64,000 bases of DNA, from assembly GCA_016190985.1 (NCBI GenBank), contig JACPPI010000018.1, forward strand, positions 1-64,000, written 5' to 3'. Position numbers and translations under genes: made by a program. The stretch comes from Opitutia bacterium. GTDB lineage: Bacteria; Verrucomicrobiota; Verrucomicrobiia; Opitutales; Opitutaceae. The notes below the pieces were generated by a model that was not told the origin of the DNA, searched no databases, and worked only from the letters and a program-made list of their open reading frames with translations. Shown piece by piece: positions 1 to 64,000 of this stretch (positions within the stretch are counted from its first letter, which is position 1; each line of letters opens with the position of its first letter).

Positions 1-1
1 G

Positions 2-151
2 ATCGTGCGCGCGCTGCTCCAGTTCTTCCTCGATGAGGACGTGCAGGCCGGCTACACCGAGGTCAGCCCGCCGATCTTCGTCAACGCGGCCAGCGCCACC
101 GCCACCGGCCAGCTGCCCGACAAGGAAGGGCAAATGTATGAAGGTCAGTAG
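2..151 (+). pseudogene. serS: seryl-tRNA synthetase, internal fragment
   Basis: This is an internal piece of the class II catalytic core of seryl-tRNA synthetase, which charges tRNA-Ser. About 46 residues are readable, including the YTEVSPP and TGQLPDKEGQMYE stretches that belong to the motif 2 region. The reading frame enters from the left edge of the window. After MYEG it runs into unrelated sequence and stops at TAG 149-151. The following sequence is the middle of an IS5-type transposase on the other strand, so serS is cut here rather than ending naturally. serS is normally essential, so an intact copy should exist elsewhere, or this join is an assembly chimera. Confidence 0.8.
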
Positions 152-914
152 GCGTTGTCGCCGGCCACCACCACCTCCTCGCCATGGAGCAGTTCGCGGA
201 AGACCTGGCTGTCATGCACGCTGGCCGTGGTCGTGCGCACCGTATGAACCAGGCCGTTTTTCGCCTCCACGCCGATGTGGGCCTTCATCCCGAAGTGCCT
301 GTCGCCGCCCTTCTGGGTCGGGCTCATCTCGGAATCGCGCCGGCCGCTCTGGTTCTTCGTGCTGCTCGGGGCCGCGAGGATCGTCGCGGCCACCACCGTG
401 CCGGTCTTCACCAGCAGGCCTTGGGCGGCCAGGCCCGCGTTGACCCGGGCGAAGATCGCCTCGGCCAGGCCGTGCTGCTCGAGCAGCCGGCGGAAGTGCA
501 GGATCGTGGTCTCGTCGGGGACGCGTTGCTGGAGCGGGTCCAGACCGAGGAAGCGTTGGAACGACAGCCGGTCATGCACGGCGTCCTCCAGGCCGGGATC
601 GCTGAGGTTATACCACAGTTGCAGGCAGTGCAGGCGCAGCAGCAGCTCCACCTCGGTCAAGGGCCGGCCGGCTGATAGTGCGGCGCGACCATCGCGGCCA
701 GCTCCGCCCACGGCACCACCCGGCTCATCTCGTCGAGAAAGCGGTCGGCGCGCGTGCGTTTGGTCAGACAACCCAAAGACAGAAACGTGGCTTGTTGGCT
801 CAGGTGGATCTCACCCGCTGCCGCAAAAATACGTTCCAAAAAACACGGGAGTTTTTCAGAGGTTCCCCAAGATAGGGGAGGCAGGGCAAAAATTGCAGCG
901 TGAAGGTCGGGCAA
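145..914 (-). pseudogene. IS5-family transposase, frameshifted and 3'-truncated
   Basis: This is a DDE transposase relic read on the minus strand in two frames. The N-terminal part (657 to about 830) has QATFLSLG and DEMSRVVPWAELAAM, then stops at APHYQPAGP. The next frame resumes with GRPLTEVELLLRL and continues through PDETTILHFRRLLE, APSSTKNQSG and GMKAHIGVEA to GDNAY. The two frames join near 660-668 if one base is restored. The expected first catalytic Asp (family pattern VDAT) is Ala here, codon 388-390. The second Asp (GDNAY) is present, but the protein ends there, so the catalytic Glu is missing. The true start is uncertain. Family assignment is firm; activity is very unlikely. Confidence 0.85.
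146..875 (-). mobile_element. truncated IS5-type insertion sequence
   Basis: This is the remnant carrying the broken transposase. One end is lost inside the transposase gene at about 145-148, directly against the serS fragment. The other end is probably in the AT-richer stretch near 838-875, but I cannot define the terminal inverted repeat with one end missing. No target-site duplication can be seen. The boundary at 875 is a guess. Confidence 0.6.
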
Positions 915-983
915 AAATTACCCGGAAAAATCATGATAGTTGCATGTCGCTGGTCGGGAGCGGCTAGCGCGCGGCGGCATCTC

Positions 984-1000
984 TTGGCACAGGGCTTGCA
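984..1000 (+). promoter_or_regulatory. sigma-54 (RpoN) promoter of the flagellar operon
   Basis: TTGGCAC at 984-990 and TTGCA at 996-1000 are separated by five bases, matching the -24/-12 consensus (TGGCAC-N5-TTGCA). The GG and GC elements are 12 bases apart. It lies directly before the first flagellar gene of the operon. The expected transcription start is near 1011, only a few bases before the flgF ATG at 1015. An RpoN-dependent activator would be needed; none is encoded in this window. Confidence 0.85.
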
Positions 1001-1014
1001 CAGTCGGCGGGAGG

Positions 1015-1764
1015 ATGAACATCGGTCTCTATCAAAGTGCGTCGGCCCTCACGGCCATCGAGCGCTGGCAGGATGTGGTGGCGCAGAACATCACGTCGAG
1101 CCAGACCACGGCCTACCGCAAGCGCACGGTGAGTTTCAGCACGGAGCTGAGCGGGGAGTTGCAGACCGACCCGCACGGCCGCATGGGCGAGGGCAACGGC
1201 ACCCCGGCGATTTTCCCCAAGATCAACACCGGCGTGAATTTCAACTCCGGCGAGACCGAGCCCACGCGCCGCGACCTGGACCTGGCACTCCAAGGCGAGG
1301 GCTTTTTCGAGGTGCAGATGCCGGACGAGTCGAAGGCCTACACCCGCAGCGGCGAGTTCCGCATGCGCCCCGACCGGACCCTGGTCACGACGGGCGGGCA
1401 GGAGGTCATGAGCACCTCGGGCCGGCCCATCGTGCTGCTGGCCGGCGGCGGCGCGATCAGCATCGAGGAGGACGGCACGATCCTCCAGGGCGGCGCGCAG
1501 CTCGGCAAGCTGGCCGTGAGAAAATTCAGCGACAACTCGGTGCTGTCGCCCATCGCCGGCGGCTATTTCACCGCGCCCGAGGGCGTCGAGGCCGAGTTGG
1601 TGGAGAAGCCCGAGGTGCTCCAGGGCTACCTTGAGAGCAGCAACACCTCGTCCCTCCGCGAAATGGTGGACATGGTGATCATCTCCCGCGCCTACGAGGC
1701 CAACCAGAAGATCATCAGCGTCGCCGACCAGACGATGCAGCAGACCCTCGATGCCCTTGGCTGA
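1015..1764 (+). CDS. flgF: flagellar basal-body rod protein FlgF-like
   Basis: Proximal rod protein of the flagellar basal body, acting in the periplasm after export by the flagellar type III system. The 249-residue product has the paired rod/hook signatures. The N-terminus is MNIGLYQSASALTA with AQNITSSQTTAYRK; the LALQGEGFFEVQ and YTRSGEFRM blocks are near residues 85-110; the C-terminus carries a SLREMVDMVIISRAYEANQK helix. I start it at 1015 because the sigma-54 promoter at 984-1000 lies inside the longer open frame from 940, and homologues begin near this Met. It heads the operon. Telling FlgF from FlgG rests on order and on the shorter, more divergent sequence. Confidence 0.85.
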   Translation: MNIGLYQSASALTAIERWQDVVAQNITSSQTTAYRKRTVSFSTELSGELQTDPHGRMGEGNGTPAIFPKINTGVNFNSGETEPTRRDLDLALQGEGFFEVQMPDESKAYTRSGEFRMRPDRTLVTTGGQEVMSTSGRPIVLLAGGGAISIEEDGTILQGGAQLGKLAVRKFSDNSVLSPIAGGYFTAPEGVEAELVEKPEVLQGYLESSNTSSLREMVDMVIISRAYEANQKIISVADQTMQQTLDALG

Positions 1765-1815
1765 GAACCCGCCATGAAATTTGCAGCCGCTAGTCAGACC
1801 AAATCACGACTGCAT

Positions 1816-1849
1816 GGCCGCGCATGCTTTGGAGGCATGCCGGCCTTTT
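1816..1849 (+). terminator. hairpin with T-run between flgF and flgG
   Basis: GGCCG pairs with CGGCC and GCATGC with GCATGC across a seven-base loop, with one unpaired C, and TTTTCC follows. It has the shape of an intrinsic terminator, but flgG follows 22 bases later in the same direction. It is therefore more likely a partial terminator or an mRNA-processing/stability structure. Function is inferred. Confidence 0.45.
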
Positions 1850-1871
1850 CCTTCCCCGCCGCCCGCCGCCC

Positions 1872-2654
1872 ATGAACCTCTCGCTCTATTCCGCCGCCAC
1901 GGGCATGGAGGCCCAGCAGCTCAACCTGAACACGATCGCCAACAACCTGGCCAACGTGAACACGCCCGGCTTCAAGCGCAGCAAGATCGAGTTCCAGGAT
2001 CTGCTCTACCAGAAGCCCCGCGCCGTGGGCTCCAACTCCGGCGGCGGCAACCTCGTGCCCACCGGCATCGAGGTCGGCAACGGCTCGCGCGTCGCGGCGA
2101 CCTCCAAGGTCTTCACGCAGGGCCAGCTCACCCAGACCGGCGAAAAATTCGACCTCGCGATCCAGGGCGACGGTTTCTTCGAGGTGCAGCGCGCCGACGG
2201 CACCATCGGCTACACGCGCGACGGCTCCTTCAAGCTCAACGCCCAGGGCCAGGTCGTGACCGTCGACGGCCTGCCGATTCTCAGCGGCTTCCAGGCGATC
2301 CCGGCGGGCGCGAGCGCCGTCAACATCGCGCAGAACGGCGAGGTGTCGGTGCAGTCGTCCAACGGCACGCAGAGCTTCCGGCTCACCATGACGCGCTTCG
2401 CCAATCCCTCCGGCCTGCGCAGCCTCGGCGGCAACCTCTACGAGGAGACGGCGGCGAGCGGCACGCCCGAGACCGGCTCACCGAGCGAGACGGGCTTCGG
2501 CAGCATCATCCAGGGCTACACCGAGGCCTCGAACGTCAACATCGTCGAGGAGATGGTCAACCTGATCGTCGCCCAGCGCGCCTATGAGATCAATTCCAAG
2601 TCCATCCAGACCTCGGACGAGATGCTCCAGAACGTCGCCCAGATGAAACGCTGA
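1872..2654 (+). CDS. flgG: flagellar basal-body rod protein FlgG
   Basis: Distal rod subunit that joins the proximal rod to the hook through the L and P rings. The protein is 260 residues, the usual FlgG length. It has the N-terminal rod motif NTIANNLANVNTPGFKRSK, the central FDLAIQGDGFFEVQ and YTRDGSFKLN blocks, and the C-terminal ASNVNIVEEMVNLIVAQRAYE helix. The start is the ATG that places MNLSLYSAATGMEAQQ first, as in homologues. A hairpin in the 107-base gap upstream may adjust expression relative to flgF. The next gene, flgA, follows after four bases. Confidence 0.95.
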   Translation: MNLSLYSAATGMEAQQLNLNTIANNLANVNTPGFKRSKIEFQDLLYQKPRAVGSNSGGGNLVPTGIEVGNGSRVAATSKVFTQGQLTQTGEKFDLAIQGDGFFEVQRADGTIGYTRDGSFKLNAQGQVVTVDGLPILSGFQAIPAGASAVNIAQNGEVSVQSSNGTQSFRLTMTRFANPSGLRSLGGNLYEETAASGTPETGSPSETGFGSIIQGYTEASNVNIVEEMVNLIVAQRAYEINSKSIQTSDEMLQNVAQMKR

Positions 2655-2658
2655 TCCC

Positions 2659-3360
2659 ATGCGCGCCTTGCTCCTCTCCTTCGTCCTGATCTGCGCCGTC
2701 ACTGCGGCGGCGGCGCCGGTGGCCGACGCCACGCCGCTGACGCGCGACGATTTCGTGACAGCGCTCACCGCCGATCTCGTCCGGCATTTCAACCTCGAGG
2801 GCGACCTGCAGCTGGAACTGCTCCGCCCCTGGGCCGCCCCGGCGCGGCTGGCCCGGAAATGGGCGGTGGAGGTCACCGAGTATCCTTCGCTGCCGGCCAC
2901 CTCGATGCTGGTCCGCTGCCGCGTGCTCGCCGACGGCGAGCCGGCGGCCGATTGCACCGTCACGCTGCGCGCGCTGCTCTGGCGCGACGCCTGGGCGGCC
3001 CGCCAGCCGCTCGCGGCCAACGCGGCGTTCGACGCGGCCGCGCTCGAGGCCCGCCGCGTGGATTTTTTCCGCGAGCGCGACGCCCTGTCGGCCACCGTCG
3101 GCGATCACGACTTCAGGTTTGTCCGCTCCATCCAGCCCGGCCGCCTGCTGACCTGGCGCGACGTGGCGCGGCGCCCGCTCGTCCGCAAGGGCGACGTGGT
3201 CGAGGTGGCCGCCATCGACGGCCTGCTCCAGATCACGATGAAGGGCCTGGCGATGGAAAGCGGCGCCGCCGGCGACACCGTCACCATCCGCAACCAGGAA
3301 TCGCGCAAGGATTTCGCGGCCCAGGTCGTGGCCGAGAACCGCGTGCAAATCCGCTTCTGA
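2659..3360 (+). CDS. flgA: flagellar P-ring assembly chaperone FlgA
   Basis: Periplasmic chaperone for P-ring (FlgI) assembly. The 233-residue protein opens with a signal peptide (MRALLLSFVLICAVTAAAAP). The C-terminal half holds the SAF-type domain, recognisable by SIQPGRLLTWRDVARRPLVRKGD and LLQITMKGLAMESGAAGDTV, with a final RNQESRKDFAAQV segment typical of FlgA. The middle section is poorly conserved. It sits between flgG and flgH with gaps of four and two bases, so it is part of the same transcript. Confidence 0.88.
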   Translation: MRALLLSFVLICAVTAAAAPVADATPLTRDDFVTALTADLVRHFNLEGDLQLELLRPWAAPARLARKWAVEVTEYPSLPATSMLVRCRVLADGEPAADCTVTLRALLWRDAWAARQPLAANAAFDAAALEARRVDFFRERDALSATVGDHDFRFVRSIQPGRLLTWRDVARRPLVRKGDVVEVAAIDGLLQITMKGLAMESGAAGDTVTIRNQESRKDFAAQVVAENRVQIRF

Positions 3361-3362
3361 CC

Positions 3363-3980
3363 ATGAAAAGGCAATCTCTCCTCCGCCATTGGCCCGCGCT
3401 CGCGGCGGGCCTGGCGGCGGCGCTGCCCGCCCCGGCCGGCTCGCTGTGGGCCGACGGGGCCAGCGACCGCGGCATGTTCGCCGACCGCAAGGCCGCGAGG
3501 GCCGGCGACATCCTCACGATCGTCGTGAACGAGTCGGTCTCCGCCTCCAACAGCCAGAGCAAAAAGTCCACGCGCGATTCCACCATCGCCGACGCGGTCT
3601 CCAGTTTTCTCTATCCCACGACCGGATTGCACAAGGGCGCGCTGCCCAGCGTCTCGATCAAGGGCTCGGCCTCCAATGCCGGCGGCGGCGACATCAGCAA
3701 CAGCCAGAGCCTCTCGGCCCAGGCCGCCGTGCTCGTCACCGACGTGCTGCCCAACGGCAACATGGTGATCGAGGGCATGCGCGTCGTCACCTTCTCCGGG
3801 GAGACGCAATACGTCGTCCTGCACGGCCTCGTGCGGCCCGACGATGTCTCCCGCGCGAACACCGTCGCCTCGAGCAACATCGCCGACGCCCGGGTGGAGT
3901 TCCTCAGCGAGGGCTCGCTCACCGACGCGCAGAAGCGCGGCTGGCTCTTCAAGCTCTACGAAAAACTGCGCCCCTTCTGA
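3363..3980 (+). CDS. flgH: flagellar L-ring protein FlgH, no lipobox
   Basis: L-ring subunit forming the outer-membrane bushing of the flagellum. In the 205 residues I see SLWADG, MFADRKAARAGDILTIVVNE and NGNMVIEGMR; the C-terminal third carries VRPDDVSRANTVASSNIADA. FlgH is usually a lipoprotein with Cys at the cleavage site. Here the signal peptide ends in LPAPAGSLWADG and has no cysteine, so the protein would be secreted without a lipid anchor. The start codon follows flgA by two bases. Confidence 0.93.
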   Translation: MKRQSLLRHWPALAAGLAAALPAPAGSLWADGASDRGMFADRKAARAGDILTIVVNESVSASNSQSKKSTRDSTIADAVSSFLYPTTGLHKGALPSVSIKGSASNAGGGDISNSQSLSAQAAVLVTDVLPNGNMVIEGMRVVTFSGETQYVVLHGLVRPDDVSRANTVASSNIADARVEFLSEGSLTDAQKRGWLFKLYEKLRPF

Positions 3981-3991
3981 TCCCGCCCGCC

Positions 3992-5089
3992 ATGACAAGG
4001 ATGTTCCCCCTCTTCGCCCTGCTGCTCGGCGCCGCCACGGTCGCCGCGGGCAGCCGCATCAAGGACCTGACGCTCATCGACGGCGGGCGCGACAACCAGC
4101 TCGTGGGCTACGGCCTCGTCGTCGGCCTCGCGGGCGACGGCGACAGCAACGCCGCGACCACGCTTCGCAGCGTGGCCAACGTCCTGCAGCGCTACGGCCT
4201 CGCCGTCAGCCCGACGGACATCAAGGCCAAGAACGTCGCCGCCGTCATGCTCACGGCCGACATCGGCGCGTTCCTCAAGGCCGGTGCCCGCATCGACGTG
4301 ACCGTGGCCTCGCTCGGCGACGCCAAGAGCCTCCAGGGCGGCGTGCTGCTGCAGGCCCCGCTCCTCGGCGCCGACGGCCGCGCCTACGCGGTCGCCCAGG
4401 GCCCGGTGGTCATCGGCGGATTCCTCGGCGGGTCGGGCGGGGCGGGGGGCGCGACCGTGCAGAAAAACCACCCGACCGTCGGCTCGATCAGCAACGGCGC
4501 GATCGTCGAGCGCGAGATTCCCGCCCGTTTCGTGCAGGACAACAGCCTGCGCCTGCTGCTGCACAATCCCGATTTCACCTCGGCCACGCGCCTGGCCGAC
4601 GCCATCAACGCCGTCTATCCCGCCGCCGCCCACGCCGGCGACGCCGCCACCGTCACGGTGCAGTTGCCGGCCGCGTTTGCCGGCCGCGACGTGGCCTTTG
4701 TCTCCGAGCTGGGCACGATCGAGGTCTCGCCCGACACCCAGGCCCGCATCGTCATCAACGAGCGCACCGGCACCATCGTCGCCACCTCCACCGTGCACAT
4801 CGCGCAGGTGGCCATCGCGCACGGCTCGCTGACCATCACTGTGACCTCCAACGTCGGGGTCTCGCAGCCCGGCGCCTTCAACAATTCCGGCCGCACCACG
4901 CCCGTCGCCAGCACGCAGACCAGCGTGAACGAGGTGAAGGGCGGATTTCTGATCCTGAACGACGCGCCGACCATCGAGCGCCTCGCCGCCGGCCTGAACG
5001 CCCTCGGCGTCTCGACCCGCGAGATGATGGCCATCTTCCAGTCCCTCAAGCGCGCCGGCGCGTTGCAGGCCGAGCTCATCATCAACTGA
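3992..5089 (+). CDS. flgI: flagellar P-ring protein FlgI
   Basis: P-ring subunit around the rod in the periplasm. The 365-residue protein is full length. It starts with a short signal peptide (to VAAGSRIKDL) followed by the highly conserved LVGYGLVVGLAGDGDS. It continues with VANVLQRYGLAVSPTDIKAKNVAAVMLTA, NEVKGGFLILNDAPTIERLA and the closing MMAIFQSLKRAGALQAEL. It sits between its partner ring gene flgH and the rod-binding flgJ, with one base before the latter. Confidence 0.96.
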   Translation: MTRMFPLFALLLGAATVAAGSRIKDLTLIDGGRDNQLVGYGLVVGLAGDGDSNAATTLRSVANVLQRYGLAVSPTDIKAKNVAAVMLTADIGAFLKAGARIDVTVASLGDAKSLQGGVLLQAPLLGADGRAYAVAQGPVVIGGFLGGSGGAGGATVQKNHPTVGSISNGAIVEREIPARFVQDNSLRLLLHNPDFTSATRLADAINAVYPAAAHAGDAATVTVQLPAAFAGRDVAFVSELGTIEVSPDTQARIVINERTGTIVATSTVHIAQVAIAHGSLTITVTSNVGVSQPGAFNNSGRTTPVASTQTSVNEVKGGFLILNDAPTIERLAAGLNALGVSTREMMAIFQSLKRAGALQAELIIN

Positions 5090-5090
5090 C

Positions 5091-5429
5091 ATGTCCGCCG
5101 CCGCCGTCAGCCCCGTCTCGCACCACGCCAGGCCCGCGCACGACCTGGCGGCGCTGAAGCGCGGCAACCTTGATCCGGCCGAGCAGCGGCAGGCGGTGGG
5201 GGAGCAGTTCGAGGCGATCCTCATCCGCCAGTTTCTCGCGCAGAGCCTCGGCTCGCTGATGGGCGACGGCAAGGAGGGCGGCGGCGGCGTCTACGGCTAC
5301 ATGCTGACTGACACGCTCGCCGACAAGCTCACCCAGGGCGGCGGCCTGGGGCTCGCCCCGGTCATCACCCGGCAGCTTTCACCCCGCGGCAAGCCGGCCC
5401 CCGCGCCCGCCGCGCCCCAACCCCGATGA
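5091..5429 (+). CDS. flgJ: rod-binding protein, FlgJ N-terminal domain only
   Basis: Rod cap/scaffold that helps rod assembly. The 112-residue product matches only the N-terminal rod-binding half of FlgJ: QRQAVGEQFEAILIRQFLAQSLGSLM and the GGGVYGYMLTDTLADKL block. The muramidase half found in enterobacterial FlgJ is absent, so a separate lytic enzyme should open the peptidoglycan; the M23 peptidase at 50090 is one candidate but nothing links them directly. The proline/alanine-rich tail overlaps the flgN start by four bases (ATGA). Confidence 0.85.
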   Translation: MSAAAVSPVSHHARPAHDLAALKRGNLDPAEQRQAVGEQFEAILIRQFLAQSLGSLMGDGKEGGGGVYGYMLTDTLADKLTQGGGLGLAPVITRQLSPRGKPAPAPAAPQPR

Positions 5430-5941
5430 ACGCGAACGCCACCGCACCCGTCAACTGGCCGGAGATCGTCGAGGCCCTGCGCGCCGAGCTGGCCGAATAC
5501 GGCGGGCTGCTCGCGCTGTTCGACGAGCAGCAGCGCGCCCTCTTCGCCCGCGAGGCCGGCGAGGTGCTGCGCCTCTCCGCGGTCATCGAGCGGCAGGTGG
5601 GCGGCGTCAGCCGCTGCCGGCAGCGGCGCGAAAGCCTCGTGGCCCTGCTGGCCCGCGCCCTCGGCCAGCCCGACCGCGCCACCCTGCGCTCGCTGCTGCC
5701 CCTCATCGAGCCCACGGCCCGTCCGCTCCTCGAGGCGCTCATCGCCGAGGTCAACCGCCTGTTGCACCGCGTGCGCCGCCAGAACCGCCAGAACCACCTG
5801 CTCCTTTCGCGGACCGTCTCCCTCCATCAGGAGACGCTGGCGCAACTCCGGCCCCAGGCCTTCACGCAGACCTACACTCCCGCCGGCCGCGTGCAGCTGG
5901 CGTCGAATCCGACGGCTTCCACGTTGCGCGCCGCCGGCTGA
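5426..5941 (+). CDS. flgN: flagellar export chaperone FlgN-like
   Basis: Probable cytoplasmic chaperone for the hook-filament junction proteins FlgK and FlgL, encoded next. The 171-residue protein is mostly helical, with a long central heptad-like stretch (ALRAELAEYGGLLALFDEQQ and later LIAEVNRLLHRVRRQNRQN), the shape of the FlgN family. Sequence similarity in this family is low, so much of the call rests on position: it overlaps flgJ by four bases and precedes flgK by nine. Confidence 0.78.
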   Translation: MNANATAPVNWPEIVEALRAELAEYGGLLALFDEQQRALFAREAGEVLRLSAVIERQVGGVSRCRQRRESLVALLARALGQPDRATLRSLLPLIEPTARPLLEALIAEVNRLLHRVRRQNRQNHLLLSRTVSLHQETLAQLRPQAFTQTYTPAGRVQLASNPTASTLRAAG

Positions 5942-5950
5942 GCCCCTCCC

Positions 5951-7363
5951 ATGTCCGGCCTGTTCTCCAGCCTCAACGCCGCCGCCAACGCCCTGGGCGT
6001 CCAGAGCCGCGCCGTGGAGACCGCCGGCAAGAACCTCGCCAACGTCAACAACCCCGCCTACGCCCGCCAGCGCGTCCATCTCGGCTCGTTGGGAACCATC
6101 CAGACCCCGCAGGGCCCCGAGAGCATGGGCGTGACCGTGCTCGGGCTGGAGCAGATGCGCGACGCGCTGCTCGACAAGCAGGTGCTGCGCGAGATCTCGC
6201 TGTCGGCCGGCTACGCGGCCGAGCAGCAGGGCTACCAGCGCGCCTCCGCCGGCCTCGGCCAGGGCATCGACGGCACGCAGAACGCCGGCGGCGCCAGCAG
6301 CACCAGCGCCAACGGCGTGGCGGCGGCGCTCGACGACTTTTTCAACGCCTTCCAGAGCCTCGCCTCCAATCCGACCGATGCCGGCCAGCGCCAGACCCTG
6401 CTGCAAAGCGCCAGCATCCTCACCGACCGCCTCCGCCTCGCCGACCGGCGCCTGACCCAGGTCAGCAGCGATCTCGACGCGCAGATCGGCACCGATGTCG
6501 GCACCGCCAACCGCCTCCTCTCGACCATCGCCGGCCTCAACGCCCAGATCGCCCGGCTCGAGATCAACAACCCCGGCTCGGCGGTCGACCTCCGCGACCA
6601 GCGGCAGGCCGACCTCGAGCAGCTCGCGGCCACGATGCCCGTGGATCTGCGCACCTCGCCCGCCGGGCAGGTCCAGCTCTACGCCAAGGACACCCTGGGC
6701 AACGACGTGCTGCTGGTCGACGGCCCTACGGTGCTGGGCCCGGTCGCGTTCAACGGCACGCAGGTCACCGGCGGAGCCGCCGCCGCCGTGCTCGCGCTCT
6801 CCTCCGGCTCCATCCAGGGCGCCCTCACCGCCCGCGACGGCGCGGCGCGGCAGATCCGGGACAGCCTCGACCGGCTCGCCGCGCAGCTGGTGGGCGCCGT
6901 CAACGCCGCCTACAACCCCACCGCCGCCACCGGCGATTTCTTCGCCGCCGGCGGCGCCACGGCCGGCACCATCGCGATCGCCGCGGGCGTCAACACCGGC
7001 ACGCTCAAGGCCAGCGACGGCGGCGCCGCGGGCGACAACACCGTGGCGCTCGCCATCGCCCGGATCGCCACGCGCAAATTCTCCACCGCCGGCGGCGATG
7101 CCATCGACGGCACGCTCGGCGGCTACTTCTCCGCCGCGGTCAGCAACCTCGGGCAGGCCGTGGCCGGCGCCACGGCGCGGGTGGCCGACCAGGACAACGT
7201 CCGGCAGCTCGTGACCGGCCAGCGCGACTCGGCCAGCGGCGTCTCCCTCGACGAGGAGACGGCCGACCTCCTCAAGTATCAGCGCGCCTTCCAGGCCTCG
7301 GCGCGGGTCTTCACCACCATCGATTCCCTGCTCGACACGGTCGTCAACCGCCTCGGCGCCTGA
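5951..7363 (+). CDS. flgK: hook-associated protein 1, FlgK
   Basis: First hook-filament junction protein. The 470 residues show the N-terminal rod/hook signature AGKNLANVNNPAYARQRV and the LDDFFNAFQSLASNPTDAGQR region typical of FlgK. Further on are DLRDQRQADLEQLA and a C-terminal EETADLLKYQRAFQASARVFTTIDSLLDTVVNRLG helix. It is somewhat short for the family (often 450-650). It lies between its likely chaperone FlgN and partner FlgL. Confidence 0.95.
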   Translation: MSGLFSSLNAAANALGVQSRAVETAGKNLANVNNPAYARQRVHLGSLGTIQTPQGPESMGVTVLGLEQMRDALLDKQVLREISLSAGYAAEQQGYQRASAGLGQGIDGTQNAGGASSTSANGVAAALDDFFNAFQSLASNPTDAGQRQTLLQSASILTDRLRLADRRLTQVSSDLDAQIGTDVGTANRLLSTIAGLNAQIARLEINNPGSAVDLRDQRQADLEQLAATMPVDLRTSPAGQVQLYAKDTLGNDVLLVDGPTVLGPVAFNGTQVTGGAAAAVLALSSGSIQGALTARDGAARQIRDSLDRLAAQLVGAVNAAYNPTAATGDFFAAGGATAGTIAIAAGVNTGTLKASDGGAAGDNTVALAIARIATRKFSTAGGDAIDGTLGGYFSAAVSNLGQAVAGATARVADQDNVRQLVTGQRDSASGVSLDEETADLLKYQRAFQASARVFTTIDSLLDTVVNRLGA

Positions 7364-7374
7364 TTCCTCCTCCC

Positions 7375-8271
7375 ATGCGTGTAGCCTCCGGCAGTGTTTC
7401 CGACAGCATCGTGCGCCAGATCCAGCAGCTGAGCAGCCAGCAGGCGAAGTTGCAGAGCCAGGTCGCCACCGGGCAGCGCATCTCGCAGCCCGAGGACGAT
7501 CCCGCCGCCGTGGGCCGCGTGCTGAACCTGGAGAGCGAGCGCCGCCAGATCACCCAGTTCGGCCTCAACGCCTCCACCGCGCTGGCCGTGGCGCAATCCG
7601 CCTTCTCCGGCCTGCAGGGCATCAAGAAAATCTCCGACCGCGCGGGGGAACTCGCCACGCTCGGCACCGGCGTGCTCGGCCCGGCCGCGATGCAGGCCTA
7701 CGGCGCCGAGGCCGGCCAGTTGATCGAGCAGGCCGTGCAGGCCGCCAACACCCGGTTCAGCGGCAACTACCTCTTCGCGGGCACCGCCGTCGATGCCCCG
7801 GCCGTCAGCGTCACCCGCGATGTCGGCGGCCGCATCACCGCCGTCAGCTACGACGGCAACAGCGCGCAGGCCGTCATCCCGTTGTCCGAGGCCACGAGCA
7901 TCGCCCCCTCGACCGGCGGCGCCACCAACCAGGGCCTGGCCGACTTCATCACCAACCTGATCGGCCTGCGCGACGCGCTGAACAGCGGCGCCCCGGCCGC
8001 CGTGGCCGCCACCCAGGCCGCCCTGACGGACAGCGAGGACCTGCTCGTGGCCGCGATCGCCGACAACGGCGGCATGCAGACCCGCATCGAGGCCAGCCAG
8101 GCCCAGCAGGCCGACCGCACGACCAGCGTGGACCAGCTGATCTCCGCCGAGACCAGCGCCGACCTGGCCGCGACCGTCATGAAACTGAACCAGACGCAGA
8201 CCGCCTACCAGGCCGCGCTGCAGTCCGCCGCCAACATCATGCGCCTCTCCCTCCTCGATTACATCCGCTGA
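7375..8271 (+). CDS. flgL: hook-associated protein 3, FlgL
   Basis: Second hook-filament junction protein, between FlgK and flagellin. The 298 residues resemble a short flagellin. The N-terminus has QIQQLSSQQAKLQSQVATGQR with ISQPEDDPAAVGRVL; VQAANTRFSGNYLFAGTAVD is mid-protein; SAETSADLAATVMKLNQTQTAYQAAL lies near the end. NYLFAG-type motifs separate FlgL from flagellin proper. It follows flgK after 11 bases. Confidence 0.94.
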   Translation: MRVASGSVSDSIVRQIQQLSSQQAKLQSQVATGQRISQPEDDPAAVGRVLNLESERRQITQFGLNASTALAVAQSAFSGLQGIKKISDRAGELATLGTGVLGPAAMQAYGAEAGQLIEQAVQAANTRFSGNYLFAGTAVDAPAVSVTRDVGGRITAVSYDGNSAQAVIPLSEATSIAPSTGGATNQGLADFITNLIGLRDALNSGAPAAVAATQAALTDSEDLLVAAIADNGGMQTRIEASQAQQADRTTSVDQLISAETSADLAATVMKLNQTQTAYQAALQSAANIMRLSLLDYIR

Positions 8272-8286
8272 ACCGCCCCCGCCGCC

Positions 8287-8754
8287 ATGAAAGTCCTGCC
8301 CGAACTCTATCCCGCCGACCTCGAGGCCCCGGCCTCCAACGCCTTCACGCTGCCCGGCGGCCTGATCGGCTTTGAAGATCACCGCCACGCCGAGCTGCTC
8401 TACGAGCCCGGCAACCTGCCGTTCCTCTGGCTCCGGCTGAACGGCACCGCCGCGCCGCTGCACTTCGTGGTCATCGAGCCGGGCGGCATCATCCCCGGCT
8501 ACGAGCCCGAGTTGTTTGACGAGCACGCCCTCGACCTCGGCCTGCGCGACGCCGCGGAGGCGATGATCCTCAACATCGTCACCCTCCGGCAGGCGCGGCC
8601 CCTGGAGGCCACGGTGAACCTGGTCGGCCCGATCGTCGTCAACCGGCGCACCCGCCTCGCGCGGCAGGTGGTCATTTCCAACTACTCGCGTTACAGCGCC
8701 CATCACCCCCTCGTGGAGAAGGCCCAGGGCGTGGGGTCCGTCCCCGCCCGCTAA
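8287..8754 (+). CDS. fliW: flagellar assembly factor FliW
   Basis: FliW binds flagellin and the translational repressor CsrA; in Bacillus and Campylobacter this partner switching couples flagellin translation to export. The 155-residue protein shows FTLPGGLIGFEDHRHAEL, NLPFLWLRL, LNIVTLRQA and ATVNLVGPIVVNRRTRLARQVV, all standard FliW blocks. It is immediately upstream of csrA and flagellin, so the full three-part circuit is contiguous. Confidence 0.95.
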   Translation: MKVLPELYPADLEAPASNAFTLPGGLIGFEDHRHAELLYEPGNLPFLWLRLNGTAAPLHFVVIEPGGIIPGYEPELFDEHALDLGLRDAAEAMILNIVTLRQARPLEATVNLVGPIVVNRRTRLARQVVISNYSRYSAHHPLVEKAQGVGSVPAR

Positions 8755-8764
8755 CCCGCCCGAC

Positions 8765-8771
8765 ACGGAGG
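8765..8771 (+). promoter_or_regulatory. CsrA-type GGA site overlapping the csrA ribosome binding site
   Basis: ACGGAGG matches the ANGGA core of CsrA binding sites and is also the Shine-Dalgarno of csrA, seven bases before its ATG. CsrA bound here would block its own translation. Because the flagellin start overlaps the csrA stop, it could silence flagellin as well. Binding is inferred. Confidence 0.5.
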
Positions 8772-8778
8772 TCCCATC

Positions 8779-9072
8779 ATGCTCGTCCTTTCCCGCAAAG
8801 TTAACGAATCCATCGTCATCGGTGGCAACATCGAGATCCGGATCAGCCGCATCGAGGGCGAGGTGGTCAAGATCGGCATCGAGGCCCCGCGCGAGATCCC
8901 CATTTTCCGCAAGGAGGTGCTCGCCGTCATCGGCGCCTCCAACCAGGCCGCCGCCCTCGACCCCAAGGCGCTCCCGTCCCTCCAGCTGCCCCGGCTGGCC
9001 CGGCCCCCCGGCGCCGGCCAGAAATCCGCGGCCCCGCGGCTGCCCCCGCGCGCCCAACCCTCCCTCCCATGA
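8779..9072 (+). CDS. csrA: translational regulator CsrA with C-terminal extension
   Basis: RNA-binding dimer that represses or stabilises mRNAs by binding GGA motifs. The conserved core is the first 50 residues: [39 protein letters not shown] and FRKEV, including the C-terminal Arg-Glu region that contacts RNA. The family is usually about 60-75 residues; here a proline/alanine-rich tail brings it to 97. The start has a strong GGAGG with a seven-base gap. Its stop codon overlaps the flagellin start (ATGA at 9069-9072), which implies translational coupling. Confidence 0.96.
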
Positions 9073-9935
9073 ATCCCATCACCACCTCCGTCCCGCCCGC
9101 CCGCAGCCTTGATCAGATGCAGGAGCTGCTCAACCGTTCCCTCAGCCGCCTGTCGTCGGGCTCCCGCCTCGTCGATCCCGGCGAGCACGCGGCCGGTGTC
9201 GCCGGCGCCTCCCGGCTCGACGGCCAGAGCCGGCGCGCGCAGGCCGCGGCCACCAATGCCCAGAACGCCGTGTCCCTGGTGCAGACCGCCGACAGTTTTC
9301 TCGCCAGCTTCACCACCATCCTGTCGCGCCTGGGCGAGCTGAGCGCGCTGGCGGGGGACGCCATCAAGCCCCCGGCGGACATCGCGCTGTATCAGCGGGA
9401 ATTCACCGCGCTGCAGGAGCAGCTGCGCGCCACCATCGGCGGCAGCACGGCGGAGATCGGCGGCGTGGCCGGCGTCGGCGCGCCGGCGGGCGCGTTCAAC
9501 GGCACGGCGCTCTTCGGCGCCACCCCCGGGCTCACGATCGCCATCGGGGCGGCGTCCGACCAGGACCTGACCCTGCCGACCACCGACCTGCGCGGCGGAG
9601 CGATGCTCGCCCTGATCAGCCAGGACGGGAGCGGCAACTACACGCTCGCCGCCACCGATCCGGCGGCGCCCGGCGCCATCGCCGGGGCCACGCAGCAGGT
9701 GGCGGCGCAGCGGGCGCAACTGGGCGCGAGCCAGTCGCGGCTGGAGCTGGTCGCCGGCGCCTTGCGCGTCGAGCTGGAAAACCTCTCCGCCGCCATCTCG
9801 CAGATCCGCGATGTGGATGTGGCCGGGGAATCGACCCGGCTGGCCCGCTACAACATTCTCCTGCAGGCGGCCACGGCGATGCAGGCGCAGGCCAACCAGG
9901 CGCCGCAGGCCGTGCTGCGGCTGCTGCGGCCTTGA
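9069..9935 (+). CDS. fliC: flagellin
   Basis: Filament subunit, 288 residues, near the minimal flagellin size. The N-terminal D0/D1 region is [14 protein letters not shown], then [20 protein letters not shown]; the C-terminal helix is [40 protein letters not shown] and [19 protein letters not shown]. The central domain is short. No Shine-Dalgarno precedes the ATG, the upstream 40 bases being pyrimidine-rich. Translation therefore probably depends on ribosomes finishing csrA, whose stop codon it overlaps. A weak GC hairpin lies near 9968-9982 after the gene. It is the only flagellin seen here. Confidence 0.92.
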
Positions 9936-10018
9936 TCCTCCCGCCCCGGCCGCCTTTAATTTCTCGCGCTGGCGGCGCCAGCTCTTTGAGTGGGCGGCTC
10001 CGGTCCGTCTGCGTCCCG

Positions 10019-13000
10019 ATGACACCGCCTTCCCATGACCCGTTGATTGCTGAACGGCTGGTCCGCCGGCTCCCCGTCGCCTGTGGCGCGCTGCTGCTGC
10101 TGGCCGGCTTGGGGCGGTGCTTGGCGGGACATCCGCTGAATGCGGCGGTATCCCTGACTTTCGCCTTGGGCTGCGTCGTGCTGGGTGCGGCCTTGGTGGG
10201 GCTGGGCCTGGGCGGGCCCAAGTCGCGTCTGGCCGGCCGGGCGCTTTCATTCGGCGGGCTGGCCCTCGGCCTCGCGGGTGCGGGCAAAATAATCCTGCCG
10301 GCCTTGGTCCCGGGCGGTTGGGCGGGCGCGTTGCGGGCTCTCCCGGGCACGCTGCCGCTGGGTGCGGCTGCCGCTTTCATCCTCGGCGGCCTCGCGCTGC
10401 TGGGCAGCCCCGGTTCGGCGCGCCCGGCGCCCCGGGCTTGGTCGCCCTGGCTGGCGGTCGGCGTGCTGGCTTTGGCGCTCATATCGTTGCTGGCCCCGCT
10501 GTATGGTTTTCCGGCGGTCGGGCTGGAAGATCCGATCCGGATGGGGTGGCTGCCGGCAGCCGGACTTCTGCTGCTGGGGGCGGGCCTGCTGTTGCTGCGC
10601 CCGGAAGATGATTTCGTGGGCGTGTTTCTGGGCGACACCGCCGTCGGGGACTTTGCCCGCCGTCTCCTGCTGGCCGTGGTTCTCGCGCCGCCGCTGCTGC
10701 TCCTGGCGCGCCTGCATGTGCTGAGCCGCCTGCCGGTCGGATTGCCGGAGGAGTCGGCCGTTTTCTCCCTGGTCTGGATCCTGGCGGGGGTGTTTTTATT
10801 GACCCGGGTGACGCGGATCGCGGGGACGTTTCAGCAGCAGCGTGAGCTGGCGGAGGCGGAGCAAAGCCGGTTGCTGGCGCGCCTGCAGAACCAGGCGGCC
10901 GGCCTGCAGGAACTGGTGGCGGCCCGCACCTTGGAACTCGAGGAAAGCAACCGCCGGCTGAAGGTTGCCGCCCAGGCCAACCAGCAGCTGTCGCTGGTGG
11001 CCAGCCATACGACCAGCGGCGTCATCATCGCCGACGCGCAGGGCCGCATCGAATGGGTCAACAAGGCCTGGGAGCACATGTCGGGCTACGCGCTGGCCGA
11101 GGTGGCCGGCCACCCGCCGGTGGATTTCCTGCGGGGGCCGGAGCCCCGGTCCACGGGCCTCCGGCGGGTCGAGCAGGCTTTCGTGCGCGGTGGATCCTGC
11201 TATGAGGAGATCCTCAGCTCCGCCAAGGACGGCCGGCCCTACTGGCAGATCATCGACATCGAGTCGGTGCGGAACGAGAAGGGCGAGACGGTCAATTTCA
11301 TCGTGGTGCTGACCGACATCACCCAATACCGCGAGGCCCAGCAGCAGCTGCAGCAGCTGAACGAGCGGCTGCAGCTGGCCGTGCTGGCCTCCGGCTACGG
11401 GGTCTGGGAGGCGGATGTGCGCTCCGGGCGCCAGACCTGGGACGCGCGCATGTTCGAGCTCTACGGCCTGCCCGAACGGGAGTTCGACGGCTCCCCGGAA
11501 AGCTGGCTGCGCTGCGCCCATCCGGGCGAGCACGCGCGCGCGCGCCGGATTTACGCCGACCTCATCTCCGGCAAGATGGTCCAGTTTGACGAGGAATACC
11601 GCATCGTCCGGCCCCGGGACAAGAGGGAGCGGCACATCAAGAGCAAGGGCTACCTCCAGCGGGACGAGAAGGGGAATCCGCTGCGCATCGTCGGCCTTGA
11701 TCGCGACGTCACCGCCGAGCGTGAACAGCGGGAGCAGCTGCACGCCTCGGTGGAGCGCCTCCAGCTGGCCCTGCGCGCCTCGCGCTGCGGCGTCTGGGAC
11801 ATGGACCCGCGCACCGGCAAGATCTACTGGGACCAGCGCATGTTCGAGATCTACGGCGTGCGGCCCGAGGATTTCAACGGCACCTTCCGGGCCTGGGCCG
11901 CGCTGGTCCACGCCGAGGACCGGGTCAAGATCGAGGTCATCGACCAGGCGGCGGAGGATTCCGGCAACGAGTTCAAGATCGAATACCGGATCATCCGCCC
12001 CGACGGCCGGATCCGCCATCTCGAGACCCACGGCTGCCTGCGGCGCGACCCGACCGGGCGGATGACCCGGTGCGTCGGCATGGAGCGCGACGTCACCGCC
12101 GAGAAGGAGATGCAGGAGGCCCTGCGCATGGCGGAGGAGCGCTGGGAACTCGCGCTCACCGGCACCAACGACGGCGTCTGGGACTGGGACATCCCGAGCG
12201 GGCGCATGTATTTCAACGAGCGCTATGCCGAGATCCTCGGCTATGAATTGCGCCAGCTGCCGCAGGACGACCGGGGCTGGATGGCGCTGGTGCATCCCGA
12301 CGACCTGGCCGCGACGATGGCGGCCCGGGAGTCCCATGTCGCCGGCCGGACGCCGCTCTATGCCACCGAGCACCGCATGCAGATCGGCTCCGGCGAGTGG
12401 AAATGGGTGTTGGGGCGCGGCAAGGTCGTGGCGCGGGACCCGGCCGGGCAGGCCCGGCGCATGGTCGGCACGCTCAGCGACATCACCGAGCGCAAGCAGA
12501 TGGAGCAGATCCTGCGCCGCAACCAGGAGCTGGCCACGCACGTGGAGAAGATGGCGCTCATCGGCGGCTGGGAATACGACCCGGCCTACCGGAAAATCTA
12601 TTGGTCGCAGAGCGTGCGCCGGATCCACGAGGTGCCCGACAGCTACGATCCGGACGTGGAGGCCAGCCACAGTTTCTGCGCGCCGGAGATGCGCGGCGTG
12701 CTGCAGGAGGCCTTCCAGCGCTGCCTGGCCCAGGGCGAGCCCTACGACCTGGAACTGCCCTTGATCACGGCGGCCGGCAACCGCCGCTGGGTGCGCCTGC
12801 TCGGCCGCGCGGACCGGCCCCACGGGCGCCTCGTCCGGATTTACGGGGCCTATCAGGACATCACCACGCGGCACGGGGCCGAGGAGGCGCGGCGGCAGCT
12901 GGAGCTGCAGCTGTTCCAGGCGCAGAAGATGGACACGCTGGGCACGCTCGCCGGCGGCATCGCGCACGATTTCAACAACCTGCTCACCGGCATCATGGGC

Positions 13001-14074
13001 TACCACGACCTCGCCACCGACATGCTGCCGGAGGACCATCCCGTGCGCGGCTACCTCGCGGAATCCCGCCAGGCCAGCCTCCGCGCCCGCGGCCTGGTGG
13101 AGCAGATCCTCACCTTCAGCCGCCAGCAGGAGTCCGCCGAGCGCATGACGCTCGACCTCGGCCTGCTGGTGGGCGAGGCCCGGCGCTTCCTGCGCGCGAC
13201 CCTGCCCGCGACCATCGATATCCAGGCGGACATCGCCGACCACGGCCCCCGCGTGCTGGCCGACAGCACCCAGCTGCACCAGGTGCTGCTGAACCTCGGC
13301 TCCAACGGCGCGCAGGCCATGGGGGAGCGCGGCGGCCTGCTCAAGATCGCGCTCCGGAGGGTGGAGATGGATGCCAGCCGGGCCACCGCGCTCGGGGGCT
13401 TGGTGGCGGGGCGCTATGCCTGCATCAGCGTCACGGATTCGGGGCACGGCATGGACGCGAACACGGTGAAACGCATCTTCGATCCCTTTTTCACGACCAA
13501 GAAACCGGGCGAGGGCACCGGCTTGGGCCTGTCCGTCGTCCACGGCATTGTGCGCAACCACCAGGGCGGCATCGAGGTCGAGAGCGTTCCCGGGGTCGGG
13601 ACCACCTTCCATATCTTCCTGCCCGAGGCCGCCGCCGAGGCGCAGGCCCCGCAACGGCCGAGGCCCGTCCCCCTGCCCGGGCAAGGCGACACGATCTACC
13701 TTGTGGACGATGAGGAGATCGTGGCGAAATTCGCCCGGATCGCCCTGGAGCGCATGGGCTACAAGGTGGTGCTTTTCAGCTCCGCCCTGCCGTGCCTCGA
13801 GGCCATCCGCGCCGATCCCCAGGCCTGCTCCCTCATCATCACGGACCAGACCATGCCGGGCCTGACCGGCACCGACCTGCTCGACGCCCTGCACAAGATC
13901 AACCCCCGGCTGGGCGCGGTGCTCATGTCGGGCTATTTCACCAAGGAGCTGGTGGCGTCGCTGACGACCAACCTGGAACACATCGTGACCCTCACCAAGC
14001 CGTTCACCACCGACGAACTGGCGCTGGCGGTGCAGCGGGCCTTGGAACACCGGCCGGCGGGCTCCGCCGGCTGA
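10019..14074 (+). CDS. membrane hybrid histidine kinase with five PAS domains and a receiver
   Basis: Large sensor kinase (1351 residues). Residues 1 to about 285 hold several hydrophobic helices. A coiled coil leads into five PAS-type domains between about residues 320 and 955; the second and third look like tandem duplicates ([23 protein letters not shown] and [23 protein letters not shown]). The HisKA H-box is [16 protein letters not shown]. The ATPase has [19 protein letters not shown] and [13 protein letters not shown]. The C-terminal receiver has VDDEE, a phosphoacceptor in ITDQTMPG and LTKPF. I start it at ATG 10019; the frame runs back to the flagellin stop. It follows the flagellar operon after 83 bases, so a role in motility is possible but only inferred. 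Confidence 0.92.
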
Positions 14075-14087
14075 AGCATCCGCCGGC

Positions 14088-14285
14088 TCAGCGCCCGGCG
14101 GCGGAACGCGGGGCCCCGCCCAGGCGCTGGGTCGTGAACGGCAGCGGGTCGAAGATCACGCGCGGGTTCGGCAGCGCCGGCGGCCGGAACACCGGCCGGC
14201 CCCAGACGAGGTCGCGCTTGGGGCCGGGCGCGGAATCGGGCGCGAGCGGACCCGGGGCAAACACACTTTGGCGCGAGGGGAACAT
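14088..14285 (-). CDS. small hypothetical protein
   Basis: Possible 65-residue product starting MFPSRQSVFAPG, proline/arginine-rich, with no motif I recognise. It lies 37 bases downstream of the transhydrogenase gene on the same strand, after a weak purine stretch, and converges on the kinase gene. Base use is like its neighbours, so it could also be non-coding. Low certainty. Confidence 0.35.
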   Translation of the reverse strand: MFPSRQSVFAPGPLAPDSAPGPKRDLVWGRPVFRPPALPNPRVIFDPLPFTTQRLGGAPRSAAGR

Positions 14286-14322
14286 GATGCTGCCTTGGTT
14301 ATCGGCGCAGTGAAACGGAAGT

Positions 14323-15744
14323 TTACGCCCAAACCGCCGCGGGCCCGGCCGGCGCGTAGCTGGTGACCTGGTTCCGGAGGTTGAGCGCGGCGATGCGGTA
14401 GGCCTCGCCGAGGGTGGGGAAGTTGAAGATGTTCTCGAGGAACACCGAGACGTCGTTGCCGTTCAGGATCGCCATCTCGCCGACATGGATCAGGTCGGTG
14501 GCGCCTTCGCCGACGGCGTGGGCGCCCAGCAGGCGGCCGCCATCGGGGGCGGTGAGCAGCTTCAACATGCCGCTGTCGTCCCCGGCGATGTGTGCGCGCG
14601 CCACCTCGGAGAATTCGCACCGGCCCACGAGCACGCCGCCGTGTTTTTCGCGCACCTGCGCCTCGGTCAGGCCGACGCTGGCGATCTCGGGCACGGCGTA
14701 GATGCCGGTGGGCACGACGGCAAAGGCGGAGCCCGGGTCGCGGCCCAGCGCGTGGCAGACCGCGCGCCGCCCCTGCTCCATGGAGGTGGAGGCGAGCGCG
14801 GGCGGTCCGATGACGTCGCCCACCGCATAGACGCCGGGCACGTTGGTCTCGTAGTGCGCGTCGACGGCGATCACGCCGTATTTGCCCTGGAGGATGCCGG
14901 CGGCGCCCAGCCCGAGATCCTCGACGTTGGCCGAGCGGCCCAGCGCGCAGAGCATCTTGTCGCTCACGACCGTTTCGCCGCCCGCAAGCTGCGCCACCAC
15001 CTCGCCCAGCGGGCCGAGGGACACCGACTCGAGGGTGCGCCGGCCCAGCCAGGTGCCGCCATGCGTGGTGAAGTGCCGCAGGAAGCGGTCGACCAGCTCC
15101 GGATCGATGAAGCCCAGGGGGCGCGGCCCCGCGTCGATCATCGTGACCTTGACGCCGAGCAGGGAGAAAATGGTGGCATACTCGGTCGCGATCACGCCGC
15201 CGCCCAGCACGGTGAGCGAGCGCGGCAGGTAGTGCATGCCCAGGATGGAATCGCTGTCGAGGATGGACTCGTGGTCCACCGGCACATTGGGCGGGTTGCG
15301 CGGCCGGGAGCCGCTGGCGATCACGATGTGTCGCGCGGTCAGGCGCTGCCGCGCGCCGGCGACCGATTGCACCTCGATGGTGTGGGCGTCCACCAGCCGG
15401 GCGCGGCCGTGCACCACCGTCACGCCGTTGGTTTCAAAAAACCGCCGGATGAACCGGCCGTGCGCGGCGAGCACCTCGTCCAGCCGGTGCATGAGGGTCG
15501 AGATCTTGGTCTGGGCCTCGAGGGTGCCGCTCAGAAACTTGGCCGAGCGCCGGACCGCCAGCAGCGTCAGGGCGGCTTCGCGCAGCGTCTTGCTCGGGAT
15601 GGTGCCGGTGTAGACGCAGGCGCCGCCGACCTTGGCTTCGCGCTCGATCACGGCGACGCGCCAGCCGGCCTTGGCGCCCTGGATGGCCGCTTTTTGTCCG
15701 CCGGGTCCGCTGCCGATGACGACCAGATCGTAGGTCGCGCTCAT
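14323..15744 (-). CDS. sthA: SthA-like soluble pyridine nucleotide transhydrogenase / flavin disulfide reductase
   Basis: Cytosolic FAD enzyme of the dihydrolipoamide dehydrogenase superfamily, probably balancing NADH and NADPH. The 473 residues have GSGPGGQKAAIQGAKAG (FAD), GGACVYTGTIPSKTLRE, a second GxGxxA-type site LGGGVIATEYATIFSLLGVKV (NAD(P)) and GVYAVGDVIGPPALAS. In true disulfide reductases two cysteines form the redox pair; here only the first is present and the second position is Thr. This is the SthA pattern (GTIPSK). Its start overlaps the HDOD gene stop by four bases. Confidence 0.85.
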   Translation of the reverse strand: MSATYDLVVIGSGPGGQKAAIQGAKAGWRVAVIEREAKVGGACVYTGTIPSKTLREAALTLLAVRRSAKFLSGTLEAQTKISTLMHRLDEVLAAHGRFIRRFFETNGVTVVHGRARLVDAHTIEVQSVAGARQRLTARHIVIASGSRPRNPPNVPVDHESILDSDSILGMHYLPRSLTVLGGGVIATEYATIFSLLGVKVTMIDAGPRPLGFIDPELVDRFLRHFTTHGGTWLGRRTLESVSLGPLGEVVAQLAGGETVVSDKMLCALGRSANVEDLGLGAAGILQGKYGVIAVDAHYETNVPGVYAVGDVIGPPALASTSMEQGRRAVCHALGRDPGSAFAVVPTGIYAVPEIASVGLTEAQVREKHGGVLVGRCEFSEVARAHIAGDDSGMLKLLTAPDGGRLLGAHAVGEGATDLIHVGEMAILNGNDVSVFLENIFNFPTLGEAYRIAALNLRNQVTSYAPAGPAAVWA

Positions 15745-16655
15745 GGCTGGCGTCCGGCGAAGGCGGGGACGGAAGAGACCAGGGTCTGGCCCCGCTCCAG
15801 CACCGCCGCCACCGCGTCAGGGTAGAGGTTGAATTCGGCCCAGACCGGCAGCGCCGGCAGTTCCTCCCGGGCCGCCGGGTCGGGCTGCAGGAAGCATCGC
15901 GCCAGATGGCCGGCGAGAGCGGCGAGCTTGGTCTCGGGCACAAATTCCGGCGCCTGGTCCGGCGCGGCATGGTGCTGCGCCGCGGTGCGGACCTCCGGCG
16001 GCAGTTTCCAGGCGACGGTCACCGCCGCGGCGTAGTCGCCCTCGAATTCCTCCGCGAGCGCGCGGGCGGTGTCGGCGTCCGGCCGGCGGTCGGCGTCGCC
16101 GGCCAGCCGGGCGATGGCGCCGAGCGCCACGGGCCGGCCGATGCGGTGCAGCAGGCCGCAGAGGAACGCGACCTCGACGCTGCTCCGGCGGCACCGGGCG
16201 ATTTCCTTCGCGAAACCGGCGGCGACAAAGGCCTCGGCGAACATCTGCCGGTGCAGGCGCTCGTAGCCCGGCGCGCTTTGCGCCGTGCTTTGGAGGCAGG
16301 CGGCCAGGGCGACCTCGCTCAGGGTCGCGAGGCCCATCTGCATGACGGCCTGCCGCAGCGAGACGATCGGCTCGCCCGCGCGGTAGGCCGCCGAGTTGGC
16401 GATCCGGAGCACGTTGCCCGCCAGACTCTGGTCCTGGTGGATCAGGTGCGAAAGCTCGGCGAGGTCGGCGTTCGGATCCTGCGTCAGTGTCATCACCCGG
16501 CTGGTGACCTGCGGCAGGACCGGCAGGTGCAGTTCACCCGCGGCCAGCGCGTGCCGCAGCAACGGGCGCAGCGTGGCGTCCTGGTCGCGGGGCGGGGGAG
16601 CGACGATGGTAGACATGAGACGGCCGGGAACCGGGATGTCCGGCGAGCCGGTCAT
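15741..16655 (-). CDS. HDOD domain protein
   Basis: Signalling output domain related to HD phosphohydrolases but lacking their catalytic residues. The 304-residue protein shows LPVLPQVTSRVMTLTQDPNADLAEL, IHQDQSLAGNVLRIANSAAY and VSLRQAVMQMGLATLSEVALA, the core HDOD blocks, then VAFLCGLLHRIGRPV. No GGDEF, EAL or receiver is attached. An alternative start at 16616 would remove 13 residues; codon bias before it still looks coding, so I keep the longer form. It is translationally coupled to the transhydrogenase gene downstream. Confidence 0.85.
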   Translation of the reverse strand: MTGSPDIPVPGRLMSTIVAPPPRDQDATLRPLLRHALAAGELHLPVLPQVTSRVMTLTQDPNADLAELSHLIHQDQSLAGNVLRIANSAAYRAGEPIVSLRQAVMQMGLATLSEVALAACLQSTAQSAPGYERLHRQMFAEAFVAAGFAKEIARCRRSSVEVAFLCGLLHRIGRPVALGAIARLAGDADRRPDADTARALAEEFEGDYAAAVTVAWKLPPEVRTAAQHHAAPDQAPEFVPETKLAALAGHLARCFLQPDPAAREELPALPVWAEFNLYPDAVAAVLERGQTLVSSVPAFAGRQP

Positions 16656-16773
16656 TTATCGGATTGATCCGCGGGAGATTTAGCCCAATTTGGCGCAAAA
16701 AATAAGCAGGTTCTTGGAATTCCCGCTCCAGTCGGGAGCCGCTGGTGTCGAATTAAGAAGAGATCCATTCCCC

Positions 16774-17385
16774 ATGAGATTTCACCGCACGTCGCACCCA
16801 GTCGGTCGCCGGGGTTGGGGGCTCATGGCCTTGTTGCTCCTGCCGGTCCTGGCCGGTTTCGCCGCGCCGGTGCCGGCGCTGGCCGTGACCCATTCCGAGC
16901 TGCTGGGGGATCCGGAGATGAACCCGAAACGCTTTGCGAACCACTTCGCCCATTTCCGGTATGAATATCATGCGTCCGTCCAACCCGTGGATGCATTCCT
17001 GCGTTCCGAGCGCGGCGACTGCGACGATTACGCCATCCTCGCCGACGAGGTGCTGCGCCGCCGGCAGTTCCAGACCTTCCTGGTCCATGTGCGGCTGGCC
17101 GGCATGACGGCGCATGCCGTGTGCTACGTGGAGCAAAACCGGGCCTACCTCGACTACAACAACCGGAATGTGTTCTTCACGCTGAGCAAATCCGGCGCCT
17201 CGCTGCGCGAGATCGCAGCCAAGGTGGCGGATTCCCTCGAGGCCGGCTGGACCTCGGCCTCGATCTTCACCTACTCCTATGCCACACGGAAGAAACAGAT
17301 GATCCAGACCATCGCGCGGACCGATCCGCCGGCCCTGGACGCCGTGGGGCGCGGGGTGCCGGCTTCCCGCCTGCTCGTCAACTGA
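16774..17385 (+). CDS. exported transglutaminase-like cysteine protein
   Basis: Probable periplasmic protein of the transglutaminase/bacterial cysteine-protease fold, 203 residues. A signal peptide runs from MRFHRTSHPVGRRG through a hydrophobic core to PALAVTH. The catalytic triad candidates are Cys in ERGDCDDYA, His in MTAHAVCYV and Asp in YLDYNN, in the family order. The start is the ATG after AAGAAGAGA (16755-16763). It is followed by a CHASE3 sensor and a receiver, which suggests an envelope-sensing cluster, though substrate and role are unknown. Confidence 0.75.
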   Translation: MRFHRTSHPVGRRGWGLMALLLLPVLAGFAAPVPALAVTHSELLGDPEMNPKRFANHFAHFRYEYHASVQPVDAFLRSERGDCDDYAILADEVLRRRQFQTFLVHVRLAGMTAHAVCYVEQNRAYLDYNNRNVFFTLSKSGASLREIAAKVADSLEAGWTSASIFTYSYATRKKQMIQTIARTDPPALDAVGRGVPASRLLVN

Positions 17386-17400
17386 CCCCTGCCGCCCGCC

Positions 17401-18543
17401 GTGTCCTCTCCCGATCTGACCTTCCGCCGGCTGCTGGCCTGCCTCATCGTCGTGGCGGTGGTGCTGCTCGGCGTGGTGGCGCTGGCGCTGCGCAACGAGG
17501 GCCGCGCGGTCGCCGCCGCCGACTGGGTCAATCACACCCACGCCCTCCGCGCCGAGGCCGCCGGGATCCTGTCGTCCCTGCGCGAGGCGGAGGGCGCGTT
17601 GCGCACCTACCTGCTCACCGGCGACCCGCGCGATCAGGCCGACTACCGCGCGGCCTTCTCCGATCTGGCGGAGCACGTCGACGTGGCCAAGGCCCTGGCC
17701 CGGCCGGCGCCGGCGGACGCCTCCCAGATCGCCCGGTTGGAGGAGAGGCTGGTCAAGCGCGCCGATCTCGCCCGCGAACTGATCCGCGTCCGGCAGGGCG
17801 GTGCGCCCGAGGAACTCCGCGCCCTGCTCGCCGCCGATGCGGGCGGCGAGGCGGTGCGCGAGATCGGCCGGCGCGTGGACCGCTTCCGCGAGGAACAGGC
17901 CCAGCTGCTCACGGAACGGGACCGCGCGGCCTACCTCCAGGCCCAGACCACGCGCTGGACCGTGCTGTGCGCGCTGGTGCTCGACCTGCTGCTGCTCGCC
18001 GGGGCGGCGTGGCTGATCCGCGACGACTTGCAGGCCCGCCGGCGCGCCGCCGCCGCCCTGCGCCTGGCCAACGAGCAGCTGGAATCCCGCGTGCGGGAAC
18101 GCACGGCTGAGCTGTCGGCCGCCAACACCGCGCTCAAGGCCCAGTCCCTCGAGGATCGTTGGGCGCGGCTGGCGCTCGAACACCAGTTGCACTACAACCA
18201 CCTCATCATCGATGCCGTCAGCGAGCTGGCCATCGTCGTGACCAAGAATCTCAACATCTCCCGCATCAATCCCGCGGTCGGGCACCTGTCCGGGCTGGCC
18301 GCCGCCGCGCTGGTGGACCGGCCGCTGGCGGCCTTGGTGAAGCTGGCGGGAGCGGCTGCGTCTGATGATCTGCTGGCCCGGGCGCTGAAGGAGGGCCGGG
18401 ATCTGCGCGAGCAATCCGCGGTGCTCACCGACTCGGCCGGCCGCCACCATTCCCTGGTGCTCAACTTCTTCCCGCTCCGCGACAGCGACAAGGTCGTGGG
18501 CGGGGTCGTCACCCTCCGCCTGCCGCCGGCCCCGGCCGCGTGA
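17401..18543 (+). CDS. CHASE3/PAS membrane sensor lacking a kinase domain
   Basis: The 380-residue protein starts at GTG and has an N-terminal membrane helix (LLACLIVVAVVLLGVVAL). A CHASE3-type periplasmic domain follows (AEGALRTYLLTGDPRDQADYRAAF is characteristic), then a second membrane helix near residue 190, a coiled coil (LESRVRERTAELSAANTAL) and a PAS-like domain (DAVSELAIVVTKNLNISRINPAV). It ends there: no HisKA, ATPase, GGDEF or methyl-accepting region. It probably modulates a partner. The receiver gene follows directly, with overlapping or near-adjacent start. Confidence 0.8.
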   Translation: MSSPDLTFRRLLACLIVVAVVLLGVVALALRNEGRAVAAADWVNHTHALRAEAAGILSSLREAEGALRTYLLTGDPRDQADYRAAFSDLAEHVDVAKALARPAPADASQIARLEERLVKRADLARELIRVRQGGAPEELRALLAADAGGEAVREIGRRVDRFREEQAQLLTERDRAAYLQAQTTRWTVLCALVLDLLLLAGAAWLIRDDLQARRRAAAALRLANEQLESRVRERTAELSAANTALKAQSLEDRWARLALEHQLHYNHLIIDAVSELAIVVTKNLNISRINPAVGHLSGLAAAALVDRPLAALVKLAGAAASDDLLARALKEGRDLREQSAVLTDSAGRHHSLVLNFFPLRDSDKVVGGVVTLRLPPAPAA

Positions 18544-18554
18544 CCCCGCCTTTC

Positions 18555-18923
18555 ATGCCCGCACCCAAGCACATTCTGATCGTGGACGACGAGGCGGTGA
18601 TCCTCGACCTGCTCGCGGAGGTCCTCACCTTGGCCGGCCACCGGGTGAGTCAGGCGGCCACGGTGGCCGCCGCCCGCAAGGTGTTGGCCGACGGCCGGCC
18701 CGACCTTGTCATCACCGACCTCCAGTTGGAGCAGTCCGACGGGCTCGCCCTGCTGGCGGAAGTCAAGGCGGCCCATCCGGATCTGCCGACGCTGCTGCTC
18801 ACCGGCGTGTTGTTCGACGAGGAGACGGTGGAGGCGCGTCTGCGCGACAAGGTGTCGGCCTATCTGCCCAAGACCACGCCGCTCAAGTTCATCGTGGCGG
18901 AAGTGGCGCGCCTGCTCGGCTGA
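18555..18923 (+). CDS. single-domain response regulator (receiver only)
   Basis: A 122-residue stand-alone receiver with the acidic pair in LIVDDEAVI, the phosphoacceptor Asp in VITDLQLEQSDG, Thr in LLLTGV and Lys in YLPKTTP. It has no DNA-binding or enzymatic output. A GTG at 18540 overlapping the upstream stop would add five residues; I prefer the ATG giving MPAPKHILIVDDE. It probably takes phosphate from a kinase encoded elsewhere, since the adjacent sensor has none. Confidence 0.9.
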   Translation: MPAPKHILIVDDEAVILDLLAEVLTLAGHRVSQAATVAAARKVLADGRPDLVITDLQLEQSDGLALLAEVKAAHPDLPTLLLTGVLFDEETVEARLRDKVSAYLPKTTPLKFIVAEVARLLG

Positions 18924-18958
18924 TTTTTGGGCCCGCGCCATCTTTGGGCTTTTCCGGG

Positions 18959-18981
18959 GAGGCCTTGGCCTCTTTCTTCTT
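18959..18981 (+). terminator. intrinsic terminator after the receiver gene
   Basis: GAGGC and GCCTC form a stem with a CTTG loop, followed by TTTCTTCTT. It ends only eight bases before the next start codon, so it must be leaky, act as an attenuator, or that gene must have a promoter I do not see. Confidence 0.55.
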
Positions 18982-18988
18982 GGGCGAC

Positions 18989-19453
18989 ATGATGAAGATA
19001 ACGCGCCTGGCACTGGTTGGACTGCTGGTGGCGTTTGTCGCCGCTCAGTTCTTCCGCTCGCCGCGCAATGCCGGCACGGCGGAGGGCCCGTCGTCCGTCG
19101 GCGCGGTGCACCCCGTGCCCGCCGGGGTGCGGCAAATCCTCGCGCGCGCCTGCTACGACTGCCACTCCAACGCCACGCGTTACCCGTGGTATGCGGCCGT
19201 GCAGCCGGTCGGCTGGGGGCTCAACCACCATGTGACGGAGGGCAGGCGCGAGCTGAACTTCTCGGAATTCGCCGCCTACGATGCCAGGCGCGCCGTGCGC
19301 AAGCTCCGGCATGTGGCCGACGAGGTGTCCGAGCGCAAAATGCCGCTCAAATCCTACCTGCTGCTGCATCGGGAGGCCCGCCTGACCGCCGCCGACATCG
19401 CGCTCGTGAGCCGCTGGGCCGAGGAACTCGCCGACCGGCTGGAGTCGCGCTGA
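18989..19453 (+). CDS. membrane-anchored haem-binding domain protein (c-type motif)
   Basis: The 154-residue protein has an N-terminal membrane helix (LALVGLLVAFVAAQFF) and then ILARACYDCHSNATRYPWYA. It carries a CxxCH haem-attachment motif, and the NATRYPWY sequence is typical of the haem_bd family found near cytochromes. The rest (MPLKSYLLLHREARLTAADIALVSRWAEELA) also fits that family. It likely faces the periplasm. A terminator-like hairpin sits just upstream, and a cytochrome b562-like gene follows after 49 bases. Confidence 0.85.
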   Translation: MMKITRLALVGLLVAFVAAQFFRSPRNAGTAEGPSSVGAVHPVPAGVRQILARACYDCHSNATRYPWYAAVQPVGWGLNHHVTEGRRELNFSEFAAYDARRAVRKLRHVADEVSERKMPLKSYLLLHREARLTAADIALVSRWAEELADRLESR

Positions 19454-19502
19454 GTTTTCCCAAGCTCGACTGCTCCGCAATTTCCTGTCCGCATGTTTTC
19501 CG

Positions 19503-19967
19503 ATGAAATCACTGTCCCGCCTGCTTTCGCTCATCGCCCTGCTCCTGGCCGGAGCGTCCGCCCATGCGGCCGCCGAGACCCCGGCCGCCGCGCCCAAACC
19601 CGAGAAAGCGGAGACCGAGCTGACCAGGACGATGGACAAGGTGAACGCCGCCTACCGCAAGCTGCGCAAACAGGCGGGCGACGCCGCGCAGAACGCCGGG
19701 TCGCTGGCCCTGGTCGCGACGATCCGCGAGCACATCGTGGCGGCGGCCAAGCTGGAGCCGTTCAAGCTGACCGAGATTCCCGCCGCCGGCCGCCCGAAGA
19801 TGCTGGAGGGCTACCGGGCCAAGATGAAGGAACTCCTCGCGACGATCGGCGAGCTGGAGGCGGCCCTCAAGGCCGGGCACAACGGCGAGGCGGCGAACCT
19901 GGTCGAAGCGATGAAGGCCCTGCAAAAAGAAGGGCACAAGGAATACAAGTCCAAGTCGATCGACTGA
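19503..19967 (+). CDS. cytochrome b562-like exported protein
   Basis: The 154-residue product has a signal peptide (MKSLSRLLSLIALLLAGASAHAAA) and then an all-helical region resembling cytochrome b562. It begins ELTRTMDKVNAAYRKLRKQ, has ALKAGHNGEAANLVEAMKALQK and ends EGHKEYKSKS. The two haem ligands of the family, a Met in the first helix and a His near the C-terminus, have counterparts here (TRTMDK and EGHKEY). Overall identity is low, so haem binding is inferred. Paired with the preceding c-type haem protein it suggests a small periplasmic electron-carrier unit. Confidence 0.6.
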   Translation: MKSLSRLLSLIALLLAGASAHAAAETPAAAPKPEKAETELTRTMDKVNAAYRKLRKQAGDAAQNAGSLALVATIREHIVAAAKLEPFKLTEIPAAGRPKMLEGYRAKMKELLATIGELEAALKAGHNGEAANLVEAMKALQKEGHKEYKSKSID

Positions 19968-19990
19968 GCGCGGCGACGGTCCGCTCCCGT

Positions 19991-21565
19991 TCAACCTCCG
20001 ATCAGGGCGGCCCGCTTGCGGTAGTAGTCGGCCGGCACGGGCCGGCCTTGCCGCTGGTAGATGGACGCGAGCTTGCCGAGACACTCGCGGACCTCGGGCG
20101 CATCGGCCCCGAGCGCGCTTTCAAAGATGTCGTGCGCCAGGAAATAGAGCGACTTGGCGGCGGCGAGGTTGCCGCCGGCATCGAAGCCATCGGCCAGCCC
20201 GAGCAGGCGGACGCCGAAGGCGGACTCGCCCTGCGGCTTCTCCTTGCGGTAGACGGCCTGGGCGCGGGCGAGCAGGTCGTCGCACTCGGCCGCGCGGCCG
20301 GCGCCAAGGCGCGCGAGGGCGAGGGAGCGCCAATAGCCGGCGACATACCGGTGACCGGCCCCATAGGTCTTCTCGCTGATCGCGATGCAGCGGGCGAGTT
20401 TGTCCTCGGCGGCGCCGAAGTGGCCCTGCTCAAGGTCGAGCCAGGCGAGGTCGCCCAGCGAGCCCGCCACGGCCTGGTTGTCCCCGCCGAAGGTTTTTTC
20501 CCGGATGGTCAGGGCCCGCTGATAGCACGCGGCCGCCTCGGAGTATTTTTCCTGGTTGGCAAACACCTCGCCGAGATTGCCCAGCGAGGCGGCGACGTTG
20601 GCGTTGTCGGGGCCGTAGATTTTTTCGCGGATGGCGAGGCTGCGGCGTTGCAGCGCCTCCGCCTGCGCATAACGCCCGTGGCGGCGGTGCATGTTGCCGA
20701 GGTTCATGAGAATCGTCGCCACGGTCGGGTGCTCCGGGCCGTAGGATTTTTCGTCAATCGCCAGGGCCTTTTCGTAGAGGGCGCCGGCCTCGTCCTGCTG
20801 GCCGCGGGAGACGAGGACGACCGCCAGGCTGACCATGCTGGCGGCGAGATCGGGATGGTCGGCCGCCAGGGCTTTTTCGCGGATGGCCAGGGTGTCGCGC
20901 ATGTATTTCTCGGCCTCCTCGTGCCGGCCGCTGCGTTGGTAGAGCGAACCCAGCGCCGCATAGGACGAGGACAGGCCCAGCGGCGTGGTCTCCGGGTCCT
21001 GGCGGAAATAGTCAATGGAACGCAGAAAGAGCGGCTCGGCTTCGCGATAGTTGGCTTGGAGCAGGTAAACCCGGGCGATGCCGTCGAGCGCGTAGGCGAG
21101 GTCGCCGGGCTTGGCGTGGGGATCGCGCTCACGGATCGAAAGAACCCGCTGATAATACGGGAGCGCGTCGCCGGGCCGGCTGGTTGAGAGGTAGATGCCG
21201 CCGAGCGCGGCCGTGACGACGGCGACGTTTTTTCCGTCCGCCCCCTCATCCTGCTCATAGATCGCGAGGGCGCTGCGGAAGAGGGGCTCGGCTTCGGCGA
21301 ACTTGGCCTGCTGCTGCAGCAGGGTGGCGAGGCCGTGCAGGCTTTGCGCGTAGGTCCAGTCGCGCTGGCCCGCCTGCTCCGCCTCGCGGATGGCCGTGCG
21401 GTAGAGTTTGTCCGCCTCGTCAAAGCGGGCATTCTGCCGCGCTTTCCAGGCGGCGTCGTTGTAGCTGCCGCGCACGGTGGTGTTCTGGGCGCCGAGCGGC
21501 ACGGCCAGGAGCAAGACGGCGGCGAGGCAGGGAGCGGCGAGGCGGGAGCGGGCGGGTGGCGTCAT
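19991..21565 (-). CDS. exported tetratricopeptide-repeat protein (kinesin light chain type)
   Basis: The 524-residue protein has a signal peptide (ending LLAVPLGAQ) and about ten TPR units of the roughly 42-residue kinesin-light-chain type. The recurring pattern is A-x-LYEKALAIDEKSYGPEHPTVA and RRSLAIREKIYGPDNANVAAS. No enzymatic domain is attached, so it is probably a periplasmic scaffold. The start is the ATG preceded by GGAAAGGAATT. The frame stays open far upstream, but that part is antisense to the next gene and not coding. Confidence 0.85.
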   Translation of the reverse strand: MTPPARSRLAAPCLAAVLLLAVPLGAQNTTVRGSYNDAAWKARQNARFDEADKLYRTAIREAEQAGQRDWTYAQSLHGLATLLQQQAKFAEAEPLFRSALAIYEQDEGADGKNVAVVTAALGGIYLSTSRPGDALPYYQRVLSIRERDPHAKPGDLAYALDGIARVYLLQANYREAEPLFLRSIDYFRQDPETTPLGLSSSYAALGSLYQRSGRHEEAEKYMRDTLAIREKALAADHPDLAASMVSLAVVLVSRGQQDEAGALYEKALAIDEKSYGPEHPTVATILMNLGNMHRRHGRYAQAEALQRRSLAIREKIYGPDNANVAASLGNLGEVFANQEKYSEAAACYQRALTIREKTFGGDNQAVAGSLGDLAWLDLEQGHFGAAEDKLARCIAISEKTYGAGHRYVAGYWRSLALARLGAGRAAECDDLLARAQAVYRKEKPQGESAFGVRLLGLADGFDAGGNLAAAKSLYFLAHDIFESALGADAPEVRECLGKLASIYQRQGRPVPADYYRKRAALIGG

Positions 21566-21658
21566 GGGAATTCCTTTCCGGGCAGTGTGCCCCAGGCCGG
21601 CCGGCGGGGCTAGCCTAATTCCTCTGGTTTCGCGCCGGGAATTTGTTATCGGGGAAGA

Positions 21659-22339
21659 GTGAAAGCCTCCGAATTCTTCGCCCTGCCGCCGTCGCTGGCC
21701 CGCTTCGCCAGGTTTTTTCCCGCCACCGCCACCCCGTGGGACTGGCTGAAGCAGATCGGCGCCGCGCTCAAGACGGTCGAGGCCGGCGCGCCCGGCCCCA
21801 AGATCCCGCCGGGCGTCCACCTGGAGGGCAAGGTCTGGCTGCACCCGACGGTCAAGCTCCCGCCCTACGCGGTCATCCAGGGCCCGGTCTTCATCGGCGC
21901 GCACACCCAGATCCGGCCGGGGGCGTTCATCCGCGGGAATGTCATCACCGGCGAGAACTGCGTGCTCGGCAACGCCAGCGAGTTCAAGAACTGCCTGCTG
22001 CTCGACGGCGTGCAGGCGGCGCATTTCAACTACGTGGGCGACTCGCTCCTTGGCAACGGCGCGCACCTTGGCGCCGGCGTCATCTGCTCCAACCTGCGCC
22101 TCGACCAGGGCGAGGTCATGGTGCGGCTGCCCAACGACACCATCGGCACCGGCCTGAAAAAGTTCGGCGCCGTCATCGGCGACCAGGCCGAGATCGGCTG
22201 CAACGCCGTGCTCAACCCCGGCTCGCTCATCGGCCCGCGCGCCCTCGTGCTGCCCTGCACCGCCTTCGGCGGCTATGTCGCCGCCAACACCGTCGCCCGC
22301 ACCCGCCACGCCATCACCACGATGCCGCGCCGGGACTGA
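21659..22339 (+). CDS. left-handed beta-helix (hexapeptide) protein, GlmU C-domain-like
   Basis: The 226-residue protein consists mainly of hexapeptide repeats: VWLHPTVKLPPYAVIQGPVFIG, TQIRPGAFIRGNVITG, NCVLGNASEFKNCLLLDG, then HFNYVGDSLLGNGAHLGAG. NYVGDS and GAGV are conserved in the acetyltransferase half of GlmU. There is no N-terminal nucleotidyltransferase, so it may be an acyltransferase or sugar-nucleotide enzyme subunit. It starts at GTG after GGGGAAGA. It is divergent from the TPR gene and 89 bases upstream of trpS. Confidence 0.8.
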   Translation: MKASEFFALPPSLARFARFFPATATPWDWLKQIGAALKTVEAGAPGPKIPPGVHLEGKVWLHPTVKLPPYAVIQGPVFIGAHTQIRPGAFIRGNVITGENCVLGNASEFKNCLLLDGVQAAHFNYVGDSLLGNGAHLGAGVICSNLRLDQGEVMVRLPNDTIGTGLKKFGAVIGDQAEIGCNAVLNPGSLIGPRALVLPCTAFGGYVAANTVARTRHAITTMPRRD

Positions 22340-22426
22340 GAAAAATCTTTCTCGTTCTCTTCCTCTTTCTCGTTCTCTCTATGCGCCCCTTTTGAGAAAG
22401 ATTACGATTAAGAGAACGATTTTCTA
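22340..22426 (+). repeat. pyrimidine-rich imperfect palindrome before trpS
   Basis: The left arm is rich in CTTTCTCGTTCTC units and the right arm reads GAGAAAGATT, AAGAGAACGATTTTC, making an imperfect inverted repeat. Its composition (AT- and TC-rich) contrasts with the GC-rich surroundings. It fills the gap between two genes in the same direction and ends just before the trpS ATG. Confidence 0.5.
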
Positions 22427-22428
22427 AA

Positions 22429-23406
22429 ATGCCCCGCATCCTCACCGGCATCACGCCTTCGGGCACCCTCCATATCGGCAACTACTTCGGCGCCATGCGC
22501 CCGGCCATCGAGCTGCAGGCCGGCGGCGACGCCTACTATTTCATCGCCGACTACCATTCGATGACGGCCATCACCGACGCGAAGGAGCGTCTGGCCTTCA
22601 CGCGCGGCATCGCCCTCGACTGGCTGGCCTGCGGGCTTGACCCCGCCAAGGCCGTGTTCTGGCGCCAGAGCGACATCCACGAGGTCTGCGAACTCACCTG
22701 GCTGCTCGGCACGCTCACCCCGATGGGCCTGCTCGAGCGCGCGCACAGCTACAAGGACAAGGTCGCCAAGGGCATCTCGCCCAACTTCGGCCTCTTCGCC
22801 TATCCCGTGCTCATGGCCGCCGACATCCTGCTCTTCGACACCAACGTCGTCCCCGTCGGCCGCGACCAGAAGCAGCACCTCGAGATGACGCGCGACATGG
22901 CCATCAAGTTCAACCAGACCTACGGCGAAGGCACGCTCGTCGTGCCCGAGGAACGCATCGCCGAGGCGGTCTCGGCCATCCCCGGCCTCGACGGCCAGAA
23001 GATGTCCAAGAGCTACGGCAACACGATCGAGATTTTCGGCGACGAGAAGGCGCTCCGCAAAAAAATCATGGGCATCGTCATGGACTCGCGCACGCCGCAG
23101 GAGCCCAAGCCCGACGCCGACAGGAACCTCGCGATCCAGCTGCTGAGGCTCTTCGCGCCGAAAGATGTGGCCATCGACTTCGAGAATCGCCTCCGCGCCG
23201 GCGGCCTCGGCTACGGCGACCTCAAGAAGGCGCTGTTCGAGCACTGCTGGAATTTCTTCGCGCCCTATCGCGCCAAGCGCGCCGAGCTGGCGGCGAATCC
23301 CGATTACGTCGAGCAGGTCCTGCGCGCCGGCGCCCTGCGCGCCCGCGCCGTGGCCGAGAAGACGATGGCCCGCGCCCGCCGGGCCTGCGGCCTGAGATTA
23401 ATTTGA
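22429..23406 (+). CDS. trpS: tryptophanyl-tRNA synthetase
   Basis: Class I synthetase charging tRNA-Trp. The 325 residues, normal bacterial length, show the HIGH-type motif in TPSGTLHIGNYFGAM, the LLGTLTPMGLLERAHSYKDK region, and VPVGRDQKQHLEMTRDMA. The KMSKS motif is GQKMSKSYGNTIEIFG. The ATG lies directly after the palindromic spacer; no clear Shine-Dalgarno is visible. Sure. Confidence 0.98.
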   Translation: MPRILTGITPSGTLHIGNYFGAMRPAIELQAGGDAYYFIADYHSMTAITDAKERLAFTRGIALDWLACGLDPAKAVFWRQSDIHEVCELTWLLGTLTPMGLLERAHSYKDKVAKGISPNFGLFAYPVLMAADILLFDTNVVPVGRDQKQHLEMTRDMAIKFNQTYGEGTLVVPEERIAEAVSAIPGLDGQKMSKSYGNTIEIFGDEKALRKKIMGIVMDSRTPQEPKPDADRNLAIQLLRLFAPKDVAIDFENRLRAGGLGYGDLKKALFEHCWNFFAPYRAKRAELAANPDYVEQVLRAGALRARAVAEKTMARARRACGLRLI

Positions 23407-23477
23407 TGGAGGACCAGCGTTCCTGCGGGTCGTGGCCGGATGCTTGACGCTAGGCGTTCGGCATCTAGCTTGTCGGC

Positions 23478-23642
23478 ATGAAATACAGCGTCACTCTCGC
23501 GGGGTCGGACGAAGGCTGGGCGGTGTGGTGTGATTCGCTGCCGGGATGTCGGTCGCAAGGCGCCACCCGGGAGGAGGCGCCGGCCAATATCCGTGAAGCG
23601 ATCACCGAATATCGTGAGGCGCAGGCGGGGCTGACCTGTTGA
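23478..23642 (+). CDS. HicB-like orphan protein
   Basis: A 54-residue protein, [18 protein letters not shown], then [25 protein letters not shown]. This is the short partial-RNaseH-fold pattern of the HicB antitoxin family (GYAVWxPxLPGCxSQGxTxEEAxxNIxEAI). No HicA toxin is adjacent, and the C-terminal DNA-binding part of long HicB forms is absent. It may be an orphan regulator or the remains of a toxin-antitoxin pair. TTGACG (23444) and TAGCTT (23466) could be a weak promoter, but it would give almost no leader. Confidence 0.72.
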
Positions 23643-23670
23643 TCACGTTGATCAAATCGGGTCAGTCTTT

Positions 23671-23763
23671 TTGCCACGGATCACACAGACAATCACGGAT
23701 TTCAAAGATGAGTGTCGCATCCGGCAGCATACATCCGTGGTAATCCGTGAAATCTGTGGTCAA
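23671..23763 (+). repeat. family A palindromic repeat (CCACGGAT type)
   Basis: The left arm contains TTTTTGCCACGGATCACA and TCACGGATTTC; the right arm is CATCCGTGGTAATCCGTGAAATC and TGTGG. Inverted CACGGAT/ATCCGTG units make a large hairpin. The same arms recur at 51667, 56766, 60872 and 63367. The right end touches the ATG of the next gene. Confidence 0.8.
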
Positions 23764-25044
23764 ATGAATTCCAGTTTCTCCGACATCGGACGCATACGGC
23801 AGCGCGCGATCTATGTGGCCGGCGTCGGCGGCAAGTTGCCGGCGGTGCCGGTGGCGCAGGCCGAGTTGGAAAAGGCCGCGCAGGCGGCGATGTCGCCGGA
23901 GGCCTGGGCCTATGTGGCCGGCGGGGCGGGGCGCGAGTCCACGATCGACGCCAACTGCGCGGCCTTCGAGCGCTGGCGCATCGTGCCGCGCGTGCTGCGC
24001 GACGTCGAACAACGCGATCTGTCGGTCGTGCTGTTCGGCAAGAAGCTTCCGACGCCGCTTTTGCTCGCGCCCATCGGGGTCGCGGAGATGGCTCATGCCG
24101 ATGCCGATCTGGCCGTCGCCCGGGCGGCGGCGCAGTGGGGCGTGCCGCACATTTTCTCCAACCAGGCCTCGGTGCCGATGGAACAGGTGGCCGCGGCGAT
24201 GGGTGACGCGCCCCGTTGGTTTCAGCTCTACTGGAGCCGGTCGAACGAGGTTGTGGCCTCCTTTGTGAAGCGCGCCGAGGCCTGCGGCTGCTCCGCCATC
24301 GTGCTCACGCTCGATACGGCGATGCTCGGCTGGCGCCCGCGCGATCTTGATCTCGGCTCGCTGCCGTTCCTGCAGGGGCAGGGCATCGCCCAATACACCA
24401 GCGATCCCGTTTTCATGCGCGAGGCGCTGGCGGCGGGTGTGGATCCGACGGCGCCAAAGCCACCGCTGAATTTCCAGACCCTCGGCACCGCGCTGGCGCA
24501 GAAGGCGAATTTCCCCGGCGGGCTGGCCAAGAACCTCGCCTCGGCCGCGCCGCGCGCGGCGGTGCAGCGCTTCATCGCCACCTATTCGCGTCCCAACATC
24601 ACGTGGGATGACCTGAAGTTTCTCCGCCAGCATACGAAGCTGCCCATCGTGCTCAAGGGCATCCTGCACGCGGCCGACGCAAAACTCGCACTCGAGCACG
24701 GTATCGACGGACTCATCGTCTCCAACCATGGCGGCCGGCAGATCGACGGCGAGATCGCCTCGCTCGACGCATTGCCGGGCGTCGTGGACGCCGTGGCGGG
24801 CAAGATCCCGGTGCTGTTTGACAGCGGTGTGCGCGGCGGTGTCGACGTGTTCAAGGCCCTCGCCTTCGGCGCGACGGCGGTGTGCCTCGGCCGGCCGTAT
24901 GTCTATGGGCTGGCGATCGCCGGCGAGGCGGGCGTGCGTGAGGTCATCGGCAACGTGCTCGCCGAGTTTGACCTGACGATGGGTCTGGCTGGCTGCGCCA
25001 GCGTGCGCGGTATCAGTCAGGGTGCCCTTTACCGGCAGTCTTAG
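23764..25044 (+). CDS. FMN-dependent alpha-hydroxy acid oxidase, lactate 2-monooxygenase-like
   Basis: TIM-barrel flavoenzyme oxidising L-lactate or a related 2-hydroxy acid. The 426 residues show [36 protein letters not shown] and [28 protein letters not shown] is the long form shared with lactate 2-monooxygenases. [20 protein letters not shown] holds the Lys, and the catalytic His and Arg are in [11 protein letters not shown]. It closes with [19 protein letters not shown]. The ATG directly follows a palindromic repeat. The last 32 bases overlap the convergent unknown gene. Whether product is pyruvate or acetate cannot be told. Confidence 0.9.
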
Positions 25045-26062
25045 GTTCTGCGGGAACGGTCGGTGCTTTTACCCCGCGGTCGAGGACCGCCTTCACGGCA
25101 CTCCAGTGAGCTTCGGTGATAGGATAATCCCCGCTGTCTCCGTCGCAATGAATGCGAAGTTGATTCCCGTGGATCGCGGCGACGCTGACAATCAACTGCT
25201 CGCCCTTGTAGAAATAGGCGGTGTTCCAGCCAATGCATAGACACGCGACAGATTCCGAGAGGGGCGTGGTTGCGATGACTTCGCTCACACGCCGAATCCA
25301 ACTCAGATCGCGAACGACGATTTCATCCTCTTTTTTCTCCAATTCACCGCGAATACGGACGTTATCCGCGCTGGCTATCAAAGAGGCGATGCGCGCAGAG
25401 TTTTTTATCCCGTAACCTGGTTTCTCTTCAGCTTCCTTTTGGGCCGTATATCGCTCCTGGCTGGCCCTCAACAGTGCGATTTCTTTGTCCGGATCGTTGC
25501 GTCGGGATATCTCGGCGTAGGTTTCCAGATTTCCTCTCCACCATTCTTGTGGTCCGCTAAAATCACGCGCCACCCCAAAACTGGCGGAAACTTCCTTAAT
25601 GGAGTCCGCGTGTTTCCGATCCTCTATCATGGTCCTGTGGTCCAAGAGCAACACGCACTCACCCGGTGCTAGGGTGACGGGCGAAAAACGTGACGCGGCA
25701 TAGGCGGTGGGTTTGCCCTGAAACATGGGTGACTTGATATTGAGACGAATCCGTTCCATCCCCTGGCCCCATCCCGGCCAATCTGCGATCGTAGCTTTCC
25801 CATCATATAGAGTGGTTGGCACGGTGATTGGTGCTTGAGAGGTATTGCGAAGAGCAATCTCAATAGAGAGAAAAGCTCCGTCCCACTTCCATCCGGTCCC
25901 ATTGCTAGTAATACTATCGTCCAGCCGGGCGTTGATCTCCAGTCGGAGCCCACTGTCCTCAGGCTTGGCAGGATGAGCTTTCTTTGTGGCGGCATTGATG
26001 GGGTATTCTCCTGCCAGCCCCAAGATTGGGCCAATGAGCAACAATAGAGGCAGGATGCGCAC
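25013..26062 (-). CDS. exported protein of unknown function
   Basis: A 349-residue protein with a signal peptide ([18 protein letters not shown]). No domain is recognised. The middle ([24 protein letters not shown]) looks like a beta-sandwich dealing with 'unattenuated' values, and [16 protein letters not shown] follows. GC content and codon use are clearly lower than in neighbours, which suggests recent acquisition. Its 3' end overlaps the convergent flavoenzyme gene by 32 bases. Confidence 0.65.
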
Positions 26063-26197
26063 AAATGAGCCCTATGAACGATAGCTTATAGCAGCAAATG
26101 AAAACTAAAGCATTCCATGGTGCCGTGCCCCAGGAAGTTCGCGCTTCATCACTAGGCAAGATGCGACTTGGGCCAGACGATAGCCCGCACTCATGGC

Positions 26198-28306
26198 TCA
26201 GTGCGTGTGGTTGTGGTTCGCGGTGCCGGCGGCGCGGGCCTTCTGGTATTCCTCGACGAGCTTCCTCTCCTGGTCGGCGGGCAGCTCCTCGTAGTGGGCA
26301 AACTTCTCGCTGTGGAGGCCGCGGCCGCCGGTGAGGGAGCGCAGGGCGGTGCCGTAGTGGTAGAGCTGCGCGGCGGGCACGTGGGCCTTGATGACCTGGA
26401 GGCGGCCGGCCACGTCCATGCCGAGGATATGCCCGCGCCGGCCGGACAGGTCGCCGACGACGCGGCCGACGAACTCCTCGGGCACGCGGATCTCCAGCTC
26501 GTTGATCGGCTCGAGCAGCACGGGCTTAGCGGCGGCGATGGCCTCGCGGAAGGCGAAGTAGCCGGCAATCTGGAAGGCGATGTCCTTGGAGTCCACCGGA
26601 TGCATCTTGCCGCCGTAGAAGTCGACCTTCACGTCGGTCACGCGATGGCCCGCGTGGACGCCCTCGGTGGCGCAGGTCTTCACGCCTTTCTCGACCGAGG
26701 GCACGAAGACCCGGTCCACGTCCTGTCCGACGAGCGATTCGGTGAACTTGAGGCCGGAGTCGCGCGGGGCCGGCTCGACGCGCACCCAGACCTCGGCAAA
26801 CTGGCCGGCGCCGCCGGTCTGCTTCTTGTGGCGGTAGCGCGCGTCGGCGGAGCCGCGGATGGTCTCGCGGTAGCGGATCTTCGGCGGTTCGAGGGAGACA
26901 TCGACCTTGTAGCGCCGCTTCAACCGCTCGAAGAGCACCTCAAGGTGCAGTTCGCCCTGGGCGGAGATGATGCACTGCCGCAGTTCCGGATCGGTGTGGT
27001 AGCTGAACTCGGGATCCTCCTCGTGCAGCGCGGCGAGGCCGGCGGCGAGTTTCTCCTCGTCGCCCGGGGCGTTGAGTTTGAGCGCGGCGTGGGTGTAGGG
27101 CGTCGGGTATTCGAGCTTGGGCAGGGCGACGGCATGCCGGGCGTCGCACAGCGTGTTGCCGGTGTGCGTGTCGCGGAGCTTGACGGTGGCGCCGATGTCG
27201 CCGGCGTGCAGGGCCTCGACGGGGGTGCGGAGCTTGCCGTTGAGCCGGTAGAGCGGCCCGATGCGCTCGGCCACGCGGCGCTCGCTGTTGTGCAGCTCCA
27301 TGCCGCTGCGGACCGTGCCGGAGTAGACGCGGAAGATGGACAGGTCGCCGGTCTGGGGGTCGGTGAGGGACTTGAAGACAAAGGCGACCGGCTCGCTCCC
27401 TTCGAGGCGCACAAGGACGGGCGAGCCTGTGGCGGCGGCCACGGCGCCGATGGTCTGGCGGTCGACCGGGGAGGAGCCGTATTTGGCGATGAAGTCGAGC
27501 AGGCGGGCGACGCCGACGTTGGTCTCGCCCGAGACGCAGAGCAGGGGGATGAACGCCTGCTGTTGGACGGCGGGGTGGATCCCGGTGCGCAGGACTTCCT
27601 CGGACAGGCCGCCCTCGTCGAGGTATTTTGCCAGGAGCGTGTCGTCGCTCTCGGCGATGTGCTCGATGAGCTCCTTGTGCAGGGCGTCCACCCGGGCCTT
27701 CTCGGCGCCGGCGGCGGGTTCCTCGGTGTATTTGCCCGAGCGGTCGGTGGCGTAGCTCACGACCTCGCTGCGCATGACATCGAGCACGCGATGGAAGCCG
27801 GGGCCGGGGTCGAGGGGGAGGGCGAGGGGGAACACCGCCCTGCCGAAATGCGCGCGGATGTCCTCCAGCAGCGCGTCGAAGTCGCCCTTCTCCTTGTCGA
27901 GGCCGGTGACCACGAGCAGCCGCGGGATGCCGGTCTGCCCGGCCTGTTCCCACATGAACTCGGTGCCGACGCCGATGCCGTGGGAGGCGTGGATGACCAC
28001 GAGGGCGAAATCGGCGACGCGGAGGGCGTTGATGGCCTCGCCGGCGAAATCCAGGTAGCCGGGCGTGTCGATGAGATTGAGCCGCCGCCCCTGCCATTCG
28101 CAGCTGAGCTGCGTCCCGTGGATCGAGATGTGGCGTGTCTGCTCGCCGACGTGGTAGTCGGAGACGGTGGTGCCCTGGGCGACGGAGCCGAGGCGGTGGA
28201 TGACCTTGCCGCAAAGCAGCATGGCTTCCGCGAGGGTGGTCTTGCCGCTGCTGGCGTGGCCCACGAGGGCGAAATTCCGGATGTTCGCGGGGCTGGTGCC
28301 GTTCAT
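26198..28306 (-). CDS. EF-G-like translational GTPase with deviant G4 motif
   Basis: A 702-residue paralogue of elongation factor G. The P-loop is LVGHASSGKTTLAEAML and G3 is NLIDTPGYLDFAGE. The NKxD position (G4) reads TGLDKEK, keeping only the Asp. Domains II-V follow: FKSLTDPQTGDLSIFRVYSG, ISAQGELHLEVLFERLKRRY, KKQTGGAGQFAEVWVRVEP and ELEIRVPEEFVGRVVGDLSGRRGHILGM. The C-terminal tail is histidine-rich (NHNHTH). It resembles the FusA2-like group rather than the housekeeping EF-G; the function of that group is not settled. Confidence 0.88.
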   Translation of the reverse strand: MNGTSPANIRNFALVGHASSGKTTLAEAMLLCGKVIHRLGSVAQGTTVSDYHVGEQTRHISIHGTQLSCEWQGRRLNLIDTPGYLDFAGEAINALRVADFALVVIHASHGIGVGTEFMWEQAGQTGIPRLLVVTGLDKEKGDFDALLEDIRAHFGRAVFPLALPLDPGPGFHRVLDVMRSEVVSYATDRSGKYTEEPAAGAEKARVDALHKELIEHIAESDDTLLAKYLDEGGLSEEVLRTGIHPAVQQQAFIPLLCVSGETNVGVARLLDFIAKYGSSPVDRQTIGAVAAATGSPVLVRLEGSEPVAFVFKSLTDPQTGDLSIFRVYSGTVRSGMELHNSERRVAERIGPLYRLNGKLRTPVEALHAGDIGATVKLRDTHTGNTLCDARHAVALPKLEYPTPYTHAALKLNAPGDEEKLAAGLAALHEEDPEFSYHTDPELRQCIISAQGELHLEVLFERLKRRYKVDVSLEPPKIRYRETIRGSADARYRHKKQTGGAGQFAEVWVRVEPAPRDSGLKFTESLVGQDVDRVFVPSVEKGVKTCATEGVHAGHRVTDVKVDFYGGKMHPVDSKDIAFQIAGYFAFREAIAAAKPVLLEPINELEIRVPEEFVGRVVGDLSGRRGHILGMDVAGRLQVIKAHVPAAQLYHYGTALRSLTGGRGLHSEKFAHYEELPADQERKLVEEYQKARAAGTANHNHTH

Positions 28307-28471
28307 GGTCGTGCTCTCCTGGGGAGATCGGCCCGGCCCGGGGCGGGCCGCGCCGGTCAGTTGGGGTTTGCAACACGCAGGCTAGCCCCGGTGTCTCGTC
28401 GGTAAAGTCCCATCTTCGTTCATAAATTGCCGACTTCTGCGCGTGGGTTGGCGCGCTGCCCCTCCCGCATT

Positions 28472-29131
28472 TCAAATCACCGGATAGACCGGGCGGGGCA
28501 GGGCGGCGATGCGGTCCATGATGCGCTGGGCGGCCGTCTCGTAGCGGGCCTTGCCGAGCGACGGGTCGTCGTAGTCGCTGGCCGGGATCGGCGCGCCAAA
28601 CACGATGGTCACCGGCGTGCCGAAGCGCGGGAGCGCCGTGCCTTTGGGAAACGCCGCAAAGGAGTCATAGACCCGGCACGGCACCACCGGCACGCCCGAC
28701 TTGCACGCCATCATGCCGACGCCGGCCTTGGGCTTTTGCAGCCGGCCGTCGGGCGAGCGCGTGCCCTCGGGGAAGAGGACGACGGCCCGGTCCTCCTTGA
28801 GCGCCTGCAGCACCTTCTTGATGGCGCCGACGTCGCCGCTGTCGCGCTCGACGGGGATGCTTTCCACCTGGTCGAGCCACCAGGCGATGAGTTTGTTGTT
28901 CCAGAGGCTTTTGCGGCCGAAGAAACGCATCTGCTTCGCGATCTGGCTGCCGACGAGCGGTGGATCGAGGTGGCTGGCGTGATTGGCGGCGATAAGGAAG
29001 GGTCCCGTTGAAGGGAAATTTCCTGTGCCGGCCACTTCGCCGCGGAACCACATGCCGTAAATGTTCTGCGACAGGTAGTGGAAGAAGCCGTAGAACGGCC
29101 GCATCTTCAGGTGGTCGGGAACGTTGCTCAT
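28472..29131 (-). CDS. plsC: 1-acyl-sn-glycerol-3-phosphate acyltransferase
   Basis: Membrane-associated acyltransferase making phosphatidic acid. The 219 residues contain the catalytic block AANHASHLDPPLVG (NHxxxxD), FFGRKSLWNNKLIAWWLDQ, and the second block VLFPEGTRSPDGRLQKPKAG. The ATG overlaps the cmk stop by four bases (ATGA), so it belongs to the tyrA-aroA-cmk-plsC run. Confidence 0.93.
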   Translation of the reverse strand: MSNVPDHLKMRPFYGFFHYLSQNIYGMWFRGEVAGTGNFPSTGPFLIAANHASHLDPPLVGSQIAKQMRFFGRKSLWNNKLIAWWLDQVESIPVERDSGDVGAIKKVLQALKEDRAVVLFPEGTRSPDGRLQKPKAGVGMMACKSGVPVVPCRVYDSFAAFPKGTALPRFGTPVTIVFGAPIPASDYDDPSLGKARYETAAQRIMDRIAALPRPVYPVI

Positions 29132-29799
29132 GACATGGCGAGCCGGGTGGCGACGACGGACGTCATCTGTTCGACGACTTGATCGAGAGTGAGTGAGGTC
29201 GAGTCGATCTCGATCGCCCCGGCCGGGCAGGTCAGGGGCGAGGCCTTGCGCGAGGAATCGAGCCGGTCGCGCTCGGAGATGGAATCCTGCCCGCCCTCCT
29301 TGGCGCGGCGCCTGGCCCGCTCGGCCGGATCGGCATTCAGGAAGAAGCGGAATTCCGCCCGCGGAAAAATCACCGAGCCGATGTCGCGGCCTTCCATGAC
29401 GAGGCCGCGGAAGCCATGCGCCCGGGCCACTTCCACCTGGCCGCGCTGGTAGCCGAGGAGGGTGTGCCGCACCTCGGGAATGGCGGCGTAGTGCGAGACG
29501 TGGTCGTTGACGCTCTGGCCGCGGATCTCGCTGCTGGCGGGCTGGCCGCCAATCAACATTTGCGCCGAGCGGCCGTTGAGCCGGGTGTCGAAGCGCAGGT
29601 CGGCCAGCGCGGCCTTGAGCGCGGTGAGATCCGTGTGCGGCACGCCCCGGCGCAGCAGCTCGCAGGTGATGTGCCGGTAGAACGACCCGGTGTCCACGTG
29701 GAGCAGATTGAAGCGCTCGGCGAGGATCTTGGACGACGACGACTTGCCGGAGGCGGCGCCGCCGTCGATCGCGATGATGATGAAATTTGGAACAGGCAT
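29128..29799 (-). CDS. cmk: (d)CMP kinase
   Basis: Phosphorylates CMP/dCMP. The 223-residue protein shows the P-loop IAIDGGAASGKSSSSK, VDTGSFYRHITCELLRRG, VMEGRDIGSVIFPRAEFRFFL and the lid RRRAKEGGQ, then RLDSSRKASPL. All are standard Cmk motifs. It is coupled by overlap to plsC downstream and lies 103 bases after aroA, with a palindromic repeat in the gap. Confidence 0.95.
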   Translation of the reverse strand: MPVPNFIIIAIDGGAASGKSSSSKILAERFNLLHVDTGSFYRHITCELLRRGVPHTDLTALKAALADLRFDTRLNGRSAQMLIGGQPASSEIRGQSVNDHVSHYAAIPEVRHTLLGYQRGQVEVARAHGFRGLVMEGRDIGSVIFPRAEFRFFLNADPAERARRRAKEGGQDSISERDRLDSSRKASPLTCPAGAIEIDSTSLTLDQVVEQMTSVVATRLAMS

Positions 29800-29815
29800 G
29801 AATTAAGGCCAAATG

Positions 29816-29880
29816 ATCTGGAAATCAGGAAATCAGGAAAAATCGTGGTTTCCGATTCCTGATTTCCTGAGTCCCAGATT
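29816..29880 (+). repeat. family F palindromic repeat (CAGGAAATCAGG type)
   Basis: ATCTGGAAATCAGGAAATCAG on the left and CTGATTTCCTGAGTCCCAGAT on the right form an inverted repeat between aroA and cmk. A second copy lies between tyrA and aroA at 31124-31183. Confidence 0.75.
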
Positions 29881-29902
29881 CATCGTGGTCGCTCCTGCGC
29901 TC

Positions 29903-31114
29903 CTAATGAGAGCCCGCGCGCAAGCCGGCGAGCAAGTCAAAGAATGCCGGGAAGGTCTTCGCGCAGCAGCCGGGATCCTTGACCGTCAGCCAGGGCCGGC
30001 CGTTCTTCCGGAGGTCGTGGCAGCCGAGGATGGCGAAGCTCATGGCGAAGCGGTGGTCGTGGTAGGTCTCGATCCCGACGCCGGCCTGGAGCGGGCGTGG
30101 ATGGATTTCCAAGGTGTCCTCCGTCTCGATCACGTGCTGGCCTAGTTTTGTCAGCTCGCGCGCCATGCCGGCGACGCGGTCGGTCTCCTGCTTGCGGGTG
30201 TGGGCGATACCGGAGATCTTGGTCGGACCGGAGAGCAACGGCGCGAGGGCCGCGAGGGTGAGGAACGTGTCGGAGAATTCGCGGAAATCCCGGGCAACTC
30301 CGCGACGGGAGGAACTGACTGCCGCGACCACGTCGCGAAATCTCACGTCGCCCTGCAGTGGGCCGCCGTAATTGGTGAAAGAAATCTCGCCGCCGGTGAC
30401 AAGCGGCAGCGCCAAGAAATAGCTGGCGGCCGAGGCGTCGCCCTCGATTTGGTATTCGGCGGGCGCGGTGGCAAACTGCCTTAGCATGGTCTCGGTCATC
30501 GTCACGAACGGCTTGGGACCCGCTTCGCCCTTGAGCCGCACCGTGAGCGGCGACTTCGCCTGGGGCGCGACCATCAGGAGGGCCGACAACATCTGGCTGC
30601 TCGCTGAGGCGTCGAGGTCCACGGCGCCGCCGCGGAGGCCGGCGGTCCTGAGGGTGAACGGAAAACTGCGGGCGCTGGCCTTGGCGCCCTGCGACTCCAG
30701 CGCCTCGAGCAGAGCCCCGATGGGCCGCCGCCGCATGGCCTCGTCGCCGTCGAAGTGGTAGGTGCCGCCGGGCCGCAGGCAGACCAACGCGGTGAGAAAA
30801 CGCGCGGCGGTGCCGGCGTTGCCGACATCGATCTTCGCCTCGCGCACGGGGATCTCGCCGCCGCGCCCTTCGACCCGGATCGTCAGCGCCGGCTCGCCGG
30901 TCTCGACCACGAAGCCCAGCTGCCGCAACGCCGCGATCATGAGCCGGGTGTCGCGGCTGAAGAGGGCGCCGCGCAGCGTGACAGTCTGCTTGCCGAGCGC
31001 CGCGAGGATGAGCGCGCGGTTGGTGATGCTCTTGGAACCCGGCAGCGTCACGCTGCCGCGCACCGGCTTGGTGAACGGCTGGATCGGCAGTGTGGGAGGG
31101 TAGGTGAGCATCAT
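29903..31114 (-). CDS. aroA: 3-phosphoshikimate 1-carboxyvinyltransferase (EPSP synthase)
   Basis: Sixth step of the shikimate pathway. The 403 residues show VTLPGSKSITNRALILAAL, DVGNAGTAARFLTAL, QMLSALLMVAP, YQIEGDASAASYFLALP and HTRKQETDRVAGMA. The catalytic region SDTFLTLAALAPLL carries the Asp, and YHDHRFAMSFAILGC is near the end. The sequence is shorter than the usual 425-430. It is placed after tyrA on the same strand, both serving aromatic amino acids. Confidence 0.95.
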   Translation of the reverse strand: MMLTYPPTLPIQPFTKPVRGSVTLPGSKSITNRALILAALGKQTVTLRGALFSRDTRLMIAALRQLGFVVETGEPALTIRVEGRGGEIPVREAKIDVGNAGTAARFLTALVCLRPGGTYHFDGDEAMRRRPIGALLEALESQGAKASARSFPFTLRTAGLRGGAVDLDASASSQMLSALLMVAPQAKSPLTVRLKGEAGPKPFVTMTETMLRQFATAPAEYQIEGDASAASYFLALPLVTGGEISFTNYGGPLQGDVRFRDVVAAVSSSRRGVARDFREFSDTFLTLAALAPLLSGPTKISGIAHTRKQETDRVAGMARELTKLGQHVIETEDTLEIHPRPLQAGVGIETYHDHRFAMSFAILGCHDLRKNGRPWLTVKDPGCCAKTFPAFFDLLAGLRAGSH

Positions 31115-31123
31115 GATGATATT

Positions 31124-31183
31124 TATCTGGAACTCAGGAAATCAGGGAAAAGACGAGTCGCATGACTCCTGATTTCCTGCGTC
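31124..31183 (+). repeat. family F palindromic repeat, second copy
   Basis: Left arm TATCTGGAACTCAGGAAATC, right arm CTCCTGATTTCCTGCGTCATG. It fills the aroA-tyrA gap and its end runs into the tyrA stop codon. Confidence 0.75.
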
Positions 31184-32036
31184 ATGGGACCGGCCGGAAC
31201 TGGTCGCGGTAGGCCCGGCCGCGCTCGAGGATGGCCTGCACCTCGAACCAGTCGCGGTTGGCCAGGGCGCGCTCGAGTCCATGCAGCTCCTCCTGGTAAC
31301 CGCGCACGGAGCGGAGCACCTCGTCGCGGTTTTGCTCGAGGATTGTTTTCCAGAGCCGGGGATCGCTGCCGGCGATGCGCGTGGTGTCGCGCAGGCCGCC
31401 GCCGGCGTAGTTGCGCCAGCGGGCATCGCGCTTCGCCAGCGCGGCACAGAGGGTGGAGGCGAGCACCTGCGGCAGGTGGCTGATGTGGGCGACGATCTCA
31501 TCGTGCGCATCGGGCTCGAGGGAGGCGACCTCGGCTTCGAGCGCGGTCCAGAAGGCCGCGACCTGTCCGGCGGACATGGCGTCGGTCTCGCGCAGCGGAG
31601 TGACAAAGACCGTGCGGCGGGCGAAGAGGTCGGCGCGGCCGTTTTCCCAGCCGGTCTTCTCCGCGCCGGCCATCGGGTGCGAGCCCACGAAGTGCGCCCG
31701 GCCCTTCAGCTCGATGTGGCCGAGGCGGCAGATCTCGCCTTTCACGCTGCCGACATCGGTGACAATGGCCCCGGCGGGCAGGGTGGCGGCGATCTGCCGG
31801 ACGAGCGGCACAATCTGGTCGACCGGGGCGCAGATGACGACCAGTTGCGCGTCGCGCACGGCGTCGGCCGGGGTGTCGGCCACGCGGTCGCACCATTCCT
31901 GGCCTTTCAGCTGCAGGCGGATCTCGGGCCGGCGGGCCCAGAGGGTGACGCGCCGGGCCGCGCCATAGTGCCGCGCCGCGCGGGCCACGGAGGCGCCGAG
32001 CAGGCCGGGAGCGAGGATGGCGATCTGGTCAAACAC
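31182..32036 (-). CDS. tyrA: prephenate dehydrogenase
   Basis: Converts prephenate to 4-hydroxyphenylpyruvate for tyrosine. The 284 residues show a Rossmann start (IAILAPGLLGASVARAAR), VVICAPVDQIVPLVRQIA, VTDVGSVKGEI, and the signature HFVGSHPMAGAEKTGWENG followed by ISHLPQVLAS. The second Gly of the usual GxGxxG is kept as APGLLG. I use the GTG that gives VFDQIAILAPGLLG, since the frame stays open far upstream without homology. No ACT or chorismate mutase domain is fused. Confidence 0.92.
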   Translation of the reverse strand: MFDQIAILAPGLLGASVARAARHYGAARRVTLWARRPEIRLQLKGQEWCDRVADTPADAVRDAQLVVICAPVDQIVPLVRQIAATLPAGAIVTDVGSVKGEICRLGHIELKGRAHFVGSHPMAGAEKTGWENGRADLFARRTVFVTPLRETDAMSAGQVAAFWTALEAEVASLEPDAHDEIVAHISHLPQVLASTLCAALAKRDARWRNYAGGGLRDTTRIAGSDPRLWKTILEQNRDEVLRSVRGYQEELHGLERALANRDWFEVQAILERGRAYRDQFRPVP

Positions 32037-32201
32037 GCCGCCAAGGCAAAGCCGCCCGCGCCGGATTGTCGAGCCCGGGCCTCCCGTGAGCGGCCGACCC
32101 GGAAATTGTAACGTAATAATTGACAAATTACCGGGCGGGCCGGGGGCGGCGGGCAATGCCGTTGCCTTTTGCGCGCGGGCGGGGTTGGCTGAACCTCGCG
32201 C

Positions 32202-33839
32202 ATGAATTACGACAAAGTGCCGGAGTTGCCCGATGAGCCCGTGAATCCGGCGCGCGGGCGCGCGCGCCGGCGGCTCGGGATCGTGGCGGTGGGCGCGATC
32301 GCCGCCGCCGCCGCGTATTGGCAGTTCGGGCGGGAACCCGCCGCGCCGACCGCCGAGCAAAAAACCCGGGCCGGCGGGGTCGTCCGGCTGGAGGAGCGAC
32401 TGGAGGGCCTGCGCACGCAACTGTCCGCCCTGCCCAAAAACGCCGCATCCGCCGAGCGGCGGGCCTTGCTCGAGGAGGCGCTGGCCCGGCAAAGCGAATT
32501 GCTGAAGCTGCGCGCGGCGCCGGTGACGGCCGACAGCGTGCAATTGGGCGCATGGCAGGCGCAGCGCGACAACCTCGTGGCCGCCGAGCAGAGCCGGCTG
32601 AGCCGCGAGCTGGAGGAGGCGGCCGAGCTTTTGCGCCGGCAAAAGCAGACCGCCGCCGCCGTGGAAAAATTCCAGGAAGCCCTGCGCCTCCAGCTCGAGG
32701 TCAACCGCAGCATGGCCGCCCGGGAATTCAAGAGCTACGGGCGCGAGGCCCGGTTGCGGCAGCAGATCGAGGAGCTGGGCGCCGAGCCGCTGCTGGCCGA
32801 GGCGACACGCTGGCTGGCCGCCGCGCGCGCGGCGGTGGCCGGGGGCAGTTGGGCCGACGCGGTGCGGTCCTACGGCCGGGCCGGGGAAATCCAGCAGCAG
32901 CTCGCCCGGGAATTTCCGCGCTCCCGGTTTTCCGCGGTCCTGGCCGACGGTCGGATCGAGGCGGAGCTGGCGAGCCTCGGCGCCACGGAGGCCCAGGCGC
33001 AGTTGCGGTCGTTTTTGCAGAAGGCCGCGGCGGCGGCGGCGCGCGGCGACCTGGCCGCCGCCGACAAGTCCTACGCGCTTGCCGCCGACCGGCAGCAGGC
33101 GATCAACACGGAATTTCCGAACAGCCGGTTTGTGTCCATGGAACAGCTCGAGCGGATCGAGGTGACGCGGCAGACGCTGCGCCTGCGCCCCGTGCTGGAG
33201 CAGGTGCGGGCGCTCGACGGCCGGGTGGCGGGGCACCTGCGGCGGCGCGAGCTGTTTCAGGCGCAGCAGTTCATCGCGGAGGCCCTGACGGCCTTGGAGG
33301 CGGCGATCACGCAGTCACCCAAGGCGGAGGGGACCGACGAGGAGTTGCGCGAGCGCCTGGGTTACCTGGCCCTGCGTTCAGCTGACCTGGCATTTGTCCA
33401 GGACCAGACCTACGAGCTGCTGCTGCCCCTGCCGGCCCGGCCCCAATCGGCGCTGTTGAAACGCGCCGTGCCGCAGGCGCTTTTCGCCGCCGTGATGAAC
33501 ACCAATCCCAGCCGGACTCCCGGGCGCAACCGGCCGGTGGATTCCGTGAGCGAGCCGGAGGCGCGGGAATTTTGCCGGCGGCTGGGCTGGGTGCTGGGCG
33601 CCGCCACGCGCCTGCCGACGGCGGGTGAGCTGGCGGGGGCGGCGCGCGACCCGGGGTTCATGGACCCCGCGGGCGGACTGGATGAGTGGCTGGCGGCGGA
33701 GGCGGGCGGCAACGCCTCCACGGCGCCGCTGCACGGCGCCCACGGCGTGGACAAAGTCGCGCCGAAGGCCGAGCGCGGCCGCACCACGGGATTCCGCGTG
33801 GTCGTCGCCGTGGACCTGCTGGCGCCGGTCGCGCGCTGA
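32202..33839 (+). CDS. membrane-anchored coiled-coil/TPR-like protein with SUMF1-like C-terminal domain
   Basis: The 545-residue protein has one membrane helix (IVAVGAIAAAAAYWQF, about residues 28-43), with the bulk outside. Residues 60-400 are helical and coiled-coil, with two repeated units ending SYGRAGEIQQQLAREFPRSRF and SYALAADRQQAINTEFPNSRF. The C-terminus resembles a formylglycine-generating-enzyme (SUMF1) fold: MNTNPSRTPGRNRPVDSVS, AREFCRRLG, TRLPTAGELAGAAR, DEWLAAE and TTGFRVVV. The region is shortened and the metal/active-site Cys pair is not evident, so it is probably non-catalytic. It stands alone between divergent and convergent genes. Confidence 0.7.
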   Translation: MNYDKVPELPDEPVNPARGRARRRLGIVAVGAIAAAAAYWQFGREPAAPTAEQKTRAGGVVRLEERLEGLRTQLSALPKNAASAERRALLEEALARQSELLKLRAAPVTADSVQLGAWQAQRDNLVAAEQSRLSRELEEAAELLRRQKQTAAAVEKFQEALRLQLEVNRSMAAREFKSYGREARLRQQIEELGAEPLLAEATRWLAAARAAVAGGSWADAVRSYGRAGEIQQQLAREFPRSRFSAVLADGRIEAELASLGATEAQAQLRSFLQKAAAAAARGDLAAADKSYALAADRQQAINTEFPNSRFVSMEQLERIEVTRQTLRLRPVLEQVRALDGRVAGHLRRRELFQAQQFIAEALTALEAAITQSPKAEGTDEELRERLGYLALRSADLAFVQDQTYELLLPLPARPQSALLKRAVPQALFAAVMNTNPSRTPGRNRPVDSVSEPEAREFCRRLGWVLGAATRLPTAGELAGAARDPGFMDPAGGLDEWLAAEAGGNASTAPLHGAHGVDKVAPKAERGRTTGFRVVVAVDLLAPVAR

Positions 33840-33845
33840 GGCGAT

Positions 33846-34259
33846 TCAGCCCCTGCCAAGTTTCTGCACGCGCGCAAACTCGGCCGGCCGGACCGGCGAC
33901 ACGGACAGCCGGCTCTGCCGGACCAGCTCCATGGCCTTCAGCCCGGCATCGGCCTTGATCTGCGCCAGCGTGACGGGCGCGGCCAGCGGTTTGACCGGGG
34001 CGAGTTCCACCGCGACCCAGCCTTCCTCGTCGGCGGTGGTGTCGGGGAAGGCGGGCTTGGTCACCTGGGCGAGGCCGACGATGCTCTTGTCCTCGCCGCT
34101 GTGGTAGAAGAGCACCGGGTCGCCGGGGCGCATGGCCTTGAGGTGGAGCCGGGCCGCGTAATTGCGGACCCCGGTCCATTCGGTGCGCCGCTCGCGGACG
34201 AGGTCGTCCCACGAGTAGGTTTCGGGTTCGGACTTCACGAGCCAGTATTGCGTTGTCAT
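33846..34259 (-). CDS. EVE domain protein
   Basis: A 137-residue protein of the EVE (PUA-related) fold that binds modified bases. It shows YWLVKSEPETYSWDDL, WTGVRNYAARLHLKAMRPGDPVLFYHSGEDKSIVGLAQV and MELVRQSRLSVSPV, all family landmarks. The start is the ATG before TTQYWLVKSEP; the frame extends upstream without similarity. It converges with the SUMF1-like gene, six bases apart. Confidence 0.93.
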   Translation of the reverse strand: MTTQYWLVKSEPETYSWDDLVRERRTEWTGVRNYAARLHLKAMRPGDPVLFYHSGEDKSIVGLAQVTKPAFPDTTADEEGWVAVELAPVKPLAAPVTLAQIKADAGLKAMELVRQSRLSVSPVRPAEFARVQKLGRG

Positions 34260-34287
34260 CGGGGGAGGGGATTGGTCGGATGCGGGC

Positions 34288-34419
34288 GTGGAAGAGATCG
34301 ATCCGGAACTAGCCAAAAAAGCCCACCGGGCACAAATGATTCTTTACGGGGTCATGATTTTCCTCGGGGTCCTGCCCTTTGTCTTGCTGTGGCTGAAAAA
34401 CCGGGGAGCATTCGGCTGA
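34288..34419 (+). CDS. small single-pass membrane protein
   Basis: A possible 43-residue protein, VEEIDPELAKKAHRAQ, then a hydrophobic helix MILYGVMIFLGVLPFVLLWL and a basic end KNRGAFG. It starts at GTG (ATG 34336 is an alternative giving only the helix). It ends 17 bases before the PIN-TRAM gene on the same strand. Codon choice and the clean helix make it look real, but it rests on sequence character only. Confidence 0.5.
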   Translation: MEEIDPELAKKAHRAQMILYGVMIFLGVLPFVLLWLKNRGAFG

Positions 34420-34436
34420 TTTTTCCCGCCTGCCGC

Positions 34437-35459
34437 ATGAACAAAACGCTGCTCGTCATCCGCATCCTGTTTATCGCGCTGTGCGCGATCGGAAGCTGGC
34501 TGCTTTGCTACACCATTGAGGACTGGGACCAGCGCCGCGGGCTGGCGGTCATGATCGGCCTGCTGATCGGCTCCCTCGTCGTGCTGGTGGACCTGATGCT
34601 GAAGGGTTTTTCCCTGCGCGGCCTGACCGCGGTGACGTTCGGGCTCGGATTGGGATCCGTGATTGCCTGGCTCATCGCCAGCTCCCCCCTGCTTAATCCC
34701 CCCGGCAAGGGCGACCCAACGACCGTCTACCTCGTGCAGATGGCGCTTTTTGTCATCTGCACCTACCTCGGCACCGTCATCGCGCTGCGCGGCAAGGATG
34801 ATTTCAACCTCGTCATCCCCTACGTGCGGTTCGTGCCGCACGAGGTGGACGTGCCGCTGATCGTCATCGACGCCAGCGCGCTGATCGACGGTCGCGTCGC
34901 CAAGGTCTGCCAGACGCAGTTTATCGGCGCGGCGCTCATCATCCCCACCTTCGTGCTCGACGAGCTACAGGCCATCGCCGACTCGCCCGAGCCGGTGAAG
35001 CAGGCCCGCGGCCGGCGCGGCCTCCAGGTTTTGAACGAGCTGCGCGCCATCAAGAACCTCGACATCCGCATCCACCAGAGCGAGGTCGCGCGCCGGCAGG
35101 ACATGGAGGCCAAGCTCGTCTTTCTCGCGCAGTCCATGCGCGCCAAGCTGCTCACCACCGACACCAACCTCGCGACAATGGCCAAGTTCCAAGGCGTCTC
35201 CTGGCTCAACCTGCACGCCTTGGAGGCCGCCCTCCGGCCCGAGCTGGTCATCGGCGAGAGCATCGCCATCGATCTGTTGCGGCCCGGCAAGGAAGAAGGC
35301 CAGGCGCTCGGCTACCTGAGCGACGGCTCCATGGTGGTCGTGAACAACGGCCGGGCCTTCGTGGGCAAACGGGTGAGCGCCGAGATCATCGGCGTGATGC
35401 CCAACGCCGGCGGCAAGATGGTCTTCGCCAACCTCCTCGGCGAGGTCGAGGCGAGCTGA
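34437..35459 (+). CDS. PIN/TRAM domain membrane protein (YacL-like)
   Basis: The 340-residue protein has four predicted membrane helices in the first 120 residues. A PIN nuclease domain follows (LIVIDASALIDGRVAKVCQTQ with the acidic pair, FVLDELQAIADS, RGRRGLQVLNEL and LTTDTNLATMAK). A TRAM-type RNA-binding tail closes it (GESIAIDLLRPGKEEGQALGYL, GSMVVVNNGR). The acidic residues expected for PIN activity are present. Homologues are widespread, but the physiological RNA target is not settled. Confidence 0.92.
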   Translation: MNKTLLVIRILFIALCAIGSWLLCYTIEDWDQRRGLAVMIGLLIGSLVVLVDLMLKGFSLRGLTAVTFGLGLGSVIAWLIASSPLLNPPGKGDPTTVYLVQMALFVICTYLGTVIALRGKDDFNLVIPYVRFVPHEVDVPLIVIDASALIDGRVAKVCQTQFIGAALIIPTFVLDELQAIADSPEPVKQARGRRGLQVLNELRAIKNLDIRIHQSEVARRQDMEAKLVFLAQSMRAKLLTTDTNLATMAKFQGVSWLNLHALEAALRPELVIGESIAIDLLRPGKEEGQALGYLSDGSMVVVNNGRAFVGKRVSAEIIGVMPNAGGKMVFANLLGEVEAS

Positions 35460-35480
35460 ACGCAGGCACGCCTCTCTCTC

Positions 35481-38060
35481 TCACGTGTGGCGGCCAAGCC
35501 AATTGTGCAGGTCGTTCTCCGTGTCAATCTCGGAGAACATCTGATAATCCGCCGCGAGCAACGCGGCGTAGGTGGGCTCGGCGAAGCGGCGGCAATGGAG
35601 CAGCACCTTGGCTTTCTGCCCGGGCGCGCGCACCAGCCGGCCGAGCGCCTGGTTGACCTTTTGCAGGCCGGGGATCTGGTAGACGCGCCGGAACGACGCC
35701 TCGCGACCGAGTCCGGCGAGGGCATTCATGCGCGCCTTCTGCACGGCATTGACCTCGGGCAGCGCGGGGCCGACGACCATCGCATGCGTCACGCGCCCGC
35801 CGAGCAGGTCGATCCCCTCGGCAAAGCTGCTGCCGAGCACGAGGAAGAGCGCGTCGCTCAGGGCCAGATTTTCCTCGATCCACGCGGTCTGCGCCGCGAG
35901 GTCGGGCAGCTTCGGCTGCAGCGCCACGCGGAGCACCGAGCCGCGATTCTCAAGGGCGCGGAGGATTGCTTCCGCATAGGCGTATGAGGGGAAAAAAACG
36001 GCGATTGCTGAAATGTCGCGAGCAAGCTCGCTCCCACAGGCGGCCCGGTGCAGCGCTTCAACAGTGGCGGCCGTCGTGCCGCAGTGGTTGGCGCGTTCGC
36101 GGAAGGTGGTGCTCACGCGCAAGTCCACCGCGACGTCGTAGGCGCCCGCCCGCCACGGCGTCGGGGCGTGGTGGGTGGAGTAACTCGTGGGAGCGAGCTT
36201 GCTCGCGACAATGGAGGAGTCGCGAGCGAGCTCGCTCCCACAGGATACCAAGCCACAGGAGTCCGCAAACTCCGCATAGGGCTGCAGCGTGGCGGACATC
36301 AGGATCGCGCCGCCAAATTGCTGGAGCGTCTCGCCGATGGCCGGCGCCGCGTCCACGCAGGTGAACTCCAGTTCGCCCTCGCGGGCCACCCACAGGAGCT
36401 TCGTGAGCTTGGCATCGTCGAGGAAATCCACGAGTTGTCCGAACGACCAGAGCGTCTCCGCGTGCTTCGGCCCGAGCGCGGCGTAGTCCAACGGCTGCGT
36501 GCTGACGAGGTTGGCGATCTTCGCAACGAGGTCGTGCACCTCGGCTTCAATCGGCGGGTCCAGCGAGTCGGCGGGTCGCAGCGAGGCCAGCAGGCGCGCC
36601 CATTCCTCTACGGCCAGCACCAGCGTGGCCGGGGCCCGCAGGTGGTCGAGCTCGGCGAGCAGCAGGCGGGCGTCGGTGTCGGTGGCGCGGTGCGAGTGGG
36701 CGCCGGCGACGCGCGAGGGCAGGTTGTGCGCCTCGTCGATGACGAGCAGCGTCTCCGCCGGGTCGAAGCCGGGCTGGTCGTAGAACAGCCCGCGGTTGTC
36801 GGGGGCGAACACGTAGTTGAAGTCGCCGATCCACACGTCGTTGAAGGCCAGCGAGGCGCGGGTGATCTCGTAGGGGCAGATGCGGGCGTCGCGGCCGGCG
36901 GCGCGCAGGGTCTCGAGGTCGCGCGGCTGGGTGTCGTCGAGGTAGAACTTGGCCAGCCCGCTGCCCGGCCAGCGGTCGGCGCAGTCCTTCAGATAGTCGC
37001 AGCCGTCGCGCACGCAGTGGAAGGTGTGGTTGACGCAGTGCTCCGACTTGTTGCGCACCTGCCAGAAGGCAAGCGCTCCGGATAATTTGTAATCCATTAT
37101 ATTACAAATTTCCGGAGACGTCAGCTGAGAGAGCGTGGAGACCACGTGCAGCTGGCCGGTGGACTTGCCGGTCAGCCAGATAAGCCGGGCGAAGCGGCCG
37201 GCGCGCATCTGCCCGAGGGCGAACTCCAGCACGCAGCCGGTCTTGCCGTAGCCGGTGGGGGCTTCGAAGAGGAGAACAGAGGACAGAGAACGCACCGTTG
37301 CCGACTGCTGTCGGCCCGATGTTTGTCCTCGGTTCTCGCTGGGCGAAACCGAGGCAAAGAGGACAGAGGACAGGTCGGTCTGGATTGTCTCCTGTCCCGC
37401 ACGCAGGCTTTGAAAAGCGGGGCGGAACTGCAGCGAGCGGCGGCGCTCGGTGGCGCGGAGCCGGAGGTTGAGGAACTCGACGAGCGCGTCGAGCTGGTGG
37501 TGGACGAGCGCCTCGTCGAATGGCGTGAGGGCGATCGCCTGCGCGAGCCCGGAGCCGGCCTCAACGAAGACAAGCTCCGCGCGGAGGGCGGAGCGGTTGA
37601 GAGCTGCGCCGTTGCTGGCTGCTGCCAGCCCGGTGTCCGTCCCGGCCGTCGCCGGGCGGAAGAGCTGAGAGTTGATGGACGAAGCCCGGACCAGAACGAG
37701 GTAGGCGGCGAGTTGCAGGAAGTAGGGCGGGTAGTCGGCGCGTAGCGCGGGCTCGTCGGCGGGGAGCGGGCGCATGACGCTTTTGATCTCGCGCAGGGTG
37801 TCGCCGACGAGCTGGTCGATGCGGCCGTTGAGCGCGAAGGTCCAGCCGCGGTGCGTGAGCCGGCCGTCGATGACGACCTCGAACTGCGCGCCGGGCGCCT
37901 CGGCGAGCGTGCGCTTCTGCAGCTCGTTGTGCCAATGCTGGCCGAGCTGGGCGCGCCAAAGCCCCTGCGGTCCGCCGCCGGCGTCGTGCGGTCCGAGCGC
38001 GAAGCCCGCGAACTCGCCCACACTCAGGCTGACGGTGCGTGTTTCGAGGGAGAAATGCAT
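35481..38060 (-). CDS. XPD/DinG-type Fe-S helicase with N-terminal PD-(D/E)XK-like domain
   Basis: The 859-residue protein begins with a RecB-type nuclease-like region: HRGWTFALNGRIDQLV, TLREIKSVMRPLP, then YFLQLAAYLVL. A superfamily 2 helicase follows: LRAGQ, Walker A EAPTGYGKTGCVLEFA, four clustered Cys for a 4Fe-4S cluster (SEHCVNHTFHCVRDGCDYLKDC region), DEAH as LLVIDEAHNLPSR, MSATLQPY, GSSFAEGIDLLGG and QALGRLVR. Three stretches look inserted in frame and come from palindromic repeats: near 37270-37385 before Walker A, 36187-36242 after the SAT motif (coding CGSELARDSS), and 36015-36038 (ACGSELARDIS). Its start is one base after the RecO-like gene stop. Likely DNA repair; whether it still works with the inserts is unknown. 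Confidence 0.85.
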   Translation of the reverse strand: MHFSLETRTVSLSVGEFAGFALGPHDAGGGPQGLWRAQLGQHWHNELQKRTLAEAPGAQFEVVIDGRLTHRGWTFALNGRIDQLVGDTLREIKSVMRPLPADEPALRADYPPYFLQLAAYLVLVRASSINSQLFRPATAGTDTGLAAASNGAALNRSALRAELVFVEAGSGLAQAIALTPFDEALVHHQLDALVEFLNLRLRATERRRSLQFRPAFQSLRAGQETIQTDLSSVLFASVSPSENRGQTSGRQQSATVRSLSSVLLFEAPTGYGKTGCVLEFALGQMRAGRFARLIWLTGKSTGQLHVVSTLSQLTSPEICNIMDYKLSGALAFWQVRNKSEHCVNHTFHCVRDGCDYLKDCADRWPGSGLAKFYLDDTQPRDLETLRAAGRDARICPYEITRASLAFNDVWIGDFNYVFAPDNRGLFYDQPGFDPAETLLVIDEAHNLPSRVAGAHSHRATDTDARLLLAELDHLRAPATLVLAVEEWARLLASLRPADSLDPPIEAEVHDLVAKIANLVSTQPLDYAALGPKHAETLWSFGQLVDFLDDAKLTKLLWVAREGELEFTCVDAAPAIGETLQQFGGAILMSATLQPYAEFADSCGLVSCGSELARDSSIVASKLAPTSYSTHHAPTPWRAGAYDVAVDLRVSTTFRERANHCGTTAATVEALHRAACGSELARDISAIAVFFPSYAYAEAILRALENRGSVLRVALQPKLPDLAAQTAWIEENLALSDALFLVLGSSFAEGIDLLGGRVTHAMVVGPALPEVNAVQKARMNALAGLGREASFRRVYQIPGLQKVNQALGRLVRAPGQKAKVLLHCRRFAEPTYAALLAADYQMFSEIDTENDLHNWLGRHT
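36015..36038 (-). repeat. family C REP half-site inside the helicase gene
   Basis: TCGCGAGCAAGCTCGCTCCCAC is a single half of the GTGGGAGCGAGCTTGCTCGCGA repeat, in the coding frame of the helicase gene. Confidence 0.75.
36187..36242 (+). repeat. family C REP palindrome inside the helicase gene
   Basis: GTGGGAGCGAGCTTGCTCGC faces TCGCGAGCGAGCTCGCTCCCAC around ACAATGGAGGAG. It resembles the REP sequences well known in Pseudomonas. It adds about 20 codons without breaking the helicase frame. An intergenic copy is at 41670-41727. Confidence 0.85.
37270..37385 (-). repeat. GAGGACAGAG-type repeat inside the helicase gene
   Basis: Copies of GAGAACAGAGGACAGAGAAC and AGAGGACAGAGGACAGG bracket about 80 bases just before the Walker A motif. 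Related AGAACAGAG or GGAGGACAGG stretches lie at 38714-38735 and 41083-41106. The protein segment is extra relative to related helicases by my reading. Confidence 0.55.
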
Positions 38061-38061
38061 G

Positions 38062-38712
38062 TTAGCCCAGCCGGACCTCGGTCTCGGCATGCACCCAGTC
38101 CTCGAGGCGGCGCGTTATCCTGGCAACCGTGGCAGTGTCGGCGGTCTGGGCGGCGAGCGGCTGGTTGAGGAGGTGGGCGGCGGTGTCGCGGTCGGCGGGG
38201 CTGAACTGCGGCCACCATTGCTGTTTCACGGGGTAACCCTCGTCGCGGAGCAGGGAGTAGAGGGCCTTGAGCCAGACGATGTCGGGCCGGCCGCCGCCGG
38301 CGAGGGCGGCAAACGTGGTGCGCAGCAGGCCGGCGACGGCCTTGCGGGACTCGTCGGGCACGGGATTGCGGCTGAGGAGCGAGCCGAGCGCGGCGGCGGC
38401 GCGGAGGGCGTCGTAGGAGCGGCCGATGCCGTCGTGGCGTTGGATGAGGCGGTGTTCCTTGATGAACCAGGTGCGGCCCTGATTGGAGGATTCGAGCCAG
38501 AGTTCGGTCTCATCGAACAGATCCAGCCAGCCTTCGCTCCGCAGGGCGGAGCTGCGGCGCGCCGGGGCGGGTGGGGTGGCCTTGGCTTTTCTCATGAGAC
38601 AAAGCAGCACGCCCTGCTCGGCGGAAAAGGCGGTCAGCTGCTCGAAGGAGTCGGAGCCCGACGGCTGCCTGGCGAGGACGAACGCCGTGGTCTGGAGCTG
38701 CGGGCCGGGCAT
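38062..38712 (-). CDS. recO: RecO-like DNA repair protein
   Basis: Probable recombination mediator loading RecA. The 216-residue protein shows a RecO-type start (TTAFVLARQPSGSDSFEQLTAFSAEQGVLLCLMR), FDETELWLES and IKEHRLIQRHDGIGRSYDALRAA, which fit the OB-fold and following helices. It is shorter than typical RecO and I see no zinc-binding cysteines. It is one base from the helicase gene, which supports a shared repair role. Confidence 0.7.
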   Translation of the reverse strand: MPGPQLQTTAFVLARQPSGSDSFEQLTAFSAEQGVLLCLMRKAKATPPAPARRSSALRSEGWLDLFDETELWLESSNQGRTWFIKEHRLIQRHDGIGRSYDALRAAAALGSLLSRNPVPDESRKAVAGLLRTTFAALAGGGRPDIVWLKALYSLLRDEGYPVKQQWWPQFSPADRDTAAHLLNQPLAAQTADTATVARITRRLEDWVHAETEVRLG

Positions 38713-38764
38713 TTCTGAGAACAGAGATCAGGGGACAGAATACTCCGCCGGGCTGAGCGGCTGA

Positions 38765-39442
38765 TCAGCTGCTCCGGAAGCCGGAACTCTTCAAGGCCGC
38801 TTTCGCGGCGGCGGGATCGGACCAGGCCGGCAGCACGGCGCCGCAGGAGATGACGGTCTTCATGCCTTCGCCGACCGACATCTCGAGTTCGACGATCTCG
38901 GAGGCGGGCAGATACATGAAGAAGCCGTTGACCGGGCTGGGGCAGGTGGGGACGAAGACGGCCCAGTGGCCGGCCTGCAGGTGCGCATGCGGCTCGCCCT
39001 GGCCGGTGTTGGTGACGAAGCCGATGGTCCACGCGCCGGGGCGGGGGAACTGCACAAGCACGACCTTGCTGAACTGCGTGCGGTCCTTCGCGCCGAAGGT
39101 CTCGATGAACTGCTTCACGCTGTTGTAGAAACCGCCGATGCCGGGAATGGTCTGGATGAAACGCTCGGCCATCGCGCCGACGAACTGGCCGAGGAAGAGC
39201 CGGGACAGGTAGCCGAGCAGCGTGACGAGGCACAGCGCGATGAACGTGGTCAGCACGTCCCACACGAGGGCCGGCAACTGGCTGAGCGCCGCCGGCAGAT
39301 AGGGCGCGAACAGCGGCGTGATCGAACCGCCCACGAAGCCGATGATCAGGCGCAGGGCCCAGACGGTCACCACGAGCGGGGCGACGAGCAGCAGACCGGT
39401 GAGGAAGGCGTTGCGCAGGGAGGCGATGCGGGAAGTCGGCAT
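38765..39442 (-). CDS. DUF502 membrane protein
   Basis: A 225-residue protein with two N-terminal membrane segments (AFLTGLLLVAPLVVTVWALRLIIGF and LVWDVLTTFIALCLVTLLGYLS) and the DUF502 signature IPGIGGFYNSVKQFIETF, VLVQFPRPGAWTIGFVTN, HWAVFVPTCPSPVNGFFMYLP. No function is established for the family. The start chosen is MPTSRIASLRNAF; an upstream ATG would add six unlikely residues. Confidence 0.88.
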   Translation of the reverse strand: MPTSRIASLRNAFLTGLLLVAPLVVTVWALRLIIGFVGGSITPLFAPYLPAALSQLPALVWDVLTTFIALCLVTLLGYLSRLFLGQFVGAMAERFIQTIPGIGGFYNSVKQFIETFGAKDRTQFSKVVLVQFPRPGAWTIGFVTNTGQGEPHAHLQAGHWAVFVPTCPSPVNGFFMYLPASEIVELEMSVGEGMKTVISCGAVLPAWSDPAAAKAALKSSGFRSS

Positions 39443-39503
39443 GAGTGAACAGTGAACCACACCTGAACGCCGACGCCACTGATTTTTTTGCGGGCGGGGA
39501 TGG

Positions 39504-39555
39504 CTGTAGCGGCGGTCTGTGACCGCCGTCCGGCGCTCCTAGAGCGCCGCTACAG
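39504..39555 (+). repeat. family D double-hairpin repeat
   Basis: CTGTAGCGGCGGTCTGTGACCG pairs internally and overall with the opposite end GGCGCTCCTAGAGCGCCGCTACAG. A partial copy (GGCGGTCACAGACCGCCG) is at 58508-58531. Its right end contains the TAG stop of ybeY on the minus strand. Confidence 0.8.
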
Positions 39556-40026
39556 AAGACTAAACACCGGCACGGCCCTTGCCGCCCGCAGCAGTTTCAT
39601 CGCCCGGGCCTCGGCGGCGCGCATGCGCCGCTTTTTGGCGGGCGGGAGATCGTCGTGGCCGGCCAGGTGCAGCCAGCCGTGGACGAGGTAGAGGGTGAGT
39701 TCCGCGGAGAAATCGCGGCGGTGGGCCCGGGCGTAGGCGCGGGCCGTGTCGGCCGACACGCAGATTTCCCCGGCGAGCCCGGCCGCCGCGTCGCCCGCGA
39801 AGGTGATGACGTCCGTTGCGGTCGGGTCGGCCATGAAGTCGCCGTGGATCTTGGCCAACGCCGGATCGGTGAGGAAGACCAGCGAGAGTTCGCCCCCGGG
39901 AATTGCGGATGGCGGAATGCGGAGTGCGGAAAGATTGGCCTCGAGCGTGGTGATCACGCGCGCAACTTGCGCGCGCTGGAAGCGCAGGCGGGGGTGGCGG
40001 TTGGTGATGGCGACGGTGCGGGTCAT
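39550..40026 (-). CDS. ybeY: rRNA maturation endoribonuclease YbeY, variant metal site
   Basis: Metal-dependent endoribonuclease in 16S rRNA 3' processing and ribosome quality control. In the 158 residues I see LSLVFLTDPALAKIHGDFM, DPTATDVITFAGD, GEICVSADTA and the metal motif LVHGWLHLAGHDDLPP. The family consensus is HxxxHxxxxxH; here the third His is Asp, with an extra His two residues before. The ATG lies inside the arm of a family B repeat and the stop lies in a family D repeat. It is followed upstream by phoH, its usual neighbour. Confidence 0.92.
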   Translation of the reverse strand: MTRTVAITNRHPRLRFQRAQVARVITTLEANLSALRIPPSAIPGGELSLVFLTDPALAKIHGDFMADPTATDVITFAGDAAAGLAGEICVSADTARAYARAHRRDFSAELTLYLVHGWLHLAGHDDLPPAKKRRMRAAEARAMKLLRAARAVPVFSLL

Positions 40027-40088
40027 GCTGCGCGGAGCGAAGCATCCGGAGGAATCTGACTGGATTCTGCGTTTCACTCAGAATGACA
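40022..40088 (+). repeat. family B palindromic repeat (TCAGAATGACA type)
   Basis: Left arm GTCATGCTGCGCGGAGCGAAGC, right arm TGGATTCTGCGTTTCACTCAG and AATGACA. Other copies are at 50038, 58365 and 63411. The left arm carries the ybeY start codon on the minus strand. Confidence 0.8.
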
Positions 40089-40102
40089 GATTGCCGGAGT
40101 TA

Positions 40103-41077
40103 TCAACCCGGCCCGATGGGCTCGGCCGACCGGGCCTGCTCGTAGGCGTCGATGATCTTCTGGACGAGCGGGTGGCGCACGACGTCGGAGGCGGTGAAGT
40201 GGTGGAACTCGATGCCGGGGATGTTGCGGAGAATGCGCGGGGCCTGCACGAGGCCGGAGACCTTGTGGCGCGGCAGGTCGATCTGGGTGATGTCGCCGGT
40301 GACGATCATGCGCGAGTCGTCGCCGAGGCGGGTGAGGAACATCATCATCTGCTCGTGCGAGGTGTTCTGCGCCTCGTCGAGGATGATGTAGGCGTTGGCC
40401 AGGGTGCGGCCGCGCATGTAGGCGAGCGGGGCGATCTCGATGACGCCCTTCTCGGACAGCGTGGCGACATCCTGCGGGTCGAGCATGTCGTGGAGGGCGT
40501 CGTAGAGCGGGCGGAGGTAGGGGAGGATTTTCTCGCGCAGGTCGCCCGGCAGGAAGCCGAGCGCCTCGCCGGCCTCGACCGCAGGGCGGGTGAGCACGAT
40601 GCGCTGCACCTGGTTCTTCAAGAGCGCGGAGATGGCGGCGGCCATGGCGAGGTAGGTCTTGCCCGTGCCGGCGGGGCCGATGCCGAAGACGATCGGGTTC
40701 TTCTGGATGGCCTGGAGGTAGAGTTTCTGGCCGAGGGTTTTCGGGACGATGCTCTTGCGCTGGGTGGCGATGACGACCGGCTCGTTGACCAGCGTGCGCA
40801 GGCTGGCGCCGTTGTCCTGCACGTAGAGTTCGAGCAGGCGGATGAAGTCGGGCGTGCGCACGGCGAGGCCCTGGGTCTTGCCGGCGTTGAGCAGGGTGAA
40901 GAACTCCTCGGCGCGGGCGATGGCCTCGGCGGGGCCCTCGAGCTTCAGCCAGTCGTCGCGGGTGGCGAGGCGGACGCCGAGCGCCGACTCGGCGCGGGTG
41001 AGGTTGGCTTCGCTGCCGCCGTATAGCTGGTGCAGGTGGCGGGCGTTGGGGTAGCGGAGCGTCTTGGAGTCGGGCAC
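40103..41077 (-). CDS. phoH: PhoH-like ATPase
   Basis: Cytosolic P-loop ATPase usually linked with YbeY and RNA metabolism. The 324 residues show the KH-like N-terminus (LHQLYGGSEANLTRAESALGV), TLGQKLYLQAIQKNPIVFG, Walker A IGPAGTGKTYLAMA, LTRPAVEAGEALGFLPGDL, Walker B YIILDEAQNTSHEQMMMFLTR and MIVTGDITQIDLP. I use GTG 41077 because the longer frame would overlap the HIT gene. Operon order HIT-phoH-ybeY. Confidence 0.94.
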   Translation of the reverse strand: MPDSKTLRYPNARHLHQLYGGSEANLTRAESALGVRLATRDDWLKLEGPAEAIARAEEFFTLLNAGKTQGLAVRTPDFIRLLELYVQDNGASLRTLVNEPVVIATQRKSIVPKTLGQKLYLQAIQKNPIVFGIGPAGTGKTYLAMAAAISALLKNQVQRIVLTRPAVEAGEALGFLPGDLREKILPYLRPLYDALHDMLDPQDVATLSEKGVIEIAPLAYMRGRTLANAYIILDEAQNTSHEQMMMFLTRLGDDSRMIVTGDITQIDLPRHKVSGLVQAPRILRNIPGIEFHHFTASDVVRHPLVQKIIDAYEQARSAEPIGPG

Positions 41078-41102
41078 GTTGTCAGAGGATGGAGGACAGG
41101 AG

Positions 41103-41600
41103 TCAGATTTTCGCGGAGAGCTTGTCGGCGACTTCCTTGAGCCGTGCATACATGGCGGCGAGGGACTGGGGCAGCACGCGGGTCTGGCCGATGACGGGCA
41201 TGAAGTTGGTGTCGCCTGTCCAGCGCGGGACGATGTGGGCGTGCAGGTGCGGGATGCTGCCGCCGGCGGCGGCGCCGAAGTTGAAGCCGACGTTGAAGGC
41301 GTTGGGGCTGACGGCGGCGGTAAGCACCTGTTTGCCGAGGATGATCTCGTCCATCAAGTCGGCGCGCTCGGCGGCGGTGAGTTCCACGAGATCGGTGGCG
41401 GCGCGGAAGGGCACGGCGAGGAGGTGGCCCGGGTTGTAGGGAAAGCGGTTGAGGATGAGGTAGGACAACTGGCTGCGGTGGATGATGAGCGCCTCGGCGT
41501 CGTTGCCGAGCTTGGGCAGGTCCGCGAAGATGTTGCCGCCCTCGGGCAGGCGCGGCGTTTCGATGTATTCCATCCGCCAATAGGCGTGCAGGTGGTCCAT
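41103..41600 (-). CDS. HIT family hydrolase
   Basis: Histidine-triad nucleotide hydrolase/transferase, 165 residues. The triad is IPHLHAHIVPRW, with NRFPYNPGHLLAVPFR and FNVGFNFGAAAGGS before it, the pattern of AP4A-phosphorylase-like bacterial HIT proteins. It is upstream of phoH and ybeY on the same strand. The divergent promoter region toward 41781 holds a REP palindrome. Confidence 0.92.
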   Translation of the reverse strand: MDHLHAYWRMEYIETPRLPEGGNIFADLPKLGNDAEALIIHRSQLSYLILNRFPYNPGHLLAVPFRAATDLVELTAAERADLMDEIILGKQVLTAAVSPNAFNVGFNFGAAAGGSIPHLHAHIVPRWTGDTNFMPVIGQTRVLPQSLAAMYARLKEVADKLSAKI

Positions 41601-41669
41601 GTTGCGCGGGCAGGCTTGGGCGGCGGGGCGGGGAAGTCAAAACCGGGATTGGGCACGGTGGAATTGAAC

Positions 41670-41727
41670 TGTGGGAGCGAGCTTGCTCGCGACAATGGGG
41701 GAGTCGCGAGCCAGCTCGCTCCCACAA
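41670..41727 (+). repeat. family C REP palindrome between divergent genes
   Basis: GTGGGAGCGAGCTTGCTCGC and TCGCGAGCCAGCTCGCTCCCAC surround GACAATGGGGGAG. Nearly identical to the copy inside the helicase gene at 36187-36242. Confidence 0.85.
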
Positions 41728-41780
41728 GTGTTCCCTGCCTCCACCCTTGCCCTGAACGGATCGGCTGGCAGACTGCGGCC

Positions 41781-42413
41781 ATGGATCGCCGTCTCCTCTG
41801 GTTCTGCGCCCTGCTGGCCCCGGTGCTGGGCTGGTCGGCCGTCGCGCCGCATGATTACTTCACCTGGTTCCTCGAGGTGCTGCCCATCTTCATCGGCCTG
41901 CCCGTCGCCCTGGCGGTGCAGCGCCGCTTCCCGCTGTCCTCGCTGCTGTTGGTGCTGCTCTGGCTGCACAGCGTCATCCTGATTGTCGGCGGACACTACA
42001 CCTACGCCCGCGTGCCGCTGGGGGACTGGGCGATGCATTGGTTCGGCGGGACGCGCAACAATTACGACAAGCTCGGGCATTTCGCGCAGGGTTTTGTCCC
42101 GGCGATCCTGACGCGCGAGGTGTTGTTGCGGACCTCACCGCTCAAGGGCAGCAAGTGGCTGCCGGTCCTCGTCGTGAGCGTGTGCCTGGCCTTCAGCGCG
42201 CTCTACGAGCTGCTGGAGTGGGCGGTGGCGGTCTGGAGCGGATCGGCGGCAGATGATTTTCTTGGCACGCAGGGTTACGCCTGGGACACGCAGACCGACA
42301 TGGCGCTGGCGCTCGTCGGGGCGATTGCGGCGATGCTGTTGTTGCCCCGCTGGCACGACCGGTCGCTGGCGAAGGTGATTGGCAAACCGCTAATCTCCGC
42401 TAATCAGCGCTAA
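41781..42413 (+). CDS. DUF2238 (YjdF-type) membrane protein
   Basis: A 210-residue polytopic membrane protein with about five helices. Family landmarks are VLLWLHSVILIVGGHYTYARVPLG, NNYDKLGHFAQGFVPAILTREVLLR, ALYELLEWAVAV and ADDFLGTQGYAWDTQTDMALALVGA. Function is unknown. The last residues (KPLISANQR) and the stop codon are encoded by the start of a family E repeat. Confidence 0.88.
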   Translation: MDRRLLWFCALLAPVLGWSAVAPHDYFTWFLEVLPIFIGLPVALAVQRRFPLSSLLLVLLWLHSVILIVGGHYTYARVPLGDWAMHWFGGTRNNYDKLGHFAQGFVPAILTREVLLRTSPLKGSKWLPVLVVSVCLAFSALYELLEWAVAVWSGSAADDFLGTQGYAWDTQTDMALALVGAIAAMLLLPRWHDRSLAKVIGKPLISANQR

Positions 42414-42474
42414 TGATTCCGAACCGGGCGGGTCGCATCAGCGTCAATCAGCGAAAATTAGCGGATAAATGATT
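42388..42474 (+). repeat. family E palindromic repeat (CGCTAATCAGCG type)
   Basis: CCGCTAATCTCCGCTAATCAG in the left arm faces CAGCGTCAATCAGCG and AAAATTAGCGG in the right. AATGATTCCG occurs at both ends as a direct repeat. It spans the stop of the upstream gene and the ATG of the exosortase gene. Confidence 0.8.
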
Positions 42475-43467
42475 CCGGATAATAAATCTCTTAAACCGCC
42501 CGCGACCTTCACAGCGACGCTCGGCCTGGCGGCGGGCTTCATGGCGTTCGTGGCGTGGGACCAGTCGCACTGGTGGCGGGTGAAGGAGGATTACTCGTTC
42601 GGCTGGCTCGTGCCGCTGTTCACCGGCTATGTCGTTTATGACCGCTGGCCGCAGATCCTGGCGCGGCTGGGGGCGGCGGAGGCGGGGCCGGCAGGCGCGC
42701 CGTGGGTGCGGTGGACGCTGAACACGGCGGCGGCGCTCGGGCTGGTCTTCGGCGCGCTGTTCTTCCTGCTCGGGGCGTTCTACCGCGCCGGGGCGGGCAC
42801 TTCGCAGCCCGGCACCTTTGCGCTGACGCTCGGCATGGCGGCGATCGTGCTGCCGTTGATTTTTTTCAACGTGCCGGCCGTCGCCGAGCCTATGGCCGGC
42901 AAGCCCTCCACCCAATTCCGGTTCGCGGATCTCTGGGGCGACGGCCGGTTCCGGGTGGCGTCGCTGTTTATTTTCCCGGTGCTCGTGTGGTTGATCTCGG
43001 CGCCGCTGGTGTCGGCGGTCGAGTCGCAGATCAGTCTCTTCCTGCTGCGGAAGGTCGTGACGGTGGTGGCGTTCGCGTTCGACCTGCTGGGTTTCCCGCT
43101 GGAGCAGCAGGGCAACGTGCTGCTGCTGCCCAAGGGCCCGGTCGGCGTGGCCGACGCCTGCTCGGGCATCCGCTCGCTGACGGCCTGCCTGTTCGCCGGG
43201 TCGTTTCTCGGCGCGGTGTTTTTCGAGCAGACGTGGAAGAAGGTGACGCTCGTCGCCGCCTCGATGGTCTTTGCCTTCCTCATGAACCTCGCGCGCAGCC
43301 TGTTCCTGACCGGCTGGGCCTACGCCCGCGGGCCCGACGCCATCAGCGGCACGGTGCACGACGCGGCGGGCTACGCCGTGCTCGGCCTGACCTGCGTGGG
43401 GCTGCTGCTGCTCGTGCCCCTGCTCAACCTGAAGCTGGAAACGGCGGAGCGGACCCCGGCGGCCTGA
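42469..43467 (+). CDS. exosortase/archaeosortase family transpeptidase
   Basis: Integral membrane cysteine protease-like enzyme that processes C-terminal sorting signals (PEP-CTERM type). The 332 residues have about eight membrane helices and the active-site set: Cys in VADACSGIRSLTAC, Arg in LMNLARSLFLTGWA and His in ISGTVHDAAGYAVLG. The N-terminus DYSFGWLVPLFTGYVVYDRW is also typical. No EpsI partner or clear PEP-CTERM substrate is in the window. The ATG sits at the edge of a palindromic repeat. Confidence 0.93.
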   Translation: MIPDNKSLKPPATFTATLGLAAGFMAFVAWDQSHWWRVKEDYSFGWLVPLFTGYVVYDRWPQILARLGAAEAGPAGAPWVRWTLNTAAALGLVFGALFFLLGAFYRAGAGTSQPGTFALTLGMAAIVLPLIFFNVPAVAEPMAGKPSTQFRFADLWGDGRFRVASLFIFPVLVWLISAPLVSAVESQISLFLLRKVVTVVAFAFDLLGFPLEQQGNVLLLPKGPVGVADACSGIRSLTACLFAGSFLGAVFFEQTWKKVTLVAASMVFAFLMNLARSLFLTGWAYARGPDAISGTVHDAAGYAVLGLTCVGLLLLVPLLNLKLETAERTPAA

Positions 43468-43490
43468 ACCACGCGCGCCGCGGCGGGAGA

Positions 43491-46298
43491 TCACTTCCCT
43501 TCGGGCAGCGCGGCAAACGTGATGGCGCGCGACGACTTCAGCGTGGCCTCGGCCAGCTGGTTCAGGTCGGCGGTCGTGATCGCCCGCAGGTCGGGGATCC
43601 GGGTGAGCGGCCACCGGCGCACAGCGGGCTGGCTTTGGATCTTGGACATGATGTGCCGCACCCAGTAGGCATTGTCATTCTGGTCGGAAATGGCGCGGTC
43701 CAGGATCGGCGCGCGGGCCTCGGCCAGCTCCGCGGCCGTGATTCCTTTCCGGGCCAGGCCGTGGGCGATGTCCACCATCAGCTTGGTGACGCGGCGCACC
43801 ATCTCGGGCTTCACGGTCAGGTAGGCGATGAGATAACCGCTCCCCGGGTCCGCCTCGCTTTTCCATTCGGTGACGGACGGCGCGTAGGTGGCGCCCAGGT
43901 CCTCGCGGATTTTCCGCCGCAGCCGCCCTGCCAGGATGGCGCTCAACACTTCCACCCGGCGCGAGACCCTGATGTCGTCGTAGTGCTCCACCGGCCAGAC
44001 GACCTCGATGCCGGCGCGCTGCGGCTCGCCCCGGAAGCGGAAGGTGTGCTCGGCCTGGCTGCGCGCAAAGACCACCGGACGCTCCGTCGCATCCGCCGGG
44101 TTGCGGGCGGGCAGGGCGCCGACGGTCCGGGCCAGCAGCTCGACGGTGGGTTCGAGCGCGAAGTCGCCCACGAGGCCGATCTCCAGCGGCGCCGCGCGCA
44201 GGGCCGGGCCGAGCCAGCCCTGCAGATCCTCCATCGTCCGCGCCTTCACCTGGTCGGCGGTCGGCGAGGCATAGCGCGTGTCGCCCCCGGTCAGCAGGCG
44301 GAACGCGTTTTGCGTGATGATGCCCTCGGGCGTGAAGTCCAGGTCGTGGCAATAGGTGGCCAGCTGCGTGCGGGCGAGGGTGACGCCCTCCGCGTCCCAC
44401 GCCGGGTCGGTCAGGAACGCGCCCAGCACCTGGAGCAACCGGTCCAGGGTCGTGCTGGCGGCCTGCCCGTGGAAACTGAAAAAGGTTTCCAGGCAGCCGA
44501 AGTTCAGGCTCAGGTTGGAGGCCGACAATATGCTGCGCAGCTCTTCCGGCGGATGTTGGCCCAGCGCGCCGTTCAGCAGGGCGCTGCTGGCCAGCGGGGC
44601 CAGGCCGGGCCGGTCGGCCGGCTCGGTGCTCTGGCCCCGGCCGAGCCGGGCGGTCAGGTGCACCGTGGCCGCCTCGAAGGTGGTGCGCTTGAGGTTCACC
44701 CGCACCCCGTTGGCAAATTCGATGAGTTCCACGTCCAGCTCCGGCAGGTGCTCGCGGCGCCGAATCTGCCCGGGCGGACCGAAATCGGTGTAGGCAAACG
44801 GCACGGCCTTCTTGGGCTCCGGCGGCGCGACCGGCCGGGCCAGGCTTTCCTGAAAGGCGTTGGAGACAATCGCGTCGGCGTTGAGCAGCGGGAAATACCC
44901 GAAGCCGAAGATGCCGGCGCGGCCCTCCTGCCAGAGGCTGCGCCACGCCCGGTTGATTTCCAGCGCGTCGATCTGCGGCAGCCACTCGCGGGTCTGGCGC
45001 AGGTTGAGGTCGGGGGCGGTGAGGACGAAGTCCCACAGCGCCGCCTGCATGGCATTGCCGGCCAGGCCGGAGGATTTCTCCGTGGCGGCCTCCTTCGCCT
45101 GCTGCTCGCCGGCGGCGAGCACGGCCGCGCGGGCCTCCGCGATCTCGGCCGGCCGGAAGGTGTATTCAAACGAGCGGCGCAGCTCCTGCTCGGCCGTGGT
45201 GAGCGCGAATTTCCATTCCGGCGAGGGCGCGGAGAAGCGGATCAGCGTCTCGACGCTGTAGGGCGTCGGGAAGCCGGACTGCACGCCGAGTTGGAACAGC
45301 TTGTCGGGATGCGCGCGCACGATCTGGCCCAGCCGCACGTTGAGCATGTAGACGAGCAGGTTGCCGGCGAGCCAGCGCCGCCGCCCCGCCAGCGAATCGG
45401 CGCCGTCGCGCGGCAGCACGGAGATGACTTCCAGGTTGAGGCCGGACACCTTGTCGTCGTGCACGACCTGGGTGGCGCCTTTCGGCGCGTTCTCGATGAA
45501 GCCGGGGTCGAACCGCGGGGCCTCGGCGGTCCGGGCGCGCAACGAATCGAAATGCCGGCGCACCATGGCCTCCAGTTGCGCGGGCTCGGCATCGCCCACG
45601 GCCACGAGGATCATCCGCTCCGGCCGATACCATTTGTCGTAGAAGGCGCGGAGCGACCTGGCGTCGGCCGCCTCCACGTCGCCCTCGATGGGATTGCTCA
45701 GGGCGGAGAGCGGGTAGAGGAACAGCCGCCGCGCCGCATCGGACCGGCTGCCGGGCGACTGGCGGTCGCGCGTCTCGCTGCTGATCACGCCGCGCTCACG
45801 CTTCACCTGCTTCGGGTCGAACTGGATGCCGTCGCCGAAATCCCGCAGCACGGTGAACCAGCGGTCGAGGTCGGCCGGCGCGGCCGACGGGGCGTCGAGG
45901 CCGTAGAGGGTGTGGGTGAGGAAGGTGAAGGCGCTCAGCTCCGGACCGAGCGCCACGCCGTGCGAGGCGAGGTCCGCCAGCAGGGTCTCGCCGGGGTGAT
46001 GCGTGGTGCCGTTGAACGCCATGTGCTCCACGAAATGCGCGAAGCCCCGCTCGCTTTTCGTCTCGTGGGCGAAGCCCACCTGCACGGCCAAACGCAGGCT
46101 GACATGGCCGGCGGGCTGGGCGTTTTTCCGCAGCGCATAGCGCAGCCTGTTGTCGAGGCGGCCCCACACCCACGCCGGATCCGGGGCCAGGCCCTCGGCG
46201 GTGAGCGGCCAGCCGTCGCTGGCGGCCCCGGTCGCCGCCGCGAGCCCGGAGAGCAACATCGCCAAGAGCAACAACCGGTGCGGTGCGGGGAGAGTCAT
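43491..46298 (-). CDS. M16 family zinc metallopeptidase, exported
   Basis: A 935-residue two-halved peptidase of the insulinase/pitrilysin family. A signal peptide (LLLLAMLLSGLAAATGAA) is followed by the inverted zinc motif GFAHFVEHMAFNGTTHHP (HxxEH) and the distal Glu in ERGVISSETRD. The second half repeats the fold without zinc ligands: TARLGRGQST, GLVGDFALEPTVELLARTVGALP, GATYAPSV. It should act in the periplasm or outer membrane. Its substrate is unknown. Confidence 0.93.
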   Translation of the reverse strand: MTLPAPHRLLLLAMLLSGLAAATGAASDGWPLTAEGLAPDPAWVWGRLDNRLRYALRKNAQPAGHVSLRLAVQVGFAHETKSERGFAHFVEHMAFNGTTHHPGETLLADLASHGVALGPELSAFTFLTHTLYGLDAPSAAPADLDRWFTVLRDFGDGIQFDPKQVKRERGVISSETRDRQSPGSRSDAARRLFLYPLSALSNPIEGDVEAADARSLRAFYDKWYRPERMILVAVGDAEPAQLEAMVRRHFDSLRARTAEAPRFDPGFIENAPKGATQVVHDDKVSGLNLEVISVLPRDGADSLAGRRRWLAGNLLVYMLNVRLGQIVRAHPDKLFQLGVQSGFPTPYSVETLIRFSAPSPEWKFALTTAEQELRRSFEYTFRPAEIAEARAAVLAAGEQQAKEAATEKSSGLAGNAMQAALWDFVLTAPDLNLRQTREWLPQIDALEINRAWRSLWQEGRAGIFGFGYFPLLNADAIVSNAFQESLARPVAPPEPKKAVPFAYTDFGPPGQIRRREHLPELDVELIEFANGVRVNLKRTTFEAATVHLTARLGRGQSTEPADRPGLAPLASSALLNGALGQHPPEELRSILSASNLSLNFGCLETFFSFHGQAASTTLDRLLQVLGAFLTDPAWDAEGVTLARTQLATYCHDLDFTPEGIITQNAFRLLTGGDTRYASPTADQVKARTMEDLQGWLGPALRAAPLEIGLVGDFALEPTVELLARTVGALPARNPADATERPVVFARSQAEHTFRFRGEPQRAGIEVVWPVEHYDDIRVSRRVEVLSAILAGRLRRKIREDLGATYAPSVTEWKSEADPGSGYLIAYLTVKPEMVRRVTKLMVDIAHGLARKGITAAELAEARAPILDRAISDQNDNAYWVRHIMSKIQSQPAVRRWPLTRIPDLRAITTADLNQLAEATLKSSRAITFAALPEGK

Positions 46299-46416
46299 GC
46301 GACGCGCCGACTAAATTGGGCGGCCCGAAACCCGTCAAGGAACGACATGGCCTGAGACTACGCCGTGCCCGGCCTGACCCCTTCTCAGGCTCTTCTCAGG
46401 CTCCTCGGGCTGCTGT

Positions 46417-46926
46417 TCATTTTGCCGGCCCTGTCGGCGCGTTGGCATTCCAAATATTGGAATAGATCTTCCATACGCCTGATTCCTTCTTCCAGACGTT
46501 CAAGTATTTTCCCGTTTCCCGGGTCTTGTCTTGGCCGTAGACCATGACGTAGGTGCCTTGGTCGATCAGTAGATCCTCATTGCCGTAGAAGTCGGTGGTT
46601 TCTTCGCGGAACTCCGAGACACCGGTTTCAAGATATTCCCTTGTCAGCTTCGCGATGGCGTCGCGACCAATCGCCGGGTCCGCACCGGGTGGAAGGCACT
46701 TGGCATCTAAGGTGAACATGCCGTCGATGGTGACTTGGTCGCCCCGGACATGAGCCGCCGTGAAGCGCTCATTATTTGCCTCAATCAGTTTTTGCATCTC
46801 GGCCAGATTGAATCCTGTGTGGCCGGCCTTGCCGCTGGAGGTAGAGGATGATGGAAGAACGCTGCAACCGACCGTTGCCGAAAGCGCAATGATCGAGGCC
46901 AATGTGGGGATAAGGCGGTTTTTCAT
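46417..46926 (-). CDS. SnoaL/DUF4440-like lipoprotein
   Basis: A 169-residue lipoprotein (lipobox SATVGCS) with an NTF2-like fold: NNERFTAAHVRGDQVTIDGMFTLDAKCLPPG, IGRDAIAKLTREYLETG, GTYVMVYGQDKTRETGKYLNVWKKESGVWKIYSNIWN. The domain is common in ketosteroid-isomerase-like and stress proteins; no catalytic role can be assigned. GC content is lower than in neighbours. The ATG gives MKNRLIPTLAS. Confidence 0.8.
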   Translation of the reverse strand: MKNRLIPTLASIIALSATVGCSVLPSSSTSSGKAGHTGFNLAEMQKLIEANNERFTAAHVRGDQVTIDGMFTLDAKCLPPGADPAIGRDAIAKLTREYLETGVSEFREETTDFYGNEDLLIDQGTYVMVYGQDKTRETGKYLNVWKKESGVWKIYSNIWNANAPTGPAK

Positions 46927-47163
46927 GATGTGCTGGATTATGTTTGGCGAAGAGGGATTGCCCAACCGTGTTATTCGGCCTTAGTCGAAAGCCTTGCTGG
47001 CGTGGGGTCATGGGGTCAGGAAAGCCGGAAGCCGCTGGGCAAAAGGGCGAAGCTTTTCCAGTAAGGCTTTTTGCGGGTGTGCCAGCATCCGACAAAAACC
47101 TTACCCGCTGTCTCGCCGCTGCCGTTGATTGAGCGGTCAGCGGTCATGCGGTGCCGGTCCGGC

Positions 47164-48078
47164 TTACTTCGCCGTGACGGTGACGGCGACGGAGCTTTCG
47201 CCGGCGCTGCTGGTGAAGAAGAGGGAGCCGCTGCCGGGTTTGCCACCTTGCACGGGCACGGTGACGCTGGTGGCGTTGGCGGGCACCATCACCTCGGGCA
47301 TGATGACGCTGTCGGGCACGTCGGTGCGGACATCAATGAGCATGCCGCCGGCGGGAGCGGGAGCGGGGATGGTGAAGGTGAGGGCCTGGTGCTCGCCGGA
47401 GCGGAGGGTCAGCGCGGCGGGCGCGACCGAGAAGCTGATGGCGTCGACGCGGAAGGTGCCGACGTCGAGGCTGACGCCGGCGTTGACGATGCTGAGGCGG
47501 TAGGTGCGCCCGGGCGCGACGGCGGGGACGAAGAAGCTGAGCGAGCTGGGCGACTCGAAGACCGTGCGGGTGGGGTTCTGGTCGAAGTAGACGAGGTCGG
47601 TGGGCGTGAAGCCGGCGCCGAGGATGCTGACGCGCGAGCCGACCGGAGCGCGGGTGGCCTCGGAGCGGATGACATAGCGGCCCGTGATCTTCATCGTCTG
47701 GATCTCGGAAGTCAGCGCGTTGACCGCGCCGCTGGTGCTGCCCTTGCCGGCGTATTCGCAGATGAAGTAGTAGCGCGCGTCCTCGCGGCCGGCGGGCACC
47801 TGGTATTCGAATTCCCAGATGTCGGAGCCGGCGGTGCTCTTGGTCATCTTGTAGGCCGAGCCGTCGATGATGATGCGCGGGGAGATGCTGGCCTCGTCAA
47901 CCTGGCTGCTCGGGTGGAAGCTGGCCGTGATGGTGTAGATCTGCGACGGGTTGGCGGGGACGGTGTCGGGCGTCAGGTTGGTGATGGTCAGGTTGCAGCC
48001 GGTGAGGACCAGCAGCGCCACCGCGGCGGTGAGGGCCGGGAAAATTCTGCTCGCGTGAAGGAAGGGAGTCTTGTGCAT
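47164..48078 (-). CDS. putative lipoprotein with Ig-like/IPT-type domains
   Basis: A 304-residue protein with a lipobox (LLVLTGCNLTI) and beta-rich repeats. The segment RAPVGSRVSILGAGFTPTDLVYFDQNP looks like an IPT/TIG domain (G-x-x-V-x-I-x-G-x-G-F). The C-terminus (PAALTLRSGEHQALTFTIPAP, SLFFTSSAGESSVAVTV) looks like another Ig-type strand set. Probably a surface or periplasmic structural/binding protein. It is divergent from hemW. The 237 bases before the SnoaL gene hold nothing I can identify. Confidence 0.65.
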   Translation of the reverse strand: MHKTPFLHASRIFPALTAAVALLVLTGCNLTITNLTPDTVPANPSQIYTITASFHPSSQVDEASISPRIIIDGSAYKMTKSTAGSDIWEFEYQVPAGREDARYYFICEYAGKGSTSGAVNALTSEIQTMKITGRYVIRSEATRAPVGSRVSILGAGFTPTDLVYFDQNPTRTVFESPSSLSFFVPAVAPGRTYRLSIVNAGVSLDVGTFRVDAISFSVAPAALTLRSGEHQALTFTIPAPAPAGGMLIDVRTDVPDSVIMPEVMVPANATSVTVPVQGGKPGSGSLFFTSSAGESSVAVTVTAK

Positions 48079-48142
48079 TTGGATAAAGTGATCGCCGGGG
48101 CCGCGTAGGCCGTTGGCTGGTCGTAAATTGACTCATTTCATA

Positions 48143-49393
48143 ATGGCCGGGTTCCCCTCAGGGCAAGAAAAAGCTCAGGTCGCGGTCGCGCCGCCGCTGG
48201 GGGTCTATGTGCATGTGCCGTTCTGCGCGACGACATGCGACTTCTGCGCGTTCTACCAGACGGTGCCGAAGGGCGACGCGGTGCGGCGGTATGTCGATGC
48301 CGTGGAGGCGGAAGCGGCGCTGGTCAACTGGGCCCATGCGACGGATTCGGCTGGCTCACCGCAGGCAGGCTCAGGGCAGGACGCGCGGCGCGCGGCCACG
48401 GCGTTCTGGGGCGGTGGCACGCCGGGGCTGCTGGCGGCGGCGGAGATCGAGCGGCTCGGCCGCATCATGCTGCGCCATGCCGGCCAGCCGGAGGAGTGGA
48501 CGGTCGAGCTGGCGCCGGCGACGGTCACGCCCGAACGGCTGGCCGTGCTCAAGTCGCTCGGCGTGACGCGCGTGTCGATGGGCGTGCAGAGTTTCGACGC
48601 GGCGTTGCTCGACGCGCTGGGCCGGCAGCACACGCCGGCGCAGATTTACCGGGCCTACGACCTGATCCGGGCGGCGGGCTTCGCCAGCGTGAACCTCGAC
48701 CTGATGTTCGCGTTGCCGGGCCAGACCGAGGCGCAGTGGCGCGCGGACCTCGCCGAGGCCTTGCGGCTGGCGCCCGACCACCTCTCGACCTATTGCCTGA
48801 CCTTCGAGGAGGACACGGCGCTGTGGGTGAAGCTCTCGCAGGGCAAGGTGAAGCTCGATGCGGACAAGGAGGCGGCGTTCTACGTGAAGACCTGGGAATA
48901 CCTCGAGGCCGCCGGCTACGCGCAGTATGAGGTGTCGAATTTCGCGCGGCGCGGCCACCAGTGCCGGCACAACCTCAACACCTGGCACATGCACGAGTGG
49001 GTCGGGCTCGGGCCGTCGGGGGCGTCGCAGCACGCCGGCTGGCGCGCGGCCAACCCATCCGACCTCACGCTCTGGCACGCCGATGTCGCCGCCGGTCGCC
49101 GCGCCACGGCGGACCGCGTGGCATTGACCAACGACTTGCTCGCGGCCGACGCCGTGATCTTCGGCCTGCGCATGAACGACGGCGTGTCGCTGCCGCGGCT
49201 GCGCCGGCGGTTCCCGACGGCGGACTGGTGCGGCTTGGAGGACATCTTGCCGAGATTCCTTTTCGGCGGCCTGCTCACGGCGACGGTCGAGGGCCGCATC
49301 AGCCTGACGCCCCGCGGCCGGCTGCTGGCCGACGCGGTCGGTGCGGATATCCTTGAGGCTTTTGAATCCTCTGCGAAGGTGGCGGGCAAATGA
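48143..49393 (+). CDS. hemW: radical SAM haem chaperone HemW
   Basis: Radical SAM protein related to coproporphyrinogen oxidase HemN, thought to deliver haem. The 416 residues show the CxxxCxxC cluster in VHVPFCATTCDFCAFY, FWGGGTPGLL, VSMGVQSFDAALLDALGRQH, NLDLMFALPGQTEAQW, LSTYCLTFEEDTALW and YEVSNFARRGHQCRHN. A short insert (SAGSPQAGSGQDA) lies before GGGTP. I start at MAGFPSG; an upstream ATG adds ten residues. Confidence 0.88.
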   Translation: MAGFPSGQEKAQVAVAPPLGVYVHVPFCATTCDFCAFYQTVPKGDAVRRYVDAVEAEAALVNWAHATDSAGSPQAGSGQDARRAATAFWGGGTPGLLAAAEIERLGRIMLRHAGQPEEWTVELAPATVTPERLAVLKSLGVTRVSMGVQSFDAALLDALGRQHTPAQIYRAYDLIRAAGFASVNLDLMFALPGQTEAQWRADLAEALRLAPDHLSTYCLTFEEDTALWVKLSQGKVKLDADKEAAFYVKTWEYLEAAGYAQYEVSNFARRGHQCRHNLNTWHMHEWVGLGPSGASQHAGWRAANPSDLTLWHADVAAGRRATADRVALTNDLLAADAVIFGLRMNDGVSLPRLRRRFPTADWCGLEDILPRFLFGGLLTATVEGRISLTPRGRLLADAVGADILEAFESSAKVAGK

Positions 49394-49417
49394 TGACAAT
49401 TTACGCACGCTGTGCCC

Positions 49418-49521
49418 CACACACCCCGGCGCTGCGCGCCACCCCTCTTGATCGAGGGGATTCCAAGGCGCGTGTTCCGAAGATCCCCTCTGGAGAGGGG
49501 TGCCCGAAGGGCGGGGTGTGT
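49418..49521 (+). repeat. family H compound palindrome (ACACCCCG type)
   Basis: Outer arms CACACACCCCG and CGGGGTGTGT enclose ACCCCTCTTGATCGAGGGGAT and ATCCCCTCTGGAGAGGGGT hairpins. It occupies the space between hemW and the lipoprotein gene. Confidence 0.75.
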
Positions 49522-49548
49522 CGAAGCTTCATGGCGCGCGGGGAAGCC

Positions 49549-50028
49549 ATGCTCCGCCTCCTCGCCCTGTTTCCCGTCCTGCTGTTGCTCAATGGCTGCC
49601 AGACCAAGGAGGCCTCGCCGCTGGACCAGACGCTGGTCGCGCGGTTCTTCATGGAGGTGCGGCAAGGCGTGCCCGGCGTCACGGTGCAGCTGCCCGTCAG
49701 CAAGGTCGCGGTGAACATCAACCCGAAGCCGGTGCTCGTGGAATACGACATCGCCAACGTCGAGTTCGCCAAGGTGGACCTCGGCTGGTGCCTTTATTTC
49801 CAGTTCAATTCCGCGGCGGCGCGCGACCTCTACCGTCTGAGCGCGGCCAATCTCGGCGGACGGCTGGTGCTGACCCTGAACGACCAGCCGATCGGGGCGC
49901 GCCGCCTCGACCAGCCGATCGCCGACGGCGGGTTCCTGATCTTCCTCGAGGTGCCGAACGAGGAGCTGCCGCCCATCGCGGAACGGCTGAAGCGCACCTC
50001 GGCCGCCATCGCCAAGAAAGGCCGGTGA
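49549..50028 (+). CDS. small lipoprotein of unknown function
   Basis: A 159-residue lipoprotein (MLRLLALFPVLLLLNGCQTKE). The mature part (VTVQLPVSKVAVNINPKPVLVEYDIANVEFAKVDLG and LGGRLVLTLNDQPIGARRLDQPIADG) is beta-rich; I recognise no family. An ATG at 49531 would add six residues; the longer frame before that is palindromic repeat and unlikely to be coding. Confidence 0.7.
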   Translation: MLRLLALFPVLLLLNGCQTKEASPLDQTLVARFFMEVRQGVPGVTVQLPVSKVAVNINPKPVLVEYDIANVEFAKVDLGWCLYFQFNSAAARDLYRLSAANLGGRLVLTLNDQPIGARRLDQPIADGGFLIFLEVPNEELPPIAERLKRTSAAIAKKGR

Positions 50029-50037
50029 GCCATGGTC

Positions 50038-50128
50038 CGTCATCCTGAGCGGGGCGAAGGATCCGGTCGGGCGTTTCCCGGAACGGCGCATGTATAACTG
50101 GATTCTTCGCTTCGCTCAGAATGACAGG
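50038..50128 (+). repeat. family B palindromic repeat overlapping an M23 peptidase start
   Basis: Left arm TCATCCTGAGCGGGGCGAAG, GATCC; right arm TGGATTCTTCGCTTCGCTCA, GAATGACA. The ATG of the next gene lies in its loop and the first 13 codons run through the right arm. Confidence 0.85.
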
Positions 50129-51148
50129 TGTCGGAGATTTGGTCTCTTGCTTTGCGCGACTCTGCTCGCCGCCCCGTTCGCTTCCGCCCAGCGGGTCGAG
50201 TTTATCTGGCCGACGCCCAACCGCGCCTGGGAACAGGGTCGCGACCACACCGCCTGGGTGCAGCCTACCGTCTCGGGCGACCCGGAGTCCGGCCTGTTCG
50301 GCTGCGTGCGCAGCGGCGGCGCCCAGTTCCACGAAGGACTCGACATCCGCGCCGTCTCGCGCGACGCCCGCGGCGAGCCGGCGGACAAGATTTTCGCGGC
50401 GATGGACGGTGTCGTGCGCCACGTGAACACCGCGCCGGGCAACAGCAACTATGGCCGCTATGTTGTCATCGAGCACCCTGATCTCTCGCCGGCGGTCTAC
50501 ACGCTCTATGCGCATTTGGCCAAGGTGGAACCCGGCCTCCGGCCGGGTTTGGCCGTGGCGCGCGGGCAGGCCATCGCCACCATGGGCCGCAGCGAAGGGA
50601 GCACGGCGATCCCGAAGGAGCGCGCGCACCTGCATTTCGAGATCGGCCTGGTGGCGACGCAGAACTTCGCCCCGTGGTATGCGTGGCGGCGTTTCGGCAG
50701 CCCCAACGAGCACGGCGCCTACAACGGCATGAACCTGCTGGGCCTCGACCCGCTGGATTTCCTGCGCGAGTGGCGCCGGCGCCGCGTGGACAATTTCCAG
50801 GAATACCTCGGCCGGATGCGCGCCGTGGTGACGGTGCGCGTGGCCACGACCCGCACGCCGGACTTCATCACCCGCTACCCGGCGTTGCTGCGCAAGCCGG
50901 TGCCGTTGGGGCTCGTCGCGGGTTGGGAGGTGGAGTGCAACGCCACCGGCCTGCCGTTCGCCTGGACCCCGCTCACCGCGGCGGAGCTCGGCGGACAGCG
51001 CGAGGGCACGGCGCGCATCGTCGCGGCTGATGCAGCGCTGCTCCGCGCCACGCGGTGCAAGTCGCTCGCGAAGCCCGGCCGGGGCGGCGCCTACACCCTC
51101 GGCGGCGACCTCACCACGATGCTGCAACTGGTGTTCGGGCTGCGATGA
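50090..51148 (+). CDS. exported M23 (LytM-type) peptidase
   Basis: Probable peptidoglycan endopeptidase or regulator, 352 residues. After the signal peptide the LytM domain shows GGAQFHEGLDIRAVSR (HxxxD zinc ligands), IFAAMDGVVRHVNTAPGNSNYGRYVVIEH, VYTLYAHLAKVEPGL, RGQAIATMGRSEG and RAHLHFEIGL (HxH). A second beta-rich domain follows. The signal peptide N-region (MYNWILRFAQNDR) is translated from the arm of a palindromic repeat, and no other Met, or Val start leaving a full signal peptide, is available. Confidence 0.85.
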   Translation: MYNWILRFAQNDRCRRFGLLLCATLLAAPFASAQRVEFIWPTPNRAWEQGRDHTAWVQPTVSGDPESGLFGCVRSGGAQFHEGLDIRAVSRDARGEPADKIFAAMDGVVRHVNTAPGNSNYGRYVVIEHPDLSPAVYTLYAHLAKVEPGLRPGLAVARGQAIATMGRSEGSTAIPKERAHLHFEIGLVATQNFAPWYAWRRFGSPNEHGAYNGMNLLGLDPLDFLREWRRRRVDNFQEYLGRMRAVVTVRVATTRTPDFITRYPALLRKPVPLGLVAGWEVECNATGLPFAWTPLTAAELGGQREGTARIVAADAALLRATRCKSLAKPGRGGAYTLGGDLTTMLQLVFGLR

Positions 51149-51182
51149 TGATCCGCGGCCGTCGCATGCCGGTCGATATGGC

Positions 51183-51207
51183 TGATGTCAACTAATAGTT
51201 GACATCA
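51183..51207 (+). terminator. perfect palindrome, probable terminator
   Basis: TGATGTCAACT, loop AAT, AGTTGACATCA, then GACTTTTG. It lies between convergent genes and could terminate the M23 transcript. An operator role is less likely given the position. Confidence 0.5.
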
Positions 51208-51270
51208 GACTTTTGCCGGAAACGAGAACGACGCTGAGGATACGTGTGTGCCGGGCTGCCGGCAGTCTGC

Positions 51271-51645
51271 TCAACTCTGCGGTTTCAGTTGCTTGAGCAG
51301 TTTCTGGAACTCGGGGTCGTCCTTGAGCATCTCCAGGTCGGGATCCTGCTGCATCCAGTCGAGGTCGTCGTAACCGAGCGCCAGGGCCTTGCGGAGGGAG
51401 CGGAGCGCATCTGGGCGCTTTTTGCTGAGGGCGAGGGAGCAGGCGAGGTTGTAGTGGGCGGTGGGATTGTCGGGCTCGAGGCGCACCAGCTTGCGGTCCA
51501 TCTTCAGGCCGTCGGCGATGCGGCCGACCTTGGTGTAGAGGCCGCCGAGCAGGCCGACCACGTCGACATAGCCGGGGCAGCGACGGTGCACGGCCTCGAA
51601 GAACTCGATTTCAAACTGCGGGTCGGGCTTGGCGCGGGTGGACAT
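51271..51645 (-). CDS. small TPR-like protein
   Basis: A 124-residue soluble protein with two or three TPR-like units: DVVGLLGGLYTKVGRIADGLKMDRKLVRLEPDNPTAHYNLACSLALSKKRPDALRSLRKALALGY. The tail DLDWMQQDPDLEMLKDDPEFQKLLKQL is frequent in TPR proteins. Likely a protein-interaction module; partner unknown. A family A repeat separates it from fur. Confidence 0.8.
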   Translation of the reverse strand: MSTRAKPDPQFEIEFFEAVHRRCPGYVDVVGLLGGLYTKVGRIADGLKMDRKLVRLEPDNPTAHYNLACSLALSKKRPDALRSLRKALALGYDDLDWMQQDPDLEMLKDDPEFQKLLKQLKPQS

Positions 51646-51666
51646 GGATCAATTCAGCGGCAGGTA

Positions 51667-51772
51667 ACCACGGATTGCACGGATACGATCCGGATAAGAG
51701 CCGATGGCAAGTCTCGGAGTTCGAAGTCTTGGCTTCCAAATCCGTGTTCTCCGTGAAATCCGTGGTGAAATA
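51667..51772 (+). repeat. family A palindromic repeat between TPR gene and fur
   Basis: Left arm CCACGGATTGCACGGAT, right arm AATCCGTGTTCTCCGTGAAAT, CCGTGGTGAAAT. Confidence 0.8.
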
Positions 51773-51781
51773 TTTTTCTCA

Positions 51782-52249
51782 TCAGGTCTTGCGACGGTTG
51801 GGGCAGCGGCCGGCCGAGCGCCAGGCGATGCACTGGGCGCTGACCTGCAGGCGCTGCGAGACGGGCTTCAGGCCGAGCTTGAGCGAGACGGTGCTGCCAT
51901 ACCACTCCATGAACGGGGCGCTGATCTCGAAGATCTTGTCGCAGTCCTCGCACACGACCTGCGCGACCTGCGTGTTGCCGTCGGTGGCGGCGCGGTAGAA
52001 TTTCTCCCCGGAGCCGATGTCGACCTCGCGCAACACCTGGCACTTGGTCATCAGGGGCAGGGTGCGGTAGACGGTGGCGCGGGACACGGAGTCGTCGATC
52101 TTCCGGGCGGAATCGAGCAGCACATCCGCCGTGAAATGTTCTTTCTGGGCGAAGGCGGCCTTGAAGATGGCGAGGCGCTGGTCGGTCACGCGCAATCCCT
52201 GCCGGCCGAGGTAGGCTTGGAATTTATCGCGGGCGGCGTCGACACTCAC
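51782..52249 (-). CDS. fur: Fur family metalloregulator
   Basis: Dimeric metal- or peroxide-responsive repressor, 155 residues. The winged helix shows GLRVTDQRLAIFKAAFAQKEHFTADVLLDSARK and VSRATVYRTLPLMTKCQVLREV. The dimer domain has VCEDCDKIFE (CxxC) and a second cysteine pair near the C-terminus in QCIAWRSAGRCPNRRK. Whether it senses iron, zinc or peroxide is unclear. The GTG start is my choice; upstream sequence toward priA is repeat. Confidence 0.9.
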   Translation of the reverse strand: MSVDAARDKFQAYLGRQGLRVTDQRLAIFKAAFAQKEHFTADVLLDSARKIDDSVSRATVYRTLPLMTKCQVLREVDIGSGEKFYRAATDGNTQVAQVVCEDCDKIFEISAPFMEWYGSTVSLKLGLKPVSQRLQVSAQCIAWRSAGRCPNRRKT

Positions 52250-52317
52250 GGCGGCAATGTCGGTGCGCGCGGCGCGGCCTGTCAAAGGGATATTGGGGTT
52301 GGGCGGCGAGAGGTGGA

Positions 52318-52365
52318 GCGGCTTGCCCTCAAGCCGCTGGAACGCGTTGGGGGCAACGCGTTCCA
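52318..52365 (+). repeat. tandem perfect hairpins between fur and priA
   Basis: GCGGCTTG-CCCT-CAAGCCGC (8 bp) is directly followed by TGGAACGCGTTG-GGGG-CAACGCGTTCCA (12 bp). Both stems are perfect. They lie between divergent fur and priA starts. Confidence 0.85.
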
Positions 52366-52412
52366 CCACAAAACACGTTGCCTCGTTCCGCGCCCCGCGC
52401 TCACTTGAGGCG

Positions 52413-54644
52413 ATGATCGTGGGCGTCCAGCCGCTGGCGGGTTTCGACAAGCTCCTGCACTACACCGTGCCGGAGGCGCTGCGCGCCGGCATGCGGCTCG
52501 GATCGCTGGTGCGCGTGCCGATCATGAATCGGTCGCACCTCGCCCTCGTGCTCGAAACCGACACGGCGCCCGATGTGCCGCTGGCGCGGCTGAAGGCGGT
52601 GAGCGGCGTGCTGCATGAGTTCCCGGCCCTGACCCCCGACCTGCTCGAACTGGCGCGCTGGATGCACAGCTACTACGCGGCGCGGATGGAGTCGGTGCTG
52701 GAGGCGATGATCCCGGCCGCGGTGCGCGACGGCGCGCGGCTCAAGGCGGAGAAATACCTCGAGGTGGTGCGCACTTTGGCGCCGGACGAACTGGCGGTGC
52801 TGGCCAAGAAGGCCCCGAAGCAGGCGAAGCTTTATGCTTTTCTGAAGCAGCAGTTCCAGCCGCAGAAGAAGTCCCTCGTGCTCGCCCGGCTCGGGACGAC
52901 GGCCGCGGTGGCCAGCGCCTTGGTCAAGCACGGGCTCATCCGCGAGGAGGCGCGCCACGTCGAGCGTGTGGCCTACGCCGACAACTGGACGGGCGGCGAG
53001 GTCGTCACCGGGCTGCCGCCGAAGCTGAACGACGAGCAGTCGGCGGTTGTAGCGGCCGTCGGCGAAAACCTGGCCAGAAAGAAATTTGCCACGCACCTGC
53101 TGCATGGCGTCACCGGCTCGGGCAAGACGGAGGTCTATCTCCGCGCGGTCGAGCAGGTGCTCGCGGCCGGCGGCAGCGCCATCTACCTCGTGCCGGAGGT
53201 CGCGCTCACGCCGCAGACCGTGGCGCGGCTGCGCGGGCGCTTCGAGTCGGCCGGGCACAAGACGGTCGTCTGGCACAGCCACCTCGGCGAGGGCGAACGG
53301 CTCGACGGCTGGACGGCGCTGGCCTCCGGCCGGGTGCGGGTGGTGGTCGGCGCGCGCTCGGCGGTGTTCGCCCCGGTGCGCGACCTGCGGCTCATCGTCG
53401 TGGACGAGGAGCACGAGCCGGCCTACAAGCAGGACGAGACGCCGCGCTACCACGGGCGCGACGTGGCGGTCTATCGCGCCAAGCTCGCGCACGCCGTCTG
53501 CCTGCTCGGCTCGGCCACGCCGTCGCTGGAGTCGTTCGCCAACGTGAAAGGCGGCAAATACCGGCTGAACACGCTGACGAGGCGCGTCGACGACAAGAAA
53601 ATGCCCGACATCCAGATCGTGGACATGCGCGTCGAGGCGATGCGTTCGCGCGGGCTGGTCACGCTGTCACGGCTGCTGGTGGACCACATGCACCAGCGCT
53701 TCGAGCGCAAGGAGCAGACGATCCTGTTCATCAACCGACGCGGCTATTCTTCGAGCATGCAGTGCCGGAAGTGCGGCCACGTGGAGCAATGCCCGCATTG
53801 CAGCGTGGCGATGACCTACCACCGGGCCGACGAGACGCTGAAGTGCCATCTCTGCGGGCACGAGCGCGGCGCTCCGGCGGTGTGCCCGGCCTGCGCGGCA
53901 CCCGACATCCGCTGGCGCGGCCTCGGCACGCAGCGCGTCGAGGAGGCGGTGCGGCGCGTGCTGCCCCGCGCGCGGCTGGAACGGATGGACACGGACACGA
54001 TGACGAAAAAACACCGGTTCCGGCAGATCCTCGGCGATTTCCGTGCCGGCAAGATCGACGTGCTCATCGGCACGCAGATGATCGGCAAGGGACTCGATTT
54101 TCCCAACGTGACGCTCGTCGGGCTGGTGGACGCGGACCTCTCGATGCACGTGCCGGACTTCCGGGCCAACGAGCGGACGTTCCAACTGCTCGTGCAGGTG
54201 GCGGGCCGGGCGGGGCGGGGTGACCGCTCCGGCGAGGTCGTCGTGCAGACCTTCACACCCAAGGCCGACGCCATCCAGTTTGCCAAGCGAGCGGATTTCG
54301 ACGGTTTCGCCGAAGCCGAGCTGGCCGTGCGCAGGAAGTTCGCCTATCCGCCCTACCGCCACCTCATCCACCACCTTTTCCGCGGACCGAACCCGGAGAA
54401 GATCCGCTTCTTCGCCGACCACTGGGTGAAGCAGGTGGAGAAAGCTCTTGGCGGCGCCGTGGAAATCCGCGGGCCGGTGCCGTCGCCGATCGAGAAGGTG
54501 AAGGACGAGTATCGCTTTCAGGTCTGGTATTTCTGCGCCCGGGCGACGAAGGTCGTGCCCGAGCTCGTGAAACTTCAAGCCACGGTCAAGTGGCCCGACG
54601 ACGTCATCCAGGTGCTCGACGTCGACCCGATGAGTTTGCTGTGA
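52413..54644 (+). CDS. priA: primosomal replication helicase PriA
   Basis: Restarts collapsed replication forks by loading the replicative helicase. The 743 residues include the N-terminal 3' DNA-binding domain (GFDKLLHYTVPEAL, GSLVRVP), Walker A HGVTGSGKTEVYL, VPEVALTPQT, VVGARSAVFAP, DEEHEPAYKQDE and the GSATPSLES motif. Zinc cysteines are in CRKCGHVEQCPHC, CHLCGHE and CPAC, then IGTQMIGKGLDFPNVTLV and QVAGRAGRG. The ATG follows TTGAGGCG. Full length. Confidence 0.97.
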   Translation: MIVGVQPLAGFDKLLHYTVPEALRAGMRLGSLVRVPIMNRSHLALVLETDTAPDVPLARLKAVSGVLHEFPALTPDLLELARWMHSYYAARMESVLEAMIPAAVRDGARLKAEKYLEVVRTLAPDELAVLAKKAPKQAKLYAFLKQQFQPQKKSLVLARLGTTAAVASALVKHGLIREEARHVERVAYADNWTGGEVVTGLPPKLNDEQSAVVAAVGENLARKKFATHLLHGVTGSGKTEVYLRAVEQVLAAGGSAIYLVPEVALTPQTVARLRGRFESAGHKTVVWHSHLGEGERLDGWTALASGRVRVVVGARSAVFAPVRDLRLIVVDEEHEPAYKQDETPRYHGRDVAVYRAKLAHAVCLLGSATPSLESFANVKGGKYRLNTLTRRVDDKKMPDIQIVDMRVEAMRSRGLVTLSRLLVDHMHQRFERKEQTILFINRRGYSSSMQCRKCGHVEQCPHCSVAMTYHRADETLKCHLCGHERGAPAVCPACAAPDIRWRGLGTQRVEEAVRRVLPRARLERMDTDTMTKKHRFRQILGDFRAGKIDVLIGTQMIGKGLDFPNVTLVGLVDADLSMHVPDFRANERTFQLLVQVAGRAGRGDRSGEVVVQTFTPKADAIQFAKRADFDGFAEAELAVRRKFAYPPYRHLIHHLFRGPNPEKIRFFADHWVKQVEKALGGAVEIRGPVPSPIEKVKDEYRFQVWYFCARATKVVPELVKLQATVKWPDDVIQVLDVDPMSLL

Positions 54645-54647
54645 GAT

Positions 54648-55235
54648 TTAGCCGGCGGGTGCAGCTGTGTCCTTCTTGATCTTGGTCCGCATCTTCTCGA
54701 TCAGCACCGGGAAACCCTCGTTGCGCAGGATTTTCAGGAACTGGGAGCGATAGACCGTCACCGTGGACAATTCGTCCCTGATCCAATCCTTGAGTTCGCA
54801 TTGGCCGCGTTCATCGCGGCTGAACACGAGAGTGAACTCCAGGGACAAATCCTTGGGATCGCGCGGACGACCGCTGAATTTCCGTTCGAACCAGCCGTCC
54901 GTCCGCCGCTCCTCAGCCCCCAGCGTTACCTCATAGGCTTTCAGCTCCCGCTGGAAGCGCTGAAAGGCATGATAGATCAGCTGGGCCATCAGGCCGGTGA
55001 ATCGCTTCTGTTCTGCCTCGGTAAGATTGCCCCATTGGCCTTTCAGCGAGGTGGCGGCCATAGTCTCGGTGTCGAAGAAAAAGGACCACTTGTGTTCGGG
55101 CAAGCCGACCACGTGCACCCGTTCTTCGCTGATCGGCGGGGCGGCATCGGGGGAAACAGGCTCCCCGGCTGCCCCGGGGCTGGCACCCCACAGCAGGGTG
55201 GCACCAAGCAGGGAGTGGGAAATGAATCGCGCCAT
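54648..55235 (-). CDS. exported protein of unknown function
   Basis: A 195-residue protein with a signal peptide (MARFISHSLLGATLLWGASPGAAG). The mature part has RVHVVGLPEHKWSFFFDTETMAATSLKGQW and LSLEFTLVFSRDERGQCELKDWIRDELSTVTVYRSQFLKILRN; I recognise no family. It ends three bases from the priA stop, convergent. The ATG chosen gives a sensible signal peptide; the longer frame does not. Confidence 0.65.
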   Translation of the reverse strand: MARFISHSLLGATLLWGASPGAAGEPVSPDAAPPISEERVHVVGLPEHKWSFFFDTETMAATSLKGQWGNLTEAEQKRFTGLMAQLIYHAFQRFQRELKAYEVTLGAEERRTDGWFERKFSGRPRDPKDLSLEFTLVFSRDERGQCELKDWIRDELSTVTVYRSQFLKILRNEGFPVLIEKMRTKIKKDTAAPAG

Positions 55236-55342
55236 GGCCAGACGGACGGAGGAATAATCCGTCACCGCACACCGGTCAAGCCGGCGGCAGTGACTCACTG
55301 CGGGCTTGCCGCGATTTCCCAATCCGGTGAACCTGTCGGCCA

Positions 55343-56767
55343 ATGCGGATCTACTTCATGGGCATAGGCGGGACGGCGATGGGCAACGCCGCGTTGCTGG
55401 CGCGCGCCGCCGGCCATGAAGTGCTGGGCGCGGACACCGGCGTCTATCCGCCCATGAGCACCGTGCTGGCGGCGGCGGGCATCGCGCTCCACGAGGGCTA
55501 CGATCCGGCGCGCCTCGAAAAACTTGCTCCCGACCTCGTGGTGGTCGGCAACGCCATGTCGCGCGGCAACCCCGAGGTCGAGTGGCTGCTCGACACCCGC
55601 GCGATACCCTTCACCTCGCTGCCGGCCTTCCTCTCCGACGCCGTCCTCGCGGTGCGCAAGAACATCGTCATCGCCGGCACCCACGGCAAGACGACCACGA
55701 CGGCGCTGACGGCCTTCCTGTTGCGCGAGAACGGCCGCGACCCCGGCTTCCTGATCGGCGGCGTGCCGCTCGATCCGCCGGCCGGCAGCCATCTCGGCAC
55801 GCTCGGCGACCCGTTTGTCATCGAGGGCGACGAATACGACAGCGCCTTCTTCGACAAGCGCAGCAAGTTCATCCACTACGTCCCGCACATCGCGGTGCTC
55901 AACAACCTCGAGTTCGACCACGCCGACATCTTCCGCGACCTGGCGGATGTGCAGCGGACGTTTTTCCACCTGACCCGCATCGTGCCGCGCAACGGCTGGA
56001 TCGTGCTCAACGGCGACGACGACAACCTCCGTGCCCTCGGGCCGCTGGCGTGGACGCGGGTCGTCCGCGTCGGCACGGGCGAGAGCAACGACCTCCACGT
56101 CGCCGGGTTTCGCGAGACGCCGGACAGCGCGTCATTCCGGCTGGTGTGGCAGGGCAAACCCTGGACTGAGGTCCGGTGGGCGCAGCCGGGCCTGTTCAAC
56201 GCCCGCAACGCCGCCATGGCGGCGCTCGCGGCCGGCCTCGCGCTTTTCCCCGACAACCCGAGCAAGCTGAAGCTGGACGCGCTGGCGAAATTCCGCGGCG
56301 TGAAGCGCCGCCAGGAGCTGCTGGTCAACACGCCGAAGCTCAAGGTCGTCGAGGATTTCGGCCACCATCCGACGGCGCTGGCGGAGACGCTGCAGTCGTT
56401 CCGCGCGCGCTTCCCGGGTCACATCATCCACGCGGCCTTCGAGCCGCGCAGCAACACCTCGCGGACGAAGGTGCTGCAGGCGGCCTTCATGCGCGCGCTG
56501 GCGCTGGCCGATGTCGTCTATCTCGGCGCCGTGGCGCGGCCGGAAAAGCTGAAGCCCGAGGAGCGTTTCGACGTGGAGGCGGTCATCCAGCATTTGGAGA
56601 CGCAGGGTGTGGACGGCTACACGGCGCCGACGCATGCGGCGTTGCTGGAAATCATCGCGGAGAACACGGCGGAGGAGACGGAGCGCCCGCAGCTCGTCGT
56701 CTTCTTCACCAACGGCTCCTTCGACGGGATCATCGGGAAGTTTGTCCAGGCGAATAGCAAGGTTTAG
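55343..56767 (+). CDS. mpl: UDP-MurNAc:L-Ala-gamma-D-Glu-meso-DAP ligase (Mpl)
   Basis: Peptidoglycan recycling ligase that joins recovered tripeptide to UDP-MurNAc. The 474 residues show YFMGIGGTAMGNAALLARAAGHEV, the ATP loop VIAGTHGKTTTTALTAFLL, IEGDEYDSAFFDKRSKF (the EYD segment distinguishes Mpl from MurC), LNNLEFDHADIF, VVEDFGHHPTALAETL and AAFEPRSNTSR. The stop TAG is the first codon of a family A repeat. It implies that this organism recycles its cell wall. Confidence 0.93.
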   Translation: MRIYFMGIGGTAMGNAALLARAAGHEVLGADTGVYPPMSTVLAAAGIALHEGYDPARLEKLAPDLVVVGNAMSRGNPEVEWLLDTRAIPFTSLPAFLSDAVLAVRKNIVIAGTHGKTTTTALTAFLLRENGRDPGFLIGGVPLDPPAGSHLGTLGDPFVIEGDEYDSAFFDKRSKFIHYVPHIAVLNNLEFDHADIFRDLADVQRTFFHLTRIVPRNGWIVLNGDDDNLRALGPLAWTRVVRVGTGESNDLHVAGFRETPDSASFRLVWQGKPWTEVRWAQPGLFNARNAAMAALAAGLALFPDNPSKLKLDALAKFRGVKRRQELLVNTPKLKVVEDFGHHPTALAETLQSFRARFPGHIIHAAFEPRSNTSRTKVLQAAFMRALALADVVYLGAVARPEKLKPEERFDVEAVIQHLETQGVDGYTAPTHAALLEIIAENTAEETERPQLVVFFTNGSFDGIIGKFVQANSKV

Positions 56768-56905
56768 CCACGGATGACACCGATGGGCACGGATCTGCGA
56801 TAGTGCTGCTTCGCTTCAGCCTTCGCCAAGGCTACGGCTGACGAGCCGTTCAGAAGGACAAGACAGGTAGATGGTCTTATCCGTGACCATCCGTCAAATC
56901 AGTGG
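56766..56905 (+). repeat. family A palindromic repeat with internal extra palindrome
   Basis: Left arm TAGCCACGGATGACACCGAT, GGGCACGGATC; right arm TTATCCGTGACCATCCGTCA, AATCAGTGGC. The loop contains CAGCCTTCGCCAAGGCTACG, GCTG, itself a separate palindromic repeat type. Confidence 0.75.
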
Positions 56906-56914
56906 CGAAAAAAC

Positions 56915-58339
56915 TCACTGCGCCTGCTTGGCGACCTTGAACTCGGCGGGCTTTTCGCCCTTGGGCAGGGCGAGCAGGTCGTAATCGTGGTAGCCCGTGA
57001 TCTTCACCTCGACAAACTGGCCCACGGGCAGTTCGCGCGGCACGTAAACACGGCCGTCGATGTCGGGCGCATCGGCTCCGCCGCGGGCGACGCCTGGCTC
57101 CTCGACGAGGACCTTCAGCGTCTTGCCGACGTAGCCCTTGCTGACCTCGGAGGCGATCTGCCGCTGCAAGCCCATCAGCGTGTGCCAGCGGGCTTCCTTG
57201 ATCTTGGCGGGAATCTGGTCGGGCATCTTGGCGCCGCGCGTGCCTTCCTCCTGCGAGTAGCGGAACACGCCGAGGCGCTCGAACTTCGTTTCGCGGATGA
57301 AGGCGCAGAGTTCGGCGACGTCGGCCTCGGTCTCCCCGGGGAAGCCGACGATGAAGGTGGTGCGGATCGCGATGCCCGGGATGCCGGCGCGGATGCGCCG
57401 GAGCAGGTCGCGGATGTAGTCGCCGCTCGTCTCGCGCTGCATGAGTTCAAGCATGTTGTCGCTGATGTGCTGGAGCGGGATGTCGATGTAGCGGGCCACC
57501 TTCGGGCACTCGGCGATGGTCTTGATCAGCTCGTCGCTCCAGTGGGCCGGGTGGGTGTAGAGCAGGCGGATCCAGAAATCGCCTTCGATGGAGTTGAGCT
57601 CACGGAGGAGGGTGGTGAGGGCGGTGCCGCGCGAGGAGTCGACCGGCGTGCGGGGATTCGGGCGCTGCTCCCAGGTGTCCATGCCGAAGAAGGTCGTGTC
57701 CTGCGAGATGAGGTTCAGCTCCTTGACGCCCTCCTGCACCAGCTGGCGGGCCTCGGCGACGACGCTCGCGACGGTGCGGCTGCGGTGGCGGCCGCGGATC
57801 TGCGGGATGATGCAGAAGGTGCATGGGTGGTTGCAGCCTTCCGCGATCTTGACGTAGGCAAAATGCCTCGGCGTGAGCCGAAACCGGGGCGTGTCGTAGT
57901 CGGGGATGTAGGTGGACTTGCCCTCGATGAAGACGGCCGGCGCCTCCTTCGCGGCGTCCTTGCCGCGCTCCTTGGCGTAGAGACCCTCGATGATCGGGAC
58001 GACCTTGGTGATCTGGTCGAGGCCGATGAAGGCGTCGACCTCGTCGTGCAGCGAGGTGGACAGATCCTTGGAGAAACGCTGCGACATGCAGCCGGCGACG
58101 ATGAGTTTCTGCTCCTTGCGGCGCTTCGTCATGCCGCGGTTCTGGTGGACCTCGAGGATGTGGCCGATCGACTCCTCCTTGGACGAGTCGATGAACGAGC
58201 AGGTGTTGACGATGACGACGTCGGCCCTCTCGGCCTCCGGGATGACGGCCATGCCCGCCTGGTGCAGGTGGCCGACCATGATCTCGCTATCGACGAGATT
58301 TTTCGCGCACCCGAGGGAGATGAGGCTGACCTTGATCAT
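56915..58339 (-). CDS. rimO: ribosomal protein S12 methylthiotransferase RimO
   Basis: Radical SAM enzyme that methylthiolates an Asp of ribosomal protein S12. The 474 residues show the UPF0004 domain with three Cys (SLGCAKNLVDSE, VNTCSFIDSSKEES, VAGCMSQRF), then the radical SAM cluster AEGCNHPCTFCIIPQIRG, NLISQDTTFFG, YIDIPLQHISDNML, IRTTFIVGFPGET and the TRAM tail. The QDTTF and PLQHI motifs favour RimO over MiaB. An in-frame ATG at 58369, inside a family B repeat, would add ten residues. Confidence 0.94.
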   Translation of the reverse strand: MIKVSLISLGCAKNLVDSEIMVGHLHQAGMAVIPEAERADVVIVNTCSFIDSSKEESIGHILEVHQNRGMTKRRKEQKLIVAGCMSQRFSKDLSTSLHDEVDAFIGLDQITKVVPIIEGLYAKERGKDAAKEAPAVFIEGKSTYIPDYDTPRFRLTPRHFAYVKIAEGCNHPCTFCIIPQIRGRHRSRTVASVVAEARQLVQEGVKELNLISQDTTFFGMDTWEQRPNPRTPVDSSRGTALTTLLRELNSIEGDFWIRLLYTHPAHWSDELIKTIAECPKVARYIDIPLQHISDNMLELMQRETSGDYIRDLLRRIRAGIPGIAIRTTFIVGFPGETEADVAELCAFIRETKFERLGVFRYSQEEGTRGAKMPDQIPAKIKEARWHTLMGLQRQIASEVSKGYVGKTLKVLVEEPGVARGGADAPDIDGRVYVPRELPVGQFVEVKITGYHDYDLLALPKGEKPAEFKVAKQAQ

Positions 58340-58364
58340 GGGCTGGCGGTGCTGCCACTGGCTT

Positions 58365-58450
58365 GTCATTCTGAACGCAGTGAAGAATCCACGGCGGCGA
58401 ACGTGATATCACCAGTGATCGGGTGGATTCTTCGCTCCGCTCAGAATGAC
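58365..58450 (+). repeat. family B palindromic repeat upstream of rimO
   Basis: GTCATTCTGAACGCAGTGAAG, AATCC on the left and TGGATTCTTCGCTCCGCTCA, GAATGACA on the right, with GATATCACCAGTGATC between. Confidence 0.85.
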
Positions 58451-58507
58451 AGGTGTTGCGGGCTGGGTGGCATGAGTGAACTCCGACAAGGAAAGGCTGA
58501 ATAAAAA

Positions 58508-58531
58508 ACGGCGGTCACAGACCGCCGCTGC
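58508..58531 (+). repeat. family D hairpin, partial copy
   Basis: ACGGCGGTCACAGACCGCCG matches half of the 39504-39555 repeat in inverse orientation. It lies downstream of the 33-residue basic protein gene. Confidence 0.65.
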
Positions 58532-58555
58532 AGCTCGAAGGCGGACGCAGCCGGG

Positions 58556-58657
58556 TTACTTCTTGGTCTTCATGGCCGCCTTGAGGCGGGCATTGCGGCG
58601 CTTGTGGTAGGCGAGGCGGCGTTTCTTTTTGATGTGCTTGTTGGTTTGTTGGCCCAT
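58556..58657 (-). CDS. tiny highly basic protein, possibly ribosome-associated
   Basis: A 33-residue protein, MGQQTNKHIKKKRRLAYHKR with RNARLKAAMKTKK, more than 40% Lys/Arg. I recall similar MGQQTNK-type small proteins in Verrucomicrobia, but cannot confirm that here. The composition suggests RNA or ribosome binding. The frame extends upstream, but that part has no basic pattern. No clear Shine-Dalgarno. Confidence 0.7.
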   Translation of the reverse strand: MGQQTNKHIKKKRRLAYHKRRNARLKAAMKTKK

Positions 58658-58753
58658 GGGAAGTGAAAGGTGAAGGGAGACTTGTGCCTGAAAGGCCGGC
58701 CCGGAGTCAAGCGGTGGATTGGCGAATTCCGCCCGCCGGTTCCGCAGCCCCAA

Positions 58754-58807
58754 GTAGTCTGTTAAACTACTTCTGTCGTCCTAAGCGTTGGTAGTTTAAT
58801 AGACTAC
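58754..58807 (+). repeat. inverted pair GTAGTCTGTTAAACTAC / GTAGTTTAATAGACTAC
   Basis: Two 17-base units in opposite orientation differ at one position and are 20 bases apart; each is itself nearly palindromic. They lie between the rhodanese gene and the small basic protein gene, both on the minus strand. Operator or terminator; undecided. Confidence 0.75.
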
Positions 58808-58828
58808 CAAGGCTCGGGGCGGGGTGCT

Positions 58829-59149
58829 TCAATAACGGGCCAGCGTCGGGTCGATCTGCTCCGCCCAGGCGTCGATGCCGCCGGCGACGTTGCGGACCTG
58901 CGCGAAGCCGTTGGCGCGGAGGTATTGGGTCACGCGCAGGCTGCGACCACCATGGTGGCACAACACCAGGATCAGGCGGTCGCGGGGCAGATCGGGCAGG
59001 GTTTCCGGGATCTGGCGCATCGGGATGTGCCGGCTGCCGGCCACGGCGCAGGTGGCGACCTCGAACGGCTCGCGGACATCAAGCACGATGGCGCCCTCGC
59101 GCAGGAGCTGCGCGGCGGTGGCAACGTCGGTTTCGAGCGGTGTGTCCAT
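58829..59149 (-). CDS. single-domain rhodanese
   Basis: Sulfurtransferase-like domain, 106 residues, with VLDVREPFEVATCAVAGSRHIPMRQI and the active-site Cys in LVLCHHGGRS, followed by NVAGGIDAWAEQIDP. It has the usual GlpE-type length, and CHHGGRS is a common active-loop form. The ATG gives MDTPLET. No neighbour indicates a specific sulfur pathway. Confidence 0.92.
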   Translation of the reverse strand: MDTPLETDVATAAQLLREGAIVLDVREPFEVATCAVAGSRHIPMRQIPETLPDLPRDRLILVLCHHGGRSLRVTQYLRANGFAQVRNVAGGIDAWAEQIDPTLARY

Positions 59150-59300
59150 GCGGCGGGTCGCGGAACATGGGTGGGGCGGTCGGAAAAGCAACCTTCGTTC
59201 TGTCGCGAAACAGGCATGAGGTGGAACGCGGCCTCTGGACGCGTTTTCGGGCGCGAGGTGCAACCCGTCCGGTGGCCGGGTTGCACCCAATATGCCGTTG

Positions 59301-59319
59301 ACCCCGGCAGGGCCGGGGT
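59301..59319 (+). promoter_or_regulatory. perfect hairpin in the manC leader
   Basis: ACCCCGGC, loop AGG, GCCGGGGT, ending 13 bases before the ATG at 59333. It could mask the start or slow initiation. Role unknown. Confidence 0.4.
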
Positions 59320-59332
59320 TGTCGTTAGCGCC

Positions 59333-60421
59333 ATGCCCGAAAGATTTGTTGTCATCATGGCCGGGGGCCGCGGGGAGCGGTTCTGGCCGCAAAGCCGTGA
59401 AGCCACCCCCAAGCACCTGCTCCCCATCGTCGGCGACAAACCCATGCTGGCCCAGACGGTGGACCGGGTCGCCGGCGTTGTGCCGCTAGCGAACATCTTT
59501 GTCCTCACCACGCAGGCCCAGCTCGCCGGCTGCCGCGCCGCCTGCCCCGGCCTGCCGGCGGCCAACATCGTCGCCGAGCCGATGGGGCGCGATACCGCGG
59601 CCGCGACCGGCCTGGCGATGCTGCTCGTCAAGCAGCGCAACCCCGCGGCGGCCTTCGCCATGCTGCCGGCCGACCATGTGATCCACGACACCGCCGAATA
59701 CGCGAAGCTGCTCCAGGTGGCGTTCGAGTCCGCCGAGTCGGCCGATGTGCTGGTCACCCTCGGCATCAAGCCCGCCACACCCGAGACGGGCTTCGGCTAC
59801 ATCCAGCAATCCGGTCCATGGAAAAAGATCGGGGGCCGCGGCGTGATGGCTGTGAAGCGCTTTGTCGAGAAGCCGGATCTGGAGACCGCCAAGGGTTATC
59901 TGGCGTCTGGTGACTATTACTGGAACGCCGGCATGTTTGTCTGGCGCGTGCCGGTAGTCGAGGCGGCGTTCAAGGCGCACGCGGCCAAACTCTACGCCGG
60001 GCTGCAGAAAGTCGAGTCCGCGGTCAAGAGCAGCGGCCAATGGGATGCGGCGCTCGCGGCCCTTTACCCGACGCTGCCGAGAATTTCCGTCGACTACGCC
60101 CTGATGGAGAAGTCCACCAATGTGGTCGTGGTGCCGGCGACCTTTGACTGGGACGATGTCGGCGCGTGGCCGGCCATCGCCAAGCATTTCACGCCCGATG
60201 CCGACGGCAACGTCCTGCGCGGCCTGGCCATGGTCGAAGGCGGCGCCAACAACATCGTTGTGAGCGACGACCGCCATCTGACCGCCGTGGTCGGCGCGAG
60301 CGACCTAGTGGTGGTGCACACGGCCGAGGCGACGCTGGTGTGCCCGAAGGACCGGGCGCAGGAGATCAAGGCGCTGCTCGAGCGGCTGAAACAGGATCCG
60401 GCGAAGACGAAGTTCCTCTGA
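59333..60421 (+). CDS. manC: mannose-1-phosphate guanylyltransferase
   Basis: Makes GDP-mannose for polysaccharides. The 362 residues show FVVIMAGGRGERFWPQSREATPKHLLPI, VAEPMGRDTAAATGLA, MLPADHVI, TPETGFGYIQ, FVEKPDLETAKGYLASGDYYWNAGMFVWR and FDWDDVGAW. The isomerase half of bifunctional ManC is absent. ruvX follows after five bases. Confidence 0.93.
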   Translation: MPERFVVIMAGGRGERFWPQSREATPKHLLPIVGDKPMLAQTVDRVAGVVPLANIFVLTTQAQLAGCRAACPGLPAANIVAEPMGRDTAAATGLAMLLVKQRNPAAAFAMLPADHVIHDTAEYAKLLQVAFESAESADVLVTLGIKPATPETGFGYIQQSGPWKKIGGRGVMAVKRFVEKPDLETAKGYLASGDYYWNAGMFVWRVPVVEAAFKAHAAKLYAGLQKVESAVKSSGQWDAALAALYPTLPRISVDYALMEKSTNVVVVPATFDWDDVGAWPAIAKHFTPDADGNVLRGLAMVEGGANNIVVSDDRHLTAVVGASDLVVVHTAEATLVCPKDRAQEIKALLERLKQDPAKTKFL

Positions 60422-60426
60422 GCGCC

Positions 60427-60858
60427 ATGCGCTGCCTGGGCATCGATTACGGCACGAAGCGCCTCGGTCTCGCCCACGGTGACGACCTCGGGGTGGCCAC
60501 GCCCTTGCCCGCGCTGACCGACGCCAACGAGGCCGCGCGCTGGGCGAAGCTCGGCGAGTTGATCAAGCAACGGCACATCACCGACCTCGTGCTCGGCTAT
60601 CCCTACAACATGGACGGCTCCGCCGGCTTCAAGGCGAAGGAGGTCGACGCCTTTGCCGCGAAACTGAAAGCGGCCTTCGGGCTCCCCGTGCATCTCGTGG
60701 ACGAGACACTGACGAGCAGCGAGGCCGAATCGTCGATTGCCAAGAAGGACCGGCGCGGGGTGCGCGACTCAGGCCTGGTCGACTCGCGCGCTGCGTGCCT
60801 GATCCTGCAGGATTTCCTCGATCAGAAGCATCCTCCGCAAATTCCCCATCAGGACTGA
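60427..60858 (+). CDS. ruvX: Holliday junction resolvase-like protein YqgF/RuvX
   Basis: RNase H-like nuclease involved in pre-16S rRNA maturation (also called putative Holliday junction resolvase). The 143 residues show CLGIDYGTKRLGLAHGDD (catalytic Asp), DLVLGYPYNMDGS, VHLVDETLTSSEAES (Glu) and GLVDSRAACLILQDFLD (Asp). It ends before a family A repeat and truA. Confidence 0.93.
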   Translation: MRCLGIDYGTKRLGLAHGDDLGVATPLPALTDANEAARWAKLGELIKQRHITDLVLGYPYNMDGSAGFKAKEVDAFAAKLKAAFGLPVHLVDETLTSSEAESSIAKKDRRGVRDSGLVDSRAACLILQDFLDQKHPPQIPHQD

Positions 60859-60871
60859 CCGATGCTTTTGG

Positions 60872-60947
60872 CCACGGATTACTCGGATGGACACGGATGA
60901 AGAAGGAATCTATCCGTGATAGTCCGTGAAATCCGTGGTGAAAGAAA
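60872..60947 (+). repeat. family A palindromic repeat providing the truA start
   Basis: TTTTGGCCACGGATTACTCG, GATGGACACGGAT in the left arm; ATCCGTGATAGTCCGTGAAA, TCCGTGGTGAAAGAA in the right. The right arm contains the three GTG codons available for truA. Confidence 0.85.
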
Positions 60948-61687
60948 CCCAGACAATCCGCTGGAAGTGCGTCTGCGCCTACGACGGCGGGCCGTTCAAC
61001 GGCTGGCAGAGCCAGGAGGGAGGCAACACCATCCAGGACCTGATCGAGAAGCAGCTGAAGAACATTTTCGGCCGGCAGATCCGCATCGAGGGCAGCGGGC
61101 GCACCGACTCGGGCGTGCACGCCCATGCCCAGGTGTTCCACTTCGACGCGGTGTGGCCGCACGGCGCCGACAAGCTGCGCCTCGCATTACAGACCGGCCT
61201 GCCGCGCAGCATCCAGCTGAAGAGACTGCGCGCCGTGCCGGCGAAATTCCACGCCCGGTTCGACGCGAAGGGCAAGATCTACCGCTATCACCTGCATTTG
61301 GACGCGGCGGATCCGTTCGAGACGGCGTATTGCTGGTCGCTGCACCGCGAGCTCGACTGGCCGGCGGTGCAGGCCGCAGCGAAGGTGTTGCGCGGCCGAC
61401 ATGACTTCTGGGCCTTCTCCGGCGAGAACGACCGGACCTATGAGACGACCGTGCGCGACCTCCGCCGGCTGGAGGTGCGGCGCAAGGGGCCGCGCGTCAC
61501 CTTCACGTTCGAGGCCGACGGATTCATCTACAAGATGGCGCGCAGCCTGACCGGCGCGCTGGTAAACGTCGGCCTTGGCAAGCTCACGCCGGCGGACCTG
61601 GCCGGGCTGATCAAAAGCCGCCGCCGCATCCCGACGGTGGTGACGGCGCCGCCGCAGGGGCTGTTTTTGGTCAAGGTGCTATACTAG
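60926..61687 (+). CDS. truA: tRNA pseudouridine(38-40) synthase TruA
   Basis: Modifies uridines in the anticodon arm. The 253 residues show CAYDGGPFNGWQSQEGGNTIQDLIE, IEGSGRTDSGVHAHAQVFHF with catalytic Asp, KFHARFDAKGKIYRYHLHL, FWAFSGEN, and the YKMARSLTGALVNVGLGKL block. A TAG at 60920 closes the frame, and there is no ATG before residue 100, so translation must start at GTG 60926, 60935 or 60938. All three are in the repeat arm. Confidence 0.94.
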   Translation: MKSVVKETQTIRWKCVCAYDGGPFNGWQSQEGGNTIQDLIEKQLKNIFGRQIRIEGSGRTDSGVHAHAQVFHFDAVWPHGADKLRLALQTGLPRSIQLKRLRAVPAKFHARFDAKGKIYRYHLHLDAADPFETAYCWSLHRELDWPAVQAAAKVLRGRHDFWAFSGENDRTYETTVRDLRRLEVRRKGPRVTFTFEADGFIYKMARSLTGALVNVGLGKLTPADLAGLIKSRRRIPTVVTAPPQGLFLVKVLY

Positions 61688-61691
61688 CCGC

Positions 61692-62426
61692 ATGAGTCCC
61701 GTGCTCCAGCAGTTCTGGCGCGACAAGCTCGACGTGGTTTTCCCGCGGACCTGTGTGCATTGCGGCGGGCTGGCCGAGGGCGGCCGGTTGCGGCACCTGT
61801 GTCCGGCCTGCACGCGGCTGCTTTTCGTGGTGGCGCCGCCGCACTGCACGACCTGCGGGCACCCTTACTTCGGGGAGACCGAGATCAACCGGCTGTGCCC
61901 GCACTGCGAGATGCTCGAGCCGAAATTCGGCGAGGGGAAGACGGCCATTTTGCTCAAGGGCTCAGGCCGCTCGCTGGTGCATGCGCTCAAATATCACCGC
62001 GGCCTGCATGTGCTGGAGGACATCACGGTCATCATGCGGGAGGCGCCGGGTTTCGCGGACTACCTGCGCGGCGCCGTGCTGGTGCCGGTGCCATTGCACC
62101 CGAAAAAGCAGCGCAAGCGTCGCTACAACCAGAGCCGGTTGCTGGCCGAGTGCGCCGCGCAGGCGGCCGACGGACAGGCCCGCGTGGAGGAATTGCTCTG
62201 CCGGGTCGCGCACACCGAATCGCAAACGCACTACGACCGCGCCGCGCGCCAGCTTAACCTGAAAAATGCCTTTGCTTTGGCCCCGGGCGCCACCATTAAT
62301 CCGGCCCAACGTTACGTGCTCGTCGATGATGTTTTCACAACCGGTTCCACTCTCAATGCCTGCGCCACGGTCCTCCGCCGGGGCGGCGCGCTGAACCTCG
62401 ACGTCGTCACCTTCGGCCACGGCTAA
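61692..62426 (+). CDS. comF: ComF family phosphoribosyltransferase-like protein
   Basis: A 244-residue protein with four CxxC zinc pairs at the N-terminus (CVHC, CPAC, CTTC, CPHC) and a phosphoribosyltransferase fold: SLVHALKYHRG, VLVPVPLHPKKQRKRRYNQSRLLAE and the PRPP loop VLVDDVFTTGSTLNACATVL. In competent bacteria ComF aids DNA uptake; other family members have no proven enzyme activity. It sits between truA and accD with gaps of four and three bases. Confidence 0.9.
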   Translation: MSPVLQQFWRDKLDVVFPRTCVHCGGLAEGGRLRHLCPACTRLLFVVAPPHCTTCGHPYFGETEINRLCPHCEMLEPKFGEGKTAILLKGSGRSLVHALKYHRGLHVLEDITVIMREAPGFADYLRGAVLVPVPLHPKKQRKRRYNQSRLLAECAAQAADGQARVEELLCRVAHTESQTHYDRAARQLNLKNAFALAPGATINPAQRYVLVDDVFTTGSTLNACATVLRRGGALNLDVVTFGHG

Positions 62427-62429
62427 ACC

Positions 62430-63353
62430 ATGACCCATTTCGCCAAACCACGGCTGCCGTCCGCCAAGACGGGCGGCGGCAGGAAAAAGAACAAGATCAC
62501 CACCGAGGGGCTCTGGACCAAGTGTCCGGTCTCGGGCGAGATCATCTTCAACAAGGATATGGAGGCCAACCTCATGGTCGTGCCCAAGAGCGGCCATCAT
62601 TTCCCGATCGGCTGCCGCGAGCGCATCAGGAGCATGGTCGACACCGACACCTTCGAGGAGTTCGACGCCAACGTGAAGTCGGCCGACCCGCTGAAGTTCG
62701 TCGATTCCGCCGCCTATCCCGACCGCATCAAGCGCTACGAAAAGGAAAGCGGCCTGCCCGAGGCGGTCATCTGCGGCCTGGCGAAGATCGACGGCATAGC
62801 CGTTTCGCTCGCGGTGATGGACTTTCGCTTTTGCGGCGGCGCCATGGGCGCGGCGGTCGGCGAGAAGATCACCCGCGCCGTCGAGCGCGCGCTGAAGCAC
62901 AAGACCCCGTGCATCATCGTCAGCTCGTCCGGCGGGGCGCGCATGCAGGAGGGCATCTTCAGCCTCATGCAGATGGCCAAGACCAGCGCGGCGCTCGGCC
63001 GCCTGGCCCAGGCCAGGCTGCTGTTCATCTCGATCCTCACTTACCCGACCACGGGCGGCGTGACCGCCAGCTTCGCGACGCTGGGCGACATCATCCTCGC
63101 CGAGCCGGGCGCGCTCATCGGCTTTGCCGGCGCCCGCGTGATCAAGGAGACCACCAAACAGACGCTGCCGCCCGGGTTCCAGACCGCGGAGTTCCTGCTC
63201 AAGCACGGGCTCATCGACCAGATTGTCAGCCGCCTGGAGATGCGGGACCGCCTGACCAGCCTGCTGCAGGCCCTGCAGGCGCACAAATACCATCCGCACA
63301 AGGTGCCGACGGCGGCGCCGTTTCCCCCGGCGGTCGCGGCCACGGCCGGCTGA
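62430..63353 (+). CDS. accD: acetyl-CoA carboxylase carboxyltransferase beta subunit, zinc ribbon degenerate
   Basis: Beta half of the carboxyltransferase in fatty acid synthesis. The 307 residues show LWTKCPVSGEIIFNKDMEANL, VPKSGHHFPIGCRERI, FRFCGGAMGAAVGEKI, VSSSGGARMQEGIFSLMQMAKT, TTGGVTASFATLGDIILAEPGALIGFAG. The crotonase-like core is intact. The four zinc-ribbon cysteines (CxxC, CxxC) are reduced to one; the other positions read Ser, Val and Ser. Confidence 0.94.
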   Translation: MTHFAKPRLPSAKTGGGRKKNKITTEGLWTKCPVSGEIIFNKDMEANLMVVPKSGHHFPIGCRERIRSMVDTDTFEEFDANVKSADPLKFVDSAAYPDRIKRYEKESGLPEAVICGLAKIDGIAVSLAVMDFRFCGGAMGAAVGEKITRAVERALKHKTPCIIVSSSGGARMQEGIFSLMQMAKTSAALGRLAQARLLFISILTYPTTGGVTASFATLGDIILAEPGALIGFAGARVIKETTKQTLPPGFQTAEFLLKHGLIDQIVSRLEMRDRLTSLLQALQAHKYHPHKVPTAAPFPPAVAATAG

Positions 63354-63366
63354 GAAAGTCCTGGCT

Positions 63367-63540
63367 TTTGGCCACGGATGGCACGGGCTGACACGGATCA
63401 TTTGCCGTGACCTGTCATCCTCAGCGCCGCGAAGGATCCAGAATGACTCCCGCGAACGCATATCATGCTGGATTCTTCGCGGGGCTGAGAATGACAATCA
63501 ACGGATATTTCCTCCCCATCCGTGAAATCCGTGGCTAAAG
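63367..63540 (+). repeat. family A repeat interrupted by a nested family B repeat; provides the folC start
   Basis: Left A arm TTTTGGCCACGGATGGCACG, GACACGGAT and right A arm CCATCCGTGAAATCCGTGGC, TAAA flank a complete B element (about 63411-63498: TGTCATCCTCAGCGCCGCGA, AGGATCC to GGATTCTTCGCGGGGCTGAG, AATGACA). Confidence 0.85.
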
Positions 63541-64000
63541 AAATATCCGATTACACCGCGGTCACCGCATACCTGTATTCCCTCAAGGCGGGCGGGGTGA
63601 AATTCGGCATCGACCGGATGCGGCGCCTCGCCGCCGCCCTCGGGCATCCCGAGCGCAGCTATCCGGTGATCCATGTCGCCGGCACCAACGGCAAGGGCTC
63701 GGTCTCGGCCATGCTTGACGCCATCCTGCGCGCCGCCGGCTGGCGCACCGGGCTCTACACCTCGCCGCACCTGGTGAAGCTCGGCGAGCGCGTCCAGGTG
63801 GACCGCCGCCTGCTCACCGAGGCGGAGATCGCGGCCTACGTGCACGAGCTCCGGCCGCTCGCGGCGCAGGCCGCCGCCGGCGCGGCCGATGAGCACGCGA
63901 CTTTCTTTGAGTTCATGACGGCGATGGCGTTCCTGCAATTCCAGCGGCAGCAGGTCGACATCGCCATCGTCGAGGTCGGCCTGGGCGGCCGACTCGACGC
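63522..64000 (+). CDS. folC: folylpolyglutamate synthase/dihydrofolate synthase, 5' part
   Basis: Adds glutamate to folates. The readable part shows YLYSLKAGGVKFGIDRMRRLAAALG, the ATP loop HVAGTNGKGSVSAMLDAIL, GLYTSPHLVKLGERVQVD, then FFEFMTAMAFLQFQ and VEVGLGGRLD. It runs off the right edge. A TGA at 63492 closes the frame and the only usual start codons before the homology are GTG 63522 and GTG 63531, both in the right arm of the family A repeat. Confidence 0.92.
   Translation, partial: MKSVAKEISDYTAVTAYLYSLKAGGVKFGIDRMRRLAAALGHPERSYPVIHVAGTNGKGSVSAMLDAILRAAGWRTGLYTSPHLVKLGERVQVDRRLLTEAEIAAYVHELRPLAAQAAAGAADEHATFFEFMTAMAFLQFQRQQVDIAIVEVGLGGRLD

Follow-up and report, generated by a model that had tools for sequence, protein, structure and literature searches.

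Repeat DNA of several families lies in frame at loop-like sites of an Opitutaceae helicase gene

We identified five in-frame inserts, each mostly repeat DNA, in an XPD/DinG-type helicase gene carried by a 64,000-nt stretch of DNA (the window), whose host appears to be a Lacunisphaera-like member of the Opitutaceae. The first-pass annotation had recognised three inserts in this gene; all three are real, and it had overlooked a second copy of a two-hairpin element (37606-37660) and a palindrome (about 37078-37115). The copies are in frame, they belong to dispersed repeats that recur at the same sites in other species, and the gene that holds them is under purifying selection. We consider it very likely that the helicase is functional, that several families of hairpin-forming DNA landed in it over a long time, and that copies in frame and in loops survived.

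The helicase gene and its five inserts

Both a DEAD_2 and a Helicase_C_2 domain were found in the protein by Pfam, which places it among XPD/DinG helicases; the NCBIfam rad3/DinG models scored under their cut-off. The coding part is 35484-38060 on the minus strand. From an ATG at 38090 the frame continues open past 38060 to the stop at 35481 and, as had been claimed, it passes through the REP dimer, the REP half-site and the block at 37270-37385 without a stop. The start at 38060 is common to the window helicase and its orthologues. An upstream open reading frame, with no Pfam or NCBIfam family, ends one base ahead of this start, an adjacency of stop and ATG that makes coupling of the two possible. 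The N-terminal part of the helicase contains the motifs LREIKS and QLAAY, spotted by eye, which we take to be PD-(D/E)XK nuclease-like; Pfam gave no match to a nuclease profile of that type in this part. Helicase matches were found in 30 of 38 genomes, the source genome counted among them, and a profile of the helicase and its orthologues aligned with the solved XPD/Rad3-DinG helicases 9kqh, 4a15 and 6fwr, over about 600 positions in the case of 9kqh. All five insert sites are shorter in the four most distant aligned orthologues (L020-L023), whose lengths are given for comparison below.

35481..38060, minus strand: XPD/DinG-type helicase gene, 859 aa, stop included, Pfam DEAD_2 and Helicase_C_2
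38062..38712, minus strand: upstream open reading frame, its stop ending one base ahead of the helicase ATG at 38060
37581..37688, minus strand: S1, a variable loop; aa 125-160, 36 residues against 11-12 in L020-L023
37606..37660, minus strand: two-hairpin element copy in S1; covariance model 78.8 bits, E 6.8e-14, this copy being one of the 11 used to build the model; fold z -5.1
37275..37367, minus strand: S2, directly ahead of Walker A; aa 232-262, 31 residues against 8
37292..37358, minus strand: two-hairpin element copy in S2, 67 nt, with GTCCTCT heptamers on both flanks; fold z -6.2
37065..37121, minus strand: S3; aa 314-332, 19 residues against 7-9
about 37078..37115, minus strand: 38-nt palindrome in S3, peptide EICNIMDYKL; fold z -2.6
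36159..36251, minus strand: S4, past the SAT motif; aa 604-634, 31 residues against 13-15
36187..36241, minus strand: REP dimer in S4, consensus matched at 41/42 arm bases; fold z -10.1
36003..36041, minus strand: S5; aa 674-686, 13 residues against 5-6
36015..36037, minus strand: REP half-site in S5, exact match, peptide CGSELARD
41671..41725, no strand assigned: further REP dimer in the window; only one of its sides has a confident reading frame

Several points of the first-pass annotation are borne out by these features. One insert lies after the SAT motif (S4) and one before Walker A (S2), relatives have little sequence at S2, S4 and S5, and the REP dimer and half-site are exact or one-mismatch copies of a dispersed 23-mer, both encoding the peptide CGSELARD. 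The block at 37270-37385, described as GAGGACAGAG-type, is a repeat as proposed, and its core proved to be the 67-nt two-hairpin element amid GTCCTCT heptamers.

The reading frame was stop-free in 29 of the 30 orthologue loci, which include partial ones, with one stop in the distant L026. Residues of the Walker A, DEAH and SAT motifs were the same in all 13 rows compared. Against the window gene, core dN/dS ranged from 0.135 (L003) to 0.244 (L012) within the genus and reached 0.347 with L108 (ten pairs in total); in seven other orthologue pairs it was 0.037-0.194. Thus, low core dN/dS and stop-free frames indicate that the gene is intact, functional and under purifying selection, and the earlier suggestion that it is decaying is contradicted.

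The insert places look like loops between elements of secondary structure. Gaps were present at S2, S3 and S4 in the solved homologue 9kqh, and a low-confidence AlphaFold2 model (mean pLDDT 45) put S1, S2, S3 and S5 each between a helix and the following strand, and S4 between two helices. As the model is poor, the loop placement leans on alignment gaps, the model's weak secondary structure and the one solved homologue.

Other species of the genus fill the same sites with 7-nt tandem repeats, REPs, two-hairpin copies, palindromes with other arms and further palindromic types. Repeat labels fell on at least one of S1-S5 in 14 of the 18 genus rows, and on none of them in L010, L011, L012 or the partial L019. 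At the same site, the filler peptides of different species are unrelated or a short turn takes their place, and the carriers of each filler are scattered over the gene tree. (The alignments leave out the distant or partial L026, L028, L029 and L030; the tree set leaves out six duplicates, L099, L100, L101, L105, L107 and L109, and the tree the partial L019.) Non-repeat sequence of equal length in orthologues, which the first-pass annotation held would speak against its reading, was found in part, as non-REP sequence of similar length at S4 in L004, L007, L010 and L011.

Searching 28 sources by covariance model, we counted nine two-hairpin copies in the helicase gene of six species: two each in the window gene, L006 and L015, and one each in L007, L013 and L018. 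The window S1 copy and the L007 copy belonged to the training set of the model, two matches with E 0.27 and 0.59 were left out of the count, and a strong match in L008 falls outside the helicase gene. Antisense labels in L021 and L025 came from a loose regular expression, L025 being without a covariance-model match, and neither was counted. The S2 copies of L001 and L006 are identical at 64 of 67 positions (counted by eye) and their 40-codon flanks at 198 of 240, a pattern like that of the REP arms described below.

The two-hairpin element and the S3 palindrome

The consensus of the two-hairpin element is TTTGCC-stem-GGACAAA, followed by CACCGGG-stem-CAACGGTG. Across 11 short copies, 97% of cells were paired and 12 of 21 pairs had changed on both sides. 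When covariation was compared with 500 shuffles, 0/500 equalled the real alignment on four of five measures and 84/500 did so on the fifth (further pair types). The upper stems vary and covary, conservation lying in the linkers and in much of the hairpin bases, and the element lacks the conserved palindromic stem sequence of a REP. The S2 copy, which was outside the training set, was matched by the model at 37292-37347 (E 2.4e-7). Rfam gave no gathering match in the window, and over the helicase gene only two weak hits (E 1.6 and 4.9), which lie in other parts of it. A literature search with the element sequences returned unrelated subjects only, which we took as primer coincidences.

Matches to the covariance model, numbering 1 to 68 per genome, turned up in 20 of the 21 genomes belonging to the genus and in 0 of 17 outside it; the scan scored 150 candidates per genome, so the absence outside the genus is not absolute. 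A motif scan with a stem requirement gave 30 matches, a few of them chance, and 2 in the reversed control. A loose scan of the motif had given 827 matches, mostly chance, and was discarded. By eye, copies nested in the hairpins of other copies were seen in L068, L120, L123 and at S5 of L015, which argues for mobility of the element. With regard to a possible origin as an IS200/IS605-derived MITE, there were seven Y1_Tnp matches in the source genome, G000, none within 3 kb of two-hairpin copies among the matches listed.

Two-hairpin copies lay in frame within genes at 9 of 24 places in the source genome, with three reading frames of the element in use. When these nine were pooled with the seven in other species' helicase genes, 15 of 16 were in gene sense (binomial P = 0.0005; some copies may share descent). 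Over the 24 copies, 65/72 sense and 63/72 antisense frames were open. The two strands are thus about equally open, and stops do not explain the sense bias.

The S3 palindrome matched 16 other places in the genome at E < 0.001, and its 17-nt core pattern occurred at 32 genome sites against 0 in the reversed control. It was in frame at 2 of 14 places, the helicase and a P-type ATPase, where it encodes a nearly identical peptide; only one frame per strand is open, so this common frame was forced.

The REP family and its arms within genes

The REP 23-mer occurred at 123 half-sites in G000, and its reversed pattern at none. It is a short, many-copy palindrome that occurs singly and as inverted dimers; many half-sites were paired on opposite strands among the 100 of 123 listed, and neighbouring half-sites were 24 to 76 bases apart among the matches listed. 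Two features agree with the GTAG superfamily. The repeat starts with a GTGG tag, and a RAYT-like gene is flanked by REPs, namely a 174-aa open reading frame in L058 (1587-2111) over a Y1_Tnp match (E 1.1e-7) with REP pairs on both sides.

The 100 listed half-sites gave 66 places, with three at contig ends omitted, and the 64 places analysed take in a few from other loci. Fourteen of the 64 lay in frame in coding sequence, 26 had no confident gene on either side, 21 had a confident gene on one side only and 3 lay between divergent genes; no phase shift across a REP was seen in the 64. Genes were called by a dicodon model, which ranked the true frame first in 38/38 helicase and 13/13 PIN-gene segments (the window was in its training set). 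It was used instead of a codon-usage caller that could not separate strands. Random 60-nt spans were in frame in 2028 of 3000 cases, against 14 of 64 REPs, with the window only as baseline, a deficit consistent with mobile DNA that is tolerated but sifted by selection.

The in-frame REPs lie in unrelated conserved genes, as RPEs do: UvrA (two), Mfd, PdxA, an aldehyde dehydrogenase, an MFS transporter, QueG, a sulfatase, CbiX, a lipoate ligase, two glycosyltransferases and, twice, the helicase. In 5 of 10 host proteins (L038, L043, L054, L138 and L152), a single above-cut-off Pfam match spans the REP insert. The first-pass annotation had proposed that such repeats act as linker donors. They are indeed in-frame loop or linker filler, here and, for the REP, in 12 other genes; since REPs are rarer in frame than random spans, however, 'donor' does not mean that they evolved for that purpose.

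Seven helicase genes carry a REP at S4, all in one frame and with one arm spacing (9-nt spacer in 7/7). The arms of five species match 41-42 of 42 consensus bases, and the decayed copies of L008 and L102 match 29 and 33 of 42, against a background maximum of 27 in 1544 windows. Among the five, mean divergence is 2.9% in the arms and 62% in the 9-nt spacers. Of the fourfold columns that keep their residue, 7 of 8 in the arms were invariant, compared with 60 of 194 core columns (P = 0.002). The kept arm codons GCT and, in four of the five, CTT are seldom used in these genes, at 6.2% of Ala and 4.7% of Leu codons. The Mfd loop, which is variable as in the helicase, holds a REP in 5 of the 19 rows covering it, with a 12-nt spacer in 5/5; the PdxA site, seen in 16 genomes, holds a REP in 2 (9-nt spacer, 2/2), a short turn in 12 and other filler in 2. 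Arm mismatches fell as the number of REPs in the genome rose (rho = -0.85, P = 1.3e-4, n = 14, the 14 copies not being independent and coming from 9 genomes and three genes picked by us out of 13 with an in-frame REP). Mismatch counts are strand-independent; pairwise arm and spacer averages for Mfd mix strands and were left out. The genome of L102 has no REP half-site within 3 mismatches. Comparison of these sequences suggests that REP arms may be renewed in place while spacers and synonymous sites diverge, whether through gene conversion or through fresh copies that land in an old one. Against this, S4 is free of REPs in G015 and G007, two genomes rich in the repeat (76 and 96 half-sites).

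Competing explanations and known systems

On the reading that we prefer, REPs, the two-hairpin element, the palindrome and heptamer repeats would have landed in the helicase over a long time, the REPs moved by the REP-associated Y1 transposase and the two-hairpin element by some mobiliser. The survivors would be copies in frame and between elements of secondary structure, which would leave repeat-derived peptides in the same few loops across many species; the inserts would be near-neutral for the protein and the REP arms renewed in place.

A decaying gene, tolerating inserts since its function is no longer needed, might also present five inserts and hypervariable loops, but the stop-free orthologue frames, the low core dN/dS, the invariant motifs and the REP inserts in Mfd, PdxA and UvrA too make this highly improbable. 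The filling of equal loops in many species would also be expected if the repeats had been selected as linkers useful to the helicase, in flexibility or partner binding, and many REP-bearing genes of DNA synthesis and repair are named in the parts of PMC3733652 on which we draw. Such selection is nevertheless unlikely: equal sites hold unrelated peptides or short turns in different species, the two-hairpin element is read in three frames, and in-frame REPs are scarcer than random spans. We give scarcely more credence to the in-gene repeats being mRNA hairpins, acting on pausing or stability, whose arms are kept by selection on RNA. The folds are good (z from -2.6 for the palindrome, through -5.1 and -6.2 for the two-hairpin copies, to -10.1 for the REP dimer), and the sense bias of the two-hairpin copies on strands about equally open agrees with such a role; the REP arms, however, hold consensus letters with no compensatory drift, their mismatches track REP number, and at a given site several species lack a hairpin insert.

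A stronger contender, which we still regard as somewhat doubtful, is that the REP at S4 reflects several independent insertions at a hot spot and no renewal within an old copy. The seven carriers require seven changes on the gene tree, so parsimony alone prefers repeated insertion over one insertion and many losses, and near-perfect arms beside divergent spacers likewise speak for it. Yet all seven carriers use one frame, even though the window's dimer is open in all six, each locus has one spacer length (helicase 9 nt, Mfd 12 nt, PdxA 9 nt) where listed half-sites are 24 to 76 bases apart, and L008 and L102 keep decayed versions in the same frame. Returning to renewal in place, we advance tentatively, leaning slightly against it as a whole, a joint reading: gene-embedded REPs would be rewritten from the REP population of their genome, giving young arms in an old insertion, and the two-hairpin element would be a new, genus-restricted kind of tiny mobile DNA, recognised through its shape rather than its stem sequence and inserting into the loops of hairpins, even those of its own copies.

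In-frame REPs in Opitutaceae have been published, so the kind of finding is known. According to the parts of Di Nocera et al. 2013 (PMC3733652) cited here, Opitutus terrae has the most intragenic GTAG REPs, with hosts that include both uvrA genes, a DNA ligase and RNA helicases; most of its GTAG-20 copies have the GTGG tag, REP inserts in loops are perhaps neutral, and different REPs occupy about the same recB site in two Xanthomonas species. A helicase of the present kind may already be among the genes of that study. The likeness extends to the family Opitutaceae, to REPs in many genes including uvrA and to the tag. Whereas that study, in the same parts, covers GTAG and CGTC REPs, here two other repeat families share one gene with the REP, and genus-wide orthologues reveal site turnover and conserved REP arms. 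Rickettsia RPEs are likewise palindromic repeats in frame in unrelated proteins, described as about 150 bp in the passages of a review (PMC10969869) that report Ogata et al. 2000, whereas the elements here measure about 23-72 nt and belong to several families that are unrelated. The REPIN/RAYT system, in the sections of PMC3116915 used here, shares inverted REP pairs and a REP-flanked Y1 transposase gene, but REPs were sought there in extragenic space. No prior report of the two-hairpin element or of the renewal pattern was found in the open-licence literature; as far as we found, the two-hairpin element with covarying stems and orthologous gene-embedded REPs with near-identical arms are new.

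These results describe a structured repeat, the two-hairpin element, with no Rfam match from the window or the gene, and one enzyme whose loops would record landings of several repeat families. The evolution of REPs by gene conversion is an old question, reportedly raised in the title of Higgins et al. in 1988. A gene-embedded REP, with its fixed frame, spacer and coding flanks, would act as both clock and address label, so that the gene-conversion question would become directly testable on close strains.

Fillers of the helicase and Mfd loops

The variable loops also hold repeats of other kinds. Loops occupied by REP in some species hold a different palindromic repeat in others, GGTAGGGCG...CGCCCTACC in form or a variant of this. 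It occupies the fourth insertion site of the helicase (S4) in loci L003, L004, L009 and L108, as well as the variable loop of Mfd in L180. Another filler, structured-looking, beginning with GAGGTGGAACC and containing overlapping inverted repeats, was observed at S4 of L007, L013 and L019. In many rows the loops at S1, S2 and S5 are filled by seven-base tandem repeats of differing sequence (GTCCTCT, TCAGGTC and ATCAAAA types). Three copies of a seven-base repeat amount to 21 bases, which would preserve the reading frame.

Other features of the window

Beyond the helicase loops, the window contained the following features.

38062-38712: ORF of 216 aa without known family, immediately upstream of the helicase
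58791-58807: palindrome GTAGTTTAATAGACTAC, matching, with one mismatch, the 17-nt pattern of the family to which the S3 insert belongs
40049, 50087, 58412 and 63457: family D2, a four-copy repeat around GGATTCTTCGC...CTCAGAATGACA
23666-23768, 56760-56914, 60864-60947 and 63364-63543: families D3 and D4, paired short repeats CCACGGAT...CACGGAT and TCCGTGAAATCCGTGG
39503-39529 and 58508-58534: GC-rich 27-mers forming an inverted pair (96% complementarity)

Despite its single mismatch, the palindrome belongs to a different subfamily from the S3 insert. The D3 and D4 repeats recurrently lie close to each other.

Nested two-hairpin elements and a REP-flanked transposase-like ORF

By eye, copies of the two-hairpin element were nested in the hairpin loops of other copies, or between their hairpins, in L068, L120, L123 and S5 of L015; L123 seems to hold three copies, one within another. 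An ORF with a transposase match lies in locus L058.

L058:1501-2212: ORF of 174 aa matching Y1 transposase and bordered on each side by REP pairs

This REP-flanked ORF is likely a REPtron.
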